Source: Actinomycetes bacterium (lineage in GTDB: Bacteria; Actinomycetota; Acidimicrobiia; Acidimicrobiales; Ilumatobacteraceae). Taken from it: a stretch of 64,000 nucleotides of DNA. Made by a program: the position numbers and the translations under genes. Below the pieces are notes generated by a model. The model was not told the DNA's origin and did not search any database. It worked only from the letters and a program-made list of their open reading frames with translations. Positions 1-64,000 of the stretch are shown here, piece by piece. Position 1 is the stretch's first letter; the number at the start of each line of letters is the position of its first letter. The DNA is taken from assembly GCA_027491335.1 (NCBI GenBank), contig JAIXWJ010000074.1, positions 62,001-126,000 of the forward strand. The letters run 5' to 3'.

Positions 1-1573
1 CGGGGGCGACCAATTCGGCAACCGAGCGGGCCGCGGCCAAGGTGGCCTCGCGGTCGAACAACAGGCAACGAGTTCGGCGCACGAGAACGTCGTCGAGGGT
101 CGTGGCCATTTCATGGGTGACGGCATGTATGGCTTCGGCCCGCACGTAGGGCAGTCCGCTCACGAGCGGTTCGGCGAGGTTCGGTTGGGCGGCGATCATG
201 GCGCGAATCAGGTGGGCTTCGCTGCCGAAGCGGGATTCGAGATGCGCATCGAGTGACCCGTCGGTTCGCGGACGCATGGCACCGCGCAACTTCAGGCGCT
301 TCGTTCGACAGCGACCAACGCTCGTTCCCGAGAGCAACTCGAGGGCCGCGTCGACCGTGTCTTGGGCCATCTCGCGATACGTCGTGAGCTTTCCTCCGGT
401 GACCGTGATGATCCCGGACTCGCCGCGATGCACGAGATGTCGACGCGACAGATCGGCGGTGCGCGCGGCCTTTCCGCCCTGGCCGGTTCCGTCGGAAGCG
501 TTCACTTGTTTCACCAACGGGCGCAGTCCGGCCCACACGCCCGTCACGTCGTCGGCGGTGACTCCGGTGGTGACGCTGGCGTTGAGGGCCCGCAACACGT
601 AGTCGATGTCGTCCTTGGTGCATTGCGGATCGTCGACGGGTCCGCGGTAGTCGGTGTCGGTGGTTCCGACGTACGTGTGCGTGAAGGTTCCGTCGGGTCG
701 AGGACCCCACGGAACCACGAAGAGACTTCGCTTGTCCTTCGGAACCGGAATCACCACGGCGATGTCGTTGCGAACCTTCTCCCACGGCACCGTCACGTGC
801 ACGCCCTTGGCCGGACGAATGGTGTCGGGGTCGACACCGGTTTCGAATGTGCGGATCTCGTCGGTCCAGACGCCGGCGGCGTTGATCACCACCTTGGTGG
901 AAACGTCGAAACTCTCGCCGTCGCATCGAACCGACACGCCGTTCGCGCGCCCTGACGCGTCGCGCGTGATCGCGGTGACGGCGCAACGGTTCACGACGAC
1001 CGCGCCATGATCGGCGGCGGTGAATGCGACCGACAGACAGAGTCGAGCGTCGTCGGCTTGCGCGTCGTAGTAGATGTACGCCGACGCGAGACGTTGCGAG
1101 GGCATGGTGGGCATGTGAGCGAGTGCCTTCTTCTTTCGAAGGCGTCGGTGAATGCGGCCGATTCGCGCGCCACCGGTGATGTCGTACATCCACAGAGCGG
1201 ATCCGAGCGCGCGCGCGATCTTGCGCGACACCAATCCGTCCTTGGTGAGGATGGGAAGCATGAACGGCAACAACGACACCAGGTGCGGTGCGTTTCGACG
1301 AAGTCGTTGACGTTCGTGGAGTGCTTCGTACACCAAGCGAACCTCGCCCTGTTGCAGATAGCGCAGACCACCGTGCACCAACTTCGAGCTCTTCGATGAC
1401 GTACCCGACGCGAAGTCGTCGCGCTCGACCAACGCGGTGCGCAAACCGCGCGACGCGGCATCGAGTGCCACGCCCACACCCGTGATGCCGCCGCCGATGA
1501 CGATGACGTCGAAGCCACCCGATTTCAGGCGAGAGATCTGGTCGGAGCGCACGATCGAGGTGGGTCGGACCAT
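1..1573 (-). CDS. glpD: Aerobic glycerol-3-phosphate dehydrogenase, 3' end cut by window
   Basis: FAD-dependent, membrane-associated enzyme that oxidises glycerol-3-phosphate to dihydroxyacetone phosphate and passes electrons to quinones. The visible 524 residues start with a dinucleotide-binding motif (VIVIGGGITGVGVALDAASRG, a little after residue 20), followed by the family signatures FASGTSSKSSKLVHGGLRYL and VVINAAGVWTDEI, and FVVPWGPRPDGTFTHTYVGTTD written as separate blocks further on. GGKLTTYREMA lies near the end of the catalytic domain, and a C-terminal DAO_C-like part begins before the sequence runs off the left edge. The ATG at 1573 is chosen because the FAD motif follows at the normal distance. 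It is divergent from the Fur-type gene, with a G-run-rich spacer between them. Family assignment is firm; the C-terminus is not visible. Confidence 0.95.
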   Translation of the reverse strand, partial: MVRPTSIVRSDQISRLKSGGFDVIVIGGGITGVGVALDAASRGLRTALVERDDFASGTSSKSSKLVHGGLRYLQQGEVRLVYEALHERQRLRRNAPHLVSLLPFMLPILTKDGLVSRKIARALGSALWMYDITGGARIGRIHRRLRKKKALAHMPTMPSQRLASAYIYYDAQADDARLCLSVAFTAADHGAVVVNRCAVTAITRDASGRANGVSVRCDGESFDVSTKVVINAAGVWTDEIRTFETGVDPDTIRPAKGVHVTVPWEKVRNDIAVVIPVPKDKRSLFVVPWGPRPDGTFTHTYVGTTDTDYRGPVDDPQCTKDDIDYVLRALNASVTTGVTADDVTGVWAGLRPLVKQVNASDGTGQGGKAARTADLSRRHLVHRGESGIITVTGGKLTTYREMAQDTVDAALELLSGTSVGRCRTKRLKLRGAMRPRTDGSLDAHLESRFGSEAHLIRAMIAAQPNLAEPLVSGLPYVRAEAIHAVTHEMATTLDDVLVRRTRCLLFDREATLAAARSVAELVAP

Positions 1574-1603
1574 GCCCGCGACAGTACCCCCGACCGGCCC
1601 ACA

Positions 1604-1673
1604 GGGGAGAGGGGACCGGGGAGAGGGGTATAGGGGACGGGGGAGAGGGGTAGAGGGGACGGGGTTGGGGGTT
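1604..1673 (+). repeat. G-run repeat tract between glpD and fur-like gene
   Basis: About ten runs of four or five G separated by one to four bases (units such as GGGGAGA, GGGGACC, GGGGTATA). It sits in the only spacer shared by the divergent glpD and Fur-type genes. The pattern satisfies the usual G-quadruplex rule on the plus strand several times over. A function in transcription is inference. Confidence 0.7.
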
Positions 1674-1707
1674 GAGACCGATTTCACTCGGTGCTAGTTC
1701 GCACTCT

Positions 1708-1735
1708 TTGCAGATTGAGAAACGATGCGTCTATT
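1708..1735 (+). promoter_or_regulatory. Candidate promoter of the fur-like gene
   Basis: TTGCAG (1708-1713) and TCTATT (1730-1735) are 16 bases apart and end 9 bases before the GTG at 1745, which has no Shine-Dalgarno sequence. This suggests a leaderless transcript. The -10 match is weak, so this is tentative. Confidence 0.3.
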
Positions 1736-1744
1736 TTTCCCCTC

Positions 1745-2188
1745 GTGAAGTCTCCCGCCGAACTCACCGAGACCTTCCGGGCCAACGGGCTCAAGGTCAC
1801 TCCGCAGCGTCAGTTGCTGTTCGGGCTGATGCACGGCAACACCGTCCATCCCACGGCCGAGGCACTGTTCGCCGAGGCGAGCGCGCGAATGCCCGGAATC
1901 TCGCTGCGCACGGTGTACCAGACCCTCACCGATCTGGCGTCCATGGGCGAGCTTCGCCTCATCGACGTGGGCACCGGCGCCACGCGGTTCGATCCCAACA
2001 CCGACGACCATCATCACGTGGTGTGCTCGTCGTGCGGCGAGGTTCGTGACGTGTACGTCGCGGGCTCGGATCGATTGAAGGTGGACGGACTCGACGGCTT
2101 TCGGATCGAGGAAGCGTCGATTTTGTTCAGCGGGACGTGCGTCACTTGTGCGTCCGACACGGTTTCTCGAGCCTCGGCTCGGGGATAA
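1745..2188 (+). CDS. Fur/PerR-family transcriptional regulator
   Basis: 147-residue metal-dependent repressor of the Fur superfamily. An N-terminal winged helix (GLKVTPQRQLLFGLM; ISLRTVYQTLTDLASMGEL) is followed by a dimerisation domain with the metal ligands DDHHHVVCSSCGEV and a second CVTC pair near the C-terminus, so a structural Zn(Cys)4 site is expected. The GTG at 1745 is preferred because the family begins a few residues before the recognition helix; a start at 1691 would add an unrelated tail. It sits directly upstream of rubrerythrin, an Fe-S protein and DUF3501, which favours a PerR-like peroxide-sensing role over iron uptake control. Sensing specificity cannot be decided from the sequence alone. 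Confidence 0.9.
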   Translation: MKSPAELTETFRANGLKVTPQRQLLFGLMHGNTVHPTAEALFAEASARMPGISLRTVYQTLTDLASMGELRLIDVGTGATRFDPNTDDHHHVVCSSCGEVRDVYVAGSDRLKVDGLDGFRIEEASILFSGTCVTCASDTVSRASARG

Positions 2189-2223
2189 GCAAGAAAACCC
2201 ACCAACCCGAAAGAGAGAATGTC

Positions 2224-2637
2224 ATGAGCCTCCACGGCACCAAGACACATGAAAACCTGAAGGAGGCGTTCGCCGGCGAGAGCCAGGCCAACCGCCGCTA
2301 CCTCTGGTTCGCCCAGAAGGCCGATGTCGAGGGTTACCCCGACGCCGCCGCGCTGTTCCGTTCGGTCGCCGAAGGCGAGACCGGTCACGCTCACGGCCAC
2401 CTGGAGTACCTCGCCGAGGTCGGCGACCCCGCGTCGGGCGAGCCCATCGGTGACACCGAGGCCAACTTCAAGGCGTCGATCGCCGGCGAGACCTACGAGT
2501 ACACCCAGATGTACCCCGGCTTCGCCAAGACCGCTCGCGAAGAGGGCTTCGCCGAGATCGCCGACTGGTTCGAGACTCTGGCTCGCGCCGAGAAGAGCCA
2601 CGCCGGCCGCTTTCAGCAGGGCCTCGAGGCTCTGTGA
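2224..2637 (+). CDS. Rubrerythrin-family diiron protein (short, no rubredoxin domain)
   Basis: 137-residue ferritin-like four-helix protein that probably reduces hydrogen peroxide or protects against oxygen. Carboxylate/histidine diiron ligands are visible as [13 protein letters not shown] near residue 15, [14 protein letters not shown] around 60, and [21 protein letters not shown] towards the end. The C-terminal rubredoxin Fe(Cys)4 domain of classical rubrerythrin is absent, so an external electron donor is needed; the Fe-S protein immediately downstream is the obvious candidate (inference). The ATG at 2224 is preceded by AAAGAGAG. The last bases of the gene are repeated just after the stop codon. 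Confidence 0.93.
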
Positions 2638-2687
2638 GTTTCAGAGCTGAGGGGCCCGGTTTCGGGAGTCTCGAGGCTCTGTGAGTT
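2623..2687 (+). repeat. 18-bp direct repeat spanning the rubrerythrin stop codon
   Basis: The 18-mer CTCGAGGCTCTGTGAGTT at 2623-2640, which contains the rubrerythrin stop codon, recurs perfectly at 2670-2687, 47 bases downstream. This looks like a local duplication of the gene end. Confidence 0.85.
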
Positions 2688-2718
2688 GAGGGCCCACAAG
2701 CCCGTAATGATTGACGTC

Positions 2719-2748
2719 GGGTGGTCGCCTCGAGCGAGGCGGCCACCC
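2719..2748 (+). other. Strong RNA hairpin before the Fe-S protein gene
   Basis: A 13-base arm GGGTGGTCGCCTC, loop GAGC, and arm GAGGCGGCCACCC pair along their full length with one G-U pair. It ends 23 bases before the ATG at 2772 and is not followed by a T-run, so it is more likely an mRNA processing, stability or attenuation element than a terminator. Confidence 0.6.
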
Positions 2749-2771
2749 GAGTCGACAGCAAGGAACCCCCG

Positions 2772-4076
2772 ATGACCATTACCTACGATCCCAAGCATCC
2801 GAAGTACCTCGACGAGAAGGACGTTCGCGACGAACTCACGCGCGTGTACGACCTCTGTCACGGATGCCGTCTGTGCTTCAAGTTCTGCACGTCGTTCCCG
2901 ACGTTGTTCGACTTCATCGATCAGCACGACGACCAGGACGCGGGCAAGTTGACCGTGGCACAGCAGGACCAGGTCATCGACGAGTGCTTCCAGTGCAAGC
3001 TCTGTTACATCAACTGTCCGTACATCCCCGGACAAAGCGAGTGGGAACTCGACTTCCCGCGCCTCATGTTGCGCGCCGACGCCATGCGCCACGCCAACAA
3101 GCAAGTCTCTTTGCGAGATCGCGTCACCACCAACGTCATGGGTCGCACCGACCTTCTGGGCAAGGTGGCCACCAAGACCGCTCCGGTCATGAACAAGATG
3201 ATGGGTGCCAAGCCCGGATCACTCGTTCGCAAAGCCATCGAGGTCACCGCCGGCGTGTCCGGTGAGCGCGTGTTGCCGCCCTTCGCCAAGCAGCGATTCA
3301 CCACGTGGTTCAAGCGTCGCCCCAAGTTGCGCATCGGCAAGCGCCAGGGTCGCGTTGCGGTGTTCCCCACGTGTTTGGTGGAGTACCAAGCTCCCGGTAT
3401 CGGTCACGACCTCGTGAAGGTCTACGAGCGCAACGGTGTCGAGTGCACTTTGGCCGACACCACGCAGTGTTGTGGCGCGCCTTTCCTGCACAGCGGTGAC
3501 ATCGAGAGTTTCACCAAGATCGCCGAGAAGAACGTGGCCGCTCTGGCCAACACGGTGCGCAAGGGCAACGACATCGTGGTTCCGCAGCCCACCTGTGGAT
3601 ACGTGCTGAAGAAGGACTATCTCGACTACGTGGGTGGTCCCGACGCCCAGCTCGTGGCCGAGCACACCTACGACGCCAGCGAGTACCTCATCAAACTGCA
3701 CAAGGCCGAGGGAACGTCGCTCGACACCGAGTTCACCGGTGACATTCCCGAGACGATCACGTACCACACTCCGTGTCACTTGCGAGCGCAGAACATCGGC
3801 TTGAAGAGCCGAGACCTGATGAAGCTGACGGGCGCCAAGATCAAGTTGGTGCAGCAGTGTTCGGGCATCGACGGCATGTGGGGTCTGCGCGCCGAGAACG
3901 CCGAGTTGTCCATCCCGATCGGACGCAAGTTGGGCGACGAGATCATCAAGGCCGCTGGCGACGTGGTCACCGGCGACTGTCACCTCGCCAACGGCGCCAT
4001 CAACGAGCAGACGGGCCAGATCTCCTTGCACCCGTTGCAGGTGGTGGCTCGCGCCTACGGAATCCCCGAAGAGTGA
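2772..4076 (+). CDS. Iron-sulfur oxidoreductase with two CCG domains (GlpC/HdrD-like)
   Basis: 434-residue soluble electron-transfer protein. Two 4Fe-4S motifs lie in the N-terminal quarter (CHGCRLCFKFC and CFQCKLCYINC). Two cysteine-rich CCG domains follow: CLVEYQAPG with TTQCCGAPF and PTCGYV, then TPCHLRAQN with QQCSGIDG, matching HdrB/HdrD and GlpC C-terminal halves. It sits between rubrerythrin and DUF3501, a widely conserved trio, so it may pass electrons to rubrerythrin; this is inference. The ATG at 2772 follows AAGGAACCCCCG, and an in-frame start at 2721 would run through the upstream hairpin. It is not itself a glycerol-3-phosphate dehydrogenase. Confidence 0.88.
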   Translation: MTITYDPKHPKYLDEKDVRDELTRVYDLCHGCRLCFKFCTSFPTLFDFIDQHDDQDAGKLTVAQQDQVIDECFQCKLCYINCPYIPGQSEWELDFPRLMLRADAMRHANKQVSLRDRVTTNVMGRTDLLGKVATKTAPVMNKMMGAKPGSLVRKAIEVTAGVSGERVLPPFAKQRFTTWFKRRPKLRIGKRQGRVAVFPTCLVEYQAPGIGHDLVKVYERNGVECTLADTTQCCGAPFLHSGDIESFTKIAEKNVAALANTVRKGNDIVVPQPTCGYVLKKDYLDYVGGPDAQLVAEHTYDASEYLIKLHKAEGTSLDTEFTGDIPETITYHTPCHLRAQNIGLKSRDLMKLTGAKIKLVQQCSGIDGMWGLRAENAELSIPIGRKLGDEIIKAAGDVVTGDCHLANGAINEQTGQISLHPLQVVARAYGIPEE

Positions 4077-4109
4077 CCACCGAAGATTGAACAGAGGAGG
4101 AAGCAACAC

Positions 4110-4712
4110 ATGAACACCATCACCCCCCGCAAGCTCACCCTCGACGACATCGCCGACGTGCGCGCCTACGAACGCGAGCGCGAGGCCTTCAAGGCCAAGG
4201 TCATCGCGATGAAGCAGCGTCGTCGCTTGGCGCTCGGACCGTTCGTGTCCGTCGTCTTCGAGAACCGAGACACGATTCGTCATCAGATTCAGGAGATGGC
4301 GCGCGTCGAGCGTCTGGCCACCGACGAGGAGATTCAGACCGAGCTCGACATCTACAACCCGATGATCCCCGAGGCCGGTCAGTTGTGCGCCACCTTGTTC
4401 ATCGAACTCACCTCCGATGATCAGATGCGCGAGTGGTTGCCCAAATTGGTGGGCATCGAGTCGTCGTTGGTGTTCCGTCTTCCCGGCGGTCGCACGGTGC
4501 GCGCCATCACCGAGGCCCAACACGCCAGTCAGCTCACCCGCGAGACCATCACGGCGGCGGTGCATTACGTGCAGTTCCAGTTCTCCCCGGAGGACGTCAA
4601 CGCGCTCGATGCCGGTGAGACCGTCTTCGCCTGCGACCACCCGTCGTATCTCGAGGAGATCACCCTCAGCGATGCGAACCGCGAGGAGTTCTTGAGCGAT
4701 CTGCTGCCCTGA
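4110..4712 (+). CDS. DUF3501 family protein
   Basis: 200-residue protein of the DUF3501 family, whose biochemical role is unknown. The start MNTITPRKLTLDDIADV and internal blocks such as RRRLALGPFVSVVFENRDTI and DEIQTELDIYNPMIPE (seen here as EEIQTELDIYNPMIPE) are characteristic. An AGAGGAGGAA ribosome-binding site precedes the ATG at 4110. It follows the Fe-S protein by 33 bases and is probably co-transcribed with it and rubrerythrin. It has no signal peptide, no membrane segment and very few cysteines (only two). Confidence 0.88.
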   Translation: MNTITPRKLTLDDIADVRAYEREREAFKAKVIAMKQRRRLALGPFVSVVFENRDTIRHQIQEMARVERLATDEEIQTELDIYNPMIPEAGQLCATLFIELTSDDQMREWLPKLVGIESSLVFRLPGGRTVRAITEAQHASQLTRETITAAVHYVQFQFSPEDVNALDAGETVFACDHPSYLEEITLSDANREEFLSDLLP

Positions 4713-4801
4713 GAGGCAGGTCAGGGCCACTTTTTCCACGACCTCTTCACAAAAGCACGACCTCGTCCTAGTGTCCGCCACGGGGAAAGTGCGTGGGGGA
4801 A

Positions 4802-5038
4802 ATGGCGAGCGAAGTGATCTGGCGGAACTTGGGGGCATGTCGGGGTCTGGACCCCGAGGTGTTCTTCCCGGAGACCGACGACGAGGCCGTGGTGGCCAAG
4901 AACATCTGCGAGGGTTGCGACGTGCGCGTGGCGTGTCTCGAACACGCGTTGGCCAGTCGCGAAAAGGTGGGCGTGTGGGGTGGCGCCACCGAACGCGAAC
5001 GGCGGCGCATGGTGCGGCAACGTCGTCGCACGGCCTGA
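4802..5038 (+). CDS. WhiB-family Fe-S transcription factor
   Basis: 78-residue actinobacterial 4Fe-4S regulator that works with the primary sigma factor. The four cluster cysteines are present as ACRG near residue 14 and CEGCDVRVAC around 38-47. The GVWGG turn follows, then a basic C-terminal tail (ERERRRMVRQRRR) for DNA contact. The start could also be the GTG at 4793, three codons earlier. It is a stand-alone gene between DUF3501 and trpD. Its nearness to oxidative-stress genes fits redox sensing, but the WhiB subclass cannot be assigned. Confidence 0.93.
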   Translation: MASEVIWRNLGACRGLDPEVFFPETDDEAVVAKNICEGCDVRVACLEHALASREKVGVWGGATERERRRMVRQRRRTA

Positions 5039-5055
5039 CAATCCCCTCCGGTGCC

Positions 5056-5076
5056 GCGAGCGAGGCTCGCTAGCCT
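5056..5076 (+). promoter_or_regulatory. Inverted repeat plus -10 box upstream of trpD
   Basis: A perfect 6-base inverted repeat GCGAGC-GAG-GCTCGC (5056-5070) directly abuts TAGCCT (5071-5076), which lies 9 bases before the trpD ATG. The repeat could be an operator over the promoter spacer or the end of the whiB transcript. Confidence 0.35.
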
Positions 5077-5085
5077 GACCGCTTC

Positions 5086-6156
5086 ATGGACGAGACACCC
5101 TCTTTGGACGCCATCGGTGGCTGGCCCGCATTGTTGTCGTCTTTGCTCGAACGCAACGATCTTCCCGCCAGTCACGCTCGCGCGGCCATGACCACGATTC
5201 TCGAGGGTGACGCGACGGCGGCGCAGTTGATCGGATTCATCGTGGCGCTGCGCGCCAAGGGCGAGACGCCCGAGGAGTTGTCCGGACTGTTGGACGCGGT
5301 GTTGGACGCCGCCACCATCGTGCCGCTCGAGGATTCGGTGCGCGAACGAGCCATCGACATCGTCGGCACCGGTGGTGATCGCAGTCATTCGGTGAACGTC
5401 AGCACCATGTCGGCCATCGTGGTGGCCGGTGCGGGGGTGCCGGTGTGCAAACACGGCGCGCGTGCCGCGTCGTCGCAATGCGGAACGGCCGACGTGTTGG
5501 AGGCCCTCGGAGTGGTGGTGGAATTGTCGCCCGAGGGCGTGAAGCGTTGCGTCGAACGCGTGGGCATGGGGTTCTGCCTGGCGGCGCGCTACCACCCGGC
5601 CTTTCGTTTCGCCGCGCCGGCCCGACGCGAGATCGGGATTCCCACCGTGTTCAACCTGCTCGGACCGATGGCCAATCCCGGTCGTGTGAGGCGCCAACTC
5701 ATTGGTGTGGCCAACCCGTTGGTGGCCGATCGCATGTTGGCGTCGTTGCGTCTGCACGGGTCGGTGTCGTCGTGGGTGGTTCACGGCGGAGGTCTGGACG
5801 AATTGACGACCACGGGCACGTCCACCGTCCTCGAGTTGCGCGGGGGAGCGGTGCGCAGTTTCGTCGTGGATCCGGTGTCGCTCGGATTGGCTCCGGCGAT
5901 CATGGACGAGTTGGTCGGCGGCACGCCCGATCACAACGCCGATGTCGTGCGCCGACTACTCGACGGTGAGCAAGGTCCCGTGCGCAACATCGTGTTGCTG
6001 AACGCCGCCGCTGGTCTGATGGTGGCCGACGCGGTCACCAGCTTGGAGGACGGTCTACGGCGCGCGGCGGAGTCGATCGATTCCGGTGCGGCGCGATCGG
6101 TGCTGGAGGGCCTGGTCGCCGAGTCTCGCGCTGCTCTGGCCGACTGTGGTGCGTGA
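5086..6156 (+). CDS. trpD: Anthranilate phosphoribosyltransferase
   Basis: 356-residue enzyme of tryptophan synthesis that joins anthranilate to PRPP. The family landmarks are an N-terminal helical domain (LIGFIVALRAKGETPEEL), the PRPP-binding DIVGTGGDRSHSVNVST, VCKHGARAASSQCGTADVLEALG, FNLLGPMANP, and VVHGGGLDEL with a TTTGTSTV block. Its length matches the family. It is isolated from other trp genes here. The ATG at 5086 has a TAGCCT box 9 bases upstream and no clear ribosome-binding site, suggesting leaderless translation. Its 3' end overlaps the start of the homoserine kinase gene. Confidence 0.96.
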   Translation: MDETPSLDAIGGWPALLSSLLERNDLPASHARAAMTTILEGDATAAQLIGFIVALRAKGETPEELSGLLDAVLDAATIVPLEDSVRERAIDIVGTGGDRSHSVNVSTMSAIVVAGAGVPVCKHGARAASSQCGTADVLEALGVVVELSPEGVKRCVERVGMGFCLAARYHPAFRFAAPARREIGIPTVFNLLGPMANPGRVRRQLIGVANPLVADRMLASLRLHGSVSSWVVHGGGLDELTTTGTSTVLELRGGAVRSFVVDPVSLGLAPAIMDELVGGTPDHNADVVRRLLDGEQGPVRNIVLLNAAAGLMVADAVTSLEDGLRRAAESIDSGAARSVLEGLVAESRAALADCGA

Positions 6157-7030
6157 ACTCGCGGGGCCGGCCGTCGTCGTCCCCGGATCATCGGCGAATC
6201 TCGGTCCGGGATTCGACGTGCTGGCCATGGCGGTCGGAGTTCATGTTCGCATGGGTGTGGGCCCGAGAATTGCTCCGGGGTCCGATGTCGACGAGTTGTC
6301 GGACAAGCATCCGGCGCGGGTCGCTTTCCTCTCGGCTGGTGGTCGGGGTGACGTGTGGTTCGAGAGCAACATCCCGTCGGGTCGGGGTCTGGGCTTCTCG
6401 GGTGCGGCGATCGTGGCCGGAACCATCGTGGGGATGATCTCGCGAGAGAACGTGGGGGCACCCGACGTGGACGCGTTCATCGATCGTCATCGCGACGAGA
6501 TCTTGGATCGAGCCGCCACCATCGAGGGGCACCCCGACAACGTCGCGGCCAGCCTTCACGGAGGCGTCATCGCCGTCGCGGATCGCACGGTGATCGATCT
6601 GCCGGTTGGGTTCGATGCCCGCCTCGCGGTGTGGGTGCCCGCATCGAGTACCTCCACCGCGAAGAGTCGCGCCACGCTGGGTCGCACCGTCGATCGCGAC
6701 GATGCCGTCTTCAATCTGGGTCGAGTGCTGTTGTTCGCCGAGGGTCTGCGATCCGGGGATCGTCGTTTGCTGCGACTCGGCACGAACGACCGATTGCACC
6801 AGGACGCTCGGCTCGCCGCGGCCCCACGATCCAAAGCCGCACTGCACGCCTTCGAGGAATCCGGAGCCATCGCCGTCTGGCTGTCGGGCTCGGGGCCGAG
6901 CGTGGCCGCGCTGTCCACCGTCGATGAATCCTCGGTTGTGGTCGAGAGGGTGCGCGAAGCAATGGGTAACGACGACGGTCGCGTGATGGAGTTGACGATC
7001 GACGCGTCGGGAGCCCGTCAGGCCACCTGA
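6149..7030 (+). CDS. thrB: Homoserine kinase (GHMP kinase family)
   Basis: About 293 residues; phosphorylates homoserine in threonine synthesis. GHMP motifs: PGSSANLGPGFDVLAMAV at the N-terminus, the ATP loop PSGRGLGFSGAAIVAGT near residue 73, EGHPDNVAASLHGGV, and the C-terminal glycine-rich SGSGPSVAALS. The ATP loop is slightly unusual (GLGFSGAA instead of GLGSSAA), so another GHMP substrate is not fully excluded. The gene begins at one of two adjacent GTG codons (6146 or 6149) inside the end of trpD, implying translational coupling. Its 3' end overlaps the convergent exonuclease gene by 13 bases. Confidence 0.85.
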   Translation: MRELAGPAVVVPGSSANLGPGFDVLAMAVGVHVRMGVGPRIAPGSDVDELSDKHPARVAFLSAGGRGDVWFESNIPSGRGLGFSGAAIVAGTIVGMISRENVGAPDVDAFIDRHRDEILDRAATIEGHPDNVAASLHGGVIAVADRTVIDLPVGFDARLAVWVPASSTSTAKSRATLGRTVDRDDAVFNLGRVLLFAEGLRSGDRRLLRLGTNDRLHQDARLAAAPRSKAALHAFEESGAIAVWLSGSGPSVAALSTVDESSVVVERVREAMGNDDGRVMELTIDASGARQAT

Positions 7031-8775
7031 CGCAACGTCGATCCGCCCGGCTCGGGGATCGGGCATCGCGGCGACGAGAGGATCCCCGAACACTCGAGGA
7101 CGTCGATACGCGCGGCGTTCGCCTCGATGAATCGAGAGACGCACATCAACTCGTCGTACAGATCGCGGGACAGAGGAACTCCGGAGATGGTGGGTGGATC
7201 CGCCGGAGCGAGCAACGGCTCGATGGTGGCCAGGACCGGTCCGGGGTTGGTCGTCAACGGCGTGAAAATCTGATCGTCGAGACGAGTGCCCACGAGGACT
7301 CCGTGGTCCAATTCGAGCACGACGCCCTGATGGCGAATCAGCAGGTGCTCGGCGGCGCGCAACTGCTCGCATCGACGTTGCCGCGTGAGCGCCTGCGAGA
7401 GAGCGTGCATGCGATCGCGCACGTTGGCGGCCTCTTCGTACCGCTGGGCGATCGACAGCGACTTCATCTTCTCGTCGAGCATCCCAAAGAGGGGCGAGGA
7501 GTCCGACGTGAGGGCCGACGCGATGAATCGCACGACTTCGGCGTACGCGTCGGGGTCGGCGGTGCCGGAACAGGGGCACATGGCCACGCCGAGTTGGGCC
7601 GCCGAGCACACCGGAGCATCCGTGGGTGCGGAGTACTTGCGTCCCATGCGGACGGTGCAACGACGAAGAGGAACCACCGACTCGATCGCCTCCACCACGA
7701 GACGCGCCGAGGTACGACTGGGAAGCGGGCCGATGTGCAGGCTCCCGGCGGCTTTTCCGGTGCCGGGGTTCTTGGTGATGACGAGTCGGGGCCATTCCTC
7801 CTCGAGGGTGAGGCGGACGTAGCAGTACTTGTTGCTGGTGGTGCCGGCCCGGTTGTACTGCGGCATCACTCGTTGGATGAGACGCATCTCGAGGATCTCG
7901 GCGGTGACGGGGTCGGGAGTCTCGATGTGATCGACGCGATGAACGACGCGAAGCATCGAACCGACCTTGCGTCGACTCTCGCCGGTGCTGAAGTAACTGC
8001 GAACCCGTTGGCGAAGGTTCGTGGCCTTACCGATGTAGAGAATGCGACCGTTCGCATCGGAGAACACGTACACCCCGGGCGCTCGAGGTAGGTCCTCGGT
8101 GAGGCGTAGCTTCGACGCTTGCGGGTGCGTGTCGAGGCGAGGCAGGCCGATGAGATCGTCCAAGCCCAACACTCCGAACCCGGCGGCGCGCTCGAGAAGG
8201 AAGTGCAACAAGTCCGCGGTGGAGAGAGCATCGTCGAGTGCTCGGTGGCTGGGTTGGTGCGGCAATCGCAAACGTGCGGCGAGCGTGCCGAGCTTGCAAT
8301 CGGGGACCTCGCTTCCCACCAATCGGCGGGCCAGAGGAACGGTGTCGACCACCTTGTTCGTGAGGGGATCGCGATCGTCGCGAATCAACGCGGCGTTGAG
8401 GAATCCCATGTCGAAGCGCGAGTTGTGCGCCACGATCACGGCGTCGCCGATGAAGTGGGTCAGCGTTCCGAGGAGCGATTCGATGCGTGGAGCGGGGAAA
8501 ATCATCGACTCGGTGATGCCGGTGAGCATGGTGATGTACGGAGGAATGGGAACACCGGGGTTCACGAGCGTCTGAAAGGTTCCGAGGCACTCGCCACCGC
8601 GATACTTGACCGCACCGATCTCGGTGATGCGATCGGTGTCGGTGGACCCACCGGTGGTCTCGAAGTCGATGATGCAGAACGTCACGTCGCTCAGCGGGGT
8701 GCCCATGTCGTCGAAGGTGCGCTGCACGGCGCGCCGCTCGCGCGGGGTCGAAGGAGCGAGGACTCGGTCGGGCAC
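7018..8775 (-). CDS. DEDD 3'-5' exonuclease fused to UvrC-like GIY-YIG domain
   Basis: 585-residue DNA repair protein. The N-terminal part is a DnaQ-type DEDDh exonuclease: Asp/Glu in IIDFETTG, NSRFDMGFLN, and HRALDDALST near residue 180. The second part is a GIY-YIG nuclease (APGVYVFSDANGRILYIGKA, then NLRQRVRSYF), followed by a UVR-like helix hairpin (RYEEAANVRDRMHAL). This architecture occurs in actinobacteria (for example the Rv2191 type) and resembles the UvrC/Cho N-terminal half without the RNase H-like nuclease. The start is a GTG at 8775; an ATG at 8706 would also keep the exonuclease motif. The exact repair pathway is not established. Confidence 0.9.
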   Translation of the reverse strand: MPDRVLAPSTPRERRAVQRTFDDMGTPLSDVTFCIIDFETTGGSTDTDRITEIGAVKYRGGECLGTFQTLVNPGVPIPPYITMLTGITESMIFPAPRIESLLGTLTHFIGDAVIVAHNSRFDMGFLNAALIRDDRDPLTNKVVDTVPLARRLVGSEVPDCKLGTLAARLRLPHQPSHRALDDALSTADLLHFLLERAAGFGVLGLDDLIGLPRLDTHPQASKLRLTEDLPRAPGVYVFSDANGRILYIGKATNLRQRVRSYFSTGESRRKVGSMLRVVHRVDHIETPDPVTAEILEMRLIQRVMPQYNRAGTTSNKYCYVRLTLEEEWPRLVITKNPGTGKAAGSLHIGPLPSRTSARLVVEAIESVVPLRRCTVRMGRKYSAPTDAPVCSAAQLGVAMCPCSGTADPDAYAEVVRFIASALTSDSSPLFGMLDEKMKSLSIAQRYEEAANVRDRMHALSQALTRQRRCEQLRAAEHLLIRHQGVVLELDHGVLVGTRLDDQIFTPLTTNPGPVLATIEPLLAPADPPTISGVPLSRDLYDELMCVSRFIEANAARIDVLECSGILSSPRCPIPEPGGSTLRQVA

Positions 8776-8835
8776 CCGTCAAGTGTTCCCGAACAGATGT
8801 TCCCCGTCAAGCATCGTGCGATCGTGACGTTGGCC

Positions 8836-8913
8836 CCGTGTGAACTCGTTGCCAAATCGCACCGTGTGAAATCGTTGCTATATCGCGCCGTGTGAACTCG
8901 CTGGTCGATCGCA
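8836..8913 (+). repeat. Three tandem copies of a 26-bp repeat in a divergent intergenic region
   Basis: Three consecutive 26-base units start at 8836, 8862 and 8888, each beginning CCGTGTGAA and ending ATCGCA or ATCGCG. A fourth start (CCGTA) begins at 8914. They fill the spacer between the divergent exonuclease gene and the zinc-ribbon gene. This may be a multi-site operator or a recent slippage product. Confidence 0.9.
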
Positions 8914-8928
8914 CCGTACGCTCCAACC

Positions 8929-9204
8929 ATGACCCCTCGATTGCGCTGCACCTCCTGCGGAAATCTCACCCGCTTCGACGTCGTGCGACGCACCCGCACC
9001 TCGGCGTTCCATCACTACAGCACCGGTGGCCACCTCGAGGTCGAGGACGTGGTGGTTCTGGAGGACGAGGTGGAGAGCATCACCTGTCGTTGGTGCGGTC
9101 CGGTGGGCCGGGTGCAGGAGTTCGAGGGCGATGATGGCGAAGACGCCGCCGTTGTCGGTGCGGGCCCCGACGGAGTGGCCGGGGGAACGGTCGCCGATGC
9201 GTGA
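8929..9204 (+). CDS. Small zinc-ribbon-like protein
   Basis: 91-residue protein with two CxxC knuckles (RCTSCGNLTRFDV near residue 7 and TCRWCG near 52) separated by a beta-rich stretch, consistent with a single zinc ribbon. The tail is acidic and Gly/Ala-rich. The function is unknown. The ATG at 8929 is the first in frame, and the gene overlaps the next one by 8 bases (ATGCGTGA), so the two are probably translated together. Similar small ribbon proteins are found in actinobacteria, but I cannot name a family. Confidence 0.75.
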   Translation: MTPRLRCTSCGNLTRFDVVRRTRTSAFHHYSTGGHLEVEDVVVLEDEVESITCRWCGPVGRVQEFEGDDGEDAAVVGAGPDGVAGGTVADA

Positions 9205-10168
9205 CGTGGCGTTCGAGCGGGGAGCCCATGAATTGGGCGAGGGCTGCTTGGCGTACCTGCAGCCCGACGGCGGTTGGGGATGGAGCAACGCCGGACTGAT
9301 CGTGGGTGACGGAGCATCGTTGCTCGTCGACACCTTGTTCGATCTCGACCTGACCGCCGAGATGCTGACGGCCTTCGCCCCGCACACGCGCTCGGCACCC
9401 ATCTCGACGTTGCTGAACACGCACGCCAACGGTGACCATTGCTACGGGAACCAACTCGTCGACGGAGCCGAGATCATCGCCTCCTCGGCGGCGGCGCGCG
9501 AGATGTCGGAGGTGCCGCCGGCGATGTTGGCCGCGTTGAACGCGGCGCCCGGCGAACTGGGAGAACTGTTTCGTTCGTTCTTCGGAGAGTTTCGCTTCGA
9601 CGGCATCGAGCAACGCTTGCCCACGCGCACGTTCGACGGTCGTCTCGACGTCGAGGTCGGTGGTCGCGTCGTGGAGCTCATCGAGGTGGGCCCGGCGCAC
9701 ACCGGTGGCGACGTGATCGCCCATGTTCCGGACGCGCGCACCGTCTTCACCGGCGACATTTTGTTCGTCGGGGGCACGCCCATCGTGTGGGCGGGCCCGT
9801 TGTCCAACTGGATCGCCGCGTGCGATCTGATGCTCGGCATGGACATCGACACCGTGGTGCCGGGTCATGGTCCCGTCACCGACAAGTCGGCGGTGGTCGA
9901 AGTGCGCGACTATCTCGCGTTCATCGAAGCCGAGGCCGCGGCACGACACGCGGCCGGAGTCGACGCGTTCGATGCCGCGCGCGACATCGCGCGAGCGATG
10001 GGTGTCGCCGGTCGCTCGTTCGCGAGTTGGGGCGAGTTCGGGCGGGTCAGCGTGAACGTCGAGACGGTGTACCGCACGTTGGATGCGGGGCACGCGAGCC
10101 CCGACGTCGTGGAGCAGTTCAGGAGGATGGCGTCGATCGAGGGTCGCGGCGTCGCAGGCTCCACCTGA
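9197..10168 (+). CDS. Metallo-beta-lactamase-fold hydrolase
   Basis: 323-residue MBL-fold protein. Zinc-binding motifs are NTHANGDHCYGN (the HxNGDH variant, with Asn in place of the second His), GPAHTGGDV, FTGDILF with the bridging Asp, and VPGHGPV with the last His. The N-to-H replacement is common in one MBL subgroup with THxNGDHxxGN. A helical C-terminal region of about 90 residues follows the core. The ATG at 9197 is chosen over the upstream 9026 start because it overlaps the previous stop and begins just before the fold. The substrate is unknown. The last 50 bases overlap SURF1 on the other strand. Confidence 0.88.
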   Translation: MRDVAFERGAHELGEGCLAYLQPDGGWGWSNAGLIVGDGASLLVDTLFDLDLTAEMLTAFAPHTRSAPISTLLNTHANGDHCYGNQLVDGAEIIASSAAAREMSEVPPAMLAALNAAPGELGELFRSFFGEFRFDGIEQRLPTRTFDGRLDVEVGGRVVELIEVGPAHTGGDVIAHVPDARTVFTGDILFVGGTPIVWAGPLSNWIAACDLMLGMDIDTVVPGHGPVTDKSAVVEVRDYLAFIEAEAAARHAAGVDAFDAARDIARAMGVAGRSFASWGEFGRVSVNVETVYRTLDAGHASPDVVEQFRRMASIEGRGVAGST

Positions 10169-10856
10169 CGGCCAACACCCAACCGATGGCCACGGCGGTG
10201 GCGAAGATCAACCACTGAATCGCGTACGACAGGTGGGGCCCGCTGTCGAGTTCGGGAAGCGGAACCGACTCGAGGAGCGCACTCTCGGCGGGGTCGGATT
10301 GTTCGAGGGCCAGCACGACGTCGAGAAGGTCCCCATCGATCTGGTCGTCGAGTCGATCGATGTCGAGTCGTAGGAACTCGTCGAGGTCTCCGGGGGCATC
10401 GGCGGGCTGACCGGTGCGACGGGACTCACCGGCGCGCAGGGTGCCCACCACTCGCACCTCGCCGGCGGGCGCGTCGGGAGCCGAATCGGTGAGGGCCACG
10501 AATCCGCGATTGACCAACACGATGCGACCGTCGTCCAGTCGCAGGGGCGTGACCACGTTGGAGCCGGCGCGTCCGTTCTGGCTGCGATTGGCGATCGTCA
10601 CCTGCTCGTCGACGAGGTACACGCCCTTGGCGCCGGCCGAACGCCATTCGACGTCGGCCGGATTCAAGTCGGCGGAATCGACGTCGGCGATGTCGATCAA
10701 GGGAAGCGACGTGCGGTCCCGGACTTCGTCGTTGAAGTTCCGACGTTCGACCATGCGATCGAACTGCCAGAGCGAGAGCAGGACCATGGAGATGATGCCG
10801 ATCAAGCAGAGAAGATGGAAGAGGATCCACTTGGGGCGCGTCAGGAACCGGAGCAC
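10119..10856 (-). CDS. SURF1 family protein (cytochrome oxidase biogenesis)
   Basis: 245-residue membrane protein that helps assemble haem-copper cytochrome c oxidase. The architecture is typical: an N-terminal transmembrane helix (FHLLCLIGIISMVLLSLWQ), a periplasmic domain with family blocks YLVDEQVTIANRSQNGRAG and VLVNRGFVAL, and a C-terminal helix (SYAIQWLIFATAVAIGWVL). The start is a GTG at 10856; the longer ORF adds unrelated sequence. It is convergent with the MBL gene and overlaps it by 50 bases. No oxidase subunit genes are nearby. Confidence 0.9.
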   Translation of the reverse strand: MLRFLTRPKWILFHLLCLIGIISMVLLSLWQFDRMVERRNFNDEVRDRTSLPLIDIADVDSADLNPADVEWRSAGAKGVYLVDEQVTIANRSQNGRAGSNVVTPLRLDDGRIVLVNRGFVALTDSAPDAPAGEVRVVGTLRAGESRRTGQPADAPGDLDEFLRLDIDRLDDQIDGDLLDVVLALEQSDPAESALLESVPLPELDSGPHLSYAIQWLIFATAVAIGWVLAVRWSLRRRDPRSTPSS

Positions 10857-10889
10857 GAGGACAACGTAGCGGTGTGAAACGATGGGGGT

Positions 10890-11396
10890 ATGGGTCCCAT
10901 GCCGTCGGATTTGCCGAACTTCCGGATTCCCCACGCCGAGAAGATCGAGTGGATGATCGAAACCAAGGGCTGGGCCCTCGAGCCGGTGGTGGCCGACGTC
11001 ACCGGTGACCCGCCGATGCCCGGTTACTGCTACACCATCGGCCTGCCCGCGTTGCACGGATTTCCCGAGATCGTGGTGTTCGGTCTGACACCGGTGGCCA
11101 TCAGTGGTTTGCTCGACATGGTGGTGGAGCAGTTGGCGTCCGGCGTCGAGATTCCGGTGGATGTCGAGCTCGTCGGGCTGTTCGACAACGAACTGCGTTG
11201 CGTTTTCGCCAGCGTGGACGTGTCGTCACGAACCGACATGTTCCGCACCGGGGTGGCGTGGCACGGAGTCGACACGTTTCCGATGGTTCAGTTGTTGTGG
11301 CCCGATCGCAACGGATGGTTGCCTCACGAGTCCGGATTCGACGCCTCCGTGCGGGCCGCCCAACCGGTGATCGGACGGGTCGGGGGAGCGAACTGA
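10890..11396 (+). CDS. DUF4262 domain protein
   Basis: 168-residue cytoplasmic protein matching DUF4262: a conserved YTIGLPALHGFPEIVVFGL block near residue 48, then a helical middle and a Trp-containing segment (MVQLLWPDRNGWLPHESGF) at the end. The family function is unknown. The first ATG (10890) and a second one three codons later (10899) are both possible. It overlaps the alpha-mannosidase ATG by one base, so the genes are translationally coupled, but a functional link to glycan hydrolysis is not established. Confidence 0.85.
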   Translation: MGPMPSDLPNFRIPHAEKIEWMIETKGWALEPVVADVTGDPPMPGYCYTIGLPALHGFPEIVVFGLTPVAISGLLDMVVEQLASGVEIPVDVELVGLFDNELRCVFASVDVSSRTDMFRTGVAWHGVDTFPMVQLLWPDRNGWLPHESGFDASVRAAQPVIGRVGGAN

Positions 11397-14300
11397 TGGC
11401 TCATCGGGTGACGGCACCGGCGATGCAACGGGCGCAACGGTTGCTGTCGCAGAGAATTCGACCGCACGTGTTGTCGTCGGAGGTGGCGATGAGCGTCGAG
11501 GCCATCGACGAAGCCTTCGACGCGCCGAGCCACGCCGAAGCGGTGCGGGCCCCGCGTCGTCCCGTCGTCCCGGGCACGCCATGGGGGCGCCCCTGGCACA
11601 CGACCTGGTTCCGTCTCTCGCACGTCGTCGATGAACGTCACGCCGGTCGGCCTCTCGTCGCATCCATCGACATCGGGTTCAACGGACGTTACGACGGCTT
11701 TCAAGCCGAAGCCATCGCATGGATGGACGGTCGGATCGTGCGTGCGGTGCAACCCGATCGTCGCTTGGTCGATCTGGGGGAGCGCTCGATCGGTGACGTG
11801 ATCGAGATCTGGATCGAAGCGGCGGCCACACCGGTGATCGCGGGTCATGCCTCCGGGTACGGTCCGACGCCATTGGGAGACCCGGCCACCGCCCCGAACG
11901 TTCCGTTGTACGTGTTGCGTCGGGCCGACGTGGCGGTGAAGGACGACGCGGTCGAGGAGTTGACTCTGCGGATGCAGGCCGTCATCGACCTGATCCTCGA
12001 CACCCCCGACGGCGATCCCGCGCGGGCCCGATTGTTCGATGCTCTCGAACGTGTCGGTGACGCCATCGACGTGGACGACGTTCCGGCGACCAGCAACGCC
12101 GCTCTCGCGGCCATCTCGAGGGTCTTCGACTCGTCCGGTCCTCGGCCGCGACATCGAATCGTCGCGGCCGGTCACGCGCACCTCGACACGGCATGGTTGT
12201 GGCCCATTCGTGAGACGCGTCGCAAGGCGGTGCGAACGTTCGCCAACGCCGTGGACCTGTTGCGACGCAATCCCGACGTGGTGTTCTCGCACAGTCAGGC
12301 CCAGCACTACGACTGGGTGCGCGAGGATGCGCCTGAATTGTTCGACGAGGTCCGTCGATTGGTTGCCGAGGGACGATGGGAACCGGTTGGGGGAATGTGG
12401 GTGGAAACCGACTTGAACCTTCCATCGGGAGAGAGCCTGCTGCGGCAGATGGTTCACGGCCAGCGGGCGTTCCGGGATTGGTTCGGGCGTCGATGCGACG
12501 GAGCCTTCCTGCCCGACGATTTCGGTTATCCGGGATCGTTGCCCCAGATCGTTCGACACGGTGGCGGCCGTTGGTTCTTCACGCAGAAGCTCAGCTGGAA
12601 CGAAACCAATCGGATGCCTCATCACAGTTTCTGGTGGGAAGGGATCGACGGCTCGAGATTGTTCGCTCACTTCAGTCCGATCGACACCTACAACGCGTTG
12701 CTCTCTCCGGCGCAGTTGCGGTTCGCCGAACGCAACTTCACCGATCATGCCGGCGCGACCGTCTCATTGGCCTTGTTCGGACACGGCGACGGTGGTGGTG
12801 GACCGACCCAACAGATGATCGACCGTGGTCGTTTCGCGGGGACGATGGATTCGGTCCCGGCCGTCACGTTCGGGACCGTGTCGGGGTTCTTCGAGGAGGC
12901 GATCGCGGAGTACGCCGAACGGGCACCGGTGTGGGTCGGTGAGATGTACTTCGAGAAGCACCGTGGCACCTACAGCTCCCAGATCGGCACCAAACAGGGC
13001 AACCGGAACAGCGAACGTTTGTTGCACGAGATCGAGTTGTGGTCCGCGGCGGCGGGAAGCGTGGTCGATGGGCTCGATGGATGGTGGCGACGCGTTCTCA
13101 CGCAGCAGTTCCACGACATCATCCCGGGTTCGTCGATCGCTTGGGTCCACCGAGATGCCGAGGCCGAGCATGCCGACGTGGCGCGGGGGATCGAGGAGGC
13201 GATCGACGGGGTGCTGTCTCCTCGTTTCGACGGATCGATGTGGCTGGCCAACTCGGCTCCGGTCGATCTGGATGGTGTGGTCGACGTGGACGGCGTTCCC
13301 GAGCGGGTGGTGGTACCCGCGATGACCATCACGGAGTTGGCTCGCGCGCGTCGGGAGATCGAACGTCCGGTGCGGGTGCTCGAGGGAGACGATGCGACGA
13401 CTCTCGTCGTCGACAACGGCCTGGTGCGCGTGGCGTGGGCCGCCGACGGTTCGATCGTTTCGTTCGCTCATGTCGCCAGCGGTCGCGAAATGGTGCGCGG
13501 AGGTTCGTCGGTGGCCCTGACGATTCGACGCGACATCCCGGCCGAGTACGACGCATGGGACATCGACATGGCCGATGCCGATGCGCCCACCACCGTCATC
13601 GGCGCGGTGACTCCGCCGCGCGTCGAATCCGCCGACGATCGACGCGTGGTGGTTGTGGCGGACTTCGCTCATGGCACGTCGCGTTTTCGGGTGCGGTGGT
13701 CCGTCGTGGCCGACTCGGCGCGGGTCGACGTGGCGATGGACGCCGACTGGCGCGAGACCGAGAAGCGCGTCCAGGTGAACTTTCCGGTCGACGTTCTGGC
13801 ACGCGAAGCGGTGTGCGGAACCCAGTTCGGGCACGTGCGTCGAGCGCGACACGGCAACACCTCGTGGGACGTGGCCCGATTCGAGACCTGCGCCCACCGT
13901 TACGTGTTGGTGTGCGAACCCGGAGCGGCCATGGCCATCGTCGCCGACGGACCGCGAGGCTACGACACTCGTGGCGACGCCATCCGTTTGACTCTTCTTC
14001 GAGCACCGTTGTTCCCCGATCCAATGGCGGACCGCGGCAGTCAACGACTCGAATGGTCGTACTTGGCGTTCGATCACGACCCGATCGTCGATGGATCGTT
14101 GGAGCGCGAGGCCGCACTGGTGGCCCATCCGTCGCGCGTGGTTCGGGGGACACCCGACGTTCTCTCGGCGGGCGTTCGAGTGGAGTCCGACGGTGCCCTC
14201 GTCAGCTCCGTGAAGCTGGCCGACGACGGTTCCGGTGATCTGGTGGTCCGGTTGTGGGAATCCCGAGGTGGACGCACGACGGCGCGGTTGATCCTGGAGC

Positions 14301-14446
14301 ATCCGGTGTCGTCGATCGTCGACTGTGACGCGCTGGAGGATCCGACGACGGAGCCCCCCATCGACGTTTCGGGGACGACGGTGGACCTGACTCTTCGCCC
14401 GTTCGAGATCCGCACTCTTCGTCTACGTGTACTTCGTCATCGTTGA
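11396..14446 (+). CDS. Alpha-mannosidase, glycoside hydrolase family 38
   Basis: 1016-residue zinc-dependent exoglycosidase that removes alpha-linked mannose. The GH38 catalytic domain shows the zinc-binding GHAHLDTAWLWPIRETRRK near residue 260, the nucleophile region LPDDFGYPGSLPQIV near 372, and a later zinc His in QFHDIIPGSSIAWVHRD. A C-terminal beta-sandwich of about 350 residues follows, as expected for the family. No signal peptide is visible, suggesting a cytoplasmic role such as recycling mannosides or imported glycans. The ATG at 11396 overlaps the previous stop; the ORF extension to 11198 is in the DUF4262 gene. Confidence 0.94.
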   Translation: MAHRVTAPAMQRAQRLLSQRIRPHVLSSEVAMSVEAIDEAFDAPSHAEAVRAPRRPVVPGTPWGRPWHTTWFRLSHVVDERHAGRPLVASIDIGFNGRYDGFQAEAIAWMDGRIVRAVQPDRRLVDLGERSIGDVIEIWIEAAATPVIAGHASGYGPTPLGDPATAPNVPLYVLRRADVAVKDDAVEELTLRMQAVIDLILDTPDGDPARARLFDALERVGDAIDVDDVPATSNAALAAISRVFDSSGPRPRHRIVAAGHAHLDTAWLWPIRETRRKAVRTFANAVDLLRRNPDVVFSHSQAQHYDWVREDAPELFDEVRRLVAEGRWEPVGGMWVETDLNLPSGESLLRQMVHGQRAFRDWFGRRCDGAFLPDDFGYPGSLPQIVRHGGGRWFFTQKLSWNETNRMPHHSFWWEGIDGSRLFAHFSPIDTYNALLSPAQLRFAERNFTDHAGATVSLALFGHGDGGGGPTQQMIDRGRFAGTMDSVPAVTFGTVSGFFEEAIAEYAERAPVWVGEMYFEKHRGTYSSQIGTKQGNRNSERLLHEIELWSAAAGSVVDGLDGWWRRVLTQQFHDIIPGSSIAWVHRDAEAEHADVARGIEEAIDGVLSPRFDGSMWLANSAPVDLDGVVDVDGVPERVVVPAMTITELARARREIERPVRVLEGDDATTLVVDNGLVRVAWAADGSIVSFAHVASGREMVRGGSSVALTIRRDIPAEYDAWDIDMADADAPTTVIGAVTPPRVESADDRRVVVVADFAHGTSRFRVRWSVVADSARVDVAMDADWRETEKRVQVNFPVDVLAREAVCGTQFGHVRRARHGNTSWDVARFETCAHRYVLVCEPGAAMAIVADGPRGYDTRGDAIRLTLLRAPLFPDPMADRGSQRLEWSYLAFDHDPIVDGSLEREAALVAHPSRVVRGTPDVLSAGVRVESDGALVSSVKLADDGSGDLVVRLWESRGGRTTARLILEHPVSSIVDCDALEDPTTEPPIDVSGTTVDLTLRPFEIRTLRLRVLRHR

Positions 14447-14491
14447 CGCGGACGATGTGCGCGAACGTGGGAAGACTGGCACACTGAGGCG

Positions 14492-14935
14492 GTGAGCGCG
14501 TCCAGATCGGTTGTCGGAGCACCGGTGCTCGTGTACGACGGTGATTGCGCGTTCTGCACTCGGTCGGTTCGATTCATCGAGCGACGCATTTCGCGGCATC
14601 CCCGCATCGTCGCGTGGCAGCACACGGAACTCGAACCATTGGGTCTCACGCGCGAGATGTGCGAGACGGCGGTGCAATGGGTCGGAGTCGACGGCGAGGT
14701 GTCGTCGGGTCATCGGGCCGTCGCACGCACTCTCATCCATGGTCGTCGTGGTTGGCGGGTGCTCGGCCACCTCATCTTGTTGCCCGGAATCGATGCCGTG
14801 GCCGCCCTCGTGTACCGCTGGGTGGCCCGGAATCGTCACCGGATGCCCGGAGGAACCGCCGAATGCGTGCTCCCCGCGGCCGAGCGCACGGCCGAGGCCC
14901 CTCGCCCGGACGGCTCGGGTGGAGCAACGCTCTGA
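14492..14935 (+). CDS. DCC (DUF393) thiol-disulfide-like protein
   Basis: 147-residue protein of the DCC/DUF393 family, thioredoxin-like in fold. The signature VYDGDCAFCTRSVRFIE lies near residue 14, giving a CxxC pair, followed by AWQHTELEPLGLT and GHRAVARTLIHG blocks. A hydrophobic stretch (VLGHLILLPGIDAVAALVY) may be membrane-associated. The start is a GTG at 14492. It lies 20 bases upstream of the acyl-CoA mutase. Its physiological partner is unknown. Confidence 0.87.
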   Translation: MSASRSVVGAPVLVYDGDCAFCTRSVRFIERRISRHPRIVAWQHTELEPLGLTREMCETAVQWVGVDGEVSSGHRAVARTLIHGRRGWRVLGHLILLPGIDAVAALVYRWVARNRHRMPGGTAECVLPAAERTAEAPRPDGSGGATL

Positions 14936-14955
14936 ATCCCCGACACAATGGGGAC

Positions 14956-16590
14956 GTGAACACTCCCCGGCAACAGTGGCAACAGGCTTACGACGAGTCT
15001 CGTTTGCGCGAAGGAACCTTCCAGACGATGTCGGGAGTTCCCTTGGAGCCGGTGTACGGCCCCGAAGACGGCGAGTTCCCCGGTCAATATCCGTACGCGC
15101 GCGGACCGTACGCGTCGATGTATCGCAGCAAGCTCTGGACGATGCGCATGTTCGCTGGTTTCGGCACCGCGATCGACACCAATCAGCGTTTCAAGGAGAT
15201 CATCAAGGCCGGAGGTGACGGACTGTCGACCGCCTTCGACATGCCCACGCTGCTCGGTCTGGATTCCGACGACCCGATGTCGCTCGGCGAAGTCGGTCGT
15301 TGCGGAGTGGCCATCGACACCCTGGCCGACATGCGCGATCTCTTCGCCGACATCGACCTCGGTGGCATCACCACGTCGATGACCATCAACTCGCCGGCCG
15401 CGGTGATGTTGGCGATGTTCGTCGCTCAGGCCGAGAACGCCGGTGTGCCGCGCGCGAAACTTGGTGGCACGTTGCAGAACGACATTCTGAAGGAGTACCA
15501 GGCTCAGAAGGAGTTCGTCTTCCCGCCTCGGCAGTCGATGCGACTCGTTCGTGACACGGTGGCCTTCACGGCGGCCGAGATGCCTCGTTGGCACTCCATT
15601 TCCATCTCGGGCTACCACATCCGCGAGGCCGGCTCCACGGCCGCCGAAGAACTGGCATTCACGTTGGCGAACGGATTCGCCTACGTCGAGTTGGCGCGGC
15701 AAGCCGGTCTGCCGGTGGACGCCTTCGCCCCGCGTTTGTCGTTCTTCTTCAACGCCCACATCGACTTCTTCGAGGAGATCGCGAAGTACCGCGCGGCGCG
15801 TCGTATCTGGGCGCGCTGGCTGAAGGAGAGGTACGGCGCCACCAACGAGCGGTCCATGCAGCTGCGATTCCACACTCAGACCGCGGGAGTCTCGCTCACC
15901 GCGCAGCAACCCGAGGTCAACATCGTGCGCACCGCGATCGAGGCGCTCGCCGGTGTTCTGGGCGGAACCCAGTCGTTGCACACCAATTCCATGGACGAGG
16001 CTCTGGCGCTCCCCACCGAGAAAGCGGCTCGCATCGCCTTGCGCACGCAGCAGGTGATCGCGTACGAGACCAACGTGGCGCACGTGGCCGATCCGCTCGG
16101 CGGTTCGTATTTCGTGGAGTCGTTGACCGACGAGATGGAACGTCGTGCCGAGGAGATTTTCGCGGCCATCGACGAGATGGGTCGAGGCTCCATGCTCGAA
16201 GGCTGCATCGCCGGCATCGAGGAGAACTGGTTCCAGGGTCGCATCGCCGACAGCGCCTACGAACTGGAGCGCAACTTCAACCGAGGCGAGCGCGTGGTCG
16301 TCGGTGTGAATCGTTTCCTCGAAGGCAACGACGACGACGATCTGGCGATTCTGAAGATCACCAACGAGGACGAGAGCAAGCAGCGCGCGCGATTGTCGAA
16401 GGTGCGAACCGATCGCAACGATGATGCGGTGCGCGACGCCTTGGATCGTCTGGCCAAGGACGCGGTCGACCCCGAGGTGAATCTGATGCCCGCCTTGATC
16501 GAGGCCTCGCAGGCCTACGTGACGGTGGGCGAGATGATGAACACCATGGCCGGTGTGTTCGGCCGTCACGTCGAAGTGCCGACGATCTGA
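14956..16590 (+). CDS. icmA: Methylmalonyl-CoA mutase family large subunit, isobutyryl-CoA mutase-like
   Basis: 544-residue catalytic TIM-barrel subunit of a coenzyme B12-dependent acyl-CoA mutase. Family blocks: YPYARGPYASMY, STAFDMPTLLG, GTLQNDILKEYQ, SISISGYHIREAGST, QSLHTNSMDEALALPTE. In methylmalonyl-CoA mutase, Tyr89 and Arg207 recognise the carboxylate; here Phe66 (MRMFAGF) and Gln184 (LKEYQAQK) occupy these positions with the same spacing of 118. This Phe/Gln pair is the known signature of isobutyryl-CoA mutase (butyryl-CoA to isobutyryl-CoA). The B12-binding domain is on the separate gene downstream. Start GTG 14956; the longer ORF adds 137 unrelated residues. Confidence 0.9.
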   Translation: MNTPRQQWQQAYDESRLREGTFQTMSGVPLEPVYGPEDGEFPGQYPYARGPYASMYRSKLWTMRMFAGFGTAIDTNQRFKEIIKAGGDGLSTAFDMPTLLGLDSDDPMSLGEVGRCGVAIDTLADMRDLFADIDLGGITTSMTINSPAAVMLAMFVAQAENAGVPRAKLGGTLQNDILKEYQAQKEFVFPPRQSMRLVRDTVAFTAAEMPRWHSISISGYHIREAGSTAAEELAFTLANGFAYVELARQAGLPVDAFAPRLSFFFNAHIDFFEEIAKYRAARRIWARWLKERYGATNERSMQLRFHTQTAGVSLTAQQPEVNIVRTAIEALAGVLGGTQSLHTNSMDEALALPTEKAARIALRTQQVIAYETNVAHVADPLGGSYFVESLTDEMERRAEEIFAAIDEMGRGSMLEGCIAGIEENWFQGRIADSAYELERNFNRGERVVVGVNRFLEGNDDDDLAILKITNEDESKQRARLSKVRTDRNDDAVRDALDRLAKDAVDPEVNLMPALIEASQAYVTVGEMMNTMAGVFGRHVEVPTI

Positions 16591-16608
16591 TCGAGGGGGA
16601 GGGGATTC

Positions 16609-17031
16609 ATGACACAGGAATCGATGACATCGGATTCGGGCGCGTTGCGCGTGTTGGTGGCCAAGGTTGGCCTCGACGGTCACGACCGCGGGGTCAAGGT
16701 GGTGGCCCGCTTGTTGCGCGATGCGGGCATCGAGGTCATTTACTCCGGTCTCTTCCAGACCCCCGAGACGGTGGCCGCCGCCGCCGTGGACGAGGACGTG
16801 GACGTGGTGGGTTTGTCGATGCTGTCCGGCGCGCACATGACTCTGGCACCTCTCGTGGTGAAGGCCATTCGGGATCGCGGATCGGATATTCCGGTCGTGC
16901 TGGGTGGGATCGTTCCCAACCAGGACGTGGAAGAACTCACCGCTGTTGGCATCGCCGCGGTTCTCGGACCGGGTGCGCCGGCCGATGAAGTGGTCGAGGT
17001 CGTGCGCCGGGTCGCGGGCGCTCGCGCCTGA
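16609..17031 (+). CDS. icmB: Cobalamin-binding small subunit of acyl-CoA mutase
   Basis: 140-residue B12-binding Rossmann-like subunit. The base-off/His-on motif DGHDRG follows VLVAKVGL near residue 23, then [23 protein letters not shown] and [13 protein letters not shown], all typical of the C-terminal domain of methylmalonyl-CoA mutase or of IcmB. It follows the large subunit by 18 bases with a strong GGGGGAGGGG ribosome-binding site, so the two should form one heteromeric enzyme. Its length is normal for a stand-alone subunit. Confidence 0.92.
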
Positions 17032-17034
17032 CCA

Positions 17035-17784
17035 TCACTGCAGTCCGCGCAGAACTCCTCCGTCGAGAGGAACCGACACGCCCGTCATGAATCGGGCATG
17101 CGCGGAGCACATGAACGCCGCGACGTGCCCGAAGTCGTCGGGATCTCCGACGAAGCCCGCGGGAATGGTGGCGCCGAGAGCGTCAGGATCGGGATAGAGC
17201 GCCGCCAATCGGCCGGTGAGATGAAGGCCGGGTTGCAAGGTGTTCACCGTGATGCCGTCCGCGGCGATCTCGCGAGCGAGCGTCTTGAGAAAACCCGTCA
17301 GTCCGGCCCGCGCCGTGTTGGACAGGATGAGATGCTCGATGGGTTCGCGCACCGACGTGGAGGTGATGGCCAGAATGCGTCCCCAGTGGGACTCGCGCAT
17401 GATCGGGACGACCTCGCGACACATGGCCACCGTCGAGAGCAGATTCAACTTCAATGCCGCGTCGTACGCCTCGAAGGGGGTGGAGGCGAAGGTGCCCGGC
17501 GGCGGTCCGCCGGCGTTGGCGATCAGGATGTCGACGCCTCCCATGATGTCGCGGGCCTCCTGCACCATGGTGACGACCCGTTCGGGATCGGCGACGTCGG
17601 CCACCAGGGCGTCCACCGCGGTCCCCGGGGCGAACTCGGAGACCGCGCGCGCGAGGTTCGATGCGTCGCGCGACACGATGACGACGCGAACGCCCTCGGC
17701 CGCCAGGGCCTTGGCCGTGGCCAAGCCGAGTCCGCTCGACCCGCCGGTGACGATCGCGCGACGTCCGGAGATTCCGAGATCCAT
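17035..17784 (-). CDS. SDR-family oxidoreductase lacking the canonical Tyr-xxx-Lys
   Basis: 249-residue Rossmann-fold protein. TGGSSGLGLATA binds NAD(P), and NAGG, an ITSTSV serine region and a C-terminal MTGVSVPLDGG are normal. At the catalytic site the sequence is HLILSNTARAGLTGF: Asn stands where Tyr is expected, and the usual Lys is replaced by Arg-Ala. A subgroup annotated as 3-oxoacyl-ACP reductase-like shows this variation, so it may be catalytically different or inactive. The ATG at 17784 follows GAAAGGACC. It is downstream of the PfkB kinase gene by 13 bases on the same strand. Confidence 0.85.
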   Translation of the reverse strand: MDLGISGRRAIVTGGSSGLGLATAKALAAEGVRVVIVSRDASNLARAVSEFAPGTAVDALVADVADPERVVTMVQEARDIMGGVDILIANAGGPPPGTFASTPFEAYDAALKLNLLSTVAMCREVVPIMRESHWGRILAITSTSVREPIEHLILSNTARAGLTGFLKTLAREIAADGITVNTLQPGLHLTGRLAALYPDPDALGATIPAGFVGDPDDFGHVAAFMCSAHARFMTGVSVPLDGGVLRGLQ

Positions 17785-17797
17785 GTCTGGTCCTTTC

Positions 17798-18751
17798 TCA
17801 GCGTGGGCCGGACAACAGGCCGCGCAGTCGCGCGTCGGCCGACGGCCGGGCACCGATGTGCTCGATCACCCATGCCGACACCCGGGTGGCGAAGCGGGCG
17901 GCATCGATCGGTGAACCGGATTCCAGATAGTGCGAAAGGAACGCACCGGCGAACGAGTCCCCGGCGCCGGTGGCATCGACGAGGTTGTTGGTGGCCGGAG
18001 GAATGTGGGTGCTCGAGCGACCATCATGAACGAGGGCGCCATCGGCGTCGAGCTTCAACACGATGAGGGCATCGGGGAAGATCTTGGTGAGGCCCTCGGC
18101 GATGGCCTCGGTGGAGGTCTCGCCGGTGAGAACCTGACCTTCTTCCTTGTTGGGCAGAACCACGTCGAAGTCGAGGTCGGCGCACGCGGCGAGGAACGCC
18201 GGCACGCCCATCTCCATGATCATCTGGAACGAGCCGGGATCGAAGGAAACCGTCGCGCCACTCGCGCGAGCGGTGCGCGCGGCGGCACGCGCGGCCGAAC
18301 GAGGGGGATCGGTGAAGAACGACCACGCGGTGAGATGAAGGTGTCGCGCCGACGAGATGGCGTCGGTGGGCAACTCCGAGGGCATGAGATAGAAGTCGGC
18401 GCCGTGTCCGGACACCATCGAACGCTGTCCGGTGTGATCGACGAAGACGGCCACCGATCCGGTGGAATGTGCCTCGGTCTCCACGAGGTGCGCCACCACG
18501 CGCTCTCGTTCGAGGTCTTCCTGGGCGAGCTGGCCGAAGCGGTCGCGTCCGATCTTGCCGACGAATCGCGTGGGAGTTCCGCAACGACTGGCCCACACGG
18601 CCACGTTGGCCGCGCTGCCACCGGGTGTGAGCATGACCTCGCCGAATGTGTCGCCGCCACGCAACAACTCGCTGTTCGTGCGGATGAGGACGTCCCATGC
18701 GAAGTCGCCCAGCACGCACAAGGGCGGAGACGTGACACCGTGTTCGGACAC
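17798..18751 (-). CDS. PfkB-family carbohydrate/nucleoside kinase
   Basis: 317-residue ribokinase-like sugar or nucleoside kinase. It opens with VLGDFAWDVLIRTN, carries the substrate-site GGSAANVAVWASRCG, and near the C-terminus the PfkB signature NNLVDATGAGDSFAGAF with the catalytic Asp. The substrate cannot be fixed; adenosine or a sugar are both possible. The GTG at 18751 was chosen because the first beta strand follows directly; the longer ORF is an antisense extension into the transporter gene. It forms an operon with the SDR and is divergent from the EamA transporter. Confidence 0.88.
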   Translation of the reverse strand: MSEHGVTSPPLCVLGDFAWDVLIRTNSELLRGGDTFGEVMLTPGGSAANVAVWASRCGTPTRFVGKIGRDRFGQLAQEDLERERVVAHLVETEAHSTGSVAVFVDHTGQRSMVSGHGADFYLMPSELPTDAISSARHLHLTAWSFFTDPPRSAARAAARTARASGATVSFDPGSFQMIMEMGVPAFLAACADLDFDVVLPNKEEGQVLTGETSTEAIAEGLTKIFPDALIVLKLDADGALVHDGRSSTHIPPATNNLVDATGAGDSFAGAFLSHYLESGSPIDAARFATRVSAWVIEHIGARPSADARLRGLLSGPR

Positions 18752-18811
18752 GATGCGTACGGTATCGGCGGGGATTCTCCGCGCCACGTGACCGTGGGCG
18801 AGAATGAACTC

Positions 18812-19720
18812 ATGTCTCGTTCGTTCGGTCGCTTCACCCTGCTGTCGCTGGCGGCGGTCTGGGTGATCTGGGGATCGACTTATCTGGCCATCAAGATCGG
18901 TTTGGAGACTCTGCCTCCGTTCTTCATGCAGGGCTGCCGTTTCGTCGTGGCCGCCGCGGTGATGGCCATCTTCCTGCGAACGCGCGGCCATGCCTGGCCG
19001 ACGCGTCGCCAAATGCGCAACGCGTCGATGATCGGCGTGATGCTGCTCATCGGAGGTCTCGGCATGGTGACGTTGGCCGAGGATCGCGGAGTGGACTCCG
19101 GGCTGGTGGCGACGATCATCGCGATCCAGCCCATGATGATGGCGATGTGGGGTGGTCTCTGGAAGTCCTGGCCCAATCGAATGCAGTGGGTCGGAATGTT
19201 CATCGGTATGGGAGGCGTCGCCATTCTCGTGGCCGACGACGGCTTGTCCGGCTCGTGGAGCGGTGTGTCGTTGGTGTTCGTCGCCTGCGTGTCATGGAGT
19301 TTCGGGTCGGCGCTCAGTCGACGGATCGACATGCCGGACGGACCCATGACGACGACCTTCGAAATGGCCGCCGCGGCGGTGGCGTTCATGGTTTTGTCGT
19401 TCGTGTCGGGCGAGGGGATCGAGGCCCCGAGCTTGCGCAGTGGTTTGGCGGTCGCGTATCTGGTGGTGTTCGGTTCGATCGTGGCCTTCTCGGCATTCAC
19501 GTATCTCATCTCCAACGTCAGTGGTCCACTCGCGATGAGTTATGCCTACGTCAATCCGGCCATCGCGGTGCTGCTCGGGGTGGTGTTCAGCGACGAATCG
19601 GTGTCGGCCAACATGGCGATGGCGCTCCCGGTGATTCTGGTCGGGGTGGCCATCGTCACGAACGCGTCCCGGCCGTCCACCGAGACCACCCGCGAGGATG
19701 CGTCTAGCGTGACGTCATGA
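18812..19720 (+). CDS. EamA/DMT-family transporter
   Basis: 302-residue integral membrane protein with ten predicted hydrophobic helices in two homologous halves, each with the EamA pattern (VWVIWGSTYLAIKIGLETLP at the start; VFVACVSWSFGSALSRR beginning the second half; GPLAMSYAYVNPAIAVLLG near the end). These proteins export or import small metabolites; the substrate is unknown. The ATG at 18812 starts at the first helix. The last four bases ATGA overlap the start of the selenocysteine candidate gene, so they are probably co-transcribed. Confidence 0.9.
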   Translation: MSRSFGRFTLLSLAAVWVIWGSTYLAIKIGLETLPPFFMQGCRFVVAAAVMAIFLRTRGHAWPTRRQMRNASMIGVMLLIGGLGMVTLAEDRGVDSGLVATIIAIQPMMMAMWGGLWKSWPNRMQWVGMFIGMGGVAILVADDGLSGSWSGVSLVFVACVSWSFGSALSRRIDMPDGPMTTTFEMAAAAVAFMVLSFVSGEGIEAPSLRSGLAVAYLVVFGSIVAFSAFTYLISNVSGPLAMSYAYVNPAIAVLLGVVFSDESVSANMAMALPVILVGVAIVTNASRPSTETTREDASSVTS

Positions 19721-20256
19721 GTCGGATGCGCACGTTCTCGATGGCCGTGTCGGTCGTCGTGGCGATGACCGGCTTCTCCATGATGGGTGCCGGATGCGGC
19801 TCGGATCCCGTCGACTCGGGTGCCACCTCCGACATCACATCGTCCGACAACACATCGACGGGGTCCATCTCGAGCGAGTTGTTGATCGAGCCGACCGTGG
19901 ATCTCGTTGCGTCGGGACGTCCGGTGGTGTTGTGGTTCTGGGCGCCCGGTTGAGCGCAGTGCAACGTCGAAGCCCCCTCGGTCGAGGAGGCCCACACCAC
20001 GTACGGCGAGTCGGTCGACTTCTACGGAGTCGCATGGAACGGATCCGACGAGTACATGCTCGACTTCATCTCCCGTCATGGGTTGTCGTTCCCCAGCCTG
20101 CGCGACAACGCGGGTGACGTCTTCGCTCGTTACGACGTTCCTTTCCAGCCGGCTTGGGTGTTTATCGCCGCAAACGGAGATGTCACCAGAGTCCAGGGAA
20201 GTCTGGACGCGGAGTCACTCGAGTCGTTGATCGACGACGTGTTGGCGACGGCCTGA
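19717..20256 (+). CDS. Predicted selenocysteine-containing thioredoxin-fold lipoprotein (in-frame TGA)
   Basis: 179 residues if TGA at 19951-19953 is read as selenocysteine. An N-terminal signal with candidate lipobox MGAGC (Cys27) is followed by a Ser/Thr-rich linker and a thioredoxin fold resembling MPT53/DsbF: VVLWFWAPG, then TGA, then AQCNVEAPS; later FYGVAWNGSDEYM, FARYDVPFQPAWVF with the cis-Pro, and DVTRVQG. The TGA (residue 79) stands exactly at the first Cys of the CxxC motif, giving U-A-Q-C. Both halves are in one frame with equal quality, against random decay. A hairpin follows the TGA. Without recoding the product would be a 78-residue stub. selA, selB, selC and selD are not in the window. 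Confidence 0.8.
19951..19991 (+). promoter_or_regulatory. Candidate bacterial SECIS element with recoded TGA
   Basis: The TGA at 19951 is followed by an 8-base arm GCCCCCTC (19972-19979), loop GGTC (19980-19983) and arm GAGGAGGC (19984-19991), with a single C-A mismatch. The apical GGTC (GGUC in RNA) has G in its first two positions, as in E. coli fdhF, and begins 26 bases after the TGA, within the usual bacterial range. Confidence 0.65.
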
Positions 20257-21291
20257 TCAACCGAGTCGCGGACGAATCGAGCCGATGGCTCGCAAGGTTT
20301 CGCCGAAGCGTTCGTCCAGCGCCGGGTCGTCGGGCGGTTGAATCAGGAGTCCGTCCACGAGGCCCGAGTACCACTGTTCGAGAATGGCGGGGAGTTCGTC
20401 CCACGTTCCGGTGGGTAGCACGGTGTCCAAGACCTCGTCGGTCATGAGAGAGCCGAGCGAACCCCAATCCCCGTTGCGGGTCATGGTGCGAAGGCGGGGT
20501 CCGAGCTCGGGCCACCCGAACAATTCGAGGGAACGTTGATAGGCGGGCGTCGAGTACAAGAACGCCAACACCGCGCGCTGGGCCTCGCGACTGCGGTCGA
20601 CCTCGGCCGAGGTGGGGCCGGTGATGAGCGGTGAGGCGGTGATGATTCGAGGTGACGTGCCGCGTCGCGCGCTCTCGATTCCGGATTCGAGTGCGGGCAT
20701 CGCCAACTCGCGAACGAATCGCGGGTGCGAGTTCGTCGGATGCGTCACGAACCAATCGGCACAGCGACCGGCCAGTTCGATGGCCCCACGATTCACGCCG
20801 CCGAGCAGGATCGTCGGAGGATCGTGGGGGAGGGGCCCCGGGTTGAAGAACGGCTGAAGCCGGTCGAGTGTGTACGAGTCCGTGCGAACGTTCAGGGGCG
20901 AGCCGTCGGTGAAGGACTTCCAGATCGCGCGCACGACCGTGACGTAGTCCTCCATTCGTCGCAACGGATCGGTCCATGCGACGCCGAAGCGTCCTTCGAT
21001 GTTTTGGCGAATCTGCGTGGCCAATCCGAGGTCGAATCGACCGCCGCCGGCGGCGGAGGCATCCCACGCTTGAAGTGCCAACAACATGGGGCTGCGGGGG
21101 AAGGCCAAGGTCAGGCTGGTCTGCACGCGCAAGCGTCCGGTGGACATGAGGGCCAGCAACGACACCGCCATGGAGTCGTGCACCGTCTCGGGCACGTGAA
21201 GAACGTCGAAGCCCAGCGCTTCGACCCGCCTCGCGTACGCCCCAACCTCGGTCAGCGGCACGCGGTCGCTCATTCCGGCGATCAGCAGCAT
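20257..21291 (-). CDS. LLM-class flavin-dependent oxidoreductase (F420-type)
   Basis: 344-residue TIM-barrel enzyme of the luciferase-like monooxygenase family; in actinobacteria many use coenzyme F420. Blocks: YARRVEALGFDVLHVPETVHD, LTLAFPRSPMLLALQAWD, GRFDLGLATQIRQNIEGRFG and PPTILLGGVNRGAIELAGR, matching the TIGR03617-like group. The substrate is unknown. The ATG at 21291 is the first in frame. It is convergent with the selenocysteine candidate with no spacer, and divergent from the LysM-NlpC/P60 gene across 163 bases. Confidence 0.88.
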   Translation of the reverse strand: MLLIAGMSDRVPLTEVGAYARRVEALGFDVLHVPETVHDSMAVSLLALMSTGRLRVQTSLTLAFPRSPMLLALQAWDASAAGGGRFDLGLATQIRQNIEGRFGVAWTDPLRRMEDYVTVVRAIWKSFTDGSPLNVRTDSYTLDRLQPFFNPGPLPHDPPTILLGGVNRGAIELAGRCADWFVTHPTNSHPRFVRELAMPALESGIESARRGTSPRIITASPLITGPTSAEVDRSREAQRAVLAFLYSTPAYQRSLELFGWPELGPRLRTMTRNGDWGSLGSLMTDEVLDTVLPTGTWDELPAILEQWYSGLVDGLLIQPPDDPALDERFGETLRAIGSIRPRLG

Positions 21292-21454
21292 CGTCGAGAA
21301 CCACCGAGAGAGCGCGAACGAAGAGAGTCGGACATGTTTCGATTCTTGCCGACGTGGTGCGCGAGGGCACGAACATCGTGGTCAGAACACGATTTTTCCT
21401 CTTCATAGAAGAAATCGATCAAGGTCCGCGAAGACGGGCCCGATACCTCAGCTC

Positions 21455-22423
21455 GTGAAACGGAAGATGACTCGACTCGGACGCGCGGCACTGTTGTCGT
21501 TGTCGTCGGCGGTGGCTCTCGGTTTCGTCGGTGTCCCCGGAGCGATGGCCCAGAGTGGTCGTGGTTCGAACTCCTCCTCATCATCGGCGACGTCCTCGAT
21601 GGGTCTCACCTACGTGGTGGTCAACAACGACTCCCTCAGTCGCATCGCCTCGCGAATCAATGTGCCGATCAACGATTTGTTGGCGGTCAACGGGTTCGTT
21701 CGCTCGAGCGTGATCGTTCCCGGTCAGGTGATCAAGCTCCCCGACACCGCATCGAATGCACCGGCGAATCAGACCTCGGCCGCGTCCGTCGCCTCCTCCA
21801 GCGTCTCCGCGAGCGCCACCTCGTCGTCGGTGGCGGGCCCGACCTACGTGGTGCAACGCAACGATTCGCTCTCGTTGATCGCATCGAAGAACAAGGTGTC
21901 GCTGAGCGCGCTTTTGTCCGCCAACAAGTTCACCCGCACGAGCGTCATCGTCCCCGGACAGGTCATCAAGTTGCCCGCGAGTGCATCGGTCATGAATGCG
22001 TCGTCGGTGTCGGGGTCGTCGGCGTCGGGGTCGGCAAACACGTCGACACCCACGAAGTTGCAACAGGTCCTCGACTTCGCTCACGCCCAGGTGGGCAAGC
22101 CGTACAAGTTCGCCGCGGCGGGCCCCGTCAGTTACGACTGCTCCGGTTTGACCAAGGCCAGCTTGGCCATCGCCGGTGTGAAGTTGCCGCATCAGAGCCT
22201 CGCTCAATCGAAGTTGGGAACGGCCATCGACTGGAAGACCACTCCCATTCAGGCCGGCGACTTGGTCTTCACTTTCTCCAGCAAGAGCCCGACGGTGATC
22301 AGTCACGTGGGCATCGCGATCAGCTCGACGCATTGGATCGAGGCTCCCAACACCGGTTCGGTCGTGCGCATCGGCAAGTTGCCCTCCAGCACGCGCATTC
22401 AGGCCGTGCGACGCTTCCTCTGA
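21455..22423 (+). CDS. Secreted LysM-NlpC/P60 peptidoglycan endopeptidase
   Basis: 322-residue cell-wall hydrolase. A signal peptide (AALLSLSSAVALGFVGVPGAMAQ) is followed by two LysM modules (about residues 51-95 and 129-173, each ending SVIVPGQVIKLP) separated by Ser/Ala-rich linkers, then an NlpC/P60 domain with catalytic Cys in YDCSGLTKAS, His in ISHVGIAI and a third polar site in HWIEAP. It probably cleaves peptide stems during growth or division. The start is GTG 21455; the ATG at 21467 also leaves a full signal peptide. The upstream region was checked for a c-di-AMP riboswitch and none was convincing. Confidence 0.92.
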   Translation: MKRKMTRLGRAALLSLSSAVALGFVGVPGAMAQSGRGSNSSSSSATSSMGLTYVVVNNDSLSRIASRINVPINDLLAVNGFVRSSVIVPGQVIKLPDTASNAPANQTSAASVASSSVSASATSSSVAGPTYVVQRNDSLSLIASKNKVSLSALLSANKFTRTSVIVPGQVIKLPASASVMNASSVSGSSASGSANTSTPTKLQQVLDFAHAQVGKPYKFAAAGPVSYDCSGLTKASLAIAGVKLPHQSLAQSKLGTAIDWKTTPIQAGDLVFTFSSKSPTVISHVGIAISSTHWIEAPNTGSVVRIGKLPSSTRIQAVRRFL

Positions 22424-22464
22424 TCGACGCATCGTGTGAATTCCCGGATGATTGACTGACGATC

Positions 22465-23268
22465 ATGAGCGACTCCGCGGCCTCGACATCCCTTGCGACT
22501 CCGACGCTGGAATGTCTGCGTTGGTCGGAGGATGGCCCGGTCGGTCGGATCACCTTGGCGCGACCCGAAAAGCTGAACGCGCTGTCGGCGCGGCTGCTGG
22601 GCGAGTTGATCGAGTTGTGTGGTTGGTTGCATCGACGCGCCGACATTCGGGTGGTCGTGGTGGCCGGTGAGGGTCGTGCGTTCTCGGCGGGTTTCGATCT
22701 TGGCGACTTCTCCGCACCGGCGTCCGGCGACCCGCGCGATGGAGCCGATCTGGGTCGATTGGCGACCAACGCGCTCACCGACGTCCCCCAACTCACCATC
22801 GCCGCGGTGCACGGACGCTGCATCGGAGGTGGAGCGGTGTTGGTCGCGGCGTGCGACCTGCGGGTTGCGTCCGAGGACGCGTTGTTCTCCATTCCCGAGG
22901 TGGATCTCGGCATTCCGTTGGCGTGGGGTGGAATTCCCCGTCTGGTGCGCGAGCTCGGTCCGGCCATCACCAAGGAGTTGGTGCTCACGTGCCGCCCGTT
23001 CACGGCCGACGAGGCCCGTTCGTTGCGATGGATCAACACGGTCGTGACGCGTGACGAGTTGGATCGTCACGTCACCGATCTGGCGAGTTCACTGGCGGCC
23101 AAGCCGCTCTATGCGTTGCGGACCACCAAGGCCCACGTGAACGCGGTGACCGAGGAGATGATCGGCACCGGCCGCAGCGTGCTGGACGCCGATTCTTTGG
23201 TGTACGCCATGCGCGATCCCGAAAGTCGACGGGCATCGGCGAGTTATCTCTCGGCGCGCAAGAAGTAA
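22465..23268 (+). CDS. Enoyl-CoA hydratase/isomerase family protein
   Basis: 267-residue crotonase-fold enzyme. The oxyanion-hole segments are present as AFSAGFDLGDF near residue 75 and HGRCIGGGAVLVAACD near 114, and a candidate catalytic Glu lies in FSIPEVDLGIP. It acts on acyl-CoA thioesters, probably in fatty acid or branched-chain breakdown; the exact reaction is uncertain because crotonases vary widely. The ATG at 22465 follows a region with no strong ribosome-binding site. It is convergent with the DDAH gene. Confidence 0.88.
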   Translation: MSDSAASTSLATPTLECLRWSEDGPVGRITLARPEKLNALSARLLGELIELCGWLHRRADIRVVVVAGEGRAFSAGFDLGDFSAPASGDPRDGADLGRLATNALTDVPQLTIAAVHGRCIGGGAVLVAACDLRVASEDALFSIPEVDLGIPLAWGGIPRLVRELGPAITKELVLTCRPFTADEARSLRWINTVVTRDELDRHVTDLASSLAAKPLYALRTTKAHVNAVTEEMIGTGRSVLDADSLVYAMRDPESRRASASYLSARKK

Positions 23269-23282
23269 AACGTCGTCGAACC

Positions 23283-24074
23283 TCAGGGAAGTTCGCGAAC
23301 CCGCACCGACAGACAGGTCACGCAACCTTCGAGTTTGATGAACTCGCTGATGTCCACCTCGATGGTGCGATAGCCACGAGCGCGGTACGAGGCCGCCACG
23401 TCGGGGGCATCGGCGGCCATGAGGATGAGATCGGGTTCCAGTAACACGACGTGCGCGCCGGATTCCTGACTGACGGCTTCGAAGCGGGGGAAGGTTTCGG
23501 TGGAGTCCAGCCCCGGCTCCCAACCGACGATGGTGCCGTCCGACAGGGCGGTGGCGGCGGACTTGAGATGCAGAACCTTGGTGAGCGGAACCCCGATCAC
23601 CTTGGCACCCATCGGTTCGACGATGGCCGCGAATTGACGCAGGCCCTCCGGATTGGTGCGGCCGCCGAGACCGACGTAGATGGTGTCGCCATCGGGATGC
23701 GGGACCTTCAGCACGTCACCACCGTCCATGGTTCCGGGGGCGACGATGCGTTCGATGCGGCAACCCAATTCGGTCACGATGGGCTCCACGCCGATGGTTT
23801 CGGGCTTGCGCGCATCGTCGCCGGGACGGGTGATGATGGCCGTGCCGCGATACAACACCACCGGATCCTCGATGAAGACGGCGTCGGGGCAATCGTCGGC
23901 GGGCGGAACCTCGATGATTCTCCAACCGGCGTCGCGCACGGCGTCGACGTAGTTTGTCCATTGCGTCAGCGCAAGATCGATATCTATGGGCGAGCGATCG
24001 ATGTGGGTGACGATGCCCTCGGTCAATCGGGGGCCGGGGCGTCGAACGAGAGCGATGCGAGTCTGATTGGGCAC
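23283..24074 (-). CDS. Dimethylarginine dimethylaminohydrolase (DDAH) family
   Basis: 263-residue guanidino-group hydrolase of the arginine deiminase superfold. Family blocks: DAVFIEDPVVLYRGTAIITRPG near residue 63 (split by a valine-rich strand), TMDGGDVLK, the catalytic His in KVLHLKSAATAL, and the catalytic Cys in the C-terminal KLEGCVTCLSVRV. It converts methylated arginines to citrulline and methylamines; a related ornithine/arginine activity cannot be excluded. The start is GTG 24074, with TAGTCT six bases upstream, so a leaderless mRNA is likely. Confidence 0.9.
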   Translation of the reverse strand: MPNQTRIALVRRPGPRLTEGIVTHIDRSPIDIDLALTQWTNYVDAVRDAGWRIIEVPPADDCPDAVFIEDPVVLYRGTAIITRPGDDARKPETIGVEPIVTELGCRIERIVAPGTMDGGDVLKVPHPDGDTIYVGLGGRTNPEGLRQFAAIVEPMGAKVIGVPLTKVLHLKSAATALSDGTIVGWEPGLDSTETFPRFEAVSQESGAHVVLLEPDLILMAADAPDVAASYRARGYRTIEVDISEFIKLEGCVTCLSVRVRELP

Positions 24075-24120
24075 GCGCCAAGACTAGAGGTTGATTCTCG
24101 GGCGCCGACGTCTCACTAAT

Positions 24121-24130
24121 GTGACGTCAC
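24121..24130. promoter_or_regulatory. Perfect 10-bp palindrome GTGACGTCAC between divergent genes
   Basis: GTGACGTCAC lies in the 98-base spacer between the divergent DDAH and esterase genes, 47 bases from the DDAH start and 43 from the esterase ATG. It could bind a dimeric regulator controlling both, but a single short palindrome is weak evidence. Confidence 0.3.
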
Positions 24131-24172
24131 GAGTGTGTCGCCCTACGTGTGTTGGCGACTCGAGGGGGAGCC

Positions 24173-25204
24173 ATGACCGTCAATCCAGCCGAAGACCCGC
24201 GCATCGATCCGCGCATCAAGGCCCTGTTGGCCCTGATGCCGAGTTTCCAAGCGCCGGACGTGCCGAACCGCGAGGCGTTGTTGGAGCGAAGCAACACGCC
24301 CGAAGGGATGGCGGCCGCGGAGATGTACCGCTCGATGATGGCCATCTGCGACACCGAAGAGAGTGCACCCACCAAGGGCCTGCGCATTCACAACGAGACC
24401 GTGACATCGCAACCCGATGGCAACTCCATAACTCTTCGTGTTCTGCGCCCCGACACCGATGAGGTTCTGCCCTGCATCTATTACATCCATGGTGGTGGCA
24501 TGGCGTCCTTGTCGTGCTTCGACGGCAATTACAGCGGTTGGGGCAAGTTGCTCGCGGCCAAGGGCGTGGTCGTCGTGATGGTGGAATTCCGCAACGCGGT
24601 GACTCCGTCGTCGTTGCCCGAGGTCGCACCATTCCCCGCCGGTCTGAACGATTGCGTGTCGGGAGTTCGATGGGTGGTGGCCAACACATCGGCGTTGGGC
24701 ATTGATCCTCGCCGCATCGTGGTGGCCGGGGAAAGTGGTGGCGGAAACCTGACCTTGTCGACCGGCATGAAACTTCTGAGGGACGGAGACATCGGCACCA
24801 TTTCCGGTCTCTACGCGTTCTGTCCGTACATCGCCGGGCAGTGGCCCACGCCGGAGTGCCCGTCATCGACGGAGAACAACGGAATCTTCCTGAATCTGCA
24901 CAACAACAACGGCCGCATGGGTTACGGGATCGATGCGTTCGATCGACGCGATCCTTTGGCTTGGCCCAGTTTCGCCACCGAGGACGACGTGCGGGGCTTG
25001 CCCCGCACCGTGATCAGCGTGAACGAATGCGATCCCCTGCGCGACGAAGGCATCAACTTCTTCCGACTGTTGTTGCGCGCCGGTGTGCCGGCGCGGGCCA
25101 AGACGATCCTGGGCACCACCCATGGCATCGAGCTGATGCCCATCGCGTGTCCGGAGATCACCGAAGCCGCTCAGGTGGATCTGGTGGCGTTCGCCTCGGC
25201 CTGA
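24173..25204 (+). CDS. Alpha/beta hydrolase, hormone-sensitive-lipase-like esterase
   Basis: 343-residue carboxylesterase-type enzyme. The oxyanion motif YYIHGGGMASL and the nucleophile elbow AGESGGGNLTL place it in the HSL family; the acid Asp is probably in NECDPLRDEG and the His in GTTHGIELMP. No signal peptide. An ATG at 24173 with a GAGGGGGAG ribosome-binding site is preferred over the upstream start at 24149. The substrate is unknown. It is divergent from DDAH and convergent with the oxygenase gene. Confidence 0.9.
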   Translation: MTVNPAEDPRIDPRIKALLALMPSFQAPDVPNREALLERSNTPEGMAAAEMYRSMMAICDTEESAPTKGLRIHNETVTSQPDGNSITLRVLRPDTDEVLPCIYYIHGGGMASLSCFDGNYSGWGKLLAAKGVVVVMVEFRNAVTPSSLPEVAPFPAGLNDCVSGVRWVVANTSALGIDPRRIVVAGESGGGNLTLSTGMKLLRDGDIGTISGLYAFCPYIAGQWPTPECPSSTENNGIFLNLHNNNGRMGYGIDAFDRRDPLAWPSFATEDDVRGLPRTVISVNECDPLRDEGINFFRLLLRAGVPARAKTILGTTHGIELMPIACPEITEAAQVDLVAFASA

Positions 25205-25234
25205 GCGGTCGCATCGGCCAATCACGATCGGCAA

Positions 25235-26173
25235 TCAGATCGTGTTCACCGTGGAAGCGAACTTCTGCATCAGATGCGGACCGGCGGCGATCGGGGCATG
25301 TCGCGGTTTCTCCCCCGGCGCGATGCAGGAGGGCAGACATTCGATGACCGCATCCCAATTCGCGTTGTGAAAGAAGGCGATCGACTGTCGACGTCCACGC
25401 GGAATCTCGACGCGGTGCAGGGTGGATTTCCAACGATCGTTGGTCCAACGTTCCATGGCATCACCCAGATTCACGATCAGGACGTCGGGCTCCGGGCGAA
25501 CGTCCACCCATCCCGAACTCGTGAGAACCTGCAGACCCGCCTGCTCGGGGTCGACCTCCAGAATCGTGAGCGTTCCGTAATCGGTGTGCGCGCTTGCTCC
25601 CCATTGACCATCGTGGGTGGGAATCGTCGTGTCGCCGGAACCGGGATAGTTCAATGCTCGCATGGCGCTGGTGTGTCGGTCGATGAGCGGCGCGAAGTGG
25701 TCATCGGCGAGTCCGAGTGACTCGGCCATCATCGACAGCAGTCGCGCGGACAGGTCGGCCATCGCGACGTATCGTTCCGACCACGTCGCTCGCATGGTTG
25801 CGGGTTGGTCGGGCCACAGGTTCGGTGACCAAGCGAAGGCCTCATCGGGATCGAGGATCGAATGTTGGGGTGGCTGAATCGGCCCGATCGCGAAACTCTC
25901 CTTGCGATCGGGTGGCGCCACGCGACCGAGGGATTTGGCCAGTGTTTCGCCCGACATCGGAGACCATCCGTAGGGATAGCCGGGTCGGGGCATGGCCACC
26001 AGTTCTTTCTCGGACCGGGCGAGGTCGAAAAACGTCGTGGCGTCGGTCCAGGCCGCGCGCAAGAGGTCTTGGTCGACCCCGTGATTTCGTAGACCGAAGA
26101 ACCCCCAGCCCTCACATGCCGCGGCAATCCGTCGAGCGCAATCGGCGCTCGACGCATCGATGACCGGAATCAT
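25235..26173 (-). CDS. 2-oxoglutarate/Fe(II)-dependent dioxygenase (isopenicillin N synthase-like)
   Basis: 312-residue non-haem iron oxygenase. An N-terminal DIOX_N block (IPVIDASS; GWGFFGLRNHGV) is followed by the jelly-roll core with iron ligands in SAHTDYGTLTIL (HxD) and STLHRVEIP, and the 2-oxoglutarate-binding RQSIAFF. The substrate is unknown; relatives hydroxylate small molecules or make ethylene or antibiotics. The ATG at 26173 precedes the first family block; the ORF extends upstream only by chance towards the tRNA gene. Confidence 0.9.
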   Translation of the reverse strand: MIPVIDASSADCARRIAAACEGWGFFGLRNHGVDQDLLRAAWTDATTFFDLARSEKELVAMPRPGYPYGWSPMSGETLAKSLGRVAPPDRKESFAIGPIQPPQHSILDPDEAFAWSPNLWPDQPATMRATWSERYVAMADLSARLLSMMAESLGLADDHFAPLIDRHTSAMRALNYPGSGDTTIPTHDGQWGASAHTDYGTLTILEVDPEQAGLQVLTSSGWVDVRPEPDVLIVNLGDAMERWTNDRWKSTLHRVEIPRGRRQSIAFFHNANWDAVIECLPSCIAPGEKPRHAPIAAGPHLMQKFASTVNTI

Positions 26174-26279
26174 GGTCGACCCCCGCGCGACGTCACGCCC
26201 GAACGGTAGTCCGGCACGATGGTGGGTCGGAAAGTTCCGAGAACATGCCGACACCCGAAGATGGCGCGACCGGAACATG

Positions 26280-26289
26280 CCGGTACAAT
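26280..26289 (+). promoter_or_regulatory. Extended -10 box of tRNA-Gly
   Basis: CCGGTACAAT places TACAAT at 26284-26289, 11 bases before the mature tRNA 5' end. The same CCGG-TAnnnT layout precedes tig, ndk, the radical SAM gene and proB. No -35 resembling TTGACA is visible. Confidence 0.5.
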
Positions 26290-26300
26290 CTTCCCCCGTT

Positions 26301-26375
<75 letters not shown>

Positions 26376-26421
26376 ATTCGTTCAGGATTCGATGACCGCT
26401 CCACGGGGGCGGTCATCGTCG

Positions 26422-27093
26422 TTATCGGAGAGCGATCGACTCCACCCGCACGACGAATTCGCCCTCCTGTTTGTCCACCAAATAGATGGACACCTGTCGC
26501 ACCGCTTCGGACGTCAGGGGCGGCCGATTGGCGATGGGCGCGAGTCGCCAGTCGGTGGCGACGAAGTCGGCCAGAGGCAGTGCGGACGTCGACATGACAT
26601 TCGACGGCGTGAAACGTTGGATGTAGCTGTCGGTGGTGGTCCGGACCTGCATCAGGTAGGTGCGCCCGTCGCCCTCGGCCATGACGGCGATCGCTCCGAG
26701 TCCGGCCGATGGCCCGTCGAGCAACAGCGGACCGCGCACGGAGGTGAAACCGCCGTTGTTGTCGGTGGAGAGGATTCCGGAGAAAACCATCGCGCCATTG
26801 TCGAGGGACACCGAACTGCTGGAGACGCCGCCCATCACCGTGTCGTTCTGCACGAACCATCCCTCGATCGACGCCGGCTCGGCGAAATTCGCCAACATGG
26901 TCGATTCCACGACTCCGGGAACGGTCGTGGGATCGACCGTTGTTGTTGTCGTTGTTGCTGCTGTTGTTGTCGTGGTGACGAATGTCGTCGCGACGGACGG
27001 TGTCGCCGTCGTGGACGCTGGGGTTCCCTGGGGGGAGTTCGCACAACTCGTGGCGCCGATCAGGATCGTCGCCAACATGACGGGTCCGCGCAT
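26422..27093 (-). CDS. Lipoprotein with CIA30-like domain
   Basis: 223 residues. A signal peptide MRGPVMLATILIGATSC ends with a lipobox Cys, followed by a Thr-rich linker (runs of five and six Thr) and a beta-sandwich like the CIA30/complex I intermediate-associated domain: QNDTVMGGVSSSSVSL, FSGILSTDNNGGFTSVR, and a C-terminal IYLVDKQEGEFVVRVESIAL. In bacteria these domains have no proven role in complex I. The ATG at 27093 gives a compact signal peptide; earlier in-frame starts would add a poor N-terminus. Probably anchored to the outer face of the membrane. Confidence 0.8.
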   Translation of the reverse strand: MRGPVMLATILIGATSCANSPQGTPASTTATPSVATTFVTTTTTAATTTTTTVDPTTVPGVVESTMLANFAEPASIEGWFVQNDTVMGGVSSSSVSLDNGAMVFSGILSTDNNGGFTSVRGPLLLDGPSAGLGAIAVMAEGDGRTYLMQVRTTTDSYIQRFTPSNVMSTSALPLADFVATDWRLAPIANRPPLTSEAVRQVSIYLVDKQEGEFVVRVESIALR

Positions 27094-27212
27094 GCCACTT
27101 CGTATCACCGTGTGCCTGGCAAAGTCCACGCCGACGGGCAGGAGGCTCGCGCATCCGCCACTTCGAGTCGGCCGTGGACGTAGGGTGCGGTCGACGAACG
27201 AGAGGAAATGAC

Positions 27213-27791
27213 ATGAAGAATTCGACGACAGCACGTTTCGGGGCCGCGGTCGCGGCCATCGCCCTCATGGGTGCGGCCTGCGGTGGCGACGATTCCGGTT
27301 CCTCGGGTGCCGACAACGCGGAGAAGAAGGCCTACTCCGAAGCTCTGGCGGTGGCGTTGGGCTCCGATGCGGACTTCCCGTTCGATGAGAAGGAAACGCT
27401 GTGCATCTCCGAAGGGATCGTCGACGTGATGGGACTGCAGATGTTCGTCGACGCCGGTGTGTCCGCCGAGGACATCACCGCCGACGCCGAGTTCGACTTC
27501 CCCGATCTCACCGATGAGCAGAACACCGACCTGGTGAACGTCTTCCTCGACGGAGAGTGCGTCGACATGGGGCAAATGATGGCCGACACGATGATGGAGC
27601 AATCCGATGGGGCGCTTACCGAAGAGCAGGCATCGTGCATCGGTGACGGAATCGCGTCGTCGGAGGGATTCGGTCAGGTTCTCACCGCCGAGATCACCGG
27701 TGCCGATAGCACCGAAGCCGATGCCGCCATGGAGGACGAGATTCTCGGCCTCATCATGGAGTGCGACATTCCGCTCGACTCGCTGGGTTGA
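27213..27791 (+). CDS. Hypothetical cysteine-containing lipoprotein with internal duplication
   Basis: 192-residue secreted protein I cannot assign to a named family. The signal RFGAAVAAIALMGAAC gives a lipobox Cys, followed by an acidic GGDDSGSSGAD linker. The mature part appears to hold two similar units: one with LCISEGIVDVMG and GECVDMG, the other with SCIGDGIASSEG and ECDIPLD, giving two Cys per unit that may form disulfides. The ATG at 27213 follows GAGAGGAAATGAC. It is convergent with the MFS gene without any spacer. Confidence 0.8.
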   Translation: MKNSTTARFGAAVAAIALMGAACGGDDSGSSGADNAEKKAYSEALAVALGSDADFPFDEKETLCISEGIVDVMGLQMFVDAGVSAEDITADAEFDFPDLTDEQNTDLVNVFLDGECVDMGQMMADTMMEQSDGALTEEQASCIGDGIASSEGFGQVLTAEITGADSTEADAAMEDEILGLIMECDIPLDSLG

Positions 27792-29231
27792 TCAGGTCGC
27801 GCTCGCGCGCGGACGAGGCCGCATGGTTCGGGCCGCGTCCGTGTCGCGGATGCGCGTCCAACTCCAGACCGCACCGATCAGGAAGATGATCGACGCACCG
27901 ACGAAGCCCCAGTGGTATCCGCTCAGCGTCGCGTCGACCACGTCGCGCCCGGCGTCGATTTCGTGGTTGCTTCGACTGATGAACACCGTGGCCAGGATCG
28001 CCACCCCGAGAGCGGCCGACGTTTGTCGTTGGGTCGAGAAGATGGCCGAGGCTCGGCCGGTGTCGGGTGCGTCGATGTTGGAATACGTGGCGGCCTGAAT
28101 GGGCATGAAACAGAACGCCATGAAGCAACCGCGCAGGAACATCAGCACGGCGACCACGAGCAGTGACGAGTTCTGATCCAACAGAGCGAACGGCAGCGTG
28201 GCCATGGCCGCCATGGTCATGCCGAAGGTGATCAAGCGGCGCGGACCGATGGTGTGATACCAGCGGCCGACGAACTGGCTCATCGCGATGACTCCGATGG
28301 CTTGCGGAAACGTGGCGAGCCCCGACTCGAAAGCCGACGCCCCCAACAGTCCTTGGATGAACTGCGGCAACAGAAAGATGAAGCCGATGAAGCTTCCGTA
28401 CGACAGCGTGCCCGCGATGTTGCCGTTGCGGAAGATGCGGTCGCGATACAGCCGTAGCGCCAACATCGGTTCGGCGACCGTGGTCTCCACCTTCACCATG
28501 ATCGCCAAGAGCATCAGTCCACCGAGGCCGGTGATCAACACCGGTCCCGACAACCAACCGTGCGTGGGTGCGTGCGACAGTGCGTACAGCAGTCCGGCCA
28601 GTCCGGCACCGGACAATAGGAATCCGGCCCCGTCGAAGCGAGCCGATCGCAACTCGCGATGTTCCTTCAGGAACGTGGCGGCGAACAGAATTCCGAACAC
28701 GCCCACCGGGATGTTCACGTAGAAGATCCATCGCCACGAGAAGTGAGTGACGATGAATCCGCCCACGAGGGGTCCGAGGGCCGGAGCGATCACGGTGGGG
28801 ACGATGAGAATGGCCGACGCGCGAGCTCGCTCTTCCGGTGGGAATGCTCGGTAGAGCATGGCGGTCCCGATGGGGGTGAGCATTCCGCCACCCACACCTT
28901 GCAGAAGTCGGAAGCCGATCAACTGTTCCAACGATTGAGCGAAGCCGCACAGAACCGAGGCGCCGGTGAACACCGTGAGAGCGAAGAGGAACGTCTTCTT
29001 GGTGCCGAAACGGTCACCGATCCATCCCGACGCGGGAATGAAGACCGCCAGAGCCAGCAGGTACCCCAGGATGACCCACTCGATGCCGGCCGGTGTGGCG
29101 TCGAATTCCTCGGTGAGTGTCGGGATGGCGGTGTTGATGATCGTCGTGTCGAGGATCTCCATGAACAACCCGGTGACGAAGCAGATCGCCACGAGCCACT
29201 TGTATTCGATGCGTCCGAAAAGTCGTTTCAT
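27792..29231 (-). CDS. DHA2-family MFS drug/proton antiporter
   Basis: 479-residue transporter with about 14 hydrophobic helices, as in EmrB/QacA. Signatures: MEILDTTIINTAIPTL in helix 1 (the DHA2 D-TIVN-like motif), GWIGDRFGTKKTFLFAL (motif A) and VGGGMLTPIGTAMLYRAFPP, ALGPLVGGFIV (motif C). It probably exports drugs or metabolites using the proton gradient. The ATG at 29231 is immediately before the first charged/helix segment; the longer ORF is antisense to the DinB-like gene. It is divergent from DinB. Confidence 0.92.
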   Translation of the reverse strand: MKRLFGRIEYKWLVAICFVTGLFMEILDTTIINTAIPTLTEEFDATPAGIEWVILGYLLALAVFIPASGWIGDRFGTKKTFLFALTVFTGASVLCGFAQSLEQLIGFRLLQGVGGGMLTPIGTAMLYRAFPPEERARASAILIVPTVIAPALGPLVGGFIVTHFSWRWIFYVNIPVGVFGILFAATFLKEHRELRSARFDGAGFLLSGAGLAGLLYALSHAPTHGWLSGPVLITGLGGLMLLAIMVKVETTVAEPMLALRLYRDRIFRNGNIAGTLSYGSFIGFIFLLPQFIQGLLGASAFESGLATFPQAIGVIAMSQFVGRWYHTIGPRRLITFGMTMAAMATLPFALLDQNSSLLVVAVLMFLRGCFMAFCFMPIQAATYSNIDAPDTGRASAIFSTQRQTSAALGVAILATVFISRSNHEIDAGRDVVDATLSGYHWGFVGASIIFLIGAVWSWTRIRDTDAARTMRPRPRASAT

Positions 29232-29292
29232 GGTGAACACATCCGTTCGTGAAAGAGGGCGCGAGGGGCGTGGGCATGGTAGACGGAAAGGC

Positions 29293-29826
29293 ATGGAGCG
29301 ATGGGTGATCGAGAAGAAGTTGAACGACGACCGGGCGTGGTTGCTCGAGACGTATTCGAAATTGTCCGACGAGCAACTGTTCGGCGACCTGACGCCCAGT
29401 GAGCACGACCCCGCCAACCACTGGTCGGCGCTGGACCATTTGGCCCATTTGGCTCTGATCGAACGCAACTTCGCGGCCATGATCCGTCGACACATCGAAG
29501 GTCATCACAATCCGGTCGGTTTGCGCGAGGACGACGCCGGTCGCCCGCGCACGATGGAGCAGATCATGGCCTCGGTGCACGCCATGACCGAGGAGTGGCA
29601 GAGGGAGCACCACGGTAAGTCGTTCGACGAGGTGGTGGCACTCGGCGCCTCGGCGCGGGCGGTCACTCTGCAGTTGCTGTCGGAATTGACCGACGAGCAG
29701 TTGAACGAGCGTTTGCCGGGTGCGCCGTGGGCCGACGGCACGATCGGGGGAGTGTTGGCGGCCAACGCAGATCATGGCCGCATGCATTGGAAGTGGGCCA
29801 AAGACGCGGGCGTCCTGGAGAAGTGA
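29293..29826 (+). CDS. DinB/YfiT-type four-helix metalloprotein
   Basis: 177-residue four-helix-bundle protein of the DinB superfamily. Probable metal-binding histidines lie in WSALDHLAHLALIER near residue 45 and ADHGRMHWKWAKD at the C-terminus. Members act as thiol S-transferases (for example mycothiol-dependent) or have unknown functions. The ATG at 29293 follows GGAAAGGC, a reasonable ribosome-binding site. The final codons are tandemly repeated beyond the stop codon. Confidence 0.8.
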   Translation: MERWVIEKKLNDDRAWLLETYSKLSDEQLFGDLTPSEHDPANHWSALDHLAHLALIERNFAAMIRRHIEGHHNPVGLREDDAGRPRTMEQIMASVHAMTEEWQREHHGKSFDEVVALGASARAVTLQLLSELTDEQLNERLPGAPWADGTIGGVLAANADHGRMHWKWAKDAGVLEK

Positions 29827-29846
29827 CGCGGGCGTCTTGGAGACGT
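29803..29846 (+). repeat. 22-bp tandem duplication across the DinB-like stop codon
   Basis: The 22-base unit starting GACGCGGGCGTC at 29803-29824 is followed directly by a near-copy at 29825-29846 (three differences), so the gene's last codons and stop are duplicated in the spacer. Confidence 0.85.
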
Positions 29847-29851
29847 GACGA

Positions 29852-30628
29852 TCAGTCGCCGAGATCGGGAGCCCACGCGGAGCCGTTGATGTGGCTTCCA
29901 CCGTCGACGAACAAGGTGTTTCCCGTCATGTAGCGACAGTCGTCGCCCGCCAAGAACGACACCACGGGCGCGATGTCGGCGTACGGATCGCCGATGCGTC
30001 CCATGGGGTTGCTGGCATCGGCGGCCGCGATCAACTCCGGGTGGGCGCCCATCACCTTGTGAAAGGCCGCGCTCTTGGCCGCCGGACACACGGCGTTCAC
30101 CACCACACCGGTGGGAGCCCACTCGCGGGCCGCGGTGCGGGTGAGGGTGCGCAACGACTCCTTGGCCACGTTGTATTCGAGGGTTCCCATGTGGGCGTTG
30201 ACTCCGTTGAGAGAACACATGTTGACCACGCGGCCCCAGCCACGGGCCTTCATGTCGGGGAAGACCTCGCGCATGGCCCAAAAGGCGCCGTAGAACGCGA
30301 TGTCCAAGCCATGTTGCAGCAAGGCGTTCGTCTTCTTTTCCACGCGGCCCATGCCACCGCCGCCCCAAGCATTGTTCACCAGCACGTCGACCGACCCGAA
30401 AGCCTCGCGAGCGTGGGCGATCATGTCGACCACGTCGCTTTCTCGAGAGACATCCGCGCGCACGAAGGTCGCGCGGTCACCGTGGTCGAGAATCGACGCA
30501 CGACCACGTTCTTCGTCGATGTCGACGGCGACGACGCGAAGTCCGTCCTCCACCAATCGGCGCACGACACCGGCGCCGATGCCATCGGCCGCACCGGTGA
30601 CGACCGCGACGCGCGTTGTTCCCATCAT
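29852..30628 (-). CDS. SDR-family NAD(P)-dependent oxidoreductase
   Basis: 258-residue classical short-chain dehydrogenase. The cofactor loop TGAADGIGAGVV is near residue 9, NNAWGG follows, a Ser in NMCSLNG and the catalytic YNVAKE pair are all intact, and the C-terminus has MTGNTLFVDGGSHING. The substrate is unknown. The start is one of two adjacent ATG codons (30628 or 30625). It lies 9 bases downstream of the glutathione peroxidase gene on the same strand and is probably co-transcribed with it. Confidence 0.9.
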   Translation of the reverse strand: MMGTTRVAVVTGAADGIGAGVVRRLVEDGLRVVAVDIDEERGRASILDHGDRATFVRADVSRESDVVDMIAHAREAFGSVDVLVNNAWGGGGMGRVEKKTNALLQHGLDIAFYGAFWAMREVFPDMKARGWGRVVNMCSLNGVNAHMGTLEYNVAKESLRTLTRTAAREWAPTGVVVNAVCPAAKSAAFHKVMGAHPELIAAADASNPMGRIGDPYADIAPVVSFLAGDDCRYMTGNTLFVDGGSHINGSAWAPDLGD

Positions 30629-30637
30629 CGGCAACGG

Positions 30638-31126
30638 TCAGGCGTCGAGAAACTTCTCGATGGTGGCCACCAAGTTGGCGTCATTGGGCGCCACCATGGG
30701 GCTGAATCGCACGATGGTCTTGCCGCCATCGGCGATCACGAACTTCTCGAAGTTCCAGCGAATGTCGCCACTGGTTCCCTCGGCATCGGCCACCGCCGTG
30801 AGTTCGTCGTAAATGGCGTGACGTCCATCGCCGTTCACCTCGATCTTCTCCATGAGAGGGAAGGTGACTCCGTAGGTGGTGGAGCAAAACGTGGCGATCT
30901 CGTCGGGCGAACCGGGCTCTTGTGCGCCGAACTGGTTGCAGGGGAAGCCCACCACCGAGAATCCGCGAGCCGAATAACTCTCGTGCAGTTGCTCGAGCCC
31001 GGTGTACTGCGGAGTGAGCCCGCACTTGCTGGCCACGTTCACGACCAGCATGACCTTGGCCGGAAGATCGGCCAACGTCGTGGGTTGGCCGGACAGCGTG
31101 TTGATGGATTGGCTCAGAATGCTCAT
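30638..31126 (-). CDS. Glutathione peroxidase family thiol peroxidase (Cys type)
   Basis: 162-residue peroxidase. The catalytic Cys lies in VVNVASKCGLTPQYTGLEQL, followed by GFPCNQFGAQEPGS and RWNFEKFVI, the normal Gln/Trp-Asn elements. The active-site residue is an ordinary Cys codon, not TGA. In bacteria without glutathione such enzymes generally use thioredoxin. The ATG at 31126 matches the family start; the upstream extension overlaps the tRNA-Pro region. It heads a short operon with the SDR. Confidence 0.93.
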   Translation of the reverse strand: MSILSQSINTLSGQPTTLADLPAKVMLVVNVASKCGLTPQYTGLEQLHESYSARGFSVVGFPCNQFGAQEPGSPDEIATFCSTTYGVTFPLMEKIEVNGDGRHAIYDELTAVADAEGTSGDIRWNFEKFVIADGGKTIVRFSPMVAPNDANLVATIEKFLDA

Positions 31127-31183
31127 GCCTAAGCGTGGCACACCGGAGACGTGGTCCCGAACACGGGAATCCAACTCGAAATG

Positions 31184-31258
31184 TGGTCGGGGAGGGGAGA
31201 TTTGAACTCCCGACCGCCTGCACCCAAAGCAGGAACGCTACCACTGCGCCACTCCCCG
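31184..31258 (-). tRNA. tRNA-Pro (anticodon TGG)
   Basis: On the minus strand, acceptor CGGGGAG pairs with CTCCCCG; the anticodon stem CCTGC/GCAGG encloses TTTGGGT with anticodon TGG, which reads CCA; the T arm has GGGAGTTCAAATCTCCC. The 3' CCA is encoded (31184-31186). It lies just upstream of the glutathione peroxidase gene. Confidence 0.95.
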
Positions 31259-31354
31259 GTCGGAGGGCAAGCCTAGCGAGGTCGACCCACGAGTGCTTCG
31301 CGACATCCGGCATGCGCGAGGGACGCGGGCGTACGATTTGGCATCGCCACAGCC

Positions 31355-34171
31355 TTGGACTCCGACACGGTCGACGAAACCGGGACGACCAACGCTTATC
31401 GCAACGTCTCCCGGACGCGTTTCGCGTCTCGATTCGCCACTCGAATCATGTGGATCGTCCTCGCCGCGAGCGCGGGTCTCGTGGCGTCGCTCGGCTTCGA
31501 TGTGCGACTCGCTCTGGCGGTGGTCATCGTGGCGCGAGTGTTGCATGGCCTGCCCGCCGGCGCGCTCGCCTTGGTGTCGGGCGCCGTGGTCACCTTCGTC
31601 GTGAGCGGTCACATCTTGTCGTCGGAGCCGGATGTGACGCCGGCGGTGTTGGCCACGCTGTTTCTCGTGATCCACGCCGTGGCCTTGTCGCATCTCGTGT
31701 TGTTCCTGACGAATCGTGTCGGGCGTCGTGAACGGCCGGTTCGGCGATTCTTCGTGCTCTCCGCAACGTTGGTGACGGCCTCGTTGTTGCTGGCGCTGTT
31801 CGAGTGGTTCGTGGCCGATCTCGTTCTGGACGGGCCGACCACGTCTTTCTGGGAGCGCGGCGCGGCCGTGGTCGTGGGCGCGCTTCTCGGATTGTGCGGC
31901 GCCATTCTCGTGCGCGGGCGGTGGTTCCGTTACCGAGGGCTTTCCTTCGACGAGTTGGCGGCACCGCTGGCGGCTCTCGTGGTGGTGGTTCTGGCTCTGC
32001 AAGCGACCGGGGAATTGTGGCGGTCGGCCGATCAGGAACGGTTGCGTGATGCCGCACGAGTCACGATGGCGGGATTCCTCGACGACCTCACGTCCGAGGT
32101 GAACGGGGTGATCGTCGCGTTGGAAGCCGACGTCGAGACGTTCGACTCTCTCGATTCGCTCGGTTCCGTGGCGGCGTTGATGTTGCGAGGTGAGCGAACC
32201 GACGACGAGGTTCTCGTCGGAGACGAGCGGTTTCTCGCGGACGTCATCTCCGCGGTTCCGGAGGCGAGCGAGCGCTCCGACGAGTCGGGTCCGGGCACCC
32301 GTCTGCTCGGCGACGGTCCGATCCTCGTCGATGAACGCAACGTGTTGGTTCTGGAAGTGGTCCTCGACGGTGGCGCGATCACGTCGGACAACTGGTTCCT
32401 TCTGGTGATCGACGCCGAACGATTGCTCGCGGGTGTGAACGATGCGTTGGACGCTTCGTTCGGTGACGTGAACGTGACGTTCGCCGCGCCGACGGATTCG
32501 GTGACCGCCGTCGGTGTCGTCGATGGCGTTCGATTGCTCATGACCGCGCGCCCCGGTTCGGGCTTCGGAGTCGATGGGCAGCAAGCGACACTCGTTCTGG
32601 CCTTCGAGGTGGTGCTCGGTGCGGCGATCGTGGCGGTGTTGTTGCTGGGCGCGTCGTCACAGGTCCGCGTGGCGCTCGAACGACGTCGTCGAGAGTCGTT
32701 GCTGGAAGCCGCCCTCGACGCCACGCCCGGTCTGTCGGTCGTCTTCGACGACGACATGACCGTGTTGGCGGGCAATCGGGCCGTGCGCGACGACTTCGGC
32801 GAGCGCATTCCGGGCATCCCGGTCATCGAGGTGCTCGGCTTCGGACCCGAGACGGTGCGAGCGCGCATCGCCGGAGAACTGCTCGCCAAGGTTCTTGCGG
32901 GGGAGAGCGGTCACGCCGAGGTCTCGGGGGGTGAAGGCGACGAGATGCGCATTCTCGAACTCGAGGCGTATCCGGTGTCGGTTCCGGGGGACGAACGAAT
33001 CGGTTTTCTCCACGTCGCGGACGCCACCGAGCGTCGCAGCATGGCCATGCGCACGGCGCAAGCCGAACGAATGGAGTCGCTCGGAGCATTGGCCGGTGGA
33101 CTGGCCCACGACTTCAACAACCTTCTCTTCGTCACGTTGGGAAATCTGCAGTTGATGGCCATGAACGAGACCGTCACGAAGGACGAGAAGTTGGCCAAGT
33201 TCCTCTCGCGTTCGATGGCCGCGGTCGAGCGGGGTGCGGAGATCACGAAGTCGTTGCTCGCGGTGGCACGCAGTCAGCCACTGGAGGAGACCGCGGTGTC
33301 TCTCGCCGATCTCATCAAGGGCTTGTTGCCCTTGGTGAAGCAAGCCGTGGGCGCGGGGCGCACGGTGGAAGTGGACATTCCCGACCCCAATCTCCACCTC
33401 ATGGTCGACGCCGGTCGCTTGCAGAGCTGCATTCTCAATCTGGCGTTCAACTCGCGCGACGCGATGGGGCCCACCGGGTGCGTGCGCATCGCGGCGCGAC
33501 GACGCGACGACATGATCGAACTGTCCGTGTCCGATGACGGTGCCGGCATGCCGGCCGACGTGGTGGCGCGGGCCTTCGAACCTTTCTTCACCACCAAGAA
33601 GGCCGGTAGCGGCACGGGTCTGGGTCTGGCCACCGTGTACGCGTTCGCTCAGCAAAGCGGTGGAACCGCCACCCTCGAGAGTCGACCCGGTGCGGGAACC
33701 ACGGTCACTTTGGTCCTTCCCTTGCACGTGCCGGGGGCCGCATCCGAGCGGGTGACGTCCGCCCGACGCGCGGGTCGCCGCGTGGTGGTGGCCGACGACG
33801 AGCAGGCTCTGGCCGAGATGGTGGCGGCGTGGTTGATGGACGTCGGAATCGACGCGCGGTTCGCTCTCTCGCCGCGCGAGGCTCTGGAATTGATCTCGGA
33901 GTTCCGGCCCGACGTCTTGGTGTCCGACGCCAACTTCGGTGAGGAACAAGATGGCCTCGACCTGGCGCGACTGGCGACGGCGGATCAACCCGATCTTGCC
34001 GTGATCTTCATGACGGGCTACTCGTCCAGCATGAAGCAGTTGCAAGAGTTGGGGGAGCGCACGCTCGCCAAACCGTTCTCCCGCGAGGACCTTTACGCGG
34101 CGGTGCTTCCCCTCGTGGCCGACGAGAACGCGACATCCACCGCTGTGCCGGGAGGTGAGGAACATGGCTGA
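31355..34171 (+). CDS. Membrane-bound hybrid sensor histidine kinase
   Basis: 938-residue signalling protein. Several N-terminal hydrophobic helices (about residues 30-225) lead to an extracytoplasmic domain (about 230-405), another helix near 410-430, a PAS-like region (about 445-560), a HisKA domain with phosphorylatable His in GGLAHDFNNLLF near residue 583, an ATPase domain with N box SCILNLAFNSRDAM, G1 DDGAGMP and G2 GSGTGLGLATVYAF, and a receiver domain (about 805-930) with VVADDEQAL and acceptor Asp in VLVSDANFG. The start is a TTG at 31355, so the exact N-terminus is uncertain. It overlaps the REC-EAL gene by 8 bases. Confidence 0.9.
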   Translation: MDSDTVDETGTTNAYRNVSRTRFASRFATRIMWIVLAASAGLVASLGFDVRLALAVVIVARVLHGLPAGALALVSGAVVTFVVSGHILSSEPDVTPAVLATLFLVIHAVALSHLVLFLTNRVGRRERPVRRFFVLSATLVTASLLLALFEWFVADLVLDGPTTSFWERGAAVVVGALLGLCGAILVRGRWFRYRGLSFDELAAPLAALVVVVLALQATGELWRSADQERLRDAARVTMAGFLDDLTSEVNGVIVALEADVETFDSLDSLGSVAALMLRGERTDDEVLVGDERFLADVISAVPEASERSDESGPGTRLLGDGPILVDERNVLVLEVVLDGGAITSDNWFLLVIDAERLLAGVNDALDASFGDVNVTFAAPTDSVTAVGVVDGVRLLMTARPGSGFGVDGQQATLVLAFEVVLGAAIVAVLLLGASSQVRVALERRRRESLLEAALDATPGLSVVFDDDMTVLAGNRAVRDDFGERIPGIPVIEVLGFGPETVRARIAGELLAKVLAGESGHAEVSGGEGDEMRILELEAYPVSVPGDERIGFLHVADATERRSMAMRTAQAERMESLGALAGGLAHDFNNLLFVTLGNLQLMAMNETVTKDEKLAKFLSRSMAAVERGAEITKSLLAVARSQPLEETAVSLADLIKGLLPLVKQAVGAGRTVEVDIPDPNLHLMVDAGRLQSCILNLAFNSRDAMGPTGCVRIAARRRDDMIELSVSDDGAGMPADVVARAFEPFFTTKKAGSGTGLGLATVYAFAQQSGGTATLESRPGAGTTVTLVLPLHVPGAASERVTSARRAGRRVVVADDEQALAEMVAAWLMDVGIDARFALSPREALELISEFRPDVLVSDANFGEEQDGLDLARLATADQPDLAVIFMTGYSSSMKQLQELGERTLAKPFSREDLYAAVLPLVADENATSTAVPGGEEHG

Positions 34172-35351
34172 CGCCGCACGAGTGTTGGTGATCGACGACG
34201 AAGAGGCCATCTGCGAACTGATCGAGGCCGTGGCCGAGTCCGCGGGTTTCAGCGCCCGGTCGGCGAGCACCCCCACCGACATCGAGCGAGCGATCGAGGG
34301 TCGCTTCGATCTGGTGGTGTTGGACCTGTCGCTCGGTGAAATGGATGGCATCGAGGTGATGAGTCGCTTGGGCTCACTGCATCGTGGGATGCCCGTGATT
34401 CTCGTGAGTGGCGCCGATCAATCGCTGTTGGACACCGCCGGCCGGATCGCCGAGATGCACAAGTTGCGCGTCATCGGAACGTTCGCCAAGCCGTTCTCGC
34501 TCGACGTTCTGCGCACGGCGATGTTGGAGTGGTCGCAGGTGTCCGATCAGGCCAACGACCCCACCGGACCCAAGATCATGGTGGGTCCGGACGAGTTGCT
34601 GAATCCCGACTTCCTCCATCTGGTGTATCAACCGAAGGTCTCCACCGCGACCGGAGAGGTCACCGGAGTGGAGGCTCTCGTTCGGTGGCGACACCCCACG
34701 CACGGTGACGTGTCGCCGTCGGTGTTCGTCGCCCTCATCGAGGAAGCGGGACGAACGTCGGAGTTGCTCGATTCGGTCATGACGATGGCGGCCAGGGATC
34801 GATTGCGATATCGGGCCCTCAGGTCGATGCCCGACGTCAGCGTGAACATCTCGGTTCTGGATCTGAACGACGACGAGTTGCCGCGTCGCGCGCAACGCAT
34901 GCTCACCGAAGCGGCGCCGGCTGAGGCATGGACGTTCGAGGTGACCGAGACCGCGCCCATCACCGAGGCCGCGCCGGCGTTGTCGATATTGACCCGTCTG
35001 CGACTCGCCGGGTTTCGTCTGGCCGTCGACGACTTCGGCACGGGCAGCAGCAATTACGAGCGGGTGTTGGCCGCGCCGTTCACCGAACTCAAGATCGACC
35101 GAGCGATGGTGGGGCGACTCGACATCGAAGCCGCCGAGCCGGACCCGATGGTGAAGTCGGGGGTGGAGGTGGGGCACTCTCTCGGACTGCACGTGGTGGC
35201 CGAAGGGGTGGAGACGCCCGATCAATTCCGCATGGTTCGCGAGATCGGGTGCGACGCCGCGCAGGGTTACTTGATCTCGGCGCCGGTGGCGCCCGTGCAG
35301 ATCGACGTCGCCCTCGACGAATGGCGTCGCAAGTTCGACTTCCTCGGGTGA
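34164..35351 (+). CDS. Response regulator with EAL c-di-GMP phosphodiesterase domain
   Basis: 395 residues. The receiver domain (1-125) has VIDDEEAI and phospho-acceptor Asp in VVLDLSLGEMDG, with the conserved Lys in FAKPFS. The EAL domain (about 150-390) keeps the catalytic set: Glu in EALVRWRHP, Asn in VNISVLD, Glu in FEVTETAP, DDFGTGSSN, Lys in LKIDRAMV, Glu in AEGVET and Gln in AQGYL, so active c-di-GMP hydrolysis is likely. The ATG at 34164 follows GGAGGTGAGGAAC. It overlaps the hybrid kinase and should be its phosphorelay output. Confidence 0.93.
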   Translation: MADAARVLVIDDEEAICELIEAVAESAGFSARSASTPTDIERAIEGRFDLVVLDLSLGEMDGIEVMSRLGSLHRGMPVILVSGADQSLLDTAGRIAEMHKLRVIGTFAKPFSLDVLRTAMLEWSQVSDQANDPTGPKIMVGPDELLNPDFLHLVYQPKVSTATGEVTGVEALVRWRHPTHGDVSPSVFVALIEEAGRTSELLDSVMTMAARDRLRYRALRSMPDVSVNISVLDLNDDELPRRAQRMLTEAAPAEAWTFEVTETAPITEAAPALSILTRLRLAGFRLAVDDFGTGSSNYERVLAAPFTELKIDRAMVGRLDIEAAEPDPMVKSGVEVGHSLGLHVVAEGVETPDQFRMVREIGCDAAQGYLISAPVAPVQIDVALDEWRRKFDFLG

Positions 35352-35382
35352 ACCCGACGTTGATCGGCTCCCGTCGGGTGCG

Positions 35383-35988
35383 TCAGGTCAGCGCGAGACG
35401 CAACGCGGTCATCAACGTGTCACGAGTGCGGTTGCGCGACAGGCCCACGCTCGAGCGCAGGTACTCGATGTTCTCGATGCTCAACGTGTAGTCGACGATG
35501 CGCGACACGGCGTCGGGTTGGGTGCTGGCCGCGATCTCGGGGGCGAATTGTTCGATGGCCTGATTGCGCAGGATCGTGCGCCGCTGGTTCATGGCGGTGG
35601 CCACGGTGGCCGACCGGGCGGAAACCACCGCCGAGGCTCGTCCGACGCCGATGGTCTTGTCGAAGAGGCGCAAGCGGTGTTCGATCATGGCGTCGAGTCG
35701 CTGTTCGAAATCGCCCGATCCATCGAGGCCCTCGTAGAACTGATGGATGCGTTCCCACTGAATGACGATGGCGGTGGCGGCGAGATCTTCCATGTCGTCG
35801 AAGTAGCGGAACACGGAACGTTCGGAGACCCCGGCGATCTCGGCGATGCGCGCGGCCGACGGTTGAATCTCGCCGGCCTCGTACAACTGGAGCAGGGCTT
35901 GCACGACGGCGGCCTTGTTGCGGGCACCGCGCTCACGGCGACCATCGAGGGGAATGGCGTCTTGTTGGGGTTGGGCGCTGGGGGGCAC
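35383..35988 (-). CDS. TetR-family transcriptional regulator
   Basis: 201-residue regulator. The N-terminal helix-turn-helix lies at about residues 28-70 (ARIAEIAGVSERSVFRYFDD), followed by a helical ligand-binding domain without strong identity to a studied group. It is convergent with the REC-EAL gene and lies downstream of a small SH3-like gene on the same strand. Targets cannot be predicted. The start codon at 35988 fits the usual short N-terminal arm. Confidence 0.88.
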   Translation of the reverse strand: MPPSAQPQQDAIPLDGRRERGARNKAAVVQALLQLYEAGEIQPSAARIAEIAGVSERSVFRYFDDMEDLAATAIVIQWERIHQFYEGLDGSGDFEQRLDAMIEHRLRLFDKTIGVGRASAVVSARSATVATAMNQRRTILRNQAIEQFAPEIAASTQPDAVSRIVDYTLSIENIEYLRSSVGLSRNRTRDTLMTALRLALT

Positions 35989-36059
35989 GGCGAGAGTGTA
36001 GGGGTCGCGCGGTGCTCTCGTCCGAGCGGTTCACGCGTCGGGTCGCGTCGTCGGGGCCC

Positions 36060-36326
36060 TCAGCCCCGCTTGGCCTTCTTTGCCAAACGCTTGGCGGTGC
36101 GGCCCACCGGAGCGAGATGACGGTGATCAAGGTCGCCCAGTTCCACCCCATTGGCAAACAACACGCGATAGCGCTGCCAGTTGAACCCGTTGGCGAGAAT
36201 CACCTTGCCCTCGGTTCCGGCCACCACGTCGGCCAAATCCACCGTCGCCACCACCTTGTCGCCCAGTCGAAGGTCGATCTGGTCCGAGTGCGGCTTGGCG
36301 AGGGCATGGGGCTTCCACGTGGGCAT
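36060..36326 (-). CDS. Small SH3-like barrel protein of unknown function
   Basis: 88-residue protein with the pattern of a small beta barrel: GDKVVATVDLADVVAGTEG, then KVILANGFNWQRYRVLFANG and VELGDLDHRHLAPV, ending in a basic tail (RTAKRLAKKAKRG) that could bind nucleic acid. I do not recognise a named family. The ATG at 36326 begins directly before the barrel. The much longer minus-strand ORF through tig is a shadow. It is divergent from tig across 60 bases. Confidence 0.7.
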   Translation of the reverse strand: MPTWKPHALAKPHSDQIDLRLGDKVVATVDLADVVAGTEGKVILANGFNWQRYRVLFANGVELGDLDHRHLAPVGRTAKRLAKKAKRG

Positions 36327-36367
36327 ACACCAATCATGCCCCACCGTGGGGCCCCGATGCGACACCG

Positions 36368-36377
36368 CCGGTACACT
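36368..36377 (+). promoter_or_regulatory. CCGG-TACACT box before tig
   Basis: CCGG (36368-36371) followed by TACACT (36372-36377), 9 bases before the tig GTG. There is no ribosome-binding site in between, suggesting transcription starts at or next to the start codon. Confidence 0.5.
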
Positions 36378-36386
36378 CGGCTCCCT

Positions 36387-37802
36387 GTGAAGACGACAAG
36401 TGAAACCCTCGAGGGCAATCGCGTCAAGCTCTCCGTCGAAGTCGACGAGGCTGATTTTGCCCGTGACATCGATGCCGCATTCTCCAAGATCGCCCAGGAG
36501 GTGCGCCTGCCCGGCTTCCGTGCCGGCAAGGCCCCCCGCAAGGTTCTGGAGGCCCGAATCGGAATCGCCGCGGCCCGCGAGCAGGCGTTGCGCGACGGTG
36601 TGCCCCGCCATCTGGCCTCGGCGGTGCGCGAACTGAACGTGGACATCATCGCCACGCCCGAGATCGAGATCACCGGCGGTCAGGAATTCGGTCCCGTGAC
36701 CTTCGACGCAACCTGCGAGGTGCGTCCCGTGATCACGGTTCCCGGTTACGGCGGACTCCGCGTGGAGGTTTCGGCCATCGAAGTGACCGATGCCGAAGTC
36801 GACGAAGTCGTCGACGCCGAGCGTCGTCGTCTGGGCAAGCTCACGACCGTCGACCGCGTGGCCGCGGTGGGCGACTACGTGGTGGTCGACCTCATCGGAC
36901 GTCGCGATGGCGAGCCGGTGGCCGGATTGGCCGTCGACGAGTGGTCGTACGAGATCGGCAAGAAGTGGGTGGCCCCGTCGTTCGACGACCAGCTGGTGGG
37001 CAGCACCGCGGGAACGAAGTTGTCGTTCACCGACACCCCGTCGGGCACCGACACCCCGGCCGACTTCGAGGTGACGGTCACCGCGGTCCAAGAGTTGGTC
37101 ATCGCCGAAGCCACCGATGCGTGGGTCGCCGAGAACATCGATGGGCACGACGCCGTCGAAGCGTGGCGCGACTCGGTGCGAACCCGTTTGTCGAACAACC
37201 GTCTGAACCAGGTGCGCAACAGCGTGGTGGAGAAGGTCACCGATGCCCTGGCGGCGTTGGTCGAGATCGACGCTCCCGAATCGATGGTGGCCGCCGACCT
37301 GCAGCGTCGCGTCGAGAACACCATTCGCCAGTTCCAGATGCAGGGCATCAACATCGATCAGTGGCTCCAGGCCACCGGTCAGGACGCGGCCTCGTTCGTC
37401 GAGGGCATTCGTCCGCAGAGCATCAAGGCCTGCAAGGTCGATTTGGCGTTGCGCGCGGTGGTGTTGGCCGAGGGACTCGAGGCCAGCGAGGACGACATCG
37501 AGCGTGAGTTCGAGGGCATGGCCGACCGCAGCAACGAGGCCGCCATCCGCCAGGCCGAAATGCAGGGCGGCGGCAAGAACAAGAAGATCCGTTTGTACTC
37601 GGCCGAGCAGGTGCGTGCGGCGTATCAGGCCAACGACGCCATCGTCGATCTGGCCGCCGAGATCGCCAAGTCGAAGGCCCTCGACTGGTTGATCCACCGA
37701 GTCGAGTACGTCGATCCCGCCGGCAACGTGCTCGATCGCGACACCGTGATCGGACATTCCGAGGCCGACCACCACAACCACGACCATTCTGATCACGACT
37801 GA
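36387..37802 (+). CDS. tig: Trigger factor, ribosome-associated chaperone and prolyl isomerase
   Basis: 471-residue chaperone. The ribosome-binding domain carries the signature [19 protein letters not shown] near residue 45, the PPIase domain is at about 150-245 ([32 protein letters not shown]), and a helical C-terminal domain follows. The last residues are His/Asp-rich ([13 protein letters not shown]), an unusual metal-binding-like tail. The start is GTG 36387, with a promoter-like box 9 bases upstream. It heads the tig-clpP-clpX order common in bacteria, placing folding and proteolysis together. Confidence 0.95.
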
Positions 37803-37812
37803 CTGGACCATC

Positions 37813-38445
37813 ATGAACCTCGAGGCCTTCAACTACTACGTGCCCACCGTGGTCGAGCAGACCAACCGTGGCGAGCGCGCCTACGACTTGTACAGCCGCT
37901 TGTTGAAGGAGAACATCCTCTTTCTCGGCACGCCCATCGACGACACCATCGCGAACCTCGTTTGTGCGCAGTTGATCCACCTCGAGAGCGAGAATCCCGA
38001 CAAGGACATCAACATCTACATCAACAGCCCCGGTGGAGACATCACGGCGCTGTTCGCGATCTACGACACGATGCAGTTCATCAAGAACGACATCGCCACC
38101 ATCTGTCTCGGCCAGGCGGCCAGTGCCGCGGCCGTGCTTTTGGCGGCGGGCACCAAGGGCAAGCGCCTCGCGTTGCCGCACAGCCGTGTGCTGTTGCACC
38201 AGCCCTACGGTCAGGTGGGCTACGGCCAGGTGACCGACCTCGAGATCGCCGCCAAGGAGATCTTCCGCATGCGTGACATCCTCGAGGAGATCCTGGCCCA
38301 GCACACCGGCCAGCCGATCGAGCGCATTCACGCCGACACCGATCGTGACTTCGTGATGGAAGCCAGCGAGGCTCTGGCCTACGGAATCATCGACGACGTC
38401 ATTTCCTCGCGCACCGTCGTCGACCGCACCGGCCCCATCCGCTGA
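37813..38445 (+). CDS. clpP: ATP-dependent Clp protease proteolytic subunit
   Basis: 210-residue serine peptidase that forms a tetradecameric chamber with ClpX or ClpC. The catalytic triad is visible: Ser in [14 protein letters not shown], His in [11 protein letters not shown], Asp in [10 protein letters not shown]. The substrate-groove [10 protein letters not shown] is also conserved. The ATG at 37813 lies 10 bases after tig, so the two are probably co-transcribed. Only one clpP is in the window, whereas actinobacteria often have two. Confidence 0.96.
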
Positions 38446-38485
38446 CCAGCGGTTCTCGCCGACCTTTCGGGAATCCTCAAGTCAC

Positions 38486-38502
38486 ATCGGTATCCAACCG
38501 AT
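38486..38502 (+). other. Short inverted repeat between clpP and clpX
   Basis: ATCGGT, 5-base loop, ACCGAT, in the 103-base spacer before clpX, with a further ATCGGTCGGT just after it. It could be part of a Clp-gene operator or a weak RNA hairpin; there is no T-run. Confidence 0.3.
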
Positions 38503-38548
38503 GATCGGTCGGTATGTGTAAGGCTGTCGACCTGAAGGGAGGGCGATC

Positions 38549-39832
38549 GTGGCGAAATTCGGAGACACCGGAGAAATCCTGAAGTGCTCGTTCTGCGGAA
38601 AGTCGCAGAAGCAGGTCAAGAAACTGATCGCCGGTCCCGGCGTCTACATCTGCGACGAATGCATCGACCTGTGCAACGAGATCATCGAAGAAGAGGTCGG
38701 CGAGGCCGCCGATCTTCGGCTCGAAGAACTCCCCAAGCCGCGTGAGATCTGCTCGTTCCTCGACGAATACGTCGTCGGACAAGGACAGGCCAAGAAGGTT
38801 CTGGCCGTGGCGGTCTACAACCACTATCGCCGTCTGCAGTATCAGAAGGAGACCGGCGTCTCGCGTCGCGACGAGGTTGAACTGGCCAAGAGCAACATTC
38901 TCTTGTTGGGTCCCACCGGATGCGGAAAGACACACTTGGCTCAGACGTTGGCGCGCATGCTCAACGTTCCGTTCGCCATCGCCGACGCCACGGCTCTCAC
39001 CGAGGCCGGCTACGTGGGCGAGGACGTGGAGAACATCCTGCTCAAGTTGATTCAGGCCGCGGACTTCGACGTGAAGAAGGCCGAGACCGGAATCATCTAC
39101 ATCGACGAGATCGACAAGATCGCCCGCAAGAGCGAGAACCCTTCCATCACGCGCGACGTGTCCGGCGAGGGCGTGCAGCAGGCGCTTCTCAAGATCCTCG
39201 AAGGAACGGTGGCTTCGGTTCCGCCGCAGGGTGGACGCAAGCATCCTCATCAGGAGTTCATCCAGATCGACACCACCAACGTGCTGTTCATCTGCGGTGG
39301 AGCGTTCGCCGGCCTCGACAAGATCATCGAACAGCGCATCGGCCACAAGGGCGTCGGTTTTCATGCCACCGTGCGCAGCAAGGCCGAGAAGGACGCCGGT
39401 GATCTCTTCGCCCAGGTGCTGCCCGAGGATTTGTTGGCCTTCGGGCTCATCCCCGAGTTCGTGGGTCGTTTGCCCATGGTCGGCGCGGTGCACAACCTCG
39501 ACAAGGCGGCGCTCGTGCAGATCCTGATCGAGCCCAAGAACGCGTTGGTGAAGCAGTTCCAGAAGTTCTTCGAGTTCGAGGACGTGGAACTGGAGTTGAC
39601 GCCCGCGGCCCTCGATGCCATCGCCGAGCAGGCTCTCGAACGGGGAACCGGTGCTCGCGGCCTTCGCGCCATTCTCGAAGAGACGTTGCTCAACGTCATG
39701 TTCGACCTTCCCGGTCGTGCCGACGTGGCCAAGGTCGTCATCGACGAGGGTTCGGTGCGTCACAAGTCGGCGCCCGAGTTGGTGTTGCGCACCGCGACTC
39801 GAGCGGCGCGTCCGCGTCGCGCGGCCAGCTGA
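38549..39832 (+). CDS. clpX: ATP-dependent Clp protease ATP-binding subunit ClpX
   Basis: 427-residue AAA+ unfoldase that feeds ClpP. The zinc-binding domain ([12 protein letters not shown], then [12 protein letters not shown]) is followed by Walker [11 protein letters not shown] near residue 125, [11 protein letters not shown], Walker [12 protein letters not shown], and sensor/arginine-finger region [11 protein letters not shown]. Length and order match the family. The GTG at 38549 follows GAAGGGAGGGCGATC, a strong ribosome-binding site. Confidence 0.97.
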
Positions 39833-39849
39833 CCTCCGATTCGATCGCC

Positions 39850-41145
39850 GTGTCGTACGAGCAAGCCCTAGCGTATCTCGACGATCGTGCCTCGTACCAA
39901 AAGACGGGGCGAATCGAGTCACCGTCGCTCGACGTGATCACGCGACTGTGCGAGTTGATGGGCGATCCACAGCATTGTGCGCCCGTCGTGCACATCACCG
40001 GCACCAACGGCAAGGGCTCCACGGCTCAGATGATCACGCGTCTGCTGATGGCGAGCGGGTTACGGGTGGGTACCTACACCAGCCCGCACCTCGAGCGAGT
40101 GAACGAACGCTTCACCATTGATGGTTCACCCATTTCCGACGACGCGTTCGCCGAGCAGATCGCCGCGGTCTCCGACCTCGAGATGTTGTCCGGAATCCGG
40201 CCCGGTTACTTCGACATCTGCACCGCCGCCGCGTTCCGTTGGTTCGCCGACGAGGCGGTCGACGTCATGGTGATCGAGGTCGGGCTACTCGGTCGCTGGG
40301 ACGCGACGAACGTGGTGAACGCTCAGGTGGCCGTCATCACCAACATCGGTCTGGATCACACCGAATTTGCCGGACCCACCAAGGCCGACGTGGCCCGCGA
40401 GAAGGCCGGCATCATCAAGTCCGGCAGTGCGGTGGTGTGCGGCGAGACCGCTCCCGAGATCGTGGATATCTTCGCCAATGCGGGTGGTGCGTCGTTGTTG
40501 GTTCGTGGCACCGACTTCGACGTCGACAGCAATCAATTGGCGCTCGGTGGTCGACTCGTCTCATTGCGGACTCCCACCACTATCTACTCCGACGTGGTCG
40601 TTCCGCTTCATGGTCGTCACCAGGCCGACAACGCGGCGGTGGCCATCACCGCGGTGGAGACGTTCTTCGCGCGACCTCTCGATCAAGAGATCATCGACGA
40701 GGCCATGGCATCCGTGCGCATGGCGGGTCGGTTCGAGGTGATGGGTCATCAACCATTGGTGATCATCGACGGTGCGCACAATCCCGCCGGCGCCGACGTG
40801 TGCGCGGCCGTTTTCTTCGAGGACTTCGACCCGGCCGGTCGTCGAGTTTTGGTGGTCGGATGCCTGAAGGGGCGCGACCCCGACGACATGCTGTCGGCGT
40901 TGCGGGCCGATGAGTTCGATCTCGTGGTGTGTTGTCCGGCCCCGTCGCCACGCGGGATGCCCGCCACCGACCTGGTGGAGGCCGCCCGGCGTGTGGGTTG
41001 CGACACCGTGGAGTCGGCGGTCTCGGTCGAGCGCGCCATCGACCGCGCGTTGAACGAGGCCGGCCCGGATGACGCGATTCTCGTGACCGGGTCGCTCTAC
41101 GTGGTGGGTGCGGCCCGTCCCCACGTGGCCAAGGCCCTTCCCTGA
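39850..41145 (+). CDS. folC: Folylpolyglutamate synthase / dihydrofolate synthase
   Basis: 431-residue Mur-ligase-like ATPase that adds glutamate to folates. The P loop HITGTNGKGSTAQMI is near residue 50, followed by YTSPHLERVNERF, EVGLLGRWDATNVV, ITNIGLDHTEF with KADVAREKAGIIK, and IIDGAHNPAGA. The GTG at 39850 starts 17 bases after clpX. Its function in one-carbon metabolism is well supported. No gene for valyl-tRNA synthetase, a frequent neighbour, is present. Confidence 0.94.
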   Translation: MSYEQALAYLDDRASYQKTGRIESPSLDVITRLCELMGDPQHCAPVVHITGTNGKGSTAQMITRLLMASGLRVGTYTSPHLERVNERFTIDGSPISDDAFAEQIAAVSDLEMLSGIRPGYFDICTAAAFRWFADEAVDVMVIEVGLLGRWDATNVVNAQVAVITNIGLDHTEFAGPTKADVAREKAGIIKSGSAVVCGETAPEIVDIFANAGGASLLVRGTDFDVDSNQLALGGRLVSLRTPTTIYSDVVVPLHGRHQADNAAVAITAVETFFARPLDQEIIDEAMASVRMAGRFEVMGHQPLVIIDGAHNPAGADVCAAVFFEDFDPAGRRVLVVGCLKGRDPDDMLSALRADEFDLVVCCPAPSPRGMPATDLVEAARRVGCDTVESAVSVERAIDRALNEAGPDDAILVTGSLYVVGAARPHVAKALP

Positions 41146-41162
41146 GGGCGCAACGGGTGGCG

Positions 41163-41172
41163 CCGGTAGCCT
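41163..41172 (+). promoter_or_regulatory. CCGG-TAGCCT box before ndk
   Basis: CCGG (41163-41166) plus TAGCCT (41167-41172), six bases upstream of the ndk ATG. It matches the box before tig and proB and again leaves no room for a ribosome-binding site. Confidence 0.45.
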
Positions 41173-41178
41173 GACCCC

Positions 41179-41589
41179 ATGTCTGATCGCACCCTCGTTC
41201 TTCTGAAGCCCGACACCGTCGAACGGGGCCTCGTCGGTTCCGTCTTGTCCCGTTTCGAGTCCAAGGGACTCACGCTGGTGGCCATGGAACTGCGTCGCCT
41301 CGACGCCGACACGTTGGCTCGTCACTACGAGGAGCACGTGGGCAAGGGCTTCTATGCCGATCTGGTGCAGTTCATGTCGCGGGGCCCCGTGGTGGCTCTC
41401 GTACTCGAGGGTCCGGAGAACACCTGGGAGGTCGTGCGCACGATGATGGGCGCCACGAACCCCAAGACGGCGGCTCCCGGCACGATTCGTGGCGATTTGG
41501 GCATCCTTTTCACCGAAAACCTGGTCCACGGCAGCGATTCATTGGAGTCGGCGGCCCGCGAGATCAGCATTTTCTTCCCCAATCTGTAA
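41179..41589 (+). CDS. ndk: Nucleoside diphosphate kinase
   Basis: 136-residue enzyme that equilibrates nucleoside triphosphates. The N-terminal RTLVLLKPDTVERGLVG and the active-site His in NLVHGSDSLESAAREI are diagnostic. Length is normal. It lies between folC and mreB and probably has its own leaderless promoter. Confidence 0.97.
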   Translation: MSDRTLVLLKPDTVERGLVGSVLSRFESKGLTLVAMELRRLDADTLARHYEEHVGKGFYADLVQFMSRGPVVALVLEGPENTWEVVRTMMGATNPKTAAPGTIRGDLGILFTENLVHGSDSLESAAREISIFFPNL

Positions 41590-41673
41590 CATTTCGGGGA
41601 TTCACCCGGTTCGCCGGCGCCGTTCCCGGCGTCGACACTCGACCCGGTCTCGACACCGTAGGAGGCTCAGGCC

Positions 41674-42705
41674 ATGGCCCGCAGTAACCCGCTGGCCCTC
41701 GGGCGCGACATAGCGATCGACCTCGGGACGGCCAACACCCTGATCTACGTGCGTGGACAGGGTGTGGTGCTGAACGAGCCCTCGGTGGTGGCCCTCGACG
41801 TGGCCGACGGCCGGCCGGTCGCGGTGGGAGAAGAGGCCAAGCGCATGATGGGCCGCACGCCCGGCCACATCCGAGCCGTGCGCCCCCTGAAGGACGGCGT
41901 CATCGCCGACTTCGAGGTCTGCGAGAAAATGCTTCGCTACTTCATCCAGCGGGTTCACAGCAGCCGTTGGAGCAAGCCGCGCATGGTGATCTGCGTGCCA
42001 TCCGGAATCACGGGCGTCGAGCAACGCGCCGTCCAGGACGCCGCCGAGTACGCGGGAGCGCGCAAGCCGGTGCACATCATCGAAGAGCCCATGGCGGCCG
42101 CCATCGGTGCGGATCTGCCGGTGCACGAACCCAGCGGCAACATGATCGTCGACATCGGTGGCGGCACCACGGAAGTGGCCGTCATTTCGCTCGGCGGAAT
42201 CGTCACGGCCCAGTCGTTGCGCGTCGCCGGCGACGAACTCGACGAAGCGGTGGTGGCGTTCCTCAAGAAGGAGTTCTCGCTCGCCGTTGGCGAGCGCACC
42301 GCCGAGGACATCAAGATCCAGATGGGATCGGCATGGCCGTTCGCCGAGGAGATGAAGGCCGAGATCCGTGGTCGCGACCTCATCAGCGGATTGCCGCGAA
42401 CCATCACCTTGTCCACCGACCAGGTGCGTGAGGCGATCGCCGAACCCGTGGCGGCCATCGTCGACGCGGTGCGCACCACGCTCGACAAGACGCCGCCCGA
42501 ACTGGCGGCCGACATCATGCACCAGGGAATCACGATCACCGGCGGTGGTGCGTTGCTGGCCGGCATCGATCGGCGATTGGCCCACGAAACGGGAATGCCC
42601 ATCAACATCGCTCCCGACCCGTTGTACTCGGTCGTCATCGGTTCGGGACGCGCGCTCGAGAACATCGAGATGATGGGCGGATTGCTCTCCCAGAGCGGCG
42701 ACTAG
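41674..42705 (+). CDS. mreB: Rod-shape determining protein, actin homologue
   Basis: 343-residue actin-like filament protein that guides lateral wall synthesis. Nucleotide-binding blocks: AIDLGTANTLIYV (phosphate 1), MIVDIGGGTTEVAVISLGG (phosphate 2), and GITITGGGALLAGI (adenosine). An AGGAGGCTCAG ribosome-binding site precedes the ATG. It begins a shape/elongasome operon running through mreC, mreD, mrdA and rodA, so this organism is likely rod-shaped or at least inserts wall laterally. Confidence 0.97.
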   Translation: MARSNPLALGRDIAIDLGTANTLIYVRGQGVVLNEPSVVALDVADGRPVAVGEEAKRMMGRTPGHIRAVRPLKDGVIADFEVCEKMLRYFIQRVHSSRWSKPRMVICVPSGITGVEQRAVQDAAEYAGARKPVHIIEEPMAAAIGADLPVHEPSGNMIVDIGGGTTEVAVISLGGIVTAQSLRVAGDELDEAVVAFLKKEFSLAVGERTAEDIKIQMGSAWPFAEEMKAEIRGRDLISGLPRTITLSTDQVREAIAEPVAAIVDAVRTTLDKTPPELAADIMHQGITITGGGALLAGIDRRLAHETGMPINIAPDPLYSVVIGSGRALENIEMMGGLLSQSGD

Positions 42706-42719
42706 GGGCGAGCGAACCG

Positions 42720-43874
42720 ATGCCGATCTATTCGGTCAGCCGACGTCGAGCCGTGGCTCTGCTCGCCCTGACGTCGATTCTGTTGATCACGCTGGATCAG
42801 CAGGGCAACGGCATCGTCGGGGGAGCGCGCAACGTCTTCGGATTCGTCTTCCATCCCGTGGAGGAGGCCACGCGCGTGGTCACCCGACCGATCCAGAATG
42901 CGTGGCGTGGTGTCACCAACTACGGCGAGTTGGAAGCGGAGAACGAGCGTCTGCGCGACCAGCTCGATCAGCAAGAGGGCGCGTTCATCGCCGCCTTGGC
43001 GATCGTGCGTGACGCACAGGAATTGCTGGCCCTCAACGGCATCGACAACCTCGCCGACGTCTCGTCGGTGACCGCCCAAGTGATCGGCGGATCGCCGTCC
43101 AACTTCTCGCAGACGGTGGAGATCAACCAGGGATCGGATCGGGGTCTGCAAGTGGGTATGGCCGTGGTCAACGCGGCCGGACTGGTGGGCAAGGTCACCC
43201 AGGTCTTCCCCAATCGATCGGTCGTGATGCTCACGAGCGATGTTCAGTACGCCATTCCGGTGCAGATCGTGAACCAGGGCGAGGACCCCGCCACGACGAC
43301 CACCACCACGACGACATCGACCACGACGACATCCACGTCCACATCGACCACGACCACGACCTCGACCACCACCACGGTGGCCCGTCCCGTGGCCAGCGTC
43401 GCGACCGGACCCACCGCTGTGACCACGGTTCCCGTGCCGTCGAGCACGACGACCACGACCGTGGATCTCAGCGGTGTCGACTTCGGTGCGTTGACGCCCC
43501 CACCATCGTCGGTGTCGGTGTCGACCATCGCACCGGGCGAGACCACGCAGGCGCCCACCACCACGATCGACATCAACAATCTGCCCTCGGTGGAGACCGG
43601 CATCTTCCGTGGCCGCGGACCGGACAAGGCGCCGGTGGTGGAGTTCATCGATCAGAACGCTCGATTCGGCGAGGTTCGCGTGGGTGCGCTCGTCATCACC
43701 TCCGGAGGATCGAGCAGCTTGGCTCCTCGTGGCATCGTCGTCGGTCGGGTCATCAAGATCGTCGAGCGCACCGGCACGGCGGGAGCGGTTCTCGAGGTGC
43801 GCCTCACCGCTCGTCTCACCACGTTGAACTTCGTGCGCGTGTTGTTGTACCAGCCGGTGGTGTCGGGCGGATGA
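42720..43874 (+). CDS. mreC: Rod-shape determining protein MreC with large Thr-rich insertion
   Basis: 384-residue bitopic protein that links MreB to PBP2. An N-terminal membrane helix (RRAVALLALTSILLITLD), a coiled coil (ELEAENERLRDQLDQQEG) and the first beta domain (AQVIGGSPSNFSQTVEINQG) are normal. Between the two beta barrels, at about residues 188-290, lies an unusual low-complexity segment dominated by Thr/Ser runs and Val/Pro. The second barrel resumes at APVVEFIDQNARFG and ends at LLYQPVVSGG. Its ATG is 15 bases after mreB, and it overlaps mreD by 4 bases. Confidence 0.9.
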   Translation: MPIYSVSRRRAVALLALTSILLITLDQQGNGIVGGARNVFGFVFHPVEEATRVVTRPIQNAWRGVTNYGELEAENERLRDQLDQQEGAFIAALAIVRDAQELLALNGIDNLADVSSVTAQVIGGSPSNFSQTVEINQGSDRGLQVGMAVVNAAGLVGKVTQVFPNRSVVMLTSDVQYAIPVQIVNQGEDPATTTTTTTTSTTTTSTSTSTTTTTSTTTTVARPVASVATGPTAVTTVPVPSSTTTTTVDLSGVDFGALTPPPSSVSVSTIAPGETTQAPTTTIDINNLPSVETGIFRGRGPDKAPVVEFIDQNARFGEVRVGALVITSGGSSSLAPRGIVVGRVIKIVERTGTAGAVLEVRLTARLTTLNFVRVLLYQPVVSGG

Positions 43875-44407
43875 TCGATCTCGTCAATCGCCCGTTGGTA
43901 CGGCTGCTGATGGTCGGTCTGCCCGCGCTCGCGTTGCAAACCACCTTGTTGTCCGAACTCACGCCGTTCGGCATCGTCATTCAGTTGCTGTTGTGCATGT
44001 CGATCGGAGCGGGGGTCGCGGCCGGACCCGAAGGCGGCGCGCTGGCCGGTTTCGTTCTCGGTCTGATGTTCGATTTCGTTCTCACGTCTCCGCTCGGTTT
44101 GTCCGCACTCGTCTACGGTCTCGCCGGATTCGTCGGAGGATTCGCATTTTCCGCGTCGTTGGCCAACCCGCGTTGGTTGAACGCGGTCACCTGTGCCGGT
44201 CTGTCCGCGATGGCCATGTTCGTTCAGCCCGTGGTGGCCAATTGGATCGGGGTCGAAGGGTGGATTTCGGCTCGTCTCGTGAAGGTGATGATCGTTGTGG
44301 CGATCTTCAACGGGATCGCGAGTTACGCGGTCGTGCCCGCGATGAGATGGTGCCTGGCGGTGCGGCGATCACAGCGTCTCGCACCTCCGTCGGAGGTGTT
44401 CCTGTGA
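43871..44407 (+). CDS. mreD: Rod-shape determining membrane protein MreD
   Basis: 178-residue hydrophobic protein with about five membrane helices. The sequence is divergent, as is usual for MreD, but ALQTTLLSELTPFGIVIQLL and GALAGFVLGLMFDFVLTSPLG fit the family, and the position between mreC and mrdA decides the assignment. The start ATGA overlaps the mreC stop by four bases. Confidence 0.88.
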   Translation: MIDLVNRPLVRLLMVGLPALALQTTLLSELTPFGIVIQLLLCMSIGAGVAAGPEGGALAGFVLGLMFDFVLTSPLGLSALVYGLAGFVGGFAFSASLANPRWLNAVTCAGLSAMAMFVQPVVANWIGVEGWISARLVKVMIVVAIFNGIASYAVVPAMRWCLAVRRSQRLAPPSEVFL

Positions 44408-44461
44408 GCGTCGTGCGTCGGGTGAATTCCCCGAGCCACTCATCGATGGCAGGCTGTTCGC

Positions 44462-46666
44462 ATGGCGACTGATCGGAGATCCTCTCGTCTGGTGGCGCTG
44501 GGCGTGGTGGCCACCGTCATCTTCACGGCGCTCGGATTGCGCATGTGGTTCCTGCAGGTCGTCGATTCGTCGTCCCTCGAGTTGAAGGTGCAGTCGAACA
44601 AGACCCGCACCGTGAAGTTGCTTCCCGAGCGAGGCCGCATCTTCGACCGCGAGGGTCGGATCATGGCCGACAACGAGCGCATCGTCGCGGTCACGGTGGC
44701 GTGGGAAGCCATGCGCAACGACGAGGACCGACTGGAACTCTTCTCCCGCTTGGCTCCGGTGCTCGACATGGCGGTCGAGGACATGGAGACCCGCTACGCG
44801 GGGCCGATCGGGTCCACCGGTGAGCGCACGGGTTCGCGTTACAGCCCCTTGCTCCCGATGCCGCTGAAGGAGGGCGTGAGCGAGGAAACGGTCGCGTATC
44901 TGCTCGAACGTTCCGAGGACTTTCCCGGCGTGGACGCCACCATTCAATGGAAGCGCGAATACCCGTACGCGCCTTTGGCGGCCCACGTGGTGGGTTATCT
45001 GGGGGCGATCACCAAGAGCGATGCCGCGCAATACAAGGACCTCGGCTACGACCTCAACGAGCGAGTCGGACAGTTCGGAGTGGAGAAGATATTCGAGCCC
45101 TACCTACGTGGCACGCCCGGATTCGTGCGGTACGAAGTCGACTCTCGTGGTGCCATCCTTCGCGTCGTCGAAAGAGTGGAACCCACCCCGGGCAACGACC
45201 TGCAGCTCGCGATCGATCTCGACTACCAACAGTTCGCCGAGCAGGCTCTGGAGACCCAGCTTCGTTTGAACCGCTTCATCGTCGCGTGTCAGGCCAAGGA
45301 CGACAAGAAGCAGTTGGTGAAGCCCCAGTTCCCGGAGTGCGCCAATCTGAAGGCCCCGGCGGGCTCGGTGGTCATGATGGACTACTCGAACGGCGAGGTG
45401 TTGGCTCTCGCCAGTTATCCGACCTTCGACAATCGATGGTTCAACTCCGGAATCTCCGGCGACAAGTTCGCCCAGATATTCCCCAACACCAAGGATCCGG
45501 ATCAGTCGTTGCTCGTGAATCGCGCGATCTCGGGTCAGTACAACTTGGGTTCGAGTTTCAAGCCGTTCGTCGCCTACGCCGCGTTGGCCACCGGACAGTT
45601 GCCCGGTGGAGCCAGCTACCGCTATCTGGACCAGGGTTCGTACACCTTGGTCAGCATCGACCAGGACACGTGTCAGGTCGTCAAGTGCGTGTTCCGCAAC
45701 GCGTTGTGTGGCGGCGGAAACTACGCCTGTCGTTACGGTTCGGTCACGGTGGAGGACGCGCTCGCGGTGTCCACCGACACCTTCTTCTACAAGATTGGCG
45801 AGGAGATCTTCTCCGAGCGCGGTGGCCAGCCCATCATGCAAGAGGAAGTCCGCAAGTTCGGTTTCGGTTCGCGCACCGGCATCGACCTCCCTTACGAGTC
45901 CGCCGGTCGCGTTCCCGACAAGGAGAGCAAGCGTCAACTCGTCGAGGACGGCGTGCTGATGGAGGGCGAGAGTCCGAACTACTTGGTCGGAGACAACGTG
46001 CAGTTGTCGGTGGGCCAGGGTCTGTTGGCGGCATCGCCCATTCAGTTGGCTCAGGCGTACGGAGCTTTGGGCAACGGGGGTGACGTCAATCGTCCGTTGA
46101 TCGCGTTGGCTCTTCTGTCGCCCAGCACCCCGGATTCGGATCAGGTGGGTGTGGCCGATCTGTCGCAGTCCTCGGTGGTGTTGAACCTCGGGATGAAGAA
46201 CACCATCCGGTCGTTGAACATTCCGCCCGATGTGTTGGACCCCATCGTGAAGGGGCTCGCCCGCGTGATCACGGGGCCGGGAACCGACAACGGCAGCTAT
46301 CACGCCACCACCGGCGAAAGACTGTTCAAGAGTTACCCCTACAAGGACCTGCCCATCGCGGGCAAGACGGGCACGGCACAGGGTGCGGCCAGCCTTCCCT
46401 GGAACGACTCGTCGGCGTTCGGGGCGTTCAGCTTGGATCCCACGCGCCCCATCGTGGTGTCGGCCTACCTCGAGAAGGCCGGTTACGGCGCCAAGGCCGC
46501 CGCGCCGGTGGTGAAGTGCATGTTCATGGCGGTCGCCGGTGCCGCGACCATGGGGCCGGTGGTGCCGTCGAATCCCTTGAACACCGAGTCCTTGGTGGCG
46601 GCGCCCGAACGTCGACTTCCGAGCACGCGTTGTCTGGGTGGCGCGGCCTACGGCGGACGCGACTGA
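44462..46666 (+). CDS. mrdA: Penicillin-binding protein 2 (class B transpeptidase)
   Basis: 734-residue elongasome D,D-transpeptidase. An N-terminal membrane helix (LVALGVVATVIFTALGLRMW) is followed by a dimerisation domain beginning LLPERGRIFDREGRIMA, and the transpeptidase domain with SxxK Ser in LGSSFKPFV near residue 364, the second motif as STD in VSTDTFFYK, and KTG in IAGKTGTAQ near 634. The usual SxN is SxD here, a common variant. It cross-links peptidoglycan along the cell length. Its stop overlaps the rodA ATG by one base. Confidence 0.93.
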   Translation: MATDRRSSRLVALGVVATVIFTALGLRMWFLQVVDSSSLELKVQSNKTRTVKLLPERGRIFDREGRIMADNERIVAVTVAWEAMRNDEDRLELFSRLAPVLDMAVEDMETRYAGPIGSTGERTGSRYSPLLPMPLKEGVSEETVAYLLERSEDFPGVDATIQWKREYPYAPLAAHVVGYLGAITKSDAAQYKDLGYDLNERVGQFGVEKIFEPYLRGTPGFVRYEVDSRGAILRVVERVEPTPGNDLQLAIDLDYQQFAEQALETQLRLNRFIVACQAKDDKKQLVKPQFPECANLKAPAGSVVMMDYSNGEVLALASYPTFDNRWFNSGISGDKFAQIFPNTKDPDQSLLVNRAISGQYNLGSSFKPFVAYAALATGQLPGGASYRYLDQGSYTLVSIDQDTCQVVKCVFRNALCGGGNYACRYGSVTVEDALAVSTDTFFYKIGEEIFSERGGQPIMQEEVRKFGFGSRTGIDLPYESAGRVPDKESKRQLVEDGVLMEGESPNYLVGDNVQLSVGQGLLAASPIQLAQAYGALGNGGDVNRPLIALALLSPSTPDSDQVGVADLSQSSVVLNLGMKNTIRSLNIPPDVLDPIVKGLARVITGPGTDNGSYHATTGERLFKSYPYKDLPIAGKTGTAQGAASLPWNDSSAFGAFSLDPTRPIVVSAYLEKAGYGAKAAAPVVKCMFMAVAGAATMGPVVPSNPLNTESLVAAPERRLPSTRCLGGAAYGGRD

Positions 46667-47829
46667 TGGCGCTCCCCATCATGAAGCGCCGTCCCAACAG
46701 TGGATTGGGCAACATCCGTTCGAGCCTCGGCTCGCCGACGCGCAACATCGATTGGGTTCTCATCTCGACGGTCGTGATCCTGGCCGTCGTTGGGGCTTTC
46801 TCGATTTACAGCGCCACCTTTTGGAAGATCGACGCCGACCCGTATTGGTTCGCCACCCGCCAGGTGGTGTTCCTCATCGTGTCGGCGGTGGTGTTGGCCG
46901 TGGTGATGTCGTTCGACTACACGTTGCTCAACGACCGCGCGTACTTCTTGTATGGCGTTTCGGTCATCGCGTTGTTGTTGGTGTTGTCGGCGGGTGCGTT
47001 GCGTGGGGGAGCCCGCCTGTCGTTCGACCTCGGTCCGATCTCGTTCCAGCCCGCCGAGTTCGCCAAGCCGGCGGTTCTCGTGGCGTTGGCCGCGTATTAC
47101 AGCGAGTCGCGCGAATCGGTCATGAGTTACTCGCAGTTCATCACCGGGCTCTTGTTGGTGGGCGTGCCGGTGGCGCTCATCATCGTGCAGCCCGACCTGG
47201 GTTCGGCCTTCGTGATGATCGTTGGAGCCATCTGTGTGCTGGTGATGGCCGGCGCCAAATTGCGATATCTCGCGTTGATCTCGATGCTCACCGTGGCCAC
47301 CATCGCCGCCGCCATCATCGCGGGCATCGTCGATCGCTATCAGTTGCGTCGCATCGAGGCTTTCATCAACCAGAACTCCACCGAGGAGAGCCTGCAGCAG
47401 TACGTGTTCCAGGTTCGCTACGCGAAACGAGCGGTGGCCACGGGCGGTTGGTTCGGCAAGGGCTACTTGCAGGGGCCACTCACGAACGGCAAGTTCATCC
47501 CGGTGCAGCAGAGCGACTTCATCTTCTCGGCGGTGGCCGAGCAGTTCGGTTTGCTCGGCGGGGGACTGGTGGTCGGCCTGTTCGGCCTGATGTTGTTCCG
47601 AATCTGGCGCGTGGCCAACCTGGCTCGGGACACTTTCGGGTCGTATCTCTGCGCGGGAATCTTCGGCGTCATCCTCTGGCACGTGTTCCAGAACATCGGA
47701 ATGACCATGGGCATCATGCCCGTCACCGGCGTGCCCCTGCCCTTCGTCAGCTACGGCGGATCATCGCTGATCGCCTTCGCCATCATGATCGGGCTGGTCG
47801 AGAGCGTCCACATGCGGCGACTCCGGTAG
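46666..47829 (+). CDS. rodA: Peptidoglycan glycosyltransferase RodA (SEDS family)
   Basis: 387-residue SEDS polymerase with about ten membrane helices. Diagnostic elements: LGPISFQPAEFAKPAVLVALA, the large loop with QYVFQVRYAKRAVATGGWFGKG, the catalytic-region QSDFIFSAVAEQFG, and VTGVPLPFVSYGGSSLIA near the end. It polymerises lipid II strands that PBP2 cross-links. The ATG at 46666 overlaps the mrdA stop; the ORF extends upstream only in the shadow of mrdA. Confidence 0.95.
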   Translation: MALPIMKRRPNSGLGNIRSSLGSPTRNIDWVLISTVVILAVVGAFSIYSATFWKIDADPYWFATRQVVFLIVSAVVLAVVMSFDYTLLNDRAYFLYGVSVIALLLVLSAGALRGGARLSFDLGPISFQPAEFAKPAVLVALAAYYSESRESVMSYSQFITGLLLVGVPVALIIVQPDLGSAFVMIVGAICVLVMAGAKLRYLALISMLTVATIAAAIIAGIVDRYQLRRIEAFINQNSTEESLQQYVFQVRYAKRAVATGGWFGKGYLQGPLTNGKFIPVQQSDFIFSAVAEQFGLLGGGLVVGLFGLMLFRIWRVANLARDTFGSYLCAGIFGVILWHVFQNIGMTMGIMPVTGVPLPFVSYGGSSLIAFAIMIGLVESVHMRRLR

Positions 47830-47869
47830 CGGTTTATCCACAGGTTCGGGCTCCCGCGGGGCGGGGTCG

Positions 47870-47879
47870 CCGGTACACT
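47870..47879 (+). promoter_or_regulatory. CCGG-TACACT box before the radical SAM gene
   Basis: CCGG (47870-47873) and TACACT (47874-47879) are 9 bases before the ATG at 47889, the same spacing as at tig. A CGGAGG stretch overlaps the gap, so the message may be leaderless or have an extremely short leader. Confidence 0.45.
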
Positions 47880-47888
47880 TCGGAGGTC

Positions 47889-49865
47889 ATGTCATCCCTC
47901 TGGCCGCGGCTCGAACCGCTCCTCGCGAGGGTGCGCAAACCAGCCCGCTACATCGGCTGCGAGGACGGGGCAGCGTCGCCCCAGCATGGTCACGGCAAAG
48001 TGGCCTGGCTCCTCGCTTACCCCGATGTGTACGAGGTCGGCCTGCCCAATCAGGGCTTGCAGATCCTGTACGAGATCCTGAATGAGCGCCCCGACGCCGT
48101 CGCCGAGCGTACGTACGCGCCCTGGGTCGACCTCGAGGCCCTCATGCGGGAACGGGGCATCCCGTTGTTCTCGGTCGACACGCACCGTTCGGCCGACGAG
48201 TTCGACATCTTGGCCTTCAACCTGTCGGCCGAGCTGGTGTACACGAACGTGTTGAACATGGTCGACCTGGCCGGAAGTCCGGTGCGCGCCGCCGACCGTC
48301 GACCGACCGACCCGCTCGTCATCATCGGCGGGCATGCGGCCTTCAACCCCGAGCCCATGGCGGACTTCATCGACTGCGCGGTACTCGGCGAAGGCGAAGA
48401 GGTCATCGGCGAGATCACCGAGATCGTGCGCGAGTGGAAGGCGTCGGGTCGCACGGAAGGCTCGCGTCAGGCAGTGCTTCGTGAATTGTCCAAGATCCCC
48501 GGGGTGTACGTGCCCTCGATGTACGAGGTGGCCTTCGACGGTGATCGGGTGGTGGGCATCACGCCGGCATTCCCCGACGTGCCCGAATTGGTCACGAAGC
48601 GCACGGTCTCCGATCTCGGTCAGTGGCAGTACCCCAAGAGCCCACTGGCGCCGCTCACCGAGGTGGTCCACGATCGATTGGCCGTCGAGGTCTTCCGTGG
48701 TTGCACCCGTGGCTGCCGCTTCTGTCAGGCCGGCATGATCACCCGACCGGTTCGTGAGCGCCCGGCCGAGCAGGTTCGCACGATGATCACCGAGGGTCTG
48801 AAGCGCACCGGCTACAACGAAGTCAGCCTGACGTCGTTGTCCACCGCCGACTTCAGTGGGATCGAATCCGTGGTCACCTCCGTGGTCCCCGACCCTACGG
48901 CGTGCGGTGCACCGACGGTCAGTCTTCCGTCGCTTCGCGTGGACGCGTTCACCGTGGGATTGGCGGCCAAGGTGGCCAGCGGACGCCGCAGTGGTCTGAC
49001 CTTCGCGCCCGAGGCGGGCACGTGGCGCTTGCGCACCGTGATCAACAAGCTCATCACCGAAGAGGATCTCTACGGTGCCGTCGAGTCGGCGTTCTCGTCG
49101 GGCTGGTCGCGCATGAAGTTGTACTTCCTCACCGGACTTCCCACCGAGACCGACATCGACACCGAGGGCATCGTCGACCTGGCCGCGGGATGCGTGTCGA
49201 TCGGCAAGAAGTACACGAACCGTGCCAGCGTCACGGTGAGCGTCGGAGGGTTCGTTCCCAAGGCGCACACGCCGTTCCAGTGGTTCGGTCAGAACGGTGT
49301 TCCGGAATTGCGTCGCAAGATCGGTCTGGTGCGCGAAGCGGCCGGACGAGCCAAAGGCGTGCAGGTGAAGTGGCACGATCCGGCGGCGACCTTGGCCGAG
49401 GGCATCGCGAGCCGCGGTGATCGTCGCGTCGGCGCGGTGATCGAACGCGTGTGGCGCGAAGGTGGCGTCTTCCAGGAATGGTCCGAGTTCTTCGTGCTCG
49501 ACCGTTGGCTCGACGCCATGGCCGCCGAAGGGCTGTCGCCCGATTGGTTCGTCACGCGGCATCGCGACGAGGACGAAGTGTTCCCGTGGCACCATCTCTC
49601 GGCCGGTTTGCACCACGACTTCTTGTGGCAGGACTGGCGTTCGGCTCTGGCCGAAGCCGGCCTCGAGGACTGCCGTTGGACTCCGTGCTACGACTGTGGC
49701 GTGTGCACCGGCGACGGTCTGGAACACATCGTGGCCTCACCGGTGGCACCGGCGGGCGGTAGCCAGGGGACCGGTCAGAATCTGGCTCTCGGCGGGTCGG
49801 TGCCCATCAGTTTGCGGCCGAAGTCGTTGCGTGATCCCGCGCCCATGGCGAAGGTGTCGTCGTGA
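47889..49865 (+). CDS. TIGR03960-type radical SAM protein
   Basis: 658-residue Fe-S enzyme of unknown reaction. An N-terminal B12-binding-like region (LAYPDVYEVGLPNQGLQILY; HAAFNPEPMADFID, GEGEEVIGEI) precedes the radical SAM cluster motif CTRGCRFCQAG near residue 275, then SLTSLSTADFSGIE and LTFAPEAGTWRLRTVINK. A second Cys group, PCYDCGVCTG, lies at the C-terminus. The fixed partner DUF2344 follows with a 4-base overlap. The pair sits upstream of rne-rplU-rpmA in many bacteria, suggesting RNA or ribosome modification, but no substrate is known to me. Confidence 0.9.
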   Translation: MSSLWPRLEPLLARVRKPARYIGCEDGAASPQHGHGKVAWLLAYPDVYEVGLPNQGLQILYEILNERPDAVAERTYAPWVDLEALMRERGIPLFSVDTHRSADEFDILAFNLSAELVYTNVLNMVDLAGSPVRAADRRPTDPLVIIGGHAAFNPEPMADFIDCAVLGEGEEVIGEITEIVREWKASGRTEGSRQAVLRELSKIPGVYVPSMYEVAFDGDRVVGITPAFPDVPELVTKRTVSDLGQWQYPKSPLAPLTEVVHDRLAVEVFRGCTRGCRFCQAGMITRPVRERPAEQVRTMITEGLKRTGYNEVSLTSLSTADFSGIESVVTSVVPDPTACGAPTVSLPSLRVDAFTVGLAAKVASGRRSGLTFAPEAGTWRLRTVINKLITEEDLYGAVESAFSSGWSRMKLYFLTGLPTETDIDTEGIVDLAAGCVSIGKKYTNRASVTVSVGGFVPKAHTPFQWFGQNGVPELRRKIGLVREAAGRAKGVQVKWHDPAATLAEGIASRGDRRVGAVIERVWREGGVFQEWSEFFVLDRWLDAMAAEGLSPDWFVTRHRDEDEVFPWHHLSAGLHHDFLWQDWRSALAEAGLEDCRWTPCYDCGVCTGDGLEHIVASPVAPAGGSQGTGQNLALGGSVPISLRPKSLRDPAPMAKVSS

Positions 49866-50611
49866 AGGCCCGCATCAGTTATTCGAAGTTGGGAAAGATC
49901 CGCTTCACGGGTCATCGCGACGTGGCCCGCATCTGGGAGCGCAGTCTGCGCAAGGCCGAGGTTCCGGTGGCCATGTCCACGGGGTTCACGCCGCGCATCA
50001 AGATGGCTTTCGGACTCGCTCTGCCCACCGGCGCCGAGTCCTTGGTCGAGTTGCTCGACGTCACCTTCGCCGAGGATTCCGGTCTGGGCGTGGACGACCT
50101 CGACGAAGTGGCCCGCCGGATCGACGCCAGTTTGCCCGTCGGCATGTCGGTGACCGGCGTGCGTGAGTGCGCCGCGTCGGAGGCTTCGTTGCAAGAAGAC
50201 GTGGTGGCCACCACGTGGCTGATGGCCGTCGACGCCCCCGATGTCATGGCCCACATGGATCGCGTCAACGCCTCGACCGAGGTGTGGCTCGACCGCGAAC
50301 GCAAGGGCGAGACCCGTCGTGACGACATACGGGCCGGCATCTTGCACCTCGGCCCCGCAAGCTTGGCCGAGTATTCCGACGTTCTTCCGCCGCAGTGGTT
50401 GGGTGAGTCCCGCGGCGAACTCATCGAAGCAGTCCTCACCACCGCCGGCCGCGGAATTCGGCCGACCGAGTTAATCGAAGCCCTGGTGCCCGGATGTGAG
50501 CCGTGGAATCACCTCACCCGGGTGCTCCGAATCAACCAATGGATTGAGCGGGAAGGAGAGCGCGTCGACGTGCTCACCGCCCGCCCTGCGCACCCACCGG
50601 TGTGCGCATGA
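49862..50611 (+). CDS. TIGR03936/DUF2344 protein, partner of the radical SAM enzyme
   Basis: 249 residues. The family start KARISYSKLGKIRFTGHRDV and the block STGFTPRIKMAFGLALPTGAE are unmistakable. No catalytic motif is known. The GTG at 49862 overlaps the radical SAM stop by four bases, so the two are made together; in some bacteria they are fused. The role is inferred to be in the same reaction. Confidence 0.9.
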   Translation: MKARISYSKLGKIRFTGHRDVARIWERSLRKAEVPVAMSTGFTPRIKMAFGLALPTGAESLVELLDVTFAEDSGLGVDDLDEVARRIDASLPVGMSVTGVRECAASEASLQEDVVATTWLMAVDAPDVMAHMDRVNASTEVWLDRERKGETRRDDIRAGILHLGPASLAEYSDVLPPQWLGESRGELIEAVLTTAGRGIRPTELIEALVPGCEPWNHLTRVLRINQWIEREGERVDVLTARPAHPPVCA

Positions 50612-50626
50612 GAAAGGAACAACATC

Positions 50627-52756
50627 ATGTCCGACGTCCCCGAGACCCCCGACACCACCAACGCCTCCGACGCACCGGAGACGAACACGGCACCTCAGGC
50701 ACCCGACACAGCTGAAACACCGGCCGGCGGCAACGAGAACGTCGCGGCTGAGGATGGTGGCGCGACTGACGTCGCGGCTGAGGATGGTGGCGCGACTGAC
50801 GTCGCGGCCGTGGCAGCACGCAAGAAGCGTCGACGTGGTTCGCGCGGTGGACGCAACCGTCCCCGAGCCAATGGATCGGCCTCCACCGGCGAGGCTGGCG
50901 GCGACGCGGCATCGAACGAACTCGACGATGATTTCGACGACGATGTCGATGACGAGCAGGACGACGTTTCCGGTGATGACGTTTCTGGAAATGTCGTGTC
51001 CGGCGACGCGGCGCCCGGGGCGGGTGCGAACCCGGTCGAGTTGCCCGAGCGCATGAGCGAGGGCCGCCCGTCTCCCGAGGCCGCGGCCCGAGCGGTGGTG
51101 CCGCGTCCCAAGATCGGCGACACCCGACCGGCCCCGCCGTCGGGCCCGGCGGTCACCATGCCCGGCGGCACGCGCGCCGGTGCCCCCGCATCCGGTCGGG
51201 GCAAGGGAGCCAAGAGCCCCAAGTCCTCGGCCGCATCCGGCGCCGGTGCGAGTGCGGCGGCTTCGCCCGCATCATCGAACACCGCGGCTTCGAACACCGC
51301 GGCAACGAACACCGCTGCATCGAACCCGGGTTCCGGGTCCACCGACGGGGCCGGGTCCGACGGGGGAGCGCGCAAGAAGCGTCGTCGTAACGGACGAGGT
51401 CGTGGCGCGGGTTCCGAAGATCGTGGCACGACCCGATCCACCGACGCCGACGTGGTCGAGCGTCGCCGGGGTCGCGAGCGCAACGGTCGCCCCATTGGGC
51501 GCCATTTCATGTGCGTTCAGGTCCGACCCAACCTCACCCAGGTCGCGGTGTTGGAAGGGCGCAGTCTCATCGAGCATTACGTCAGTCGCCCCGCCGACGA
51601 CGTGGCCCAGATCCACGGCAACATCTACGTGGGCAAGGTGCAGAACGTTCTTCCGGGAATGGAGGCGGCCTTCGTCGACATCGGCACACCGAAGAACGCG
51701 GTGCTGTACCGCGGTGACGTTCAGTACGACGCGGAGGACATCGTCGACAGTCAGCCGCGCATCGAGCAGATCCTGAAGGGCAAGCAGCTCATCGTGTGTC
51801 AGGTCACCAAGAATCCCATCGGGGTGAAAGGTGCGCGTCTCACCCAAGAGGTGTCGTTGCCCGGACGTTTCGTGGTGTTGATTCCGAACTCCAGGACGTA
51901 CGGCATCTCGAAGCGTCTTCCCGATGCCGAACGCAAGCGTTTGCGCAACATCCTCGATCGCGTCAAGCCGGCCGAGCACGGATTGATCGTGCGCACCGCG
52001 GCCGAAACCGCCACCGAGCACGAGTTGCGGGCCGACATGACCCGCTTGGTCGAGCAATGGAACGACATCGAAGCCAAGGCCAAGAAGGCCAATGGCCCGA
52101 CGCTTCTCTACCGCGAGCCTCCGTTGGCCGTGCGCGTCATCCGCGAGGAGTTCAACAGCGACTACCGCGGCGTCGTCATCGACGATCGACAGTTGTTCGA
52201 GGACGTGCGCGACTACGTGCAGGCGTTCAATCCGGAACTGGCTGATCGAGTGGAGTACTTCGACCCCACCGCCGAGGGGCTTCCGATCTTCGAGAAGCAT
52301 CACGTCCACGAGCAGATCCACAAGGCACTCGATCGCAAGGTTTGGTTGCCGTCGGGTGGGTCGCTGATCATCGAGCACACCGAGGCCCTCACGGTCATCG
52401 ACGTCAACACCGGTCGCAACGTGGGTACCTCCAACCTGGAAGCCACGGTGTTCCAGAACAACCTGGAGGCCGCCGAGGAGGTGGCCCACCAGCTGCGTCT
52501 GCGTGACATCGGTGGAATCATCGTCATCGACTTCATCGACATGGAGATCAAGGAGAATCGCCGCAAGGTGGTGGAGGCGTTCCGGTCGGCCCTGTCGCGG
52601 GACAAGACCCGCACGCAGGTGTTCGACATCTCCGAGTTGGGCCTGGTCGAGATGACCCGCAAGCGGATCGGGGAGGGCCTGCTCACCAGCTTCGCCGGCC
52701 AATGTCCGGACTGTCATGGGCGCGGTGTGCTGGTCAATCACGATCTGTTGCTCTGA
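50627..52756 (+). CDS. rne: Ribonuclease E/G
   Basis: 709-residue endoribonuclease for mRNA decay and rRNA processing. The first 290 residues are low complexity, alternately acidic and Ala-rich with basic patches (RKKRRRGSRGGRNR; RKKRRRNGRGRG), and include a perfect 10-residue tandem repeat. The catalytic region has an S1 domain (IHGNIYVGKVQNVLPGMEAA), the RNase E/G core KGARLTQEVSLPGR, the metal-binding Asp in LTVIDVNTG and VIDFIDME, and the Zn-link Cys pair QCPDCHGRG near the end. The order with the disordered part at the N-terminus is typical for actinobacteria. The start MSDVPETPD follows AGAAAGGAAC. Confidence 0.94.
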   Translation: MSDVPETPDTTNASDAPETNTAPQAPDTAETPAGGNENVAAEDGGATDVAAEDGGATDVAAVAARKKRRRGSRGGRNRPRANGSASTGEAGGDAASNELDDDFDDDVDDEQDDVSGDDVSGNVVSGDAAPGAGANPVELPERMSEGRPSPEAAARAVVPRPKIGDTRPAPPSGPAVTMPGGTRAGAPASGRGKGAKSPKSSAASGAGASAAASPASSNTAASNTAATNTAASNPGSGSTDGAGSDGGARKKRRRNGRGRGAGSEDRGTTRSTDADVVERRRGRERNGRPIGRHFMCVQVRPNLTQVAVLEGRSLIEHYVSRPADDVAQIHGNIYVGKVQNVLPGMEAAFVDIGTPKNAVLYRGDVQYDAEDIVDSQPRIEQILKGKQLIVCQVTKNPIGVKGARLTQEVSLPGRFVVLIPNSRTYGISKRLPDAERKRLRNILDRVKPAEHGLIVRTAAETATEHELRADMTRLVEQWNDIEAKAKKANGPTLLYREPPLAVRVIREEFNSDYRGVVIDDRQLFEDVRDYVQAFNPELADRVEYFDPTAEGLPIFEKHHVHEQIHKALDRKVWLPSGGSLIIEHTEALTVIDVNTGRNVGTSNLEATVFQNNLEAAEEVAHQLRLRDIGGIIVIDFIDMEIKENRRKVVEAFRSALSRDKTRTQVFDISELGLVEMTRKRIGEGLLTSFAGQCPDCHGRGVLVNHDLLL
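50741..50800 (+). repeat. Perfect 30-bp tandem duplication in rne
   Basis: Two identical 30-base units (50741-50770 and 50771-50800) encode VAAEDGGATD twice in the disordered N-terminus, with a third partial copy starting at 50801. It keeps the reading frame and probably varies between strains. Confidence 0.9.
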
Positions 52757-52781
52757 TCGGACAAGAGATCCCGGGCGGGCG

Positions 52782-52811
52782 TTGGTTTGCTCCCATTCCG
52801 GCAGGTAGAGT
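52782..52811 (+). promoter_or_regulatory. Candidate promoter of rplU-rpmA
   Basis: TTGGTT (52782-52787) and TAGAGT (52806-52811) are separated by 18 bases and lie 11 bases before the rplU ATG. Position and spacing fit a primary-sigma promoter, though neither hexamer is perfect. Confidence 0.45.
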
Positions 52812-52822
52812 CGCTATTCGCT

Positions 52823-53134
52823 ATGTACGCAGTGATCGCAACCGGTGGCAAGCAGGTCCGTGTGACCGAGGGCCAGCAAGTGCATGTGGAGCTTCTTGGT
52901 GCCGAACAGGGCGCCACGGTGGACTTCACGGCCGTGCTGGTCGTCGACGGCGACACTGTTCTGGCCACACCTACCCAACTCGCCGGAACCAAGGTTTCGG
53001 GTCGCATCGTCGGCTCGGCCGCGGGCCCCAAGATCGATGGCTTCACCTACAAGCGTCGCACCAACCAGCGTCGTCGCTACGGTCATCGTCAGCACTACCA
53101 GGTGGTCGAGATCACCTCCATCGCGAAAGGCTGA
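52823..53134 (+). CDS. rplU: 50S ribosomal protein L21
   Basis: 103-residue large-subunit protein. YAVIATGGKQVRVTEGQ at the start and FTYKRRTNQRRRYGHRQHY near the end are diagnostic. The ATG at 52823 gives the family length; the longer ORF start at 52787 overlaps the promoter. It is followed by rpmA three bases later. Confidence 0.97.
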   Translation: MYAVIATGGKQVRVTEGQQVHVELLGAEQGATVDFTAVLVVDGDTVLATPTQLAGTKVSGRIVGSAAGPKIDGFTYKRRTNQRRRYGHRQHYQVVEITSIAKG

Positions 53135-53137
53135 GAC

Positions 53138-53392
53138 ATGTCGAAGACAAAGGGCGGCGGCTCAACCCGCAACGGTCGTGACTCCAACGCACAGCGCCTC
53201 GGCGTGAAGGCATTCGCGGGCACCAGCATCACCGCTGGCACCATCGTGATCCGTCAGCGTGGCACCAAGTTCCATCCCGGCAAGAACGTCGGTCGCGGTG
53301 GCGACGACACGTTGTTCGCTTTGGTCGATGGTGTGGTGAAGTTCGGTGAGCGCAAGGGACGTCGCGTCATCGACGTCATTCCCGCCAGCTGA
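53138..53392 (+). CDS. rpmA: 50S ribosomal protein L27
   Basis: 84-residue protein near the peptidyl-transferase centre. The start [20 protein letters not shown] and [20 protein letters not shown] are diagnostic. It starts with Met-Ser, without the N-terminal cleavage extension of Firmicutes. The stop codon is at 53390-53392, overlapping a small GAGAG/CTCTC inverted repeat that may help terminate convergent transcription with dgt. Confidence 0.97.
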
Positions 53393-53412
53393 GAGTTTCT
53401 TCTCTCGCTCGT

Positions 53413-54522
53413 TCAGATGTCGATGCCTCGTGGGAGGCGGTCGGCGTCCCAACCCAGTAGGGCCATGCCCTGTCGACAGGCGAATCGGTCCGTCATTCCC
53501 GCGACGTAGCTGACCGCGGCGAAGCAGGCGGATTCCGTGCCACTCTCGAGGTTTTCTCCCGCGGGGAGCAATGACGGTGTGGCGGTGTAATGCTCGACCA
53601 AGGCCCGTAGCAGGTCGATGACCGCTCCGGCTTGAGCCTTGCTCTCGGGACGCAAGTACACCTGCTCGTAGTTGAAGCGCCGGAATTCTGCCAACGCCTC
53701 GGCGACCGCGGGCTCCATTCCGATGCGTCCGGTGTTCATGGCGGCTCGAATCATGGACGTGATGAAGGCGCTCAATTGCGACCCACGAGCGGTTCCGCAT
53801 CGCGATTGGACGAGAGCCGGCAATCGATCCGCATCGACGATTCCGGCGTCGACGGCATCCTCGAAGTCGTGGCAGACATAGGCGATGCGATCGGCCCAAC
53901 TGACGACTTCGCCTTCGGGGGTGCGCGGAGCGGGACGACTCCAGGAGTGGTTGCGAATGCCGTCCAGCGTTTGACGACACAGGTTGAGATGGCTGAGCGT
54001 GACGTCGGCTCCCCACACGGCGTGATCGAATCCGGACGACACGTACGGCGCCAACGCATCTTCCGACGCGTGTCCACCGGGCCCGTGGCCGCAGTCGTGG
54101 CCCAAGGCGATGGCCTCGGTGAGAGCCACGTTCAATCCGAGTGGTCGGGCCACCGCCACGGCGACCTGAGCGACCTCGAGCGCATGCGTGAGTCGCGTGC
54201 GTTGATGATCGTCGGGGAAGACGAACACTTGCGTTTTGCCGGCCAAACGACGAAAGGCGGGGGCGTGCAAGATGCGGTCGCGGTCACGCTCGAAACACGT
54301 GCGGAACTCGTCGGGCTCTTCGGGGCGTTCGCGATCACCGCCACCCACGGCTCGGGTGGCGAGCCGACTGAGCATGGTGTCTTCGGTGCTCTCGCGCGCC
54401 TCGCGAGGCAGGGTGGAGGTCTCGCCGGTTCCGGCCCACGAGTCGGCGTGGGCGAGGGTGATTCCGTCGGCGGAATCGGATCCGGACATGGTGCTCGCCC
54501 AACGCTCGGCTCGCTCTTGCAT
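53413..54522 (-). CDS. dgt: Deoxyguanosinetriphosphate triphosphohydrolase-like HD protein
   Basis: About 369-residue HD-domain dNTPase that removes triphosphate from dGTP. The metal ligands are LTHALEVAQV, the GHDCGHGPGGHASED core and Asp in SWADRIAYVCHDFED. The substrate-site RDRILHAPAFRRLAGKTQVF near residue 80 is typical. The start is uncertain: ATG 54522 is used here, but GTG 54543 and ATG 54489 are alternatives. The longest ORF runs into a tandem repeat. In many actinobacteria it neighbours dnaG; here it sits between rpmA and obg. Confidence 0.9.
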   Translation of the reverse strand: MQERAERWASTMSGSDSADGITLAHADSWAGTGETSTLPREARESTEDTMLSRLATRAVGGGDRERPEEPDEFRTCFERDRDRILHAPAFRRLAGKTQVFVFPDDHQRTRLTHALEVAQVAVAVARPLGLNVALTEAIALGHDCGHGPGGHASEDALAPYVSSGFDHAVWGADVTLSHLNLCRQTLDGIRNHSWSRPAPRTPEGEVVSWADRIAYVCHDFEDAVDAGIVDADRLPALVQSRCGTARGSQLSAFITSMIRAAMNTGRIGMEPAVAEALAEFRRFNYEQVYLRPESKAQAGAVIDLLRALVEHYTATPSLLPAGENLESGTESACFAAVSYVAGMTDRFACRQGMALLGWDADRLPRGIDI

Positions 54523-54567
54523 GTCGCGGTCGGGCTCGTTCACGATTCCACGATACGACACCGCTGT

Positions 54568-54611
54568 GGCATCGATGCGGCGTCGACACGGCATCGATGC
54601 GGTGGCGACGC
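54568..54611 (+). repeat. 22-bp imperfect tandem repeat between dgt and obg
   Basis: GGCATCGATGCGG occurs at 54568-54580 and again at 54590-54602, with similar flanks giving a 22-base period. It is in the spacer between divergent dgt and obg. ATCGAT makes each copy partly palindromic, so it could be a regulatory site or a slippage product. Confidence 0.7.
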
Positions 54612-54662
54612 TCGCCGGCAAACACCGTTTCGGATCGGTAGCGTGAGCGTCGAGGTCGTCCC

Positions 54663-55913
54663 ATGAGCCAGTTCGTCGATGAGTGCCAGTTGAACGTGAA
54701 AGCCGGCGACGGTGGAGCCGGATGCGTGTCGTTCCGTCGCGAAGGTCCCGTGGCGATGGGCGGACCCAACGGCGGCGACGGCGGACGTGGTGGCGACATC
54801 TGGTTGGTCGCCGACCGCAACGTGGCGTCGTTGCTGGCGTTTCGCGATCACCCGCACCGCATCGGTGGCAACGGCGTGCACGGCATGGGCAAAGACCAGC
54901 ACGGCAAGCGCGGCGAGACGCTCGAGGTGAAGGTGCCCGAGGGCACCGTGGTTCGCGACATGTACACCGGAGAGGTGTTGGCCGACCTCGTGGATTCGGG
55001 CGACCGGTGGCTGGCCGCCCACGGCGGGCGCGGTGGCCGAGGCAACGCCCGATTCCTCACCAACCGTCGCCGTGCACCATCGTTCGCCGAACAGGGCGAG
55101 CATGGCGAGGAGCGCTGGCTGAAGCTCGAATTGAAGCTGATGGCCGATGTGGCCTTGGTCGGTTTCCCGAACGCCGGCAAGAGCACCTTGATCTCGGTGA
55201 TCTCGGCGGCCAAGCCCAAGATCGCCGCGTATCCCTTCACGACCCTCGAGCCGAACCTGGGCGTTGTGCGACTCGACGACACCACCGAGTTCGTCGTGGC
55301 CGACATCCCCGGTCTGATCGAGGGAGCATCAGAAGGCAAGGGTTTGGGTCATCGTTTCCTGCGGCACATCGAGCGCGCGCGTGCGCTGTGCGTCCTCATC
55401 GACCTGGCTCCCGTGGACGACACGTCGCCGGCGGAGCAGTTGGAGATCCTGTTGCGCGAACTTGAGAGCTACGACCACACGTTGCTGGAACGTCCGCGCG
55501 TCATCGTGGGCACCAAGACCGACTCGGCCACCCCCGAGATGCTCGAGTCGTGGAACGAGATGATGATCTCGTCGGTGACCAATCAAGGCGTGCGCGATCT
55601 CGTGGGTCGGTTGGCCAGCTTGGTTCACGATGCTCGACAGGACCAGCCGGTCACCGAGGGTCGCGTGATCCTGAAGCCCGAATCCGACGGGGCTTGGGTC
55701 GAGCGTCTCGCCACCGGTGGTTTCCGTGTGCATGGCCGCAAGGCCGAACGCGCCGTTCACCTCAACGACGTCACCACACCCGAAGCGATGACCTACATCG
55801 AGGAACGACTGAAGAAGCTCGGCGTTCCGCGTTTGTTGGCTCGCGCCGGCGCCCGCGAGGGTGACGTGGTCTGGATCGCCGACTTCTCGTTCGACTATTC
55901 GCCCGACAACTGA
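54663..55913 (+). CDS. obg: Obg-family GTPase (CgtA)
   Basis: 416-residue ribosome-assembly and stress GTPase. The glycine-rich Obg domain (CQLNVKAGDGGAGCVSFRRE; GGDGGRGGDIWLVAD) occupies the first 155 residues, then the G domain with VGFPNAGKSTLI, DIPGLIEGASEGKGLGHRFL and GTKTDSA (NKxD as TKxD), and a C-terminal OCT domain (WVERLATGGFRVHG). Its position after rplU-rpmA is classic. The ATG at 54663 gives the usual FVDECQ start. Confidence 0.96.
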   Translation: MSQFVDECQLNVKAGDGGAGCVSFRREGPVAMGGPNGGDGGRGGDIWLVADRNVASLLAFRDHPHRIGGNGVHGMGKDQHGKRGETLEVKVPEGTVVRDMYTGEVLADLVDSGDRWLAAHGGRGGRGNARFLTNRRRAPSFAEQGEHGEERWLKLELKLMADVALVGFPNAGKSTLISVISAAKPKIAAYPFTTLEPNLGVVRLDDTTEFVVADIPGLIEGASEGKGLGHRFLRHIERARALCVLIDLAPVDDTSPAEQLEILLRELESYDHTLLERPRVIVGTKTDSATPEMLESWNEMMISSVTNQGVRDLVGRLASLVHDARQDQPVTEGRVILKPESDGAWVERLATGGFRVHGRKAERAVHLNDVTTPEAMTYIEERLKKLGVPRLLARAGAREGDVVWIADFSFDYSPDN

Positions 55914-55922
55914 TCGGCCCAA

Positions 55923-55932
55923 CCGGTACCGT
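55923..55932 (+). promoter_or_regulatory. CCGG-TACCGT box before proB
   Basis: CCGG (55923-55926) plus TACCGT (55927-55932), seven bases before the proB ATG and only 10 bases after the obg stop. It fits the leaderless box seen at tig and ndk, but proB may also be read from obg. Confidence 0.4.
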
Positions 55933-55939
55933 CCTCGTC

Positions 55940-57043
55940 ATGCGCATCGTGGCCAAGATCGGAAGTTCGTCGCTCACCGACGACCTCGGCGTCATCGATC
56001 GCGCCATCATCGCCGACGTGTGCCGTCAGATCGCTCGGCTGCGCGCCGAGGGTCACGAGGTCGTTTTGGTCACCTCGGGTGCCGTCTCGGCCGGGGTGTC
56101 GGCGTTGGGTCTGTCCGAACGACCCTCCGACATGCGCACGCTGCAGGCCCTGGCGGCCGCGGGTCAGAGCCGCTTGATGGAGGTCTACAACTCCGAATTC
56201 GCGTCCCACTCTCTGGTGGCCGCTCAGGTGTTGTTGGTTCCTCACGATTTCATCGACCGCACCCAGTACCTGCACGCGCGCAGCACGCTGGAGCGACTGC
56301 TGGAGTTGGGTTGCGTTCCCGTGGTGAACGAGAACGACGCCATCGCGAACGATGAGATTCGGTTCGGCGACAACGACCACATCTCGGCGCTGTTGTCGCA
56401 TTTGTTGCGGGCCGATCTGCTCATCCTGCTCACCGACACCGAGGGCCTCTACACCAGCGATCCTCGGATGGATCCGGACGCGACTCTCATCACCGACGTT
56501 CACGAGAGCGACCCCCTCATGAGCGTCACCGCCGGGTCCACGGGCTCGAACCGGGGAAGCGGGGGAATGGCGTCCAAGCTCTCGGCGGCCCGCATCGCCT
56601 CGTGGTCGGGAATCCGTGCGGTGATCGCACGAGCCACCATCGCCGACGTGTTGGTGTCCGTCACTCGGGCCGCGGTCGAGGGCACCTCGGGGATCGGCAC
56701 CACTTTCCATGGTTCCGACCGCGCCCTGTCCGCTCGTCAGTTGTGGGTGGCATTCGCCAGTGAGGTGCGCGGAGCGGTGACGGTCGATGACGGGGCGGCC
56801 CGAGCGTTGTTGAAGGGCACGGTGTCGTTGTTGCCGGCCGGCGTTGTGGCCGTCGACGGGGCTTTCGAAGTCGGAGAGACCGTCGACATCCGTGGCGTCG
56901 ATGGAACCGTTCTGGCTCGCGGCCTGGCGCAGATGTCGGCGGGACAGGCACGTGAGGCGATGGGTCGTCGGTCGTCGCAGCTCGACGACGATTCGCCGTC
57001 GGTCGTTGTGCACCGCGACGAACTCGTGTTGTTGCCCCGCTGA
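55940..57043 (+). CDS. proB: Glutamate 5-kinase
   Basis: 367-residue first enzyme of proline synthesis. The amino-acid-kinase domain has RIVAKIGSSSLTDD at the start, VLVTSGAVSAGVSALGL-like VLVTSGAV, PVVNENDAIANDEIRFGDND and LLTDTEGLYTSDPR. A C-terminal PUA domain (about residues 285-367) with AVDGAFEVGETVDI follows. Length is typical for ProB with PUA. proA is not visible. Confidence 0.96.
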   Translation: MRIVAKIGSSSLTDDLGVIDRAIIADVCRQIARLRAEGHEVVLVTSGAVSAGVSALGLSERPSDMRTLQALAAAGQSRLMEVYNSEFASHSLVAAQVLLVPHDFIDRTQYLHARSTLERLLELGCVPVVNENDAIANDEIRFGDNDHISALLSHLLRADLLILLTDTEGLYTSDPRMDPDATLITDVHESDPLMSVTAGSTGSNRGSGGMASKLSAARIASWSGIRAVIARATIADVLVSVTRAAVEGTSGIGTTFHGSDRALSARQLWVAFASEVRGAVTVDDGAARALLKGTVSLLPAGVVAVDGAFEVGETVDIRGVDGTVLARGLAQMSAGQAREAMGRRSSQLDDDSPSVVVHRDELVLLPR

Positions 57044-57054
57044 ATTCGTTCCGG

Positions 57055-58656
57055 TCAGGGCGCGCCGCGTCGCAAGGACCGAACCCGGTCCCGCAACACG
57101 CGAAGATGTTCCACTTCGGGCGCTCGTAGAACCGTGAGCGCTCCAATGTAGGTGAGCACGCCCACGGCCGAACCCACCACGAGTTTCACGAGAGCTCCGC
57201 CTCCCGAGTTCGCACCGATGGGTCGCAGCACCACCCACATGACGATGCCCATGCTGGCCGCGGCGATCACCAAACGGGCCAGACCCAACAGCACCTCGAG
57301 AGCCGAGAAGCCACGAACCTTCACCTTCAGGACGTACAAAGCGGCGATGGCGGCGATCACGTAGGAAACCGAGAAGGCGATTCCGAGTCCGAGCACGTCG
57401 AACGCGGGAGACAGAGCGAAGGCCAGGATGATGTTGAGCACGTTCTGGAAGCAGTTGATGACGAACGGCGTGCGGGTGTCCTGATGCGCGTAGAAGCCGC
57501 GAAGAGCGAACAGGTAGATGGAGTACCCGACGAGACCGAGAGCGAGACCCGCCAGAGCCCGCGCCGTGGTGTCGGCGGCGACGGCGTCGAACTCGCCGTG
57601 TTGCAACAGCAGTCCGATGATGGGGCGAGCCAACACGAGGAACGCGAACGCCGCCGGGAAAGTGAGCAAACCGACCAAGCGGATGCCCAGGTTCGTGCGC
57701 TCGATGAACGCGGTCTTGTCGCGCCGTGAGACCGCGCGAGCCATCTCGGGAATGAACGTGGTGGCGATGCTCATCGCCAGAAGCCCGTGGGGAAAGTAGA
57801 AGAACGTGGAAGCCTTGGCGAAGGCGTCCTGGCCGCCCGAACCCGGTTCGGCCAGGTTCTTCACGACGATGACGGTCAACTGGTTCGCCATGACGTAGCC
57901 GAAGGTCCATCCGGACAGTGCGATCAGTCGTTTCACCGCCGGGTGTCGGGGTCGGAAACGGAATCGGAAGTTCAGTCCGGCGCGATGAATGGCCGGGAGC
58001 AGCACGAGTGCCTGCAACGCGATGCCGCCCGTGGCGCCGAGTCCGAGCAACCAGCGGAACGATGGACTGTTGAGCACCTCGGCCAAGGGGATGCCGTCGT
58101 CGGGATGATGGAGCAGGATCGGCACGTAGAGGAGCGTGCAGATGATCACGATGTTGGCCAGCACCGGTGACCACGCCGCGGCGAAGAATCGTCGTTGCGC
58201 GTTGAGCAACGAGCCGAGCAACGCCGACACTCCGTAGAAGAAGATCTGAAGCAGGAAGATTCGAGTGAGCGCGGTGCCGACCGTGCGGAATTGGTTCACG
58301 TCGATGCCCTCGGCCGGATTCAGCGAGAAGACGCGGAACACCCACGGGGCGAAGAACGTGGCGATGGCCGTGAGCGCCGCCAGGGCGATGATGGCCGTGC
58401 CCACGATGGCCTCGGCCGATTCGCGGTCGTCCTCCTCGAGCATGCGGCTGAACATGGGAACGAGGGCCGCCGAGAGCACGCCTCCCAACAACAGCTCGTA
58501 GACGGCGTTGGGGGAGTTGTTGGCTCCGTCGTACGCGTCGGCGAGGGCGGTCTGGCCGATCACGACGCCGAAGACGATGACCCGCAACATTCCCGTGAAT
58601 CGCGACAGGCCGGTGCCGAGGGCGACGATGGCGTTGCTACGCAGGATGTTGCTCAT
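57055..58656 (-). CDS. murJ: Lipid II flippase MurJ
   Basis: 533-residue MOP-superfamily transporter with about 14 membrane helices that flips lipid II across the membrane. Family regions: LSRFTGMLRVIVFGVVIG near residue 18, ANNSPNAVYELLLGGVLSAA, FSRMLEEDDRESAEAIVG, and FYFPHGLLAMSIATTFIPEMAR. It lacks a kinase-like C-terminal extension such as MviN of mycobacteria. The ATG at 58656 is at the first helix; in-frame codons further up could add a short tail. It works with the mre/mrdA/rodA system encoded 10 kb away. Confidence 0.94.
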   Translation of the reverse strand: MSNILRSNAIVALGTGLSRFTGMLRVIVFGVVIGQTALADAYDGANNSPNAVYELLLGGVLSAALVPMFSRMLEEDDRESAEAIVGTAIIALAALTAIATFFAPWVFRVFSLNPAEGIDVNQFRTVGTALTRIFLLQIFFYGVSALLGSLLNAQRRFFAAAWSPVLANIVIICTLLYVPILLHHPDDGIPLAEVLNSPSFRWLLGLGATGGIALQALVLLPAIHRAGLNFRFRFRPRHPAVKRLIALSGWTFGYVMANQLTVIVVKNLAEPGSGGQDAFAKASTFFYFPHGLLAMSIATTFIPEMARAVSRRDKTAFIERTNLGIRLVGLLTFPAAFAFLVLARPIIGLLLQHGEFDAVAADTTARALAGLALGLVGYSIYLFALRGFYAHQDTRTPFVINCFQNVLNIILAFALSPAFDVLGLGIAFSVSYVIAAIAALYVLKVKVRGFSALEVLLGLARLVIAAASMGIVMWVVLRPIGANSGGGALVKLVVGSAVGVLTYIGALTVLRAPEVEHLRVLRDRVRSLRRGAP

Positions 58657-58804
58657 CCCGTCATGTTCGTCGACGCCTTCGTCGGCGCTTTTCGCCACCG
58701 TTTCCCCCACGGCGATCAGATTAGGTCCCAGAACGCGACGTTGACCCCTCGATGCGTTCGTCCGAACTGGTTGGCGCTTCGGATGGGACAGTAGGGTGCG
58801 GGGA

Positions 58805-59674
58805 ATGGCTCCCCGTTTCACATCGGTTCAACAGGTCCGCGAGGGATTGCGCGACGTCAACTATCTCGCCGATGACGGCATCGCCGGGGTCGCGTTCCTC
58901 GCCGATCGTCTCGCCAAGCCGATCCTGGTCGAGGGTCCCGCCGGTACGGGCAAGACCCAGCTGGCCAAGAGCATCGCCGACATGACCGGAGCGCGGTTGA
59001 TTCGTCTGCAGTGCTACGAGGGTCTCGACGAGTCGAAGGCGCTCTACGAGTGGAACTACAAGAAGCAGTTGCTCCGCATCCAGGCCGACAAGAACAGTGA
59101 CGGCTGGAGCGAGATCCACGACGACATCTTCAGTCGCGAGTTCCTCCTCACCCGTCCGTTGCTGGAGGCCATCAGCGCGCCGGATCCGGTCGTGCTGCTC
59201 ATCGACGAAGTCGATCGCGTCGAAGTGGAGACCGAAGCGCTCCTGCTCGAGATCCTCTCCGAGTATCAGGTGTCCATCCCCGAACTGGGAACCATCACCG
59301 CGACCCAGATCCCGATGGTGTTCCTCACCTCGAACAACACCCGCGAGCTCTCCGAAGCCTTGAAGCGCCGTTGTCTCTACTTGCACGTCGACTACCCGTC
59401 GATGGAGCGCGAGAAGGAGATCGTCCTCACCAAGGTCGAGGGCATCACCGAGAATCTGGCCGATCAGGTGGCTCGCATCGTTCGCAGCATCCGTCAGTTG
59501 GACCTGAAGAAGTCGCCGAGTGTCAGCGAGACCCTCGACTGGGCTCGCACCATCATGTTGCTCAACATCGACACCATCGACGCTCAGGTCGCCAAGGACA
59601 CCTTGCACGTTCTGCTGAAGTATCAGACGGACATCGCCAAGGCCGCCAAGGAACTGTCCGTCGACCTCGTCTGA
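58805..59674 (+). CDS. MoxR-family AAA+ ATPase
   Basis: 289-residue chaperone-like ATPase. Walker A VEGPAGTGKTQLAKS is near residue 43, Walker B VVLLIDEVDRVE near 137, and sensor 1 VFLTSNNTRELSEALKRRC. It is followed 16 bases later by the VWA protein with which MoxR proteins usually cooperate to insert metals or mature complexes. The ATG at 58805 has TAGGGT seven bases upstream, again leaderless-like. It is divergent from murJ. Confidence 0.92.
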   Translation: MAPRFTSVQQVREGLRDVNYLADDGIAGVAFLADRLAKPILVEGPAGTGKTQLAKSIADMTGARLIRLQCYEGLDESKALYEWNYKKQLLRIQADKNSDGWSEIHDDIFSREFLLTRPLLEAISAPDPVVLLIDEVDRVEVETEALLLEILSEYQVSIPELGTITATQIPMVFLTSNNTRELSEALKRRCLYLHVDYPSMEREKEIVLTKVEGITENLADQVARIVRSIRQLDLKKSPSVSETLDWARTIMLLNIDTIDAQVAKDTLHVLLKYQTDIAKAAKELSVDLV

Positions 59675-59690
59675 GGCCAGGACCGCCACC

Positions 59691-61127
59691 GTGCTCGACC
59701 TTCTCGCCGGCTTCGTCACAGAGCTCCGCAACGCCGGGCTTCCGGTGTCGTTGACCGAGAATCTCGACGCCATGGAGGCGGTGCAGCACATCCCGATCGA
59801 GGATCGCGACGCCTTCAAGTACGCGTTGGGAGCCACGTTGGTCAAGAACAGCGCGCATTGGCGCTCGTTCGAGACCGTGTTCGAGGTCTATTTCTCGATG
59901 CGCGGCCCGGAGTACAAGCTCGTCGAGGGCTCCGAGGACGAACTCGAGCAGATGTGGCGCGAGATGCAGGAGCAGATGAAGCAGGGCGATGGCCGTGGTT
60001 CGTCGGGCGGCATGGACGCGCTCACCCCCGAAGAGATCGCGCAAATGCTGATGCAGGCCCTCATGAACGGGGACCAGGCGCTCATGCGCGCTTTGGCCAA
60101 GCAGTCGGTGCAACGTTTCGCCGGCATGGAGCCCGGCCGACCGGTGGGCGGCACCTACTACTTGTATCGCACGTTGCGGAACCTCGATCTCGAGGGCATG
60201 TTGCAGAAGTTGATGGATGCCAGCCGCCAGGAAGTCGGTGGCGAACTCACCGCCCTCGAGGAGCGTCTCGAGAAGGACGAATACGAGAGCCGCATCGAGC
60301 AGTTCAAGAAAGAGATCGAGGCCGAGATCCGTCGTCGTCTGGTGGCCGATCGCGGCGCCGAGGCCATGGCCAAGACGCTGCGCAAGCCGTTGCCGGAGGA
60401 CGTGGAGTTCATGCACGCCAGCCGCGACGAGATGCAGGCCCTGAAGAAGTCGTTGTACCCGCTCACACGCAAGTTGGCCGCTCGGTTGGCTCGCAAGCGT
60501 CGTCATGGACGCAAGGGCCCGCTCGACTTCCGCAACACCGTTCGGCACTCGCTGTCCTACGGAGGCACGCCGGCCGAACCCAAGTTCAAGTACCCGCGCC
60601 CGGCCAAGCCCGAGTTGATGGTGGTGGCCGACATTTCCGGAAGCGTGGCGGCGTTCGCCCGCTTCACCTTGATGTTGGTGTACGCGATCCAGAATCAGTT
60701 CTCCAAGGTGCGCTCGTTCGTGTTCATCGACGGCATCGACGAGGTCACCGATTTCTTCAAGGGCACCGAGGACATCAGCGAAGCCATCCATCGCGTGAAC
60801 ACCGAGGCCGACGTGGTGTGGGTCGACGGACACAGCGATTACGGGCACGCCTTCGAGGTGTTCTGGGAGAAGTACGGCAAGGACGTCGGACCCAAGACCA
60901 CGGTTCTGTTCCTCGGGGACGCGCGCAACAACTACCACGCATCGCAGGCCTGGGTGATCAAGGAGATCCGCCAGAAGGCCCGTCAGGTGTACTGGTTGAA
61001 TCCGGAGCCCCGCTCCTACTGGAACACCGGTGACTCCATCGTCGGCGAGTACGGCGCGCACACCGACGGCACCTACGAATGTCGCAATCTGCGGCAGTTG
61101 GAAGCCTTCGTCGAGAAGTTGGTGTGA
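59691..61127 (+). CDS. VWA domain (CoxE-like) protein
   Basis: 478-residue protein. The N-terminal half is helical and charged (residues 1-290, with EEIAQMLMQALMNGDQALM), the C-terminal half is a von Willebrand A domain whose MIDAS motif is DISGSV in LMVVVADISGSVAAFARF near residue 310, with DGHSDYGHAFEVF later. CoxE/MoxR pairs mature carbon monoxide dehydrogenase and other metalloenzymes, but no cox genes are in this window. Start GTG 59691. Confidence 0.88.
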   Translation: MLDLLAGFVTELRNAGLPVSLTENLDAMEAVQHIPIEDRDAFKYALGATLVKNSAHWRSFETVFEVYFSMRGPEYKLVEGSEDELEQMWREMQEQMKQGDGRGSSGGMDALTPEEIAQMLMQALMNGDQALMRALAKQSVQRFAGMEPGRPVGGTYYLYRTLRNLDLEGMLQKLMDASRQEVGGELTALEERLEKDEYESRIEQFKKEIEAEIRRRLVADRGAEAMAKTLRKPLPEDVEFMHASRDEMQALKKSLYPLTRKLAARLARKRRHGRKGPLDFRNTVRHSLSYGGTPAEPKFKYPRPAKPELMVVADISGSVAAFARFTLMLVYAIQNQFSKVRSFVFIDGIDEVTDFFKGTEDISEAIHRVNTEADVVWVDGHSDYGHAFEVFWEKYGKDVGPKTTVLFLGDARNNYHASQAWVIKEIRQKARQVYWLNPEPRSYWNTGDSIVGEYGAHTDGTYECRNLRQLEAFVEKLV

Positions 61128-61131
61128 TCCG

Positions 61132-61779
61132 GTGACTCGGTTGATCCTCGTGCGTCACGGTGAGTCGCAGGTGACCGTCAAGAGGTTGGTGGGTGGTCCT
61201 CGAAGTTGTGTCGGGCTGTCCGACCTCGGTCGCGTGCAGGCCGAACGACTGCGGGATCGTTGGGCCGCGCACCCCGAGATCGAAGCTGACGCGGTGTACG
61301 CGAGCCACTATCCGCGCGCCCGCGAAACGGGAGACATCGTGTTGCCGGCTCTCGGACACGCCGAGATGGTCGAGGAATCGGGTTTCGGCGAGCACGATCC
61401 CGGTCCGATCTGTGACGGTCTCACCTACGACGAATTCGAGCGACGTTTCGGCGACCCCGACTGGGAGAACGATCCCCATGGCGAGACGTTCCCGGGTGGC
61501 GAGAGCATCGCCGCGTTCCAGTTGCGGGTGGGCGATGCGGTCCGCGGAGTGATGGAGCGGTATCCCGGTGGTCGGATCGTGGTCTTCTGCCATGGCGGGG
61601 TGATCGACACCGTGTTGCGTCAATCGTTGCGCACGTCCGGCACGGGTATCTTCGAGGTATGGACCAAGAACACCTCGATCACCGAGGTCGAACTTGTGAA
61701 ACCCGGTCGTTGGCGACTGATTCGGTACAACGACGCGGCGCACTTGGCCGGCTTGCCGGCGTCCACGAACTCCCACTAG
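61132..61779 (+). CDS. Histidine phosphatase (phosphoglycerate mutase-like)
   Basis: 215-residue branch of the histidine phosphatase superfamily. The catalytic LILVRHGESQ lies at the start and the second His in VVFCHGGVIDTV, with Arg in SHYPRARETGDI and Glu in EESGFGEHDPG. Not a true glycolytic mutase by its local motifs; more likely a small phosphomonoesterase. The GTG at 61132 is four bases after the VWA stop, so it is probably co-transcribed. The longer ORF is a shadow. Confidence 0.9.
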   Translation: MTRLILVRHGESQVTVKRLVGGPRSCVGLSDLGRVQAERLRDRWAAHPEIEADAVYASHYPRARETGDIVLPALGHAEMVEESGFGEHDPGPICDGLTYDEFERRFGDPDWENDPHGETFPGGESIAAFQLRVGDAVRGVMERYPGGRIVVFCHGGVIDTVLRQSLRTSGTGIFEVWTKNTSITEVELVKPGRWRLIRYNDAAHLAGLPASTNSH

Positions 61780-61783
61780 TCCC

Positions 61784-63235
61784 GTGGCGAACGCCGATGG
61801 ATCCGGGAGTCGATCGATGATCGACGTGCTCGTCGTCGGCGCCGGATCCGCGGGTTGCGTTCTCGCCGACCGTCTGTCGTCCAAGGGACTCTCCGTGTGC
61901 GTGGTGGAGGCCGGGCCCGATCTGCGATCGGCGACCACCCCCGCTTCGATCACCGGAGAATCGTTCTTCGATGCCCTGGCCGAACCCGGGTTGATCCATC
62001 GCGACCTCGAGGCGCGTCGCGTCGACGGTCAAGCACCACGGCCGTATCTACGAGGTCGGGGAGTGGGTGGCTCCTCGGCGGTGAACGCCATGGTGGGGCT
62101 CTGGGGCGAGATGGACGACTACGACTCCTGGGAGCGCGACTTCGGGTGCGTCGGATGGGGATGGCGCGACGTCGAGCGGTGTTTCCGTCGGATCGAGGTG
62201 CCGTTGCGGCGCGCCGAACCGGAGGGGCCGGGTTCGGTCGCGGGTTCGTTGGTGGAGGCGTGCATCATGAGCGGATGGGCCCTGCATCGGGGTCCGTTCC
62301 CCTTGGCGGGAATCCCCGCCGACGCGGGCCCGGCGATGTTGACGCGGGATGCGAACGGTCGCCGGGTGACGGCGGCCGATGCGTATCTGGAGCGAGCGCG
62401 CGAGAGGGGCAACGTGGTCGTGCGCACCGACGTGGCCGTGGATCGGGTCGTGCTCGAAGGTGATCGGGCCGTCGGTGTGCTGCTGGTCGACGGCACCGAG
62501 ATCGGGGCGCGCGAGGTCGTGCTGTGCGCCGGGGCCATCCATTCGCCGACGATTCTCTTGCGCAGTGGCATCGACCGGCCCGGTATCGGGCGTGGGCTAC
62601 AGGATCATCCCTCGGTGCCCGTCACGGTGGGGCTGCAACATGAGCGTGACCCGCATTCGTTGGCGGTGTCGGCGATCACGCGCTTCAGCAGCGGACGACA
62701 CGATGCCGATCTGCAACTGCTACCCATCAATCATCTCGGCCCCGATGCGCTCGGTTACGGGTCGATCAGCGTCGCTCTGATGAAGGTCTCGTCACGAGGA
62801 TCGGTGCGACTGAACCCGAACGATCCGTTGGCGGAGCCGTTCGTCGACTTCGATCTGTTGTCCCGCGACGAGGACGTGGAATCGTTGACGGTCGGAGTCG
62901 GTGTGCTGTTGGAGTTGTTGGAGTCACCCTCCTTGGCCTCGTTGGCTCGGGGATTCTTCGTCGACGATCGCGGCACCGCACTGGCCGAGATCGCCGATTC
63001 TCCCGATTCCGTGCGCGCGTGGATGCGCGAAGCCACGGGGGATTACGTGCATGCCGCGGGCACATGCGCCATGGGTGACCCCCGCTCGGAGTCGACCGTC
63101 GTGGATTCCGACGCACGGGTGATCGGAGTGGCGGGTCTGCGGGTGTGCGACGCCTCGATCTTTCCGAGTTTGCCCCGGGCCAACACTCACTTTCCGGTCA
63201 TGATGGCGGCCGAAATGGTGGCCGGACGCTGGTGA
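61784..63235 (+). CDS. GMC-family FAD oxidoreductase
   Basis: 483-residue glucose-methanol-choline type flavoenzyme. The FAD loop VLVVGAGSAGCVLADRL begins near residue 15, followed by YLRGRGVGGSSAVNAMVGL, the substrate-side LCAGAIHSPTILLRSGI, and the C-terminal HAAGTCAMG and RANTHFPVMMAAEM. The catalytic His region is normal. It resembles choline dehydrogenase or mycofactocin-linked GMC enzymes, but no mycofactocin genes are nearby. The start is GTG 61784; ATG 61817 is also possible. Confidence 0.9.
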   Translation: MANADGSGSRSMIDVLVVGAGSAGCVLADRLSSKGLSVCVVEAGPDLRSATTPASITGESFFDALAEPGLIHRDLEARRVDGQAPRPYLRGRGVGGSSAVNAMVGLWGEMDDYDSWERDFGCVGWGWRDVERCFRRIEVPLRRAEPEGPGSVAGSLVEACIMSGWALHRGPFPLAGIPADAGPAMLTRDANGRRVTAADAYLERARERGNVVVRTDVAVDRVVLEGDRAVGVLLVDGTEIGAREVVLCAGAIHSPTILLRSGIDRPGIGRGLQDHPSVPVTVGLQHERDPHSLAVSAITRFSSGRHDADLQLLPINHLGPDALGYGSISVALMKVSSRGSVRLNPNDPLAEPFVDFDLLSRDEDVESLTVGVGVLLELLESPSLASLARGFFVDDRGTALAEIADSPDSVRAWMREATGDYVHAAGTCAMGDPRSESTVVDSDARVIGVAGLRVCDASIFPSLPRANTHFPVMMAAEMVAGRW

Positions 63236-63298
63236 CCGCTCTGGTGACCGGGAACTGGTCGTCGAATTCCTGCCACACCCCGTTGGCATGGTGAGGCC

Positions 63299-63568
63299 AT
63301 GAGCAGCTTCCCGCGCCGCATCCCCGTCGAATCCACTTCTCGTGTTCATGACGAACATGGCAATCCCGTCGATCCGCTCGTGATCGACTGTGACACCTGT
63401 GTCATGCAGGAGTCCGACGCCTGCGCCGATTGCGTGGTGTCGTTCCTCCTCGATCGGGATTCCGTCGAAACCACGGCGGTCGTACTGGACCTGAACGAGA
63501 TTCGGGCCTTGAAGGCGCTCGGCGACGCGGGTTTGGTGCCTACGCTTCGTCATCGTGCATCGGGCTGA
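63299..63568 (+). CDS. Small conserved Cys-rich protein upstream of queG
   Basis: 89 residues; I do not recognise a named family. It has a cluster of four Cys (DCDTCVMQESDACADCVV) near residue 30, spaced as two CxxC pairs, which could bind zinc or an Fe-S cluster. A helical C-terminal half follows. The ATG at 63299 is the only good start. It overlaps the epoxyqueuosine reductase gene by 14 bases, suggesting co-translation and perhaps a shared role. Confidence 0.75.
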   Translation: MSSFPRRIPVESTSRVHDEHGNPVDPLVIDCDTCVMQESDACADCVVSFLLDRDSVETTAVVLDLNEIRALKALGDAGLVPTLRHRASG

Positions 63569-64000
63569 CCAGAACTCCTCACCGGAATCGGTGTCGCCCG
63601 AGTACGCGGCCTCCATCGTCGACATGGCCCGCGCGTTGGGTCTGGACCGCATCGGATTCACCGACGCATCGGTCCTCGAACGGGCCCGGGTGGCGTTGCA
63701 CGACCGCAAGGATCGTGGTCTCAGCGACACCATGGGCTTCACGTTCCGTAATCCGGAGCGCTCCACCGATCCGCGACGGGCGGTCGAGGGCGCACGTTCG
63801 GTCATCGTGGCCGCGCGCAGTTACAACGTCCCCGACGCCGAGGCTCCCGGATCGTTGGTGGCCACGATCGCTCGATACGCGCGCGTCGATCAGTACACAC
63901 CCTTGCGTCAGGCGCTGCAAAAGATCGCGTTGCGACTTCGAGCCGATGGTCATCGAGCCGTGGTGTTCGCCGACGAGAACGATCTCGTCGATCGCGAGGT
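63555..64000 (+). CDS. queG: Epoxyqueuosine reductase (QueG/DUF1730), 3' end cut by window
   Basis: 148 residues are visible. The N-terminal part matches QueG: ALGLDRIGFTDAS, MGFTFRNPERSTDPRRAVEGARSVIVAA, TIARYARVDQYTPLRQAL and FADENDLVDREV, which leads into the cobalamin/active-site region just outside the window. The enzyme reduces epoxyqueuosine to queuosine in tRNA using cobalamin and Fe-S clusters. The start is GTG 63555; GTG 63591 is an alternative. The Fe-S part is not visible, so function rests on the N-terminus. Confidence 0.85.
   Translation, partial: MHRADQNSSPESVSPEYAASIVDMARALGLDRIGFTDASVLERARVALHDRKDRGLSDTMGFTFRNPERSTDPRRAVEGARSVIVAARSYNVPDAEAPGSLVATIARYARVDQYTPLRQALQKIALRLRADGHRAVVFADENDLVDRE

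Follow-up and report, generated by a model that had tools for sequence, protein, structure and literature searches.

Comparative evidence for a predicted selenocysteine in a putatively exported thioredoxin-fold protein of Ilumatobacteraceae

A TGA codon interrupts a thioredoxin-like gene in the window (the whole 64,000-nt stretch of DNA analysed), and the question it raises is whether this codon is read as selenocysteine (Sec), acts as a stop, or is an error. One frame ran from ATG 19717 to the TGA at 20254-20256, with the TGA at 19951-19953 as its sole internal stop, placed where the thioredoxin CxxC has its first Cys (Table 1). Translation with this TGA as Sec gave 179 aa with the motif W-F-W-A-P-G-U-A-Q-C and a later Q-P, in which we take Pro145 to have the cis-Pro role. 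The frame, its coordinates, the single internal TGA and both motifs were recomputed from the sequence and agreed with the initial annotation. Residues 3' of the TGA were conserved in relatives (alignment A2). The genome of the window comprised 2.52 Mb in 76 contigs and was 94.6% complete; a search of this incomplete genome with RF00023 alone gave no tmRNA match at the cut-off of that family.

Table 1. Positions and strands of the features discussed, in window coordinates.
Feature	Position	Strand	Basis or remark
EamA-family transporter ORF, upstream	17930..19720	+	4-nt overlap (ATGA) between its stop and the Sec-gene ATG
TlpA/ResA/DsbF-like thioredoxin-fold protein, predicted Sec	19717..20256	+	179 aa, Sec at residue 79
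Predicted export signal ending GAGC (C27), weak lipobox-like	19717..19797	+	Sequence
In-frame TGA, predicted Sec (U79), opens UxxC	19951..19953	+	TGA 64, Cys 26 among 90 loci
C82, partner Cys in U-A-Q-C	19960..19962	+	Invariant in the 17 rows of alignment A2
bSECIS hairpin (predicted)	19972..19991	+	Stem 19972-19979/19984-19991; letter conservation, covariation
Apical loop GGUC, +27..+30 after UGA	19980..19983	+	61/64 Sec loci, 0/26 Cys loci
Pro145 at the presumed thioredoxin cis-Pro place (Q-P)	20149..20151	+	No variation at Q144 or P145 across the 17 A2 rows
Luciferase-like monooxygenase, convergent, downstream	20257..21291	-	Outside the unit

A homologue was present in 285/298 genomes of the order, with one in-frame TGA in many rows. 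Among the 90 best-matching loci (30 + 60 by rank, except for one TGA row, G054:C26, taken out of rank), the codon at residue 79 was TGA in 64, TGC in 18 and TGT in 8, and the place at which the initial annotation had expected Cys in homologues held no other sense codon. Two of the 26 Cys loci (L023 and L110) were the same copy, leaving 25 distinct Cys copies, and the Sec copy of L023 itself was excluded from the 64 Sec loci and used in the tree only. Reading continued for 89-104 residues past the TGA in 63/64 Sec loci, the exception being L098, which had a second TGA. The two in-frame TGAs of L098 (738-782, minus strand) formed U-P-F-U, a UxxU active site.

The strict DNA pattern W-F-W-[AS]-P-x-TGA-x-x-C was found in 101/298 genomes of the order, and the control pattern with TAA or TAG for TGA in 0/298. 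Across the phylum the TGA pattern occurred in 29/396 genomes, 18 of them outside the order, and a reversed-pattern control gave 1 match (G429); matches in the order and the phylum were counted as pattern hits, putative homologues of the window gene, and included W-F-W-A-P-H-U sequences. The family of the window had the pattern in 10/12 genomes, and the other two (G102 and G288) were also without selB at E <= 1e-70. Five matches each were recorded in G139 and G277 and four in G214, and at least two in 41/101 genomes (counted by eye from the table). The W-F-W-A-P-H-U motif, possibly marking a separate group of Sec thioredoxins, occurred as paired copies 0.6-1.2 kb apart in three genomes (G262:C39:220890 and 222096; G281:C5:36135 and 37282; G150:C2:42052 and 42668).

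These counts bear on whether the TGA is a damaged Cys codon (TGC or TGT), in a pseudogene or through a sequencing error. A single base separates TGA from either Cys codon, and the gene was examined in the assembly of one fragmented genome (76 contigs). Nevertheless, the same TGA was present in 64 loci from many genera, with the frame running on in all but one of them, the motif with TAA or TAG was absent from all 298 genomes, and a hairpin and selB accompanied the TGA, which leaves an error very improbable.

A single tree was built from 65 Sec and 50 Cys rows over 117 columns (47/112 inner branches open), and 4 Sec/Cys changes were counted in it, gain and loss not being told apart. Tandem copies were found in G211 (G211:C154; L217 4900-6240), one with TGA and a GGTC loop and the other with TGC and CGTC. 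Cys copy L110 of G211 fell within a 12-row group that was otherwise Sec-only and contained the window (support 99), a placement that fits a putative joint loss of Sec and hairpin. Differences 3' of the TGA between the window and its nearest relative were distributed 14/15/14 over the three codon positions, and those with five other relatives ranged from 14/14/30 to 19/18/21. Their concentration at third positions over the six relatives appeared only partial, and this mixed result was not used as evidence.

The initial annotation had put forward, from a single sequence, a hairpin with a GGTC loop 3' of the TGA; its position was correct, and across relatives it was both conserved and covarying. 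Counted from the base after UGA, the pairs in the window were G19-C38, C20-G37, C21-G36, C23-G34, C24-G33, U25-A32 and C26-G31, with a mismatch at C22/A35. In the bSECIS model, as given in the accessible text of PMC13188914, the apical loop is small, carries G at one of its first two positions and lies 16-37 nt downstream of the UGA; the window hairpin agreed with it (GGUC loop, separated from the UGA by 26 nt). Folded as a single sequence, the window hairpin was not beyond chance (z +1.18; 183/200 shuffles at least as good), and Rfam gave no family at E <= 1 in 19600-20400. What raised the hairpin above chance was the comparison among loci, namely the TGA or Cys codon, the GGTC letters and the TAA/TAG (TAR) control.

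GGTC stood at +27..+30, ungapped, in 61/64 Sec loci vs. 0/26 Cys loci, and 3/64 Sec loci were without these exact letters; anywhere in +15..+45, it was present in 62/64 Sec and 3/26 Cys loci. The stem was paired in 81.5% of cells across Sec loci. With identical rows counted once (60 distinct of 64), the covariation score was 0.354 vs. a shuffled mean of 0.152 (0/500 as high) and 0.037-0.126 in slid versions, and double-changed cells numbered 54 vs. 15.7 in shuffles (0/500 as high). Doubly changed pairs numbered 6, a count within reach of the shuffles (mean 4.9; 61/500 as high). Pair 22/35 was formed in just 14/60 distinct sequences, and pairs 24-33 and 25-32 mostly switched between C-G/U-A and U-A/G-C. 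The Val codon of the loop (+10) was GTC in 64/64, against 258/619 for Val codons elsewhere in these genes. The minimum-energy fold had a GGUC tetraloop at +27 in 50/64 Sec loci and 0/26 Cys loci, and did not have it in the remaining 14/64 Sec loci.

The same letters bear on whether the UGA is a true stop, which would leave a 78-residue peptide and a leftover remainder. The terminator of the gene itself is also TGA; however, a thioredoxin ending just before its active site would be without its redox pair, the residues after the TGA were conserved, and the loop letters were kept with TGA and not with Cys. A true stop is as improbable as an error.

All of selA, selB, selC and selD, the genes by which the initial annotation proposed to judge a Sec reading, were found in the genome of the window. 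selA and selB were adjacent on contig C3 (NCBIfam 395.9 and 303.7 bits, respectively), with the winged-helix domain SelB-wing_3 in SelB. selC was in C46 (Rfam tRNA-Sec, 67 bits with a cut-off of 47; ARAGORN tRNA-SeC, anticodon tca), and selD in C62 (322.4 bits, without internal stop). Presence of selB, defined by a chosen threshold of E <= 1e-70 (164 genomes; 163 by the search program's own cut-off), was recorded in 98/101 carriers of the TGA pattern vs. 66/197 other genomes (Fisher p 1.3e-29, kinship ignored). The carriers without a match at this threshold were G099 (93% complete), G170 (83%) and G218 (76%), and G099 weighs against a perfect link between TGA and selB because it is 93% complete. 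Nothing was found here in favour of UGA being recoded to Cys or Trp through readthrough or a changed code. Against such recoding, tRNA-Sec, SelA, SelB with its SelB-wing domain and SelD were all present, and the frame had only one TGA, at the redox position; this reading is even less probable than either a stop or an error.

The usual Sec carriers, FdhA and SelD, were not found as Sec forms in the genome of the window, since SelD and five molybdopterin oxidoreductases had no in-frame stops. FdhA or SelD was part of every selenoproteome among the genomes of 2006, according to the accessible text of PMC1794560. SECIS model R1, tuned to the family of the window gene, was run over its own genome and gave E 3.9e-11 for the window gene and 16 further hits (best 0.04), with no second clear match among the 150/2317 first-look candidates scored. 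From the 16 further hits, 11 loci were checked, and a frame open across TGA was seen in two, L196 (with GGTC at +26) and L200. Both read as arginine-rich stretches, are not known to have kin, and were judged to be chance hits. The question raised is which selenoprotein sustains the Sec machinery in the order. Tentatively, and at somewhat less than an even chance, the order (probably Acidimicrobiales) may have radiated an exported Sec TlpA/DsbF-like lipoprotein, often multicopy and with a near-invariant GGUC +27 SECIS, which in some genomes, e.g., that of the window, would keep the Sec machinery in place of Sec forms of formate dehydrogenase or SelD.

With C in place of U, the window protein matched AhpC-TSA (1.8e-10), Redoxin (2.6e-9) and Thioredoxin (3.6e-7) in Pfam, all over cut-off, AhpC-TSA (PF00578) being the best (41.3 bits, cut-off 26). 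The AlphaFold2 model had a thioredoxin fold (mean pLDDT 83.4). The closest solved structures by profile were DsbF (3ios, E 1.7e-38) and MPT53 (1lu4, 3.5e-36), and both led in Foldseek on the model too, which bore out the likeness to MPT53/DsbF first noticed in the single sequence. ResA was the best NCBIfam match, missing the NF002854 cut-off (50.9 of 170 bits). The window protein is MPT53/DsbF/ResA-like.

A secreted selenoprotein of the thioredoxin fold had been proposed at the outset. The fold stood; as to secretion, a lipoprotein anchored in the membrane seems more probable for the Sec protein than a freely secreted form, as suggested by a lipobox-like motif in 55/64 Sec loci (crude motif test). 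The motif of the window protein (GAGC, residues 24-27) was non-canonical and did not pass the same crude test, which does not score GAGC.

The EamA ORF upstream probably has its true start near 18.8 kb, judging from a 296-aa ORF in L213 (same genus), where the same 4-nt ATGA overlap was present (5295-5298). Because of this overlap, the EamA-like gene and the Sec gene are probably translated together. The context of the Sec gene is not fixed across the loci compared, since the EamA neighbour was seen in the window and L213, and homologues of one pyridine-nucleotide-disulphide oxidoreductase, identified in L215, were nearby in seven further family loci among those listed (L214, L215, L217-L221). 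This oxidoreductase is probably lipoamide dehydrogenase, because an E2 acyltransferase follows it in L215 and L214 has, further along, a lipoate ligase/synthase-like gene (Pfam). Also encoded near the Sec gene in these seven loci was a conserved protein about 137-155 aa long (L215 5964-6407, with homologues in L214 and L217-L221), the L215 copy of which had no Pfam match. Elsewhere in the window, 21455-22423 encoded a LysM + NlpC/P60 protein with serine-rich stretches.

As a whole, the window gene is very probably a genuine selenoprotein gene encoding an exported thiol/selenol-disulfide exchanger. With codon, hairpin, machinery genes and fold supported by comparison, we infer that, when a ribosome reaches UGA 19951, SelB with Sec-tRNA(Sec) would bind the hairpin just 3' (loop GGUC, 26 nt past the UGA), and Sec would go in with termination avoided. 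Once exported, the product would probably sit outside the membrane on a lipid anchor and would act as a one-domain exchanger in which Sec79 would bond the substrate (mixed bond) and Cys82 resolve it.

The direction of this putative reaction was considered about evenly divided between a reductant or repair role and oxidative folding. In the genome of the window, contig C21 (L231 1306-2902) encoded a weakly CcdA-like membrane protein (23.8 bits, below the Pfam cut-off of 27.1) adjoining a Cys TlpA-like protein; this Cys protein and the Sec protein were 31% identical (118 residues). The C21 pair is a possible partner of the Sec protein or a possible paralogous system. Sec is often the nucleophile of reducing enzymes, which speaks against an oxidant. 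Even so, action of the selenoprotein as an oxidant in extracytoplasmic folding, like mycobacterial DsbE/DsbF, and not as a reductant, comes close to an even chance without quite reaching it: DsbF and MPT53 were its nearest solved relatives, and the accessible text of PMC3853704 has M. tuberculosis DsbE and DsbF oxidatively folding reduced hirudin, with no insulin reduction. The CcdA-like gene does not discriminate between reductant and oxidant, because the same source (PMC3853704) describes the oxidants DsbE/DsbF as thought to have a DsbD-type partner.

The initial annotation knew of no such protein described in this lineage. Literature on selenocysteine in Ilumatobacter or under terms beginning with Acidimicrobi, searched at title level with the supplements of the catalogues and the source metagenome papers outside the search, gave no paper evidently on this gene. 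The kind, PF00578/cd02966 with UxxC, had been catalogued before, cd02966 presumably being the TlpA-like family. UxxC with PF00578, PF08534 or cd02966 is already listed among predicted selenoproteins (PMC9312934, PMC13188914, in their accessible parts). Its spread in the order, often in several motif copies per genome, looks little described. Gene callers that take UGA as a stop only would lose the Sec protein, in an order in which 101/298 genomes carry the motif. The results point to a lineage, as yet little studied, in which extracytoplasmic proteins would make extensive use of Sec, and they provide a natural Sec/Cys series, including the tandem pair in G211.

Among known systems, MPT53 (DsbE) and DsbF of M. 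tuberculosis are described in PMC3853704, as far as accessible, as extracytoplasmic with one thioredoxin domain, as is predicted for the window protein, but have CxxC and no Sec, whereas the window protein has UxxC. ResA/StoA, the next-best solved structures by profile and fold, have CxxC as well. The UGC-containing TlpA family (PMC13188914, accessible text) and NCBIfam NF041054 (WAxxUGC) are ResA-like with Sec and differ in their motif, UGC as opposed to UxxC in the window; 9/17 members of A2 matched NF041054 at E <= 0.001 (best 2.2e-9), and the window protein itself did not. Predicted UxxC selenoproteins named in PMC13188914 include Thiol-disulfide isomerase-like (cd02966) and Redoxin family (PF08534) proteins; compared by description, UxxC was common to these and the window protein, which matched PF08534 too. 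Representatives given in PMC13188914 include MGB1650493.1 and HEU0032618.1. The Prx-like thiol:disulfide oxidoreductase (PF00578, UxxC/UxxU) is a further predicted selenoprotein family in the accessible text of these catalogues (PMC9312934, PMC13188914), with WP_010940744.1 among its named representatives (PMC13188914) and occurrence in Geobacter, Syntrophus and Desulfotalea (PMC1794560). Compared by description, the window protein shares with this family both PF00578 and UxxC (U-A-Q-C), and its relative L098 shares UxxU.
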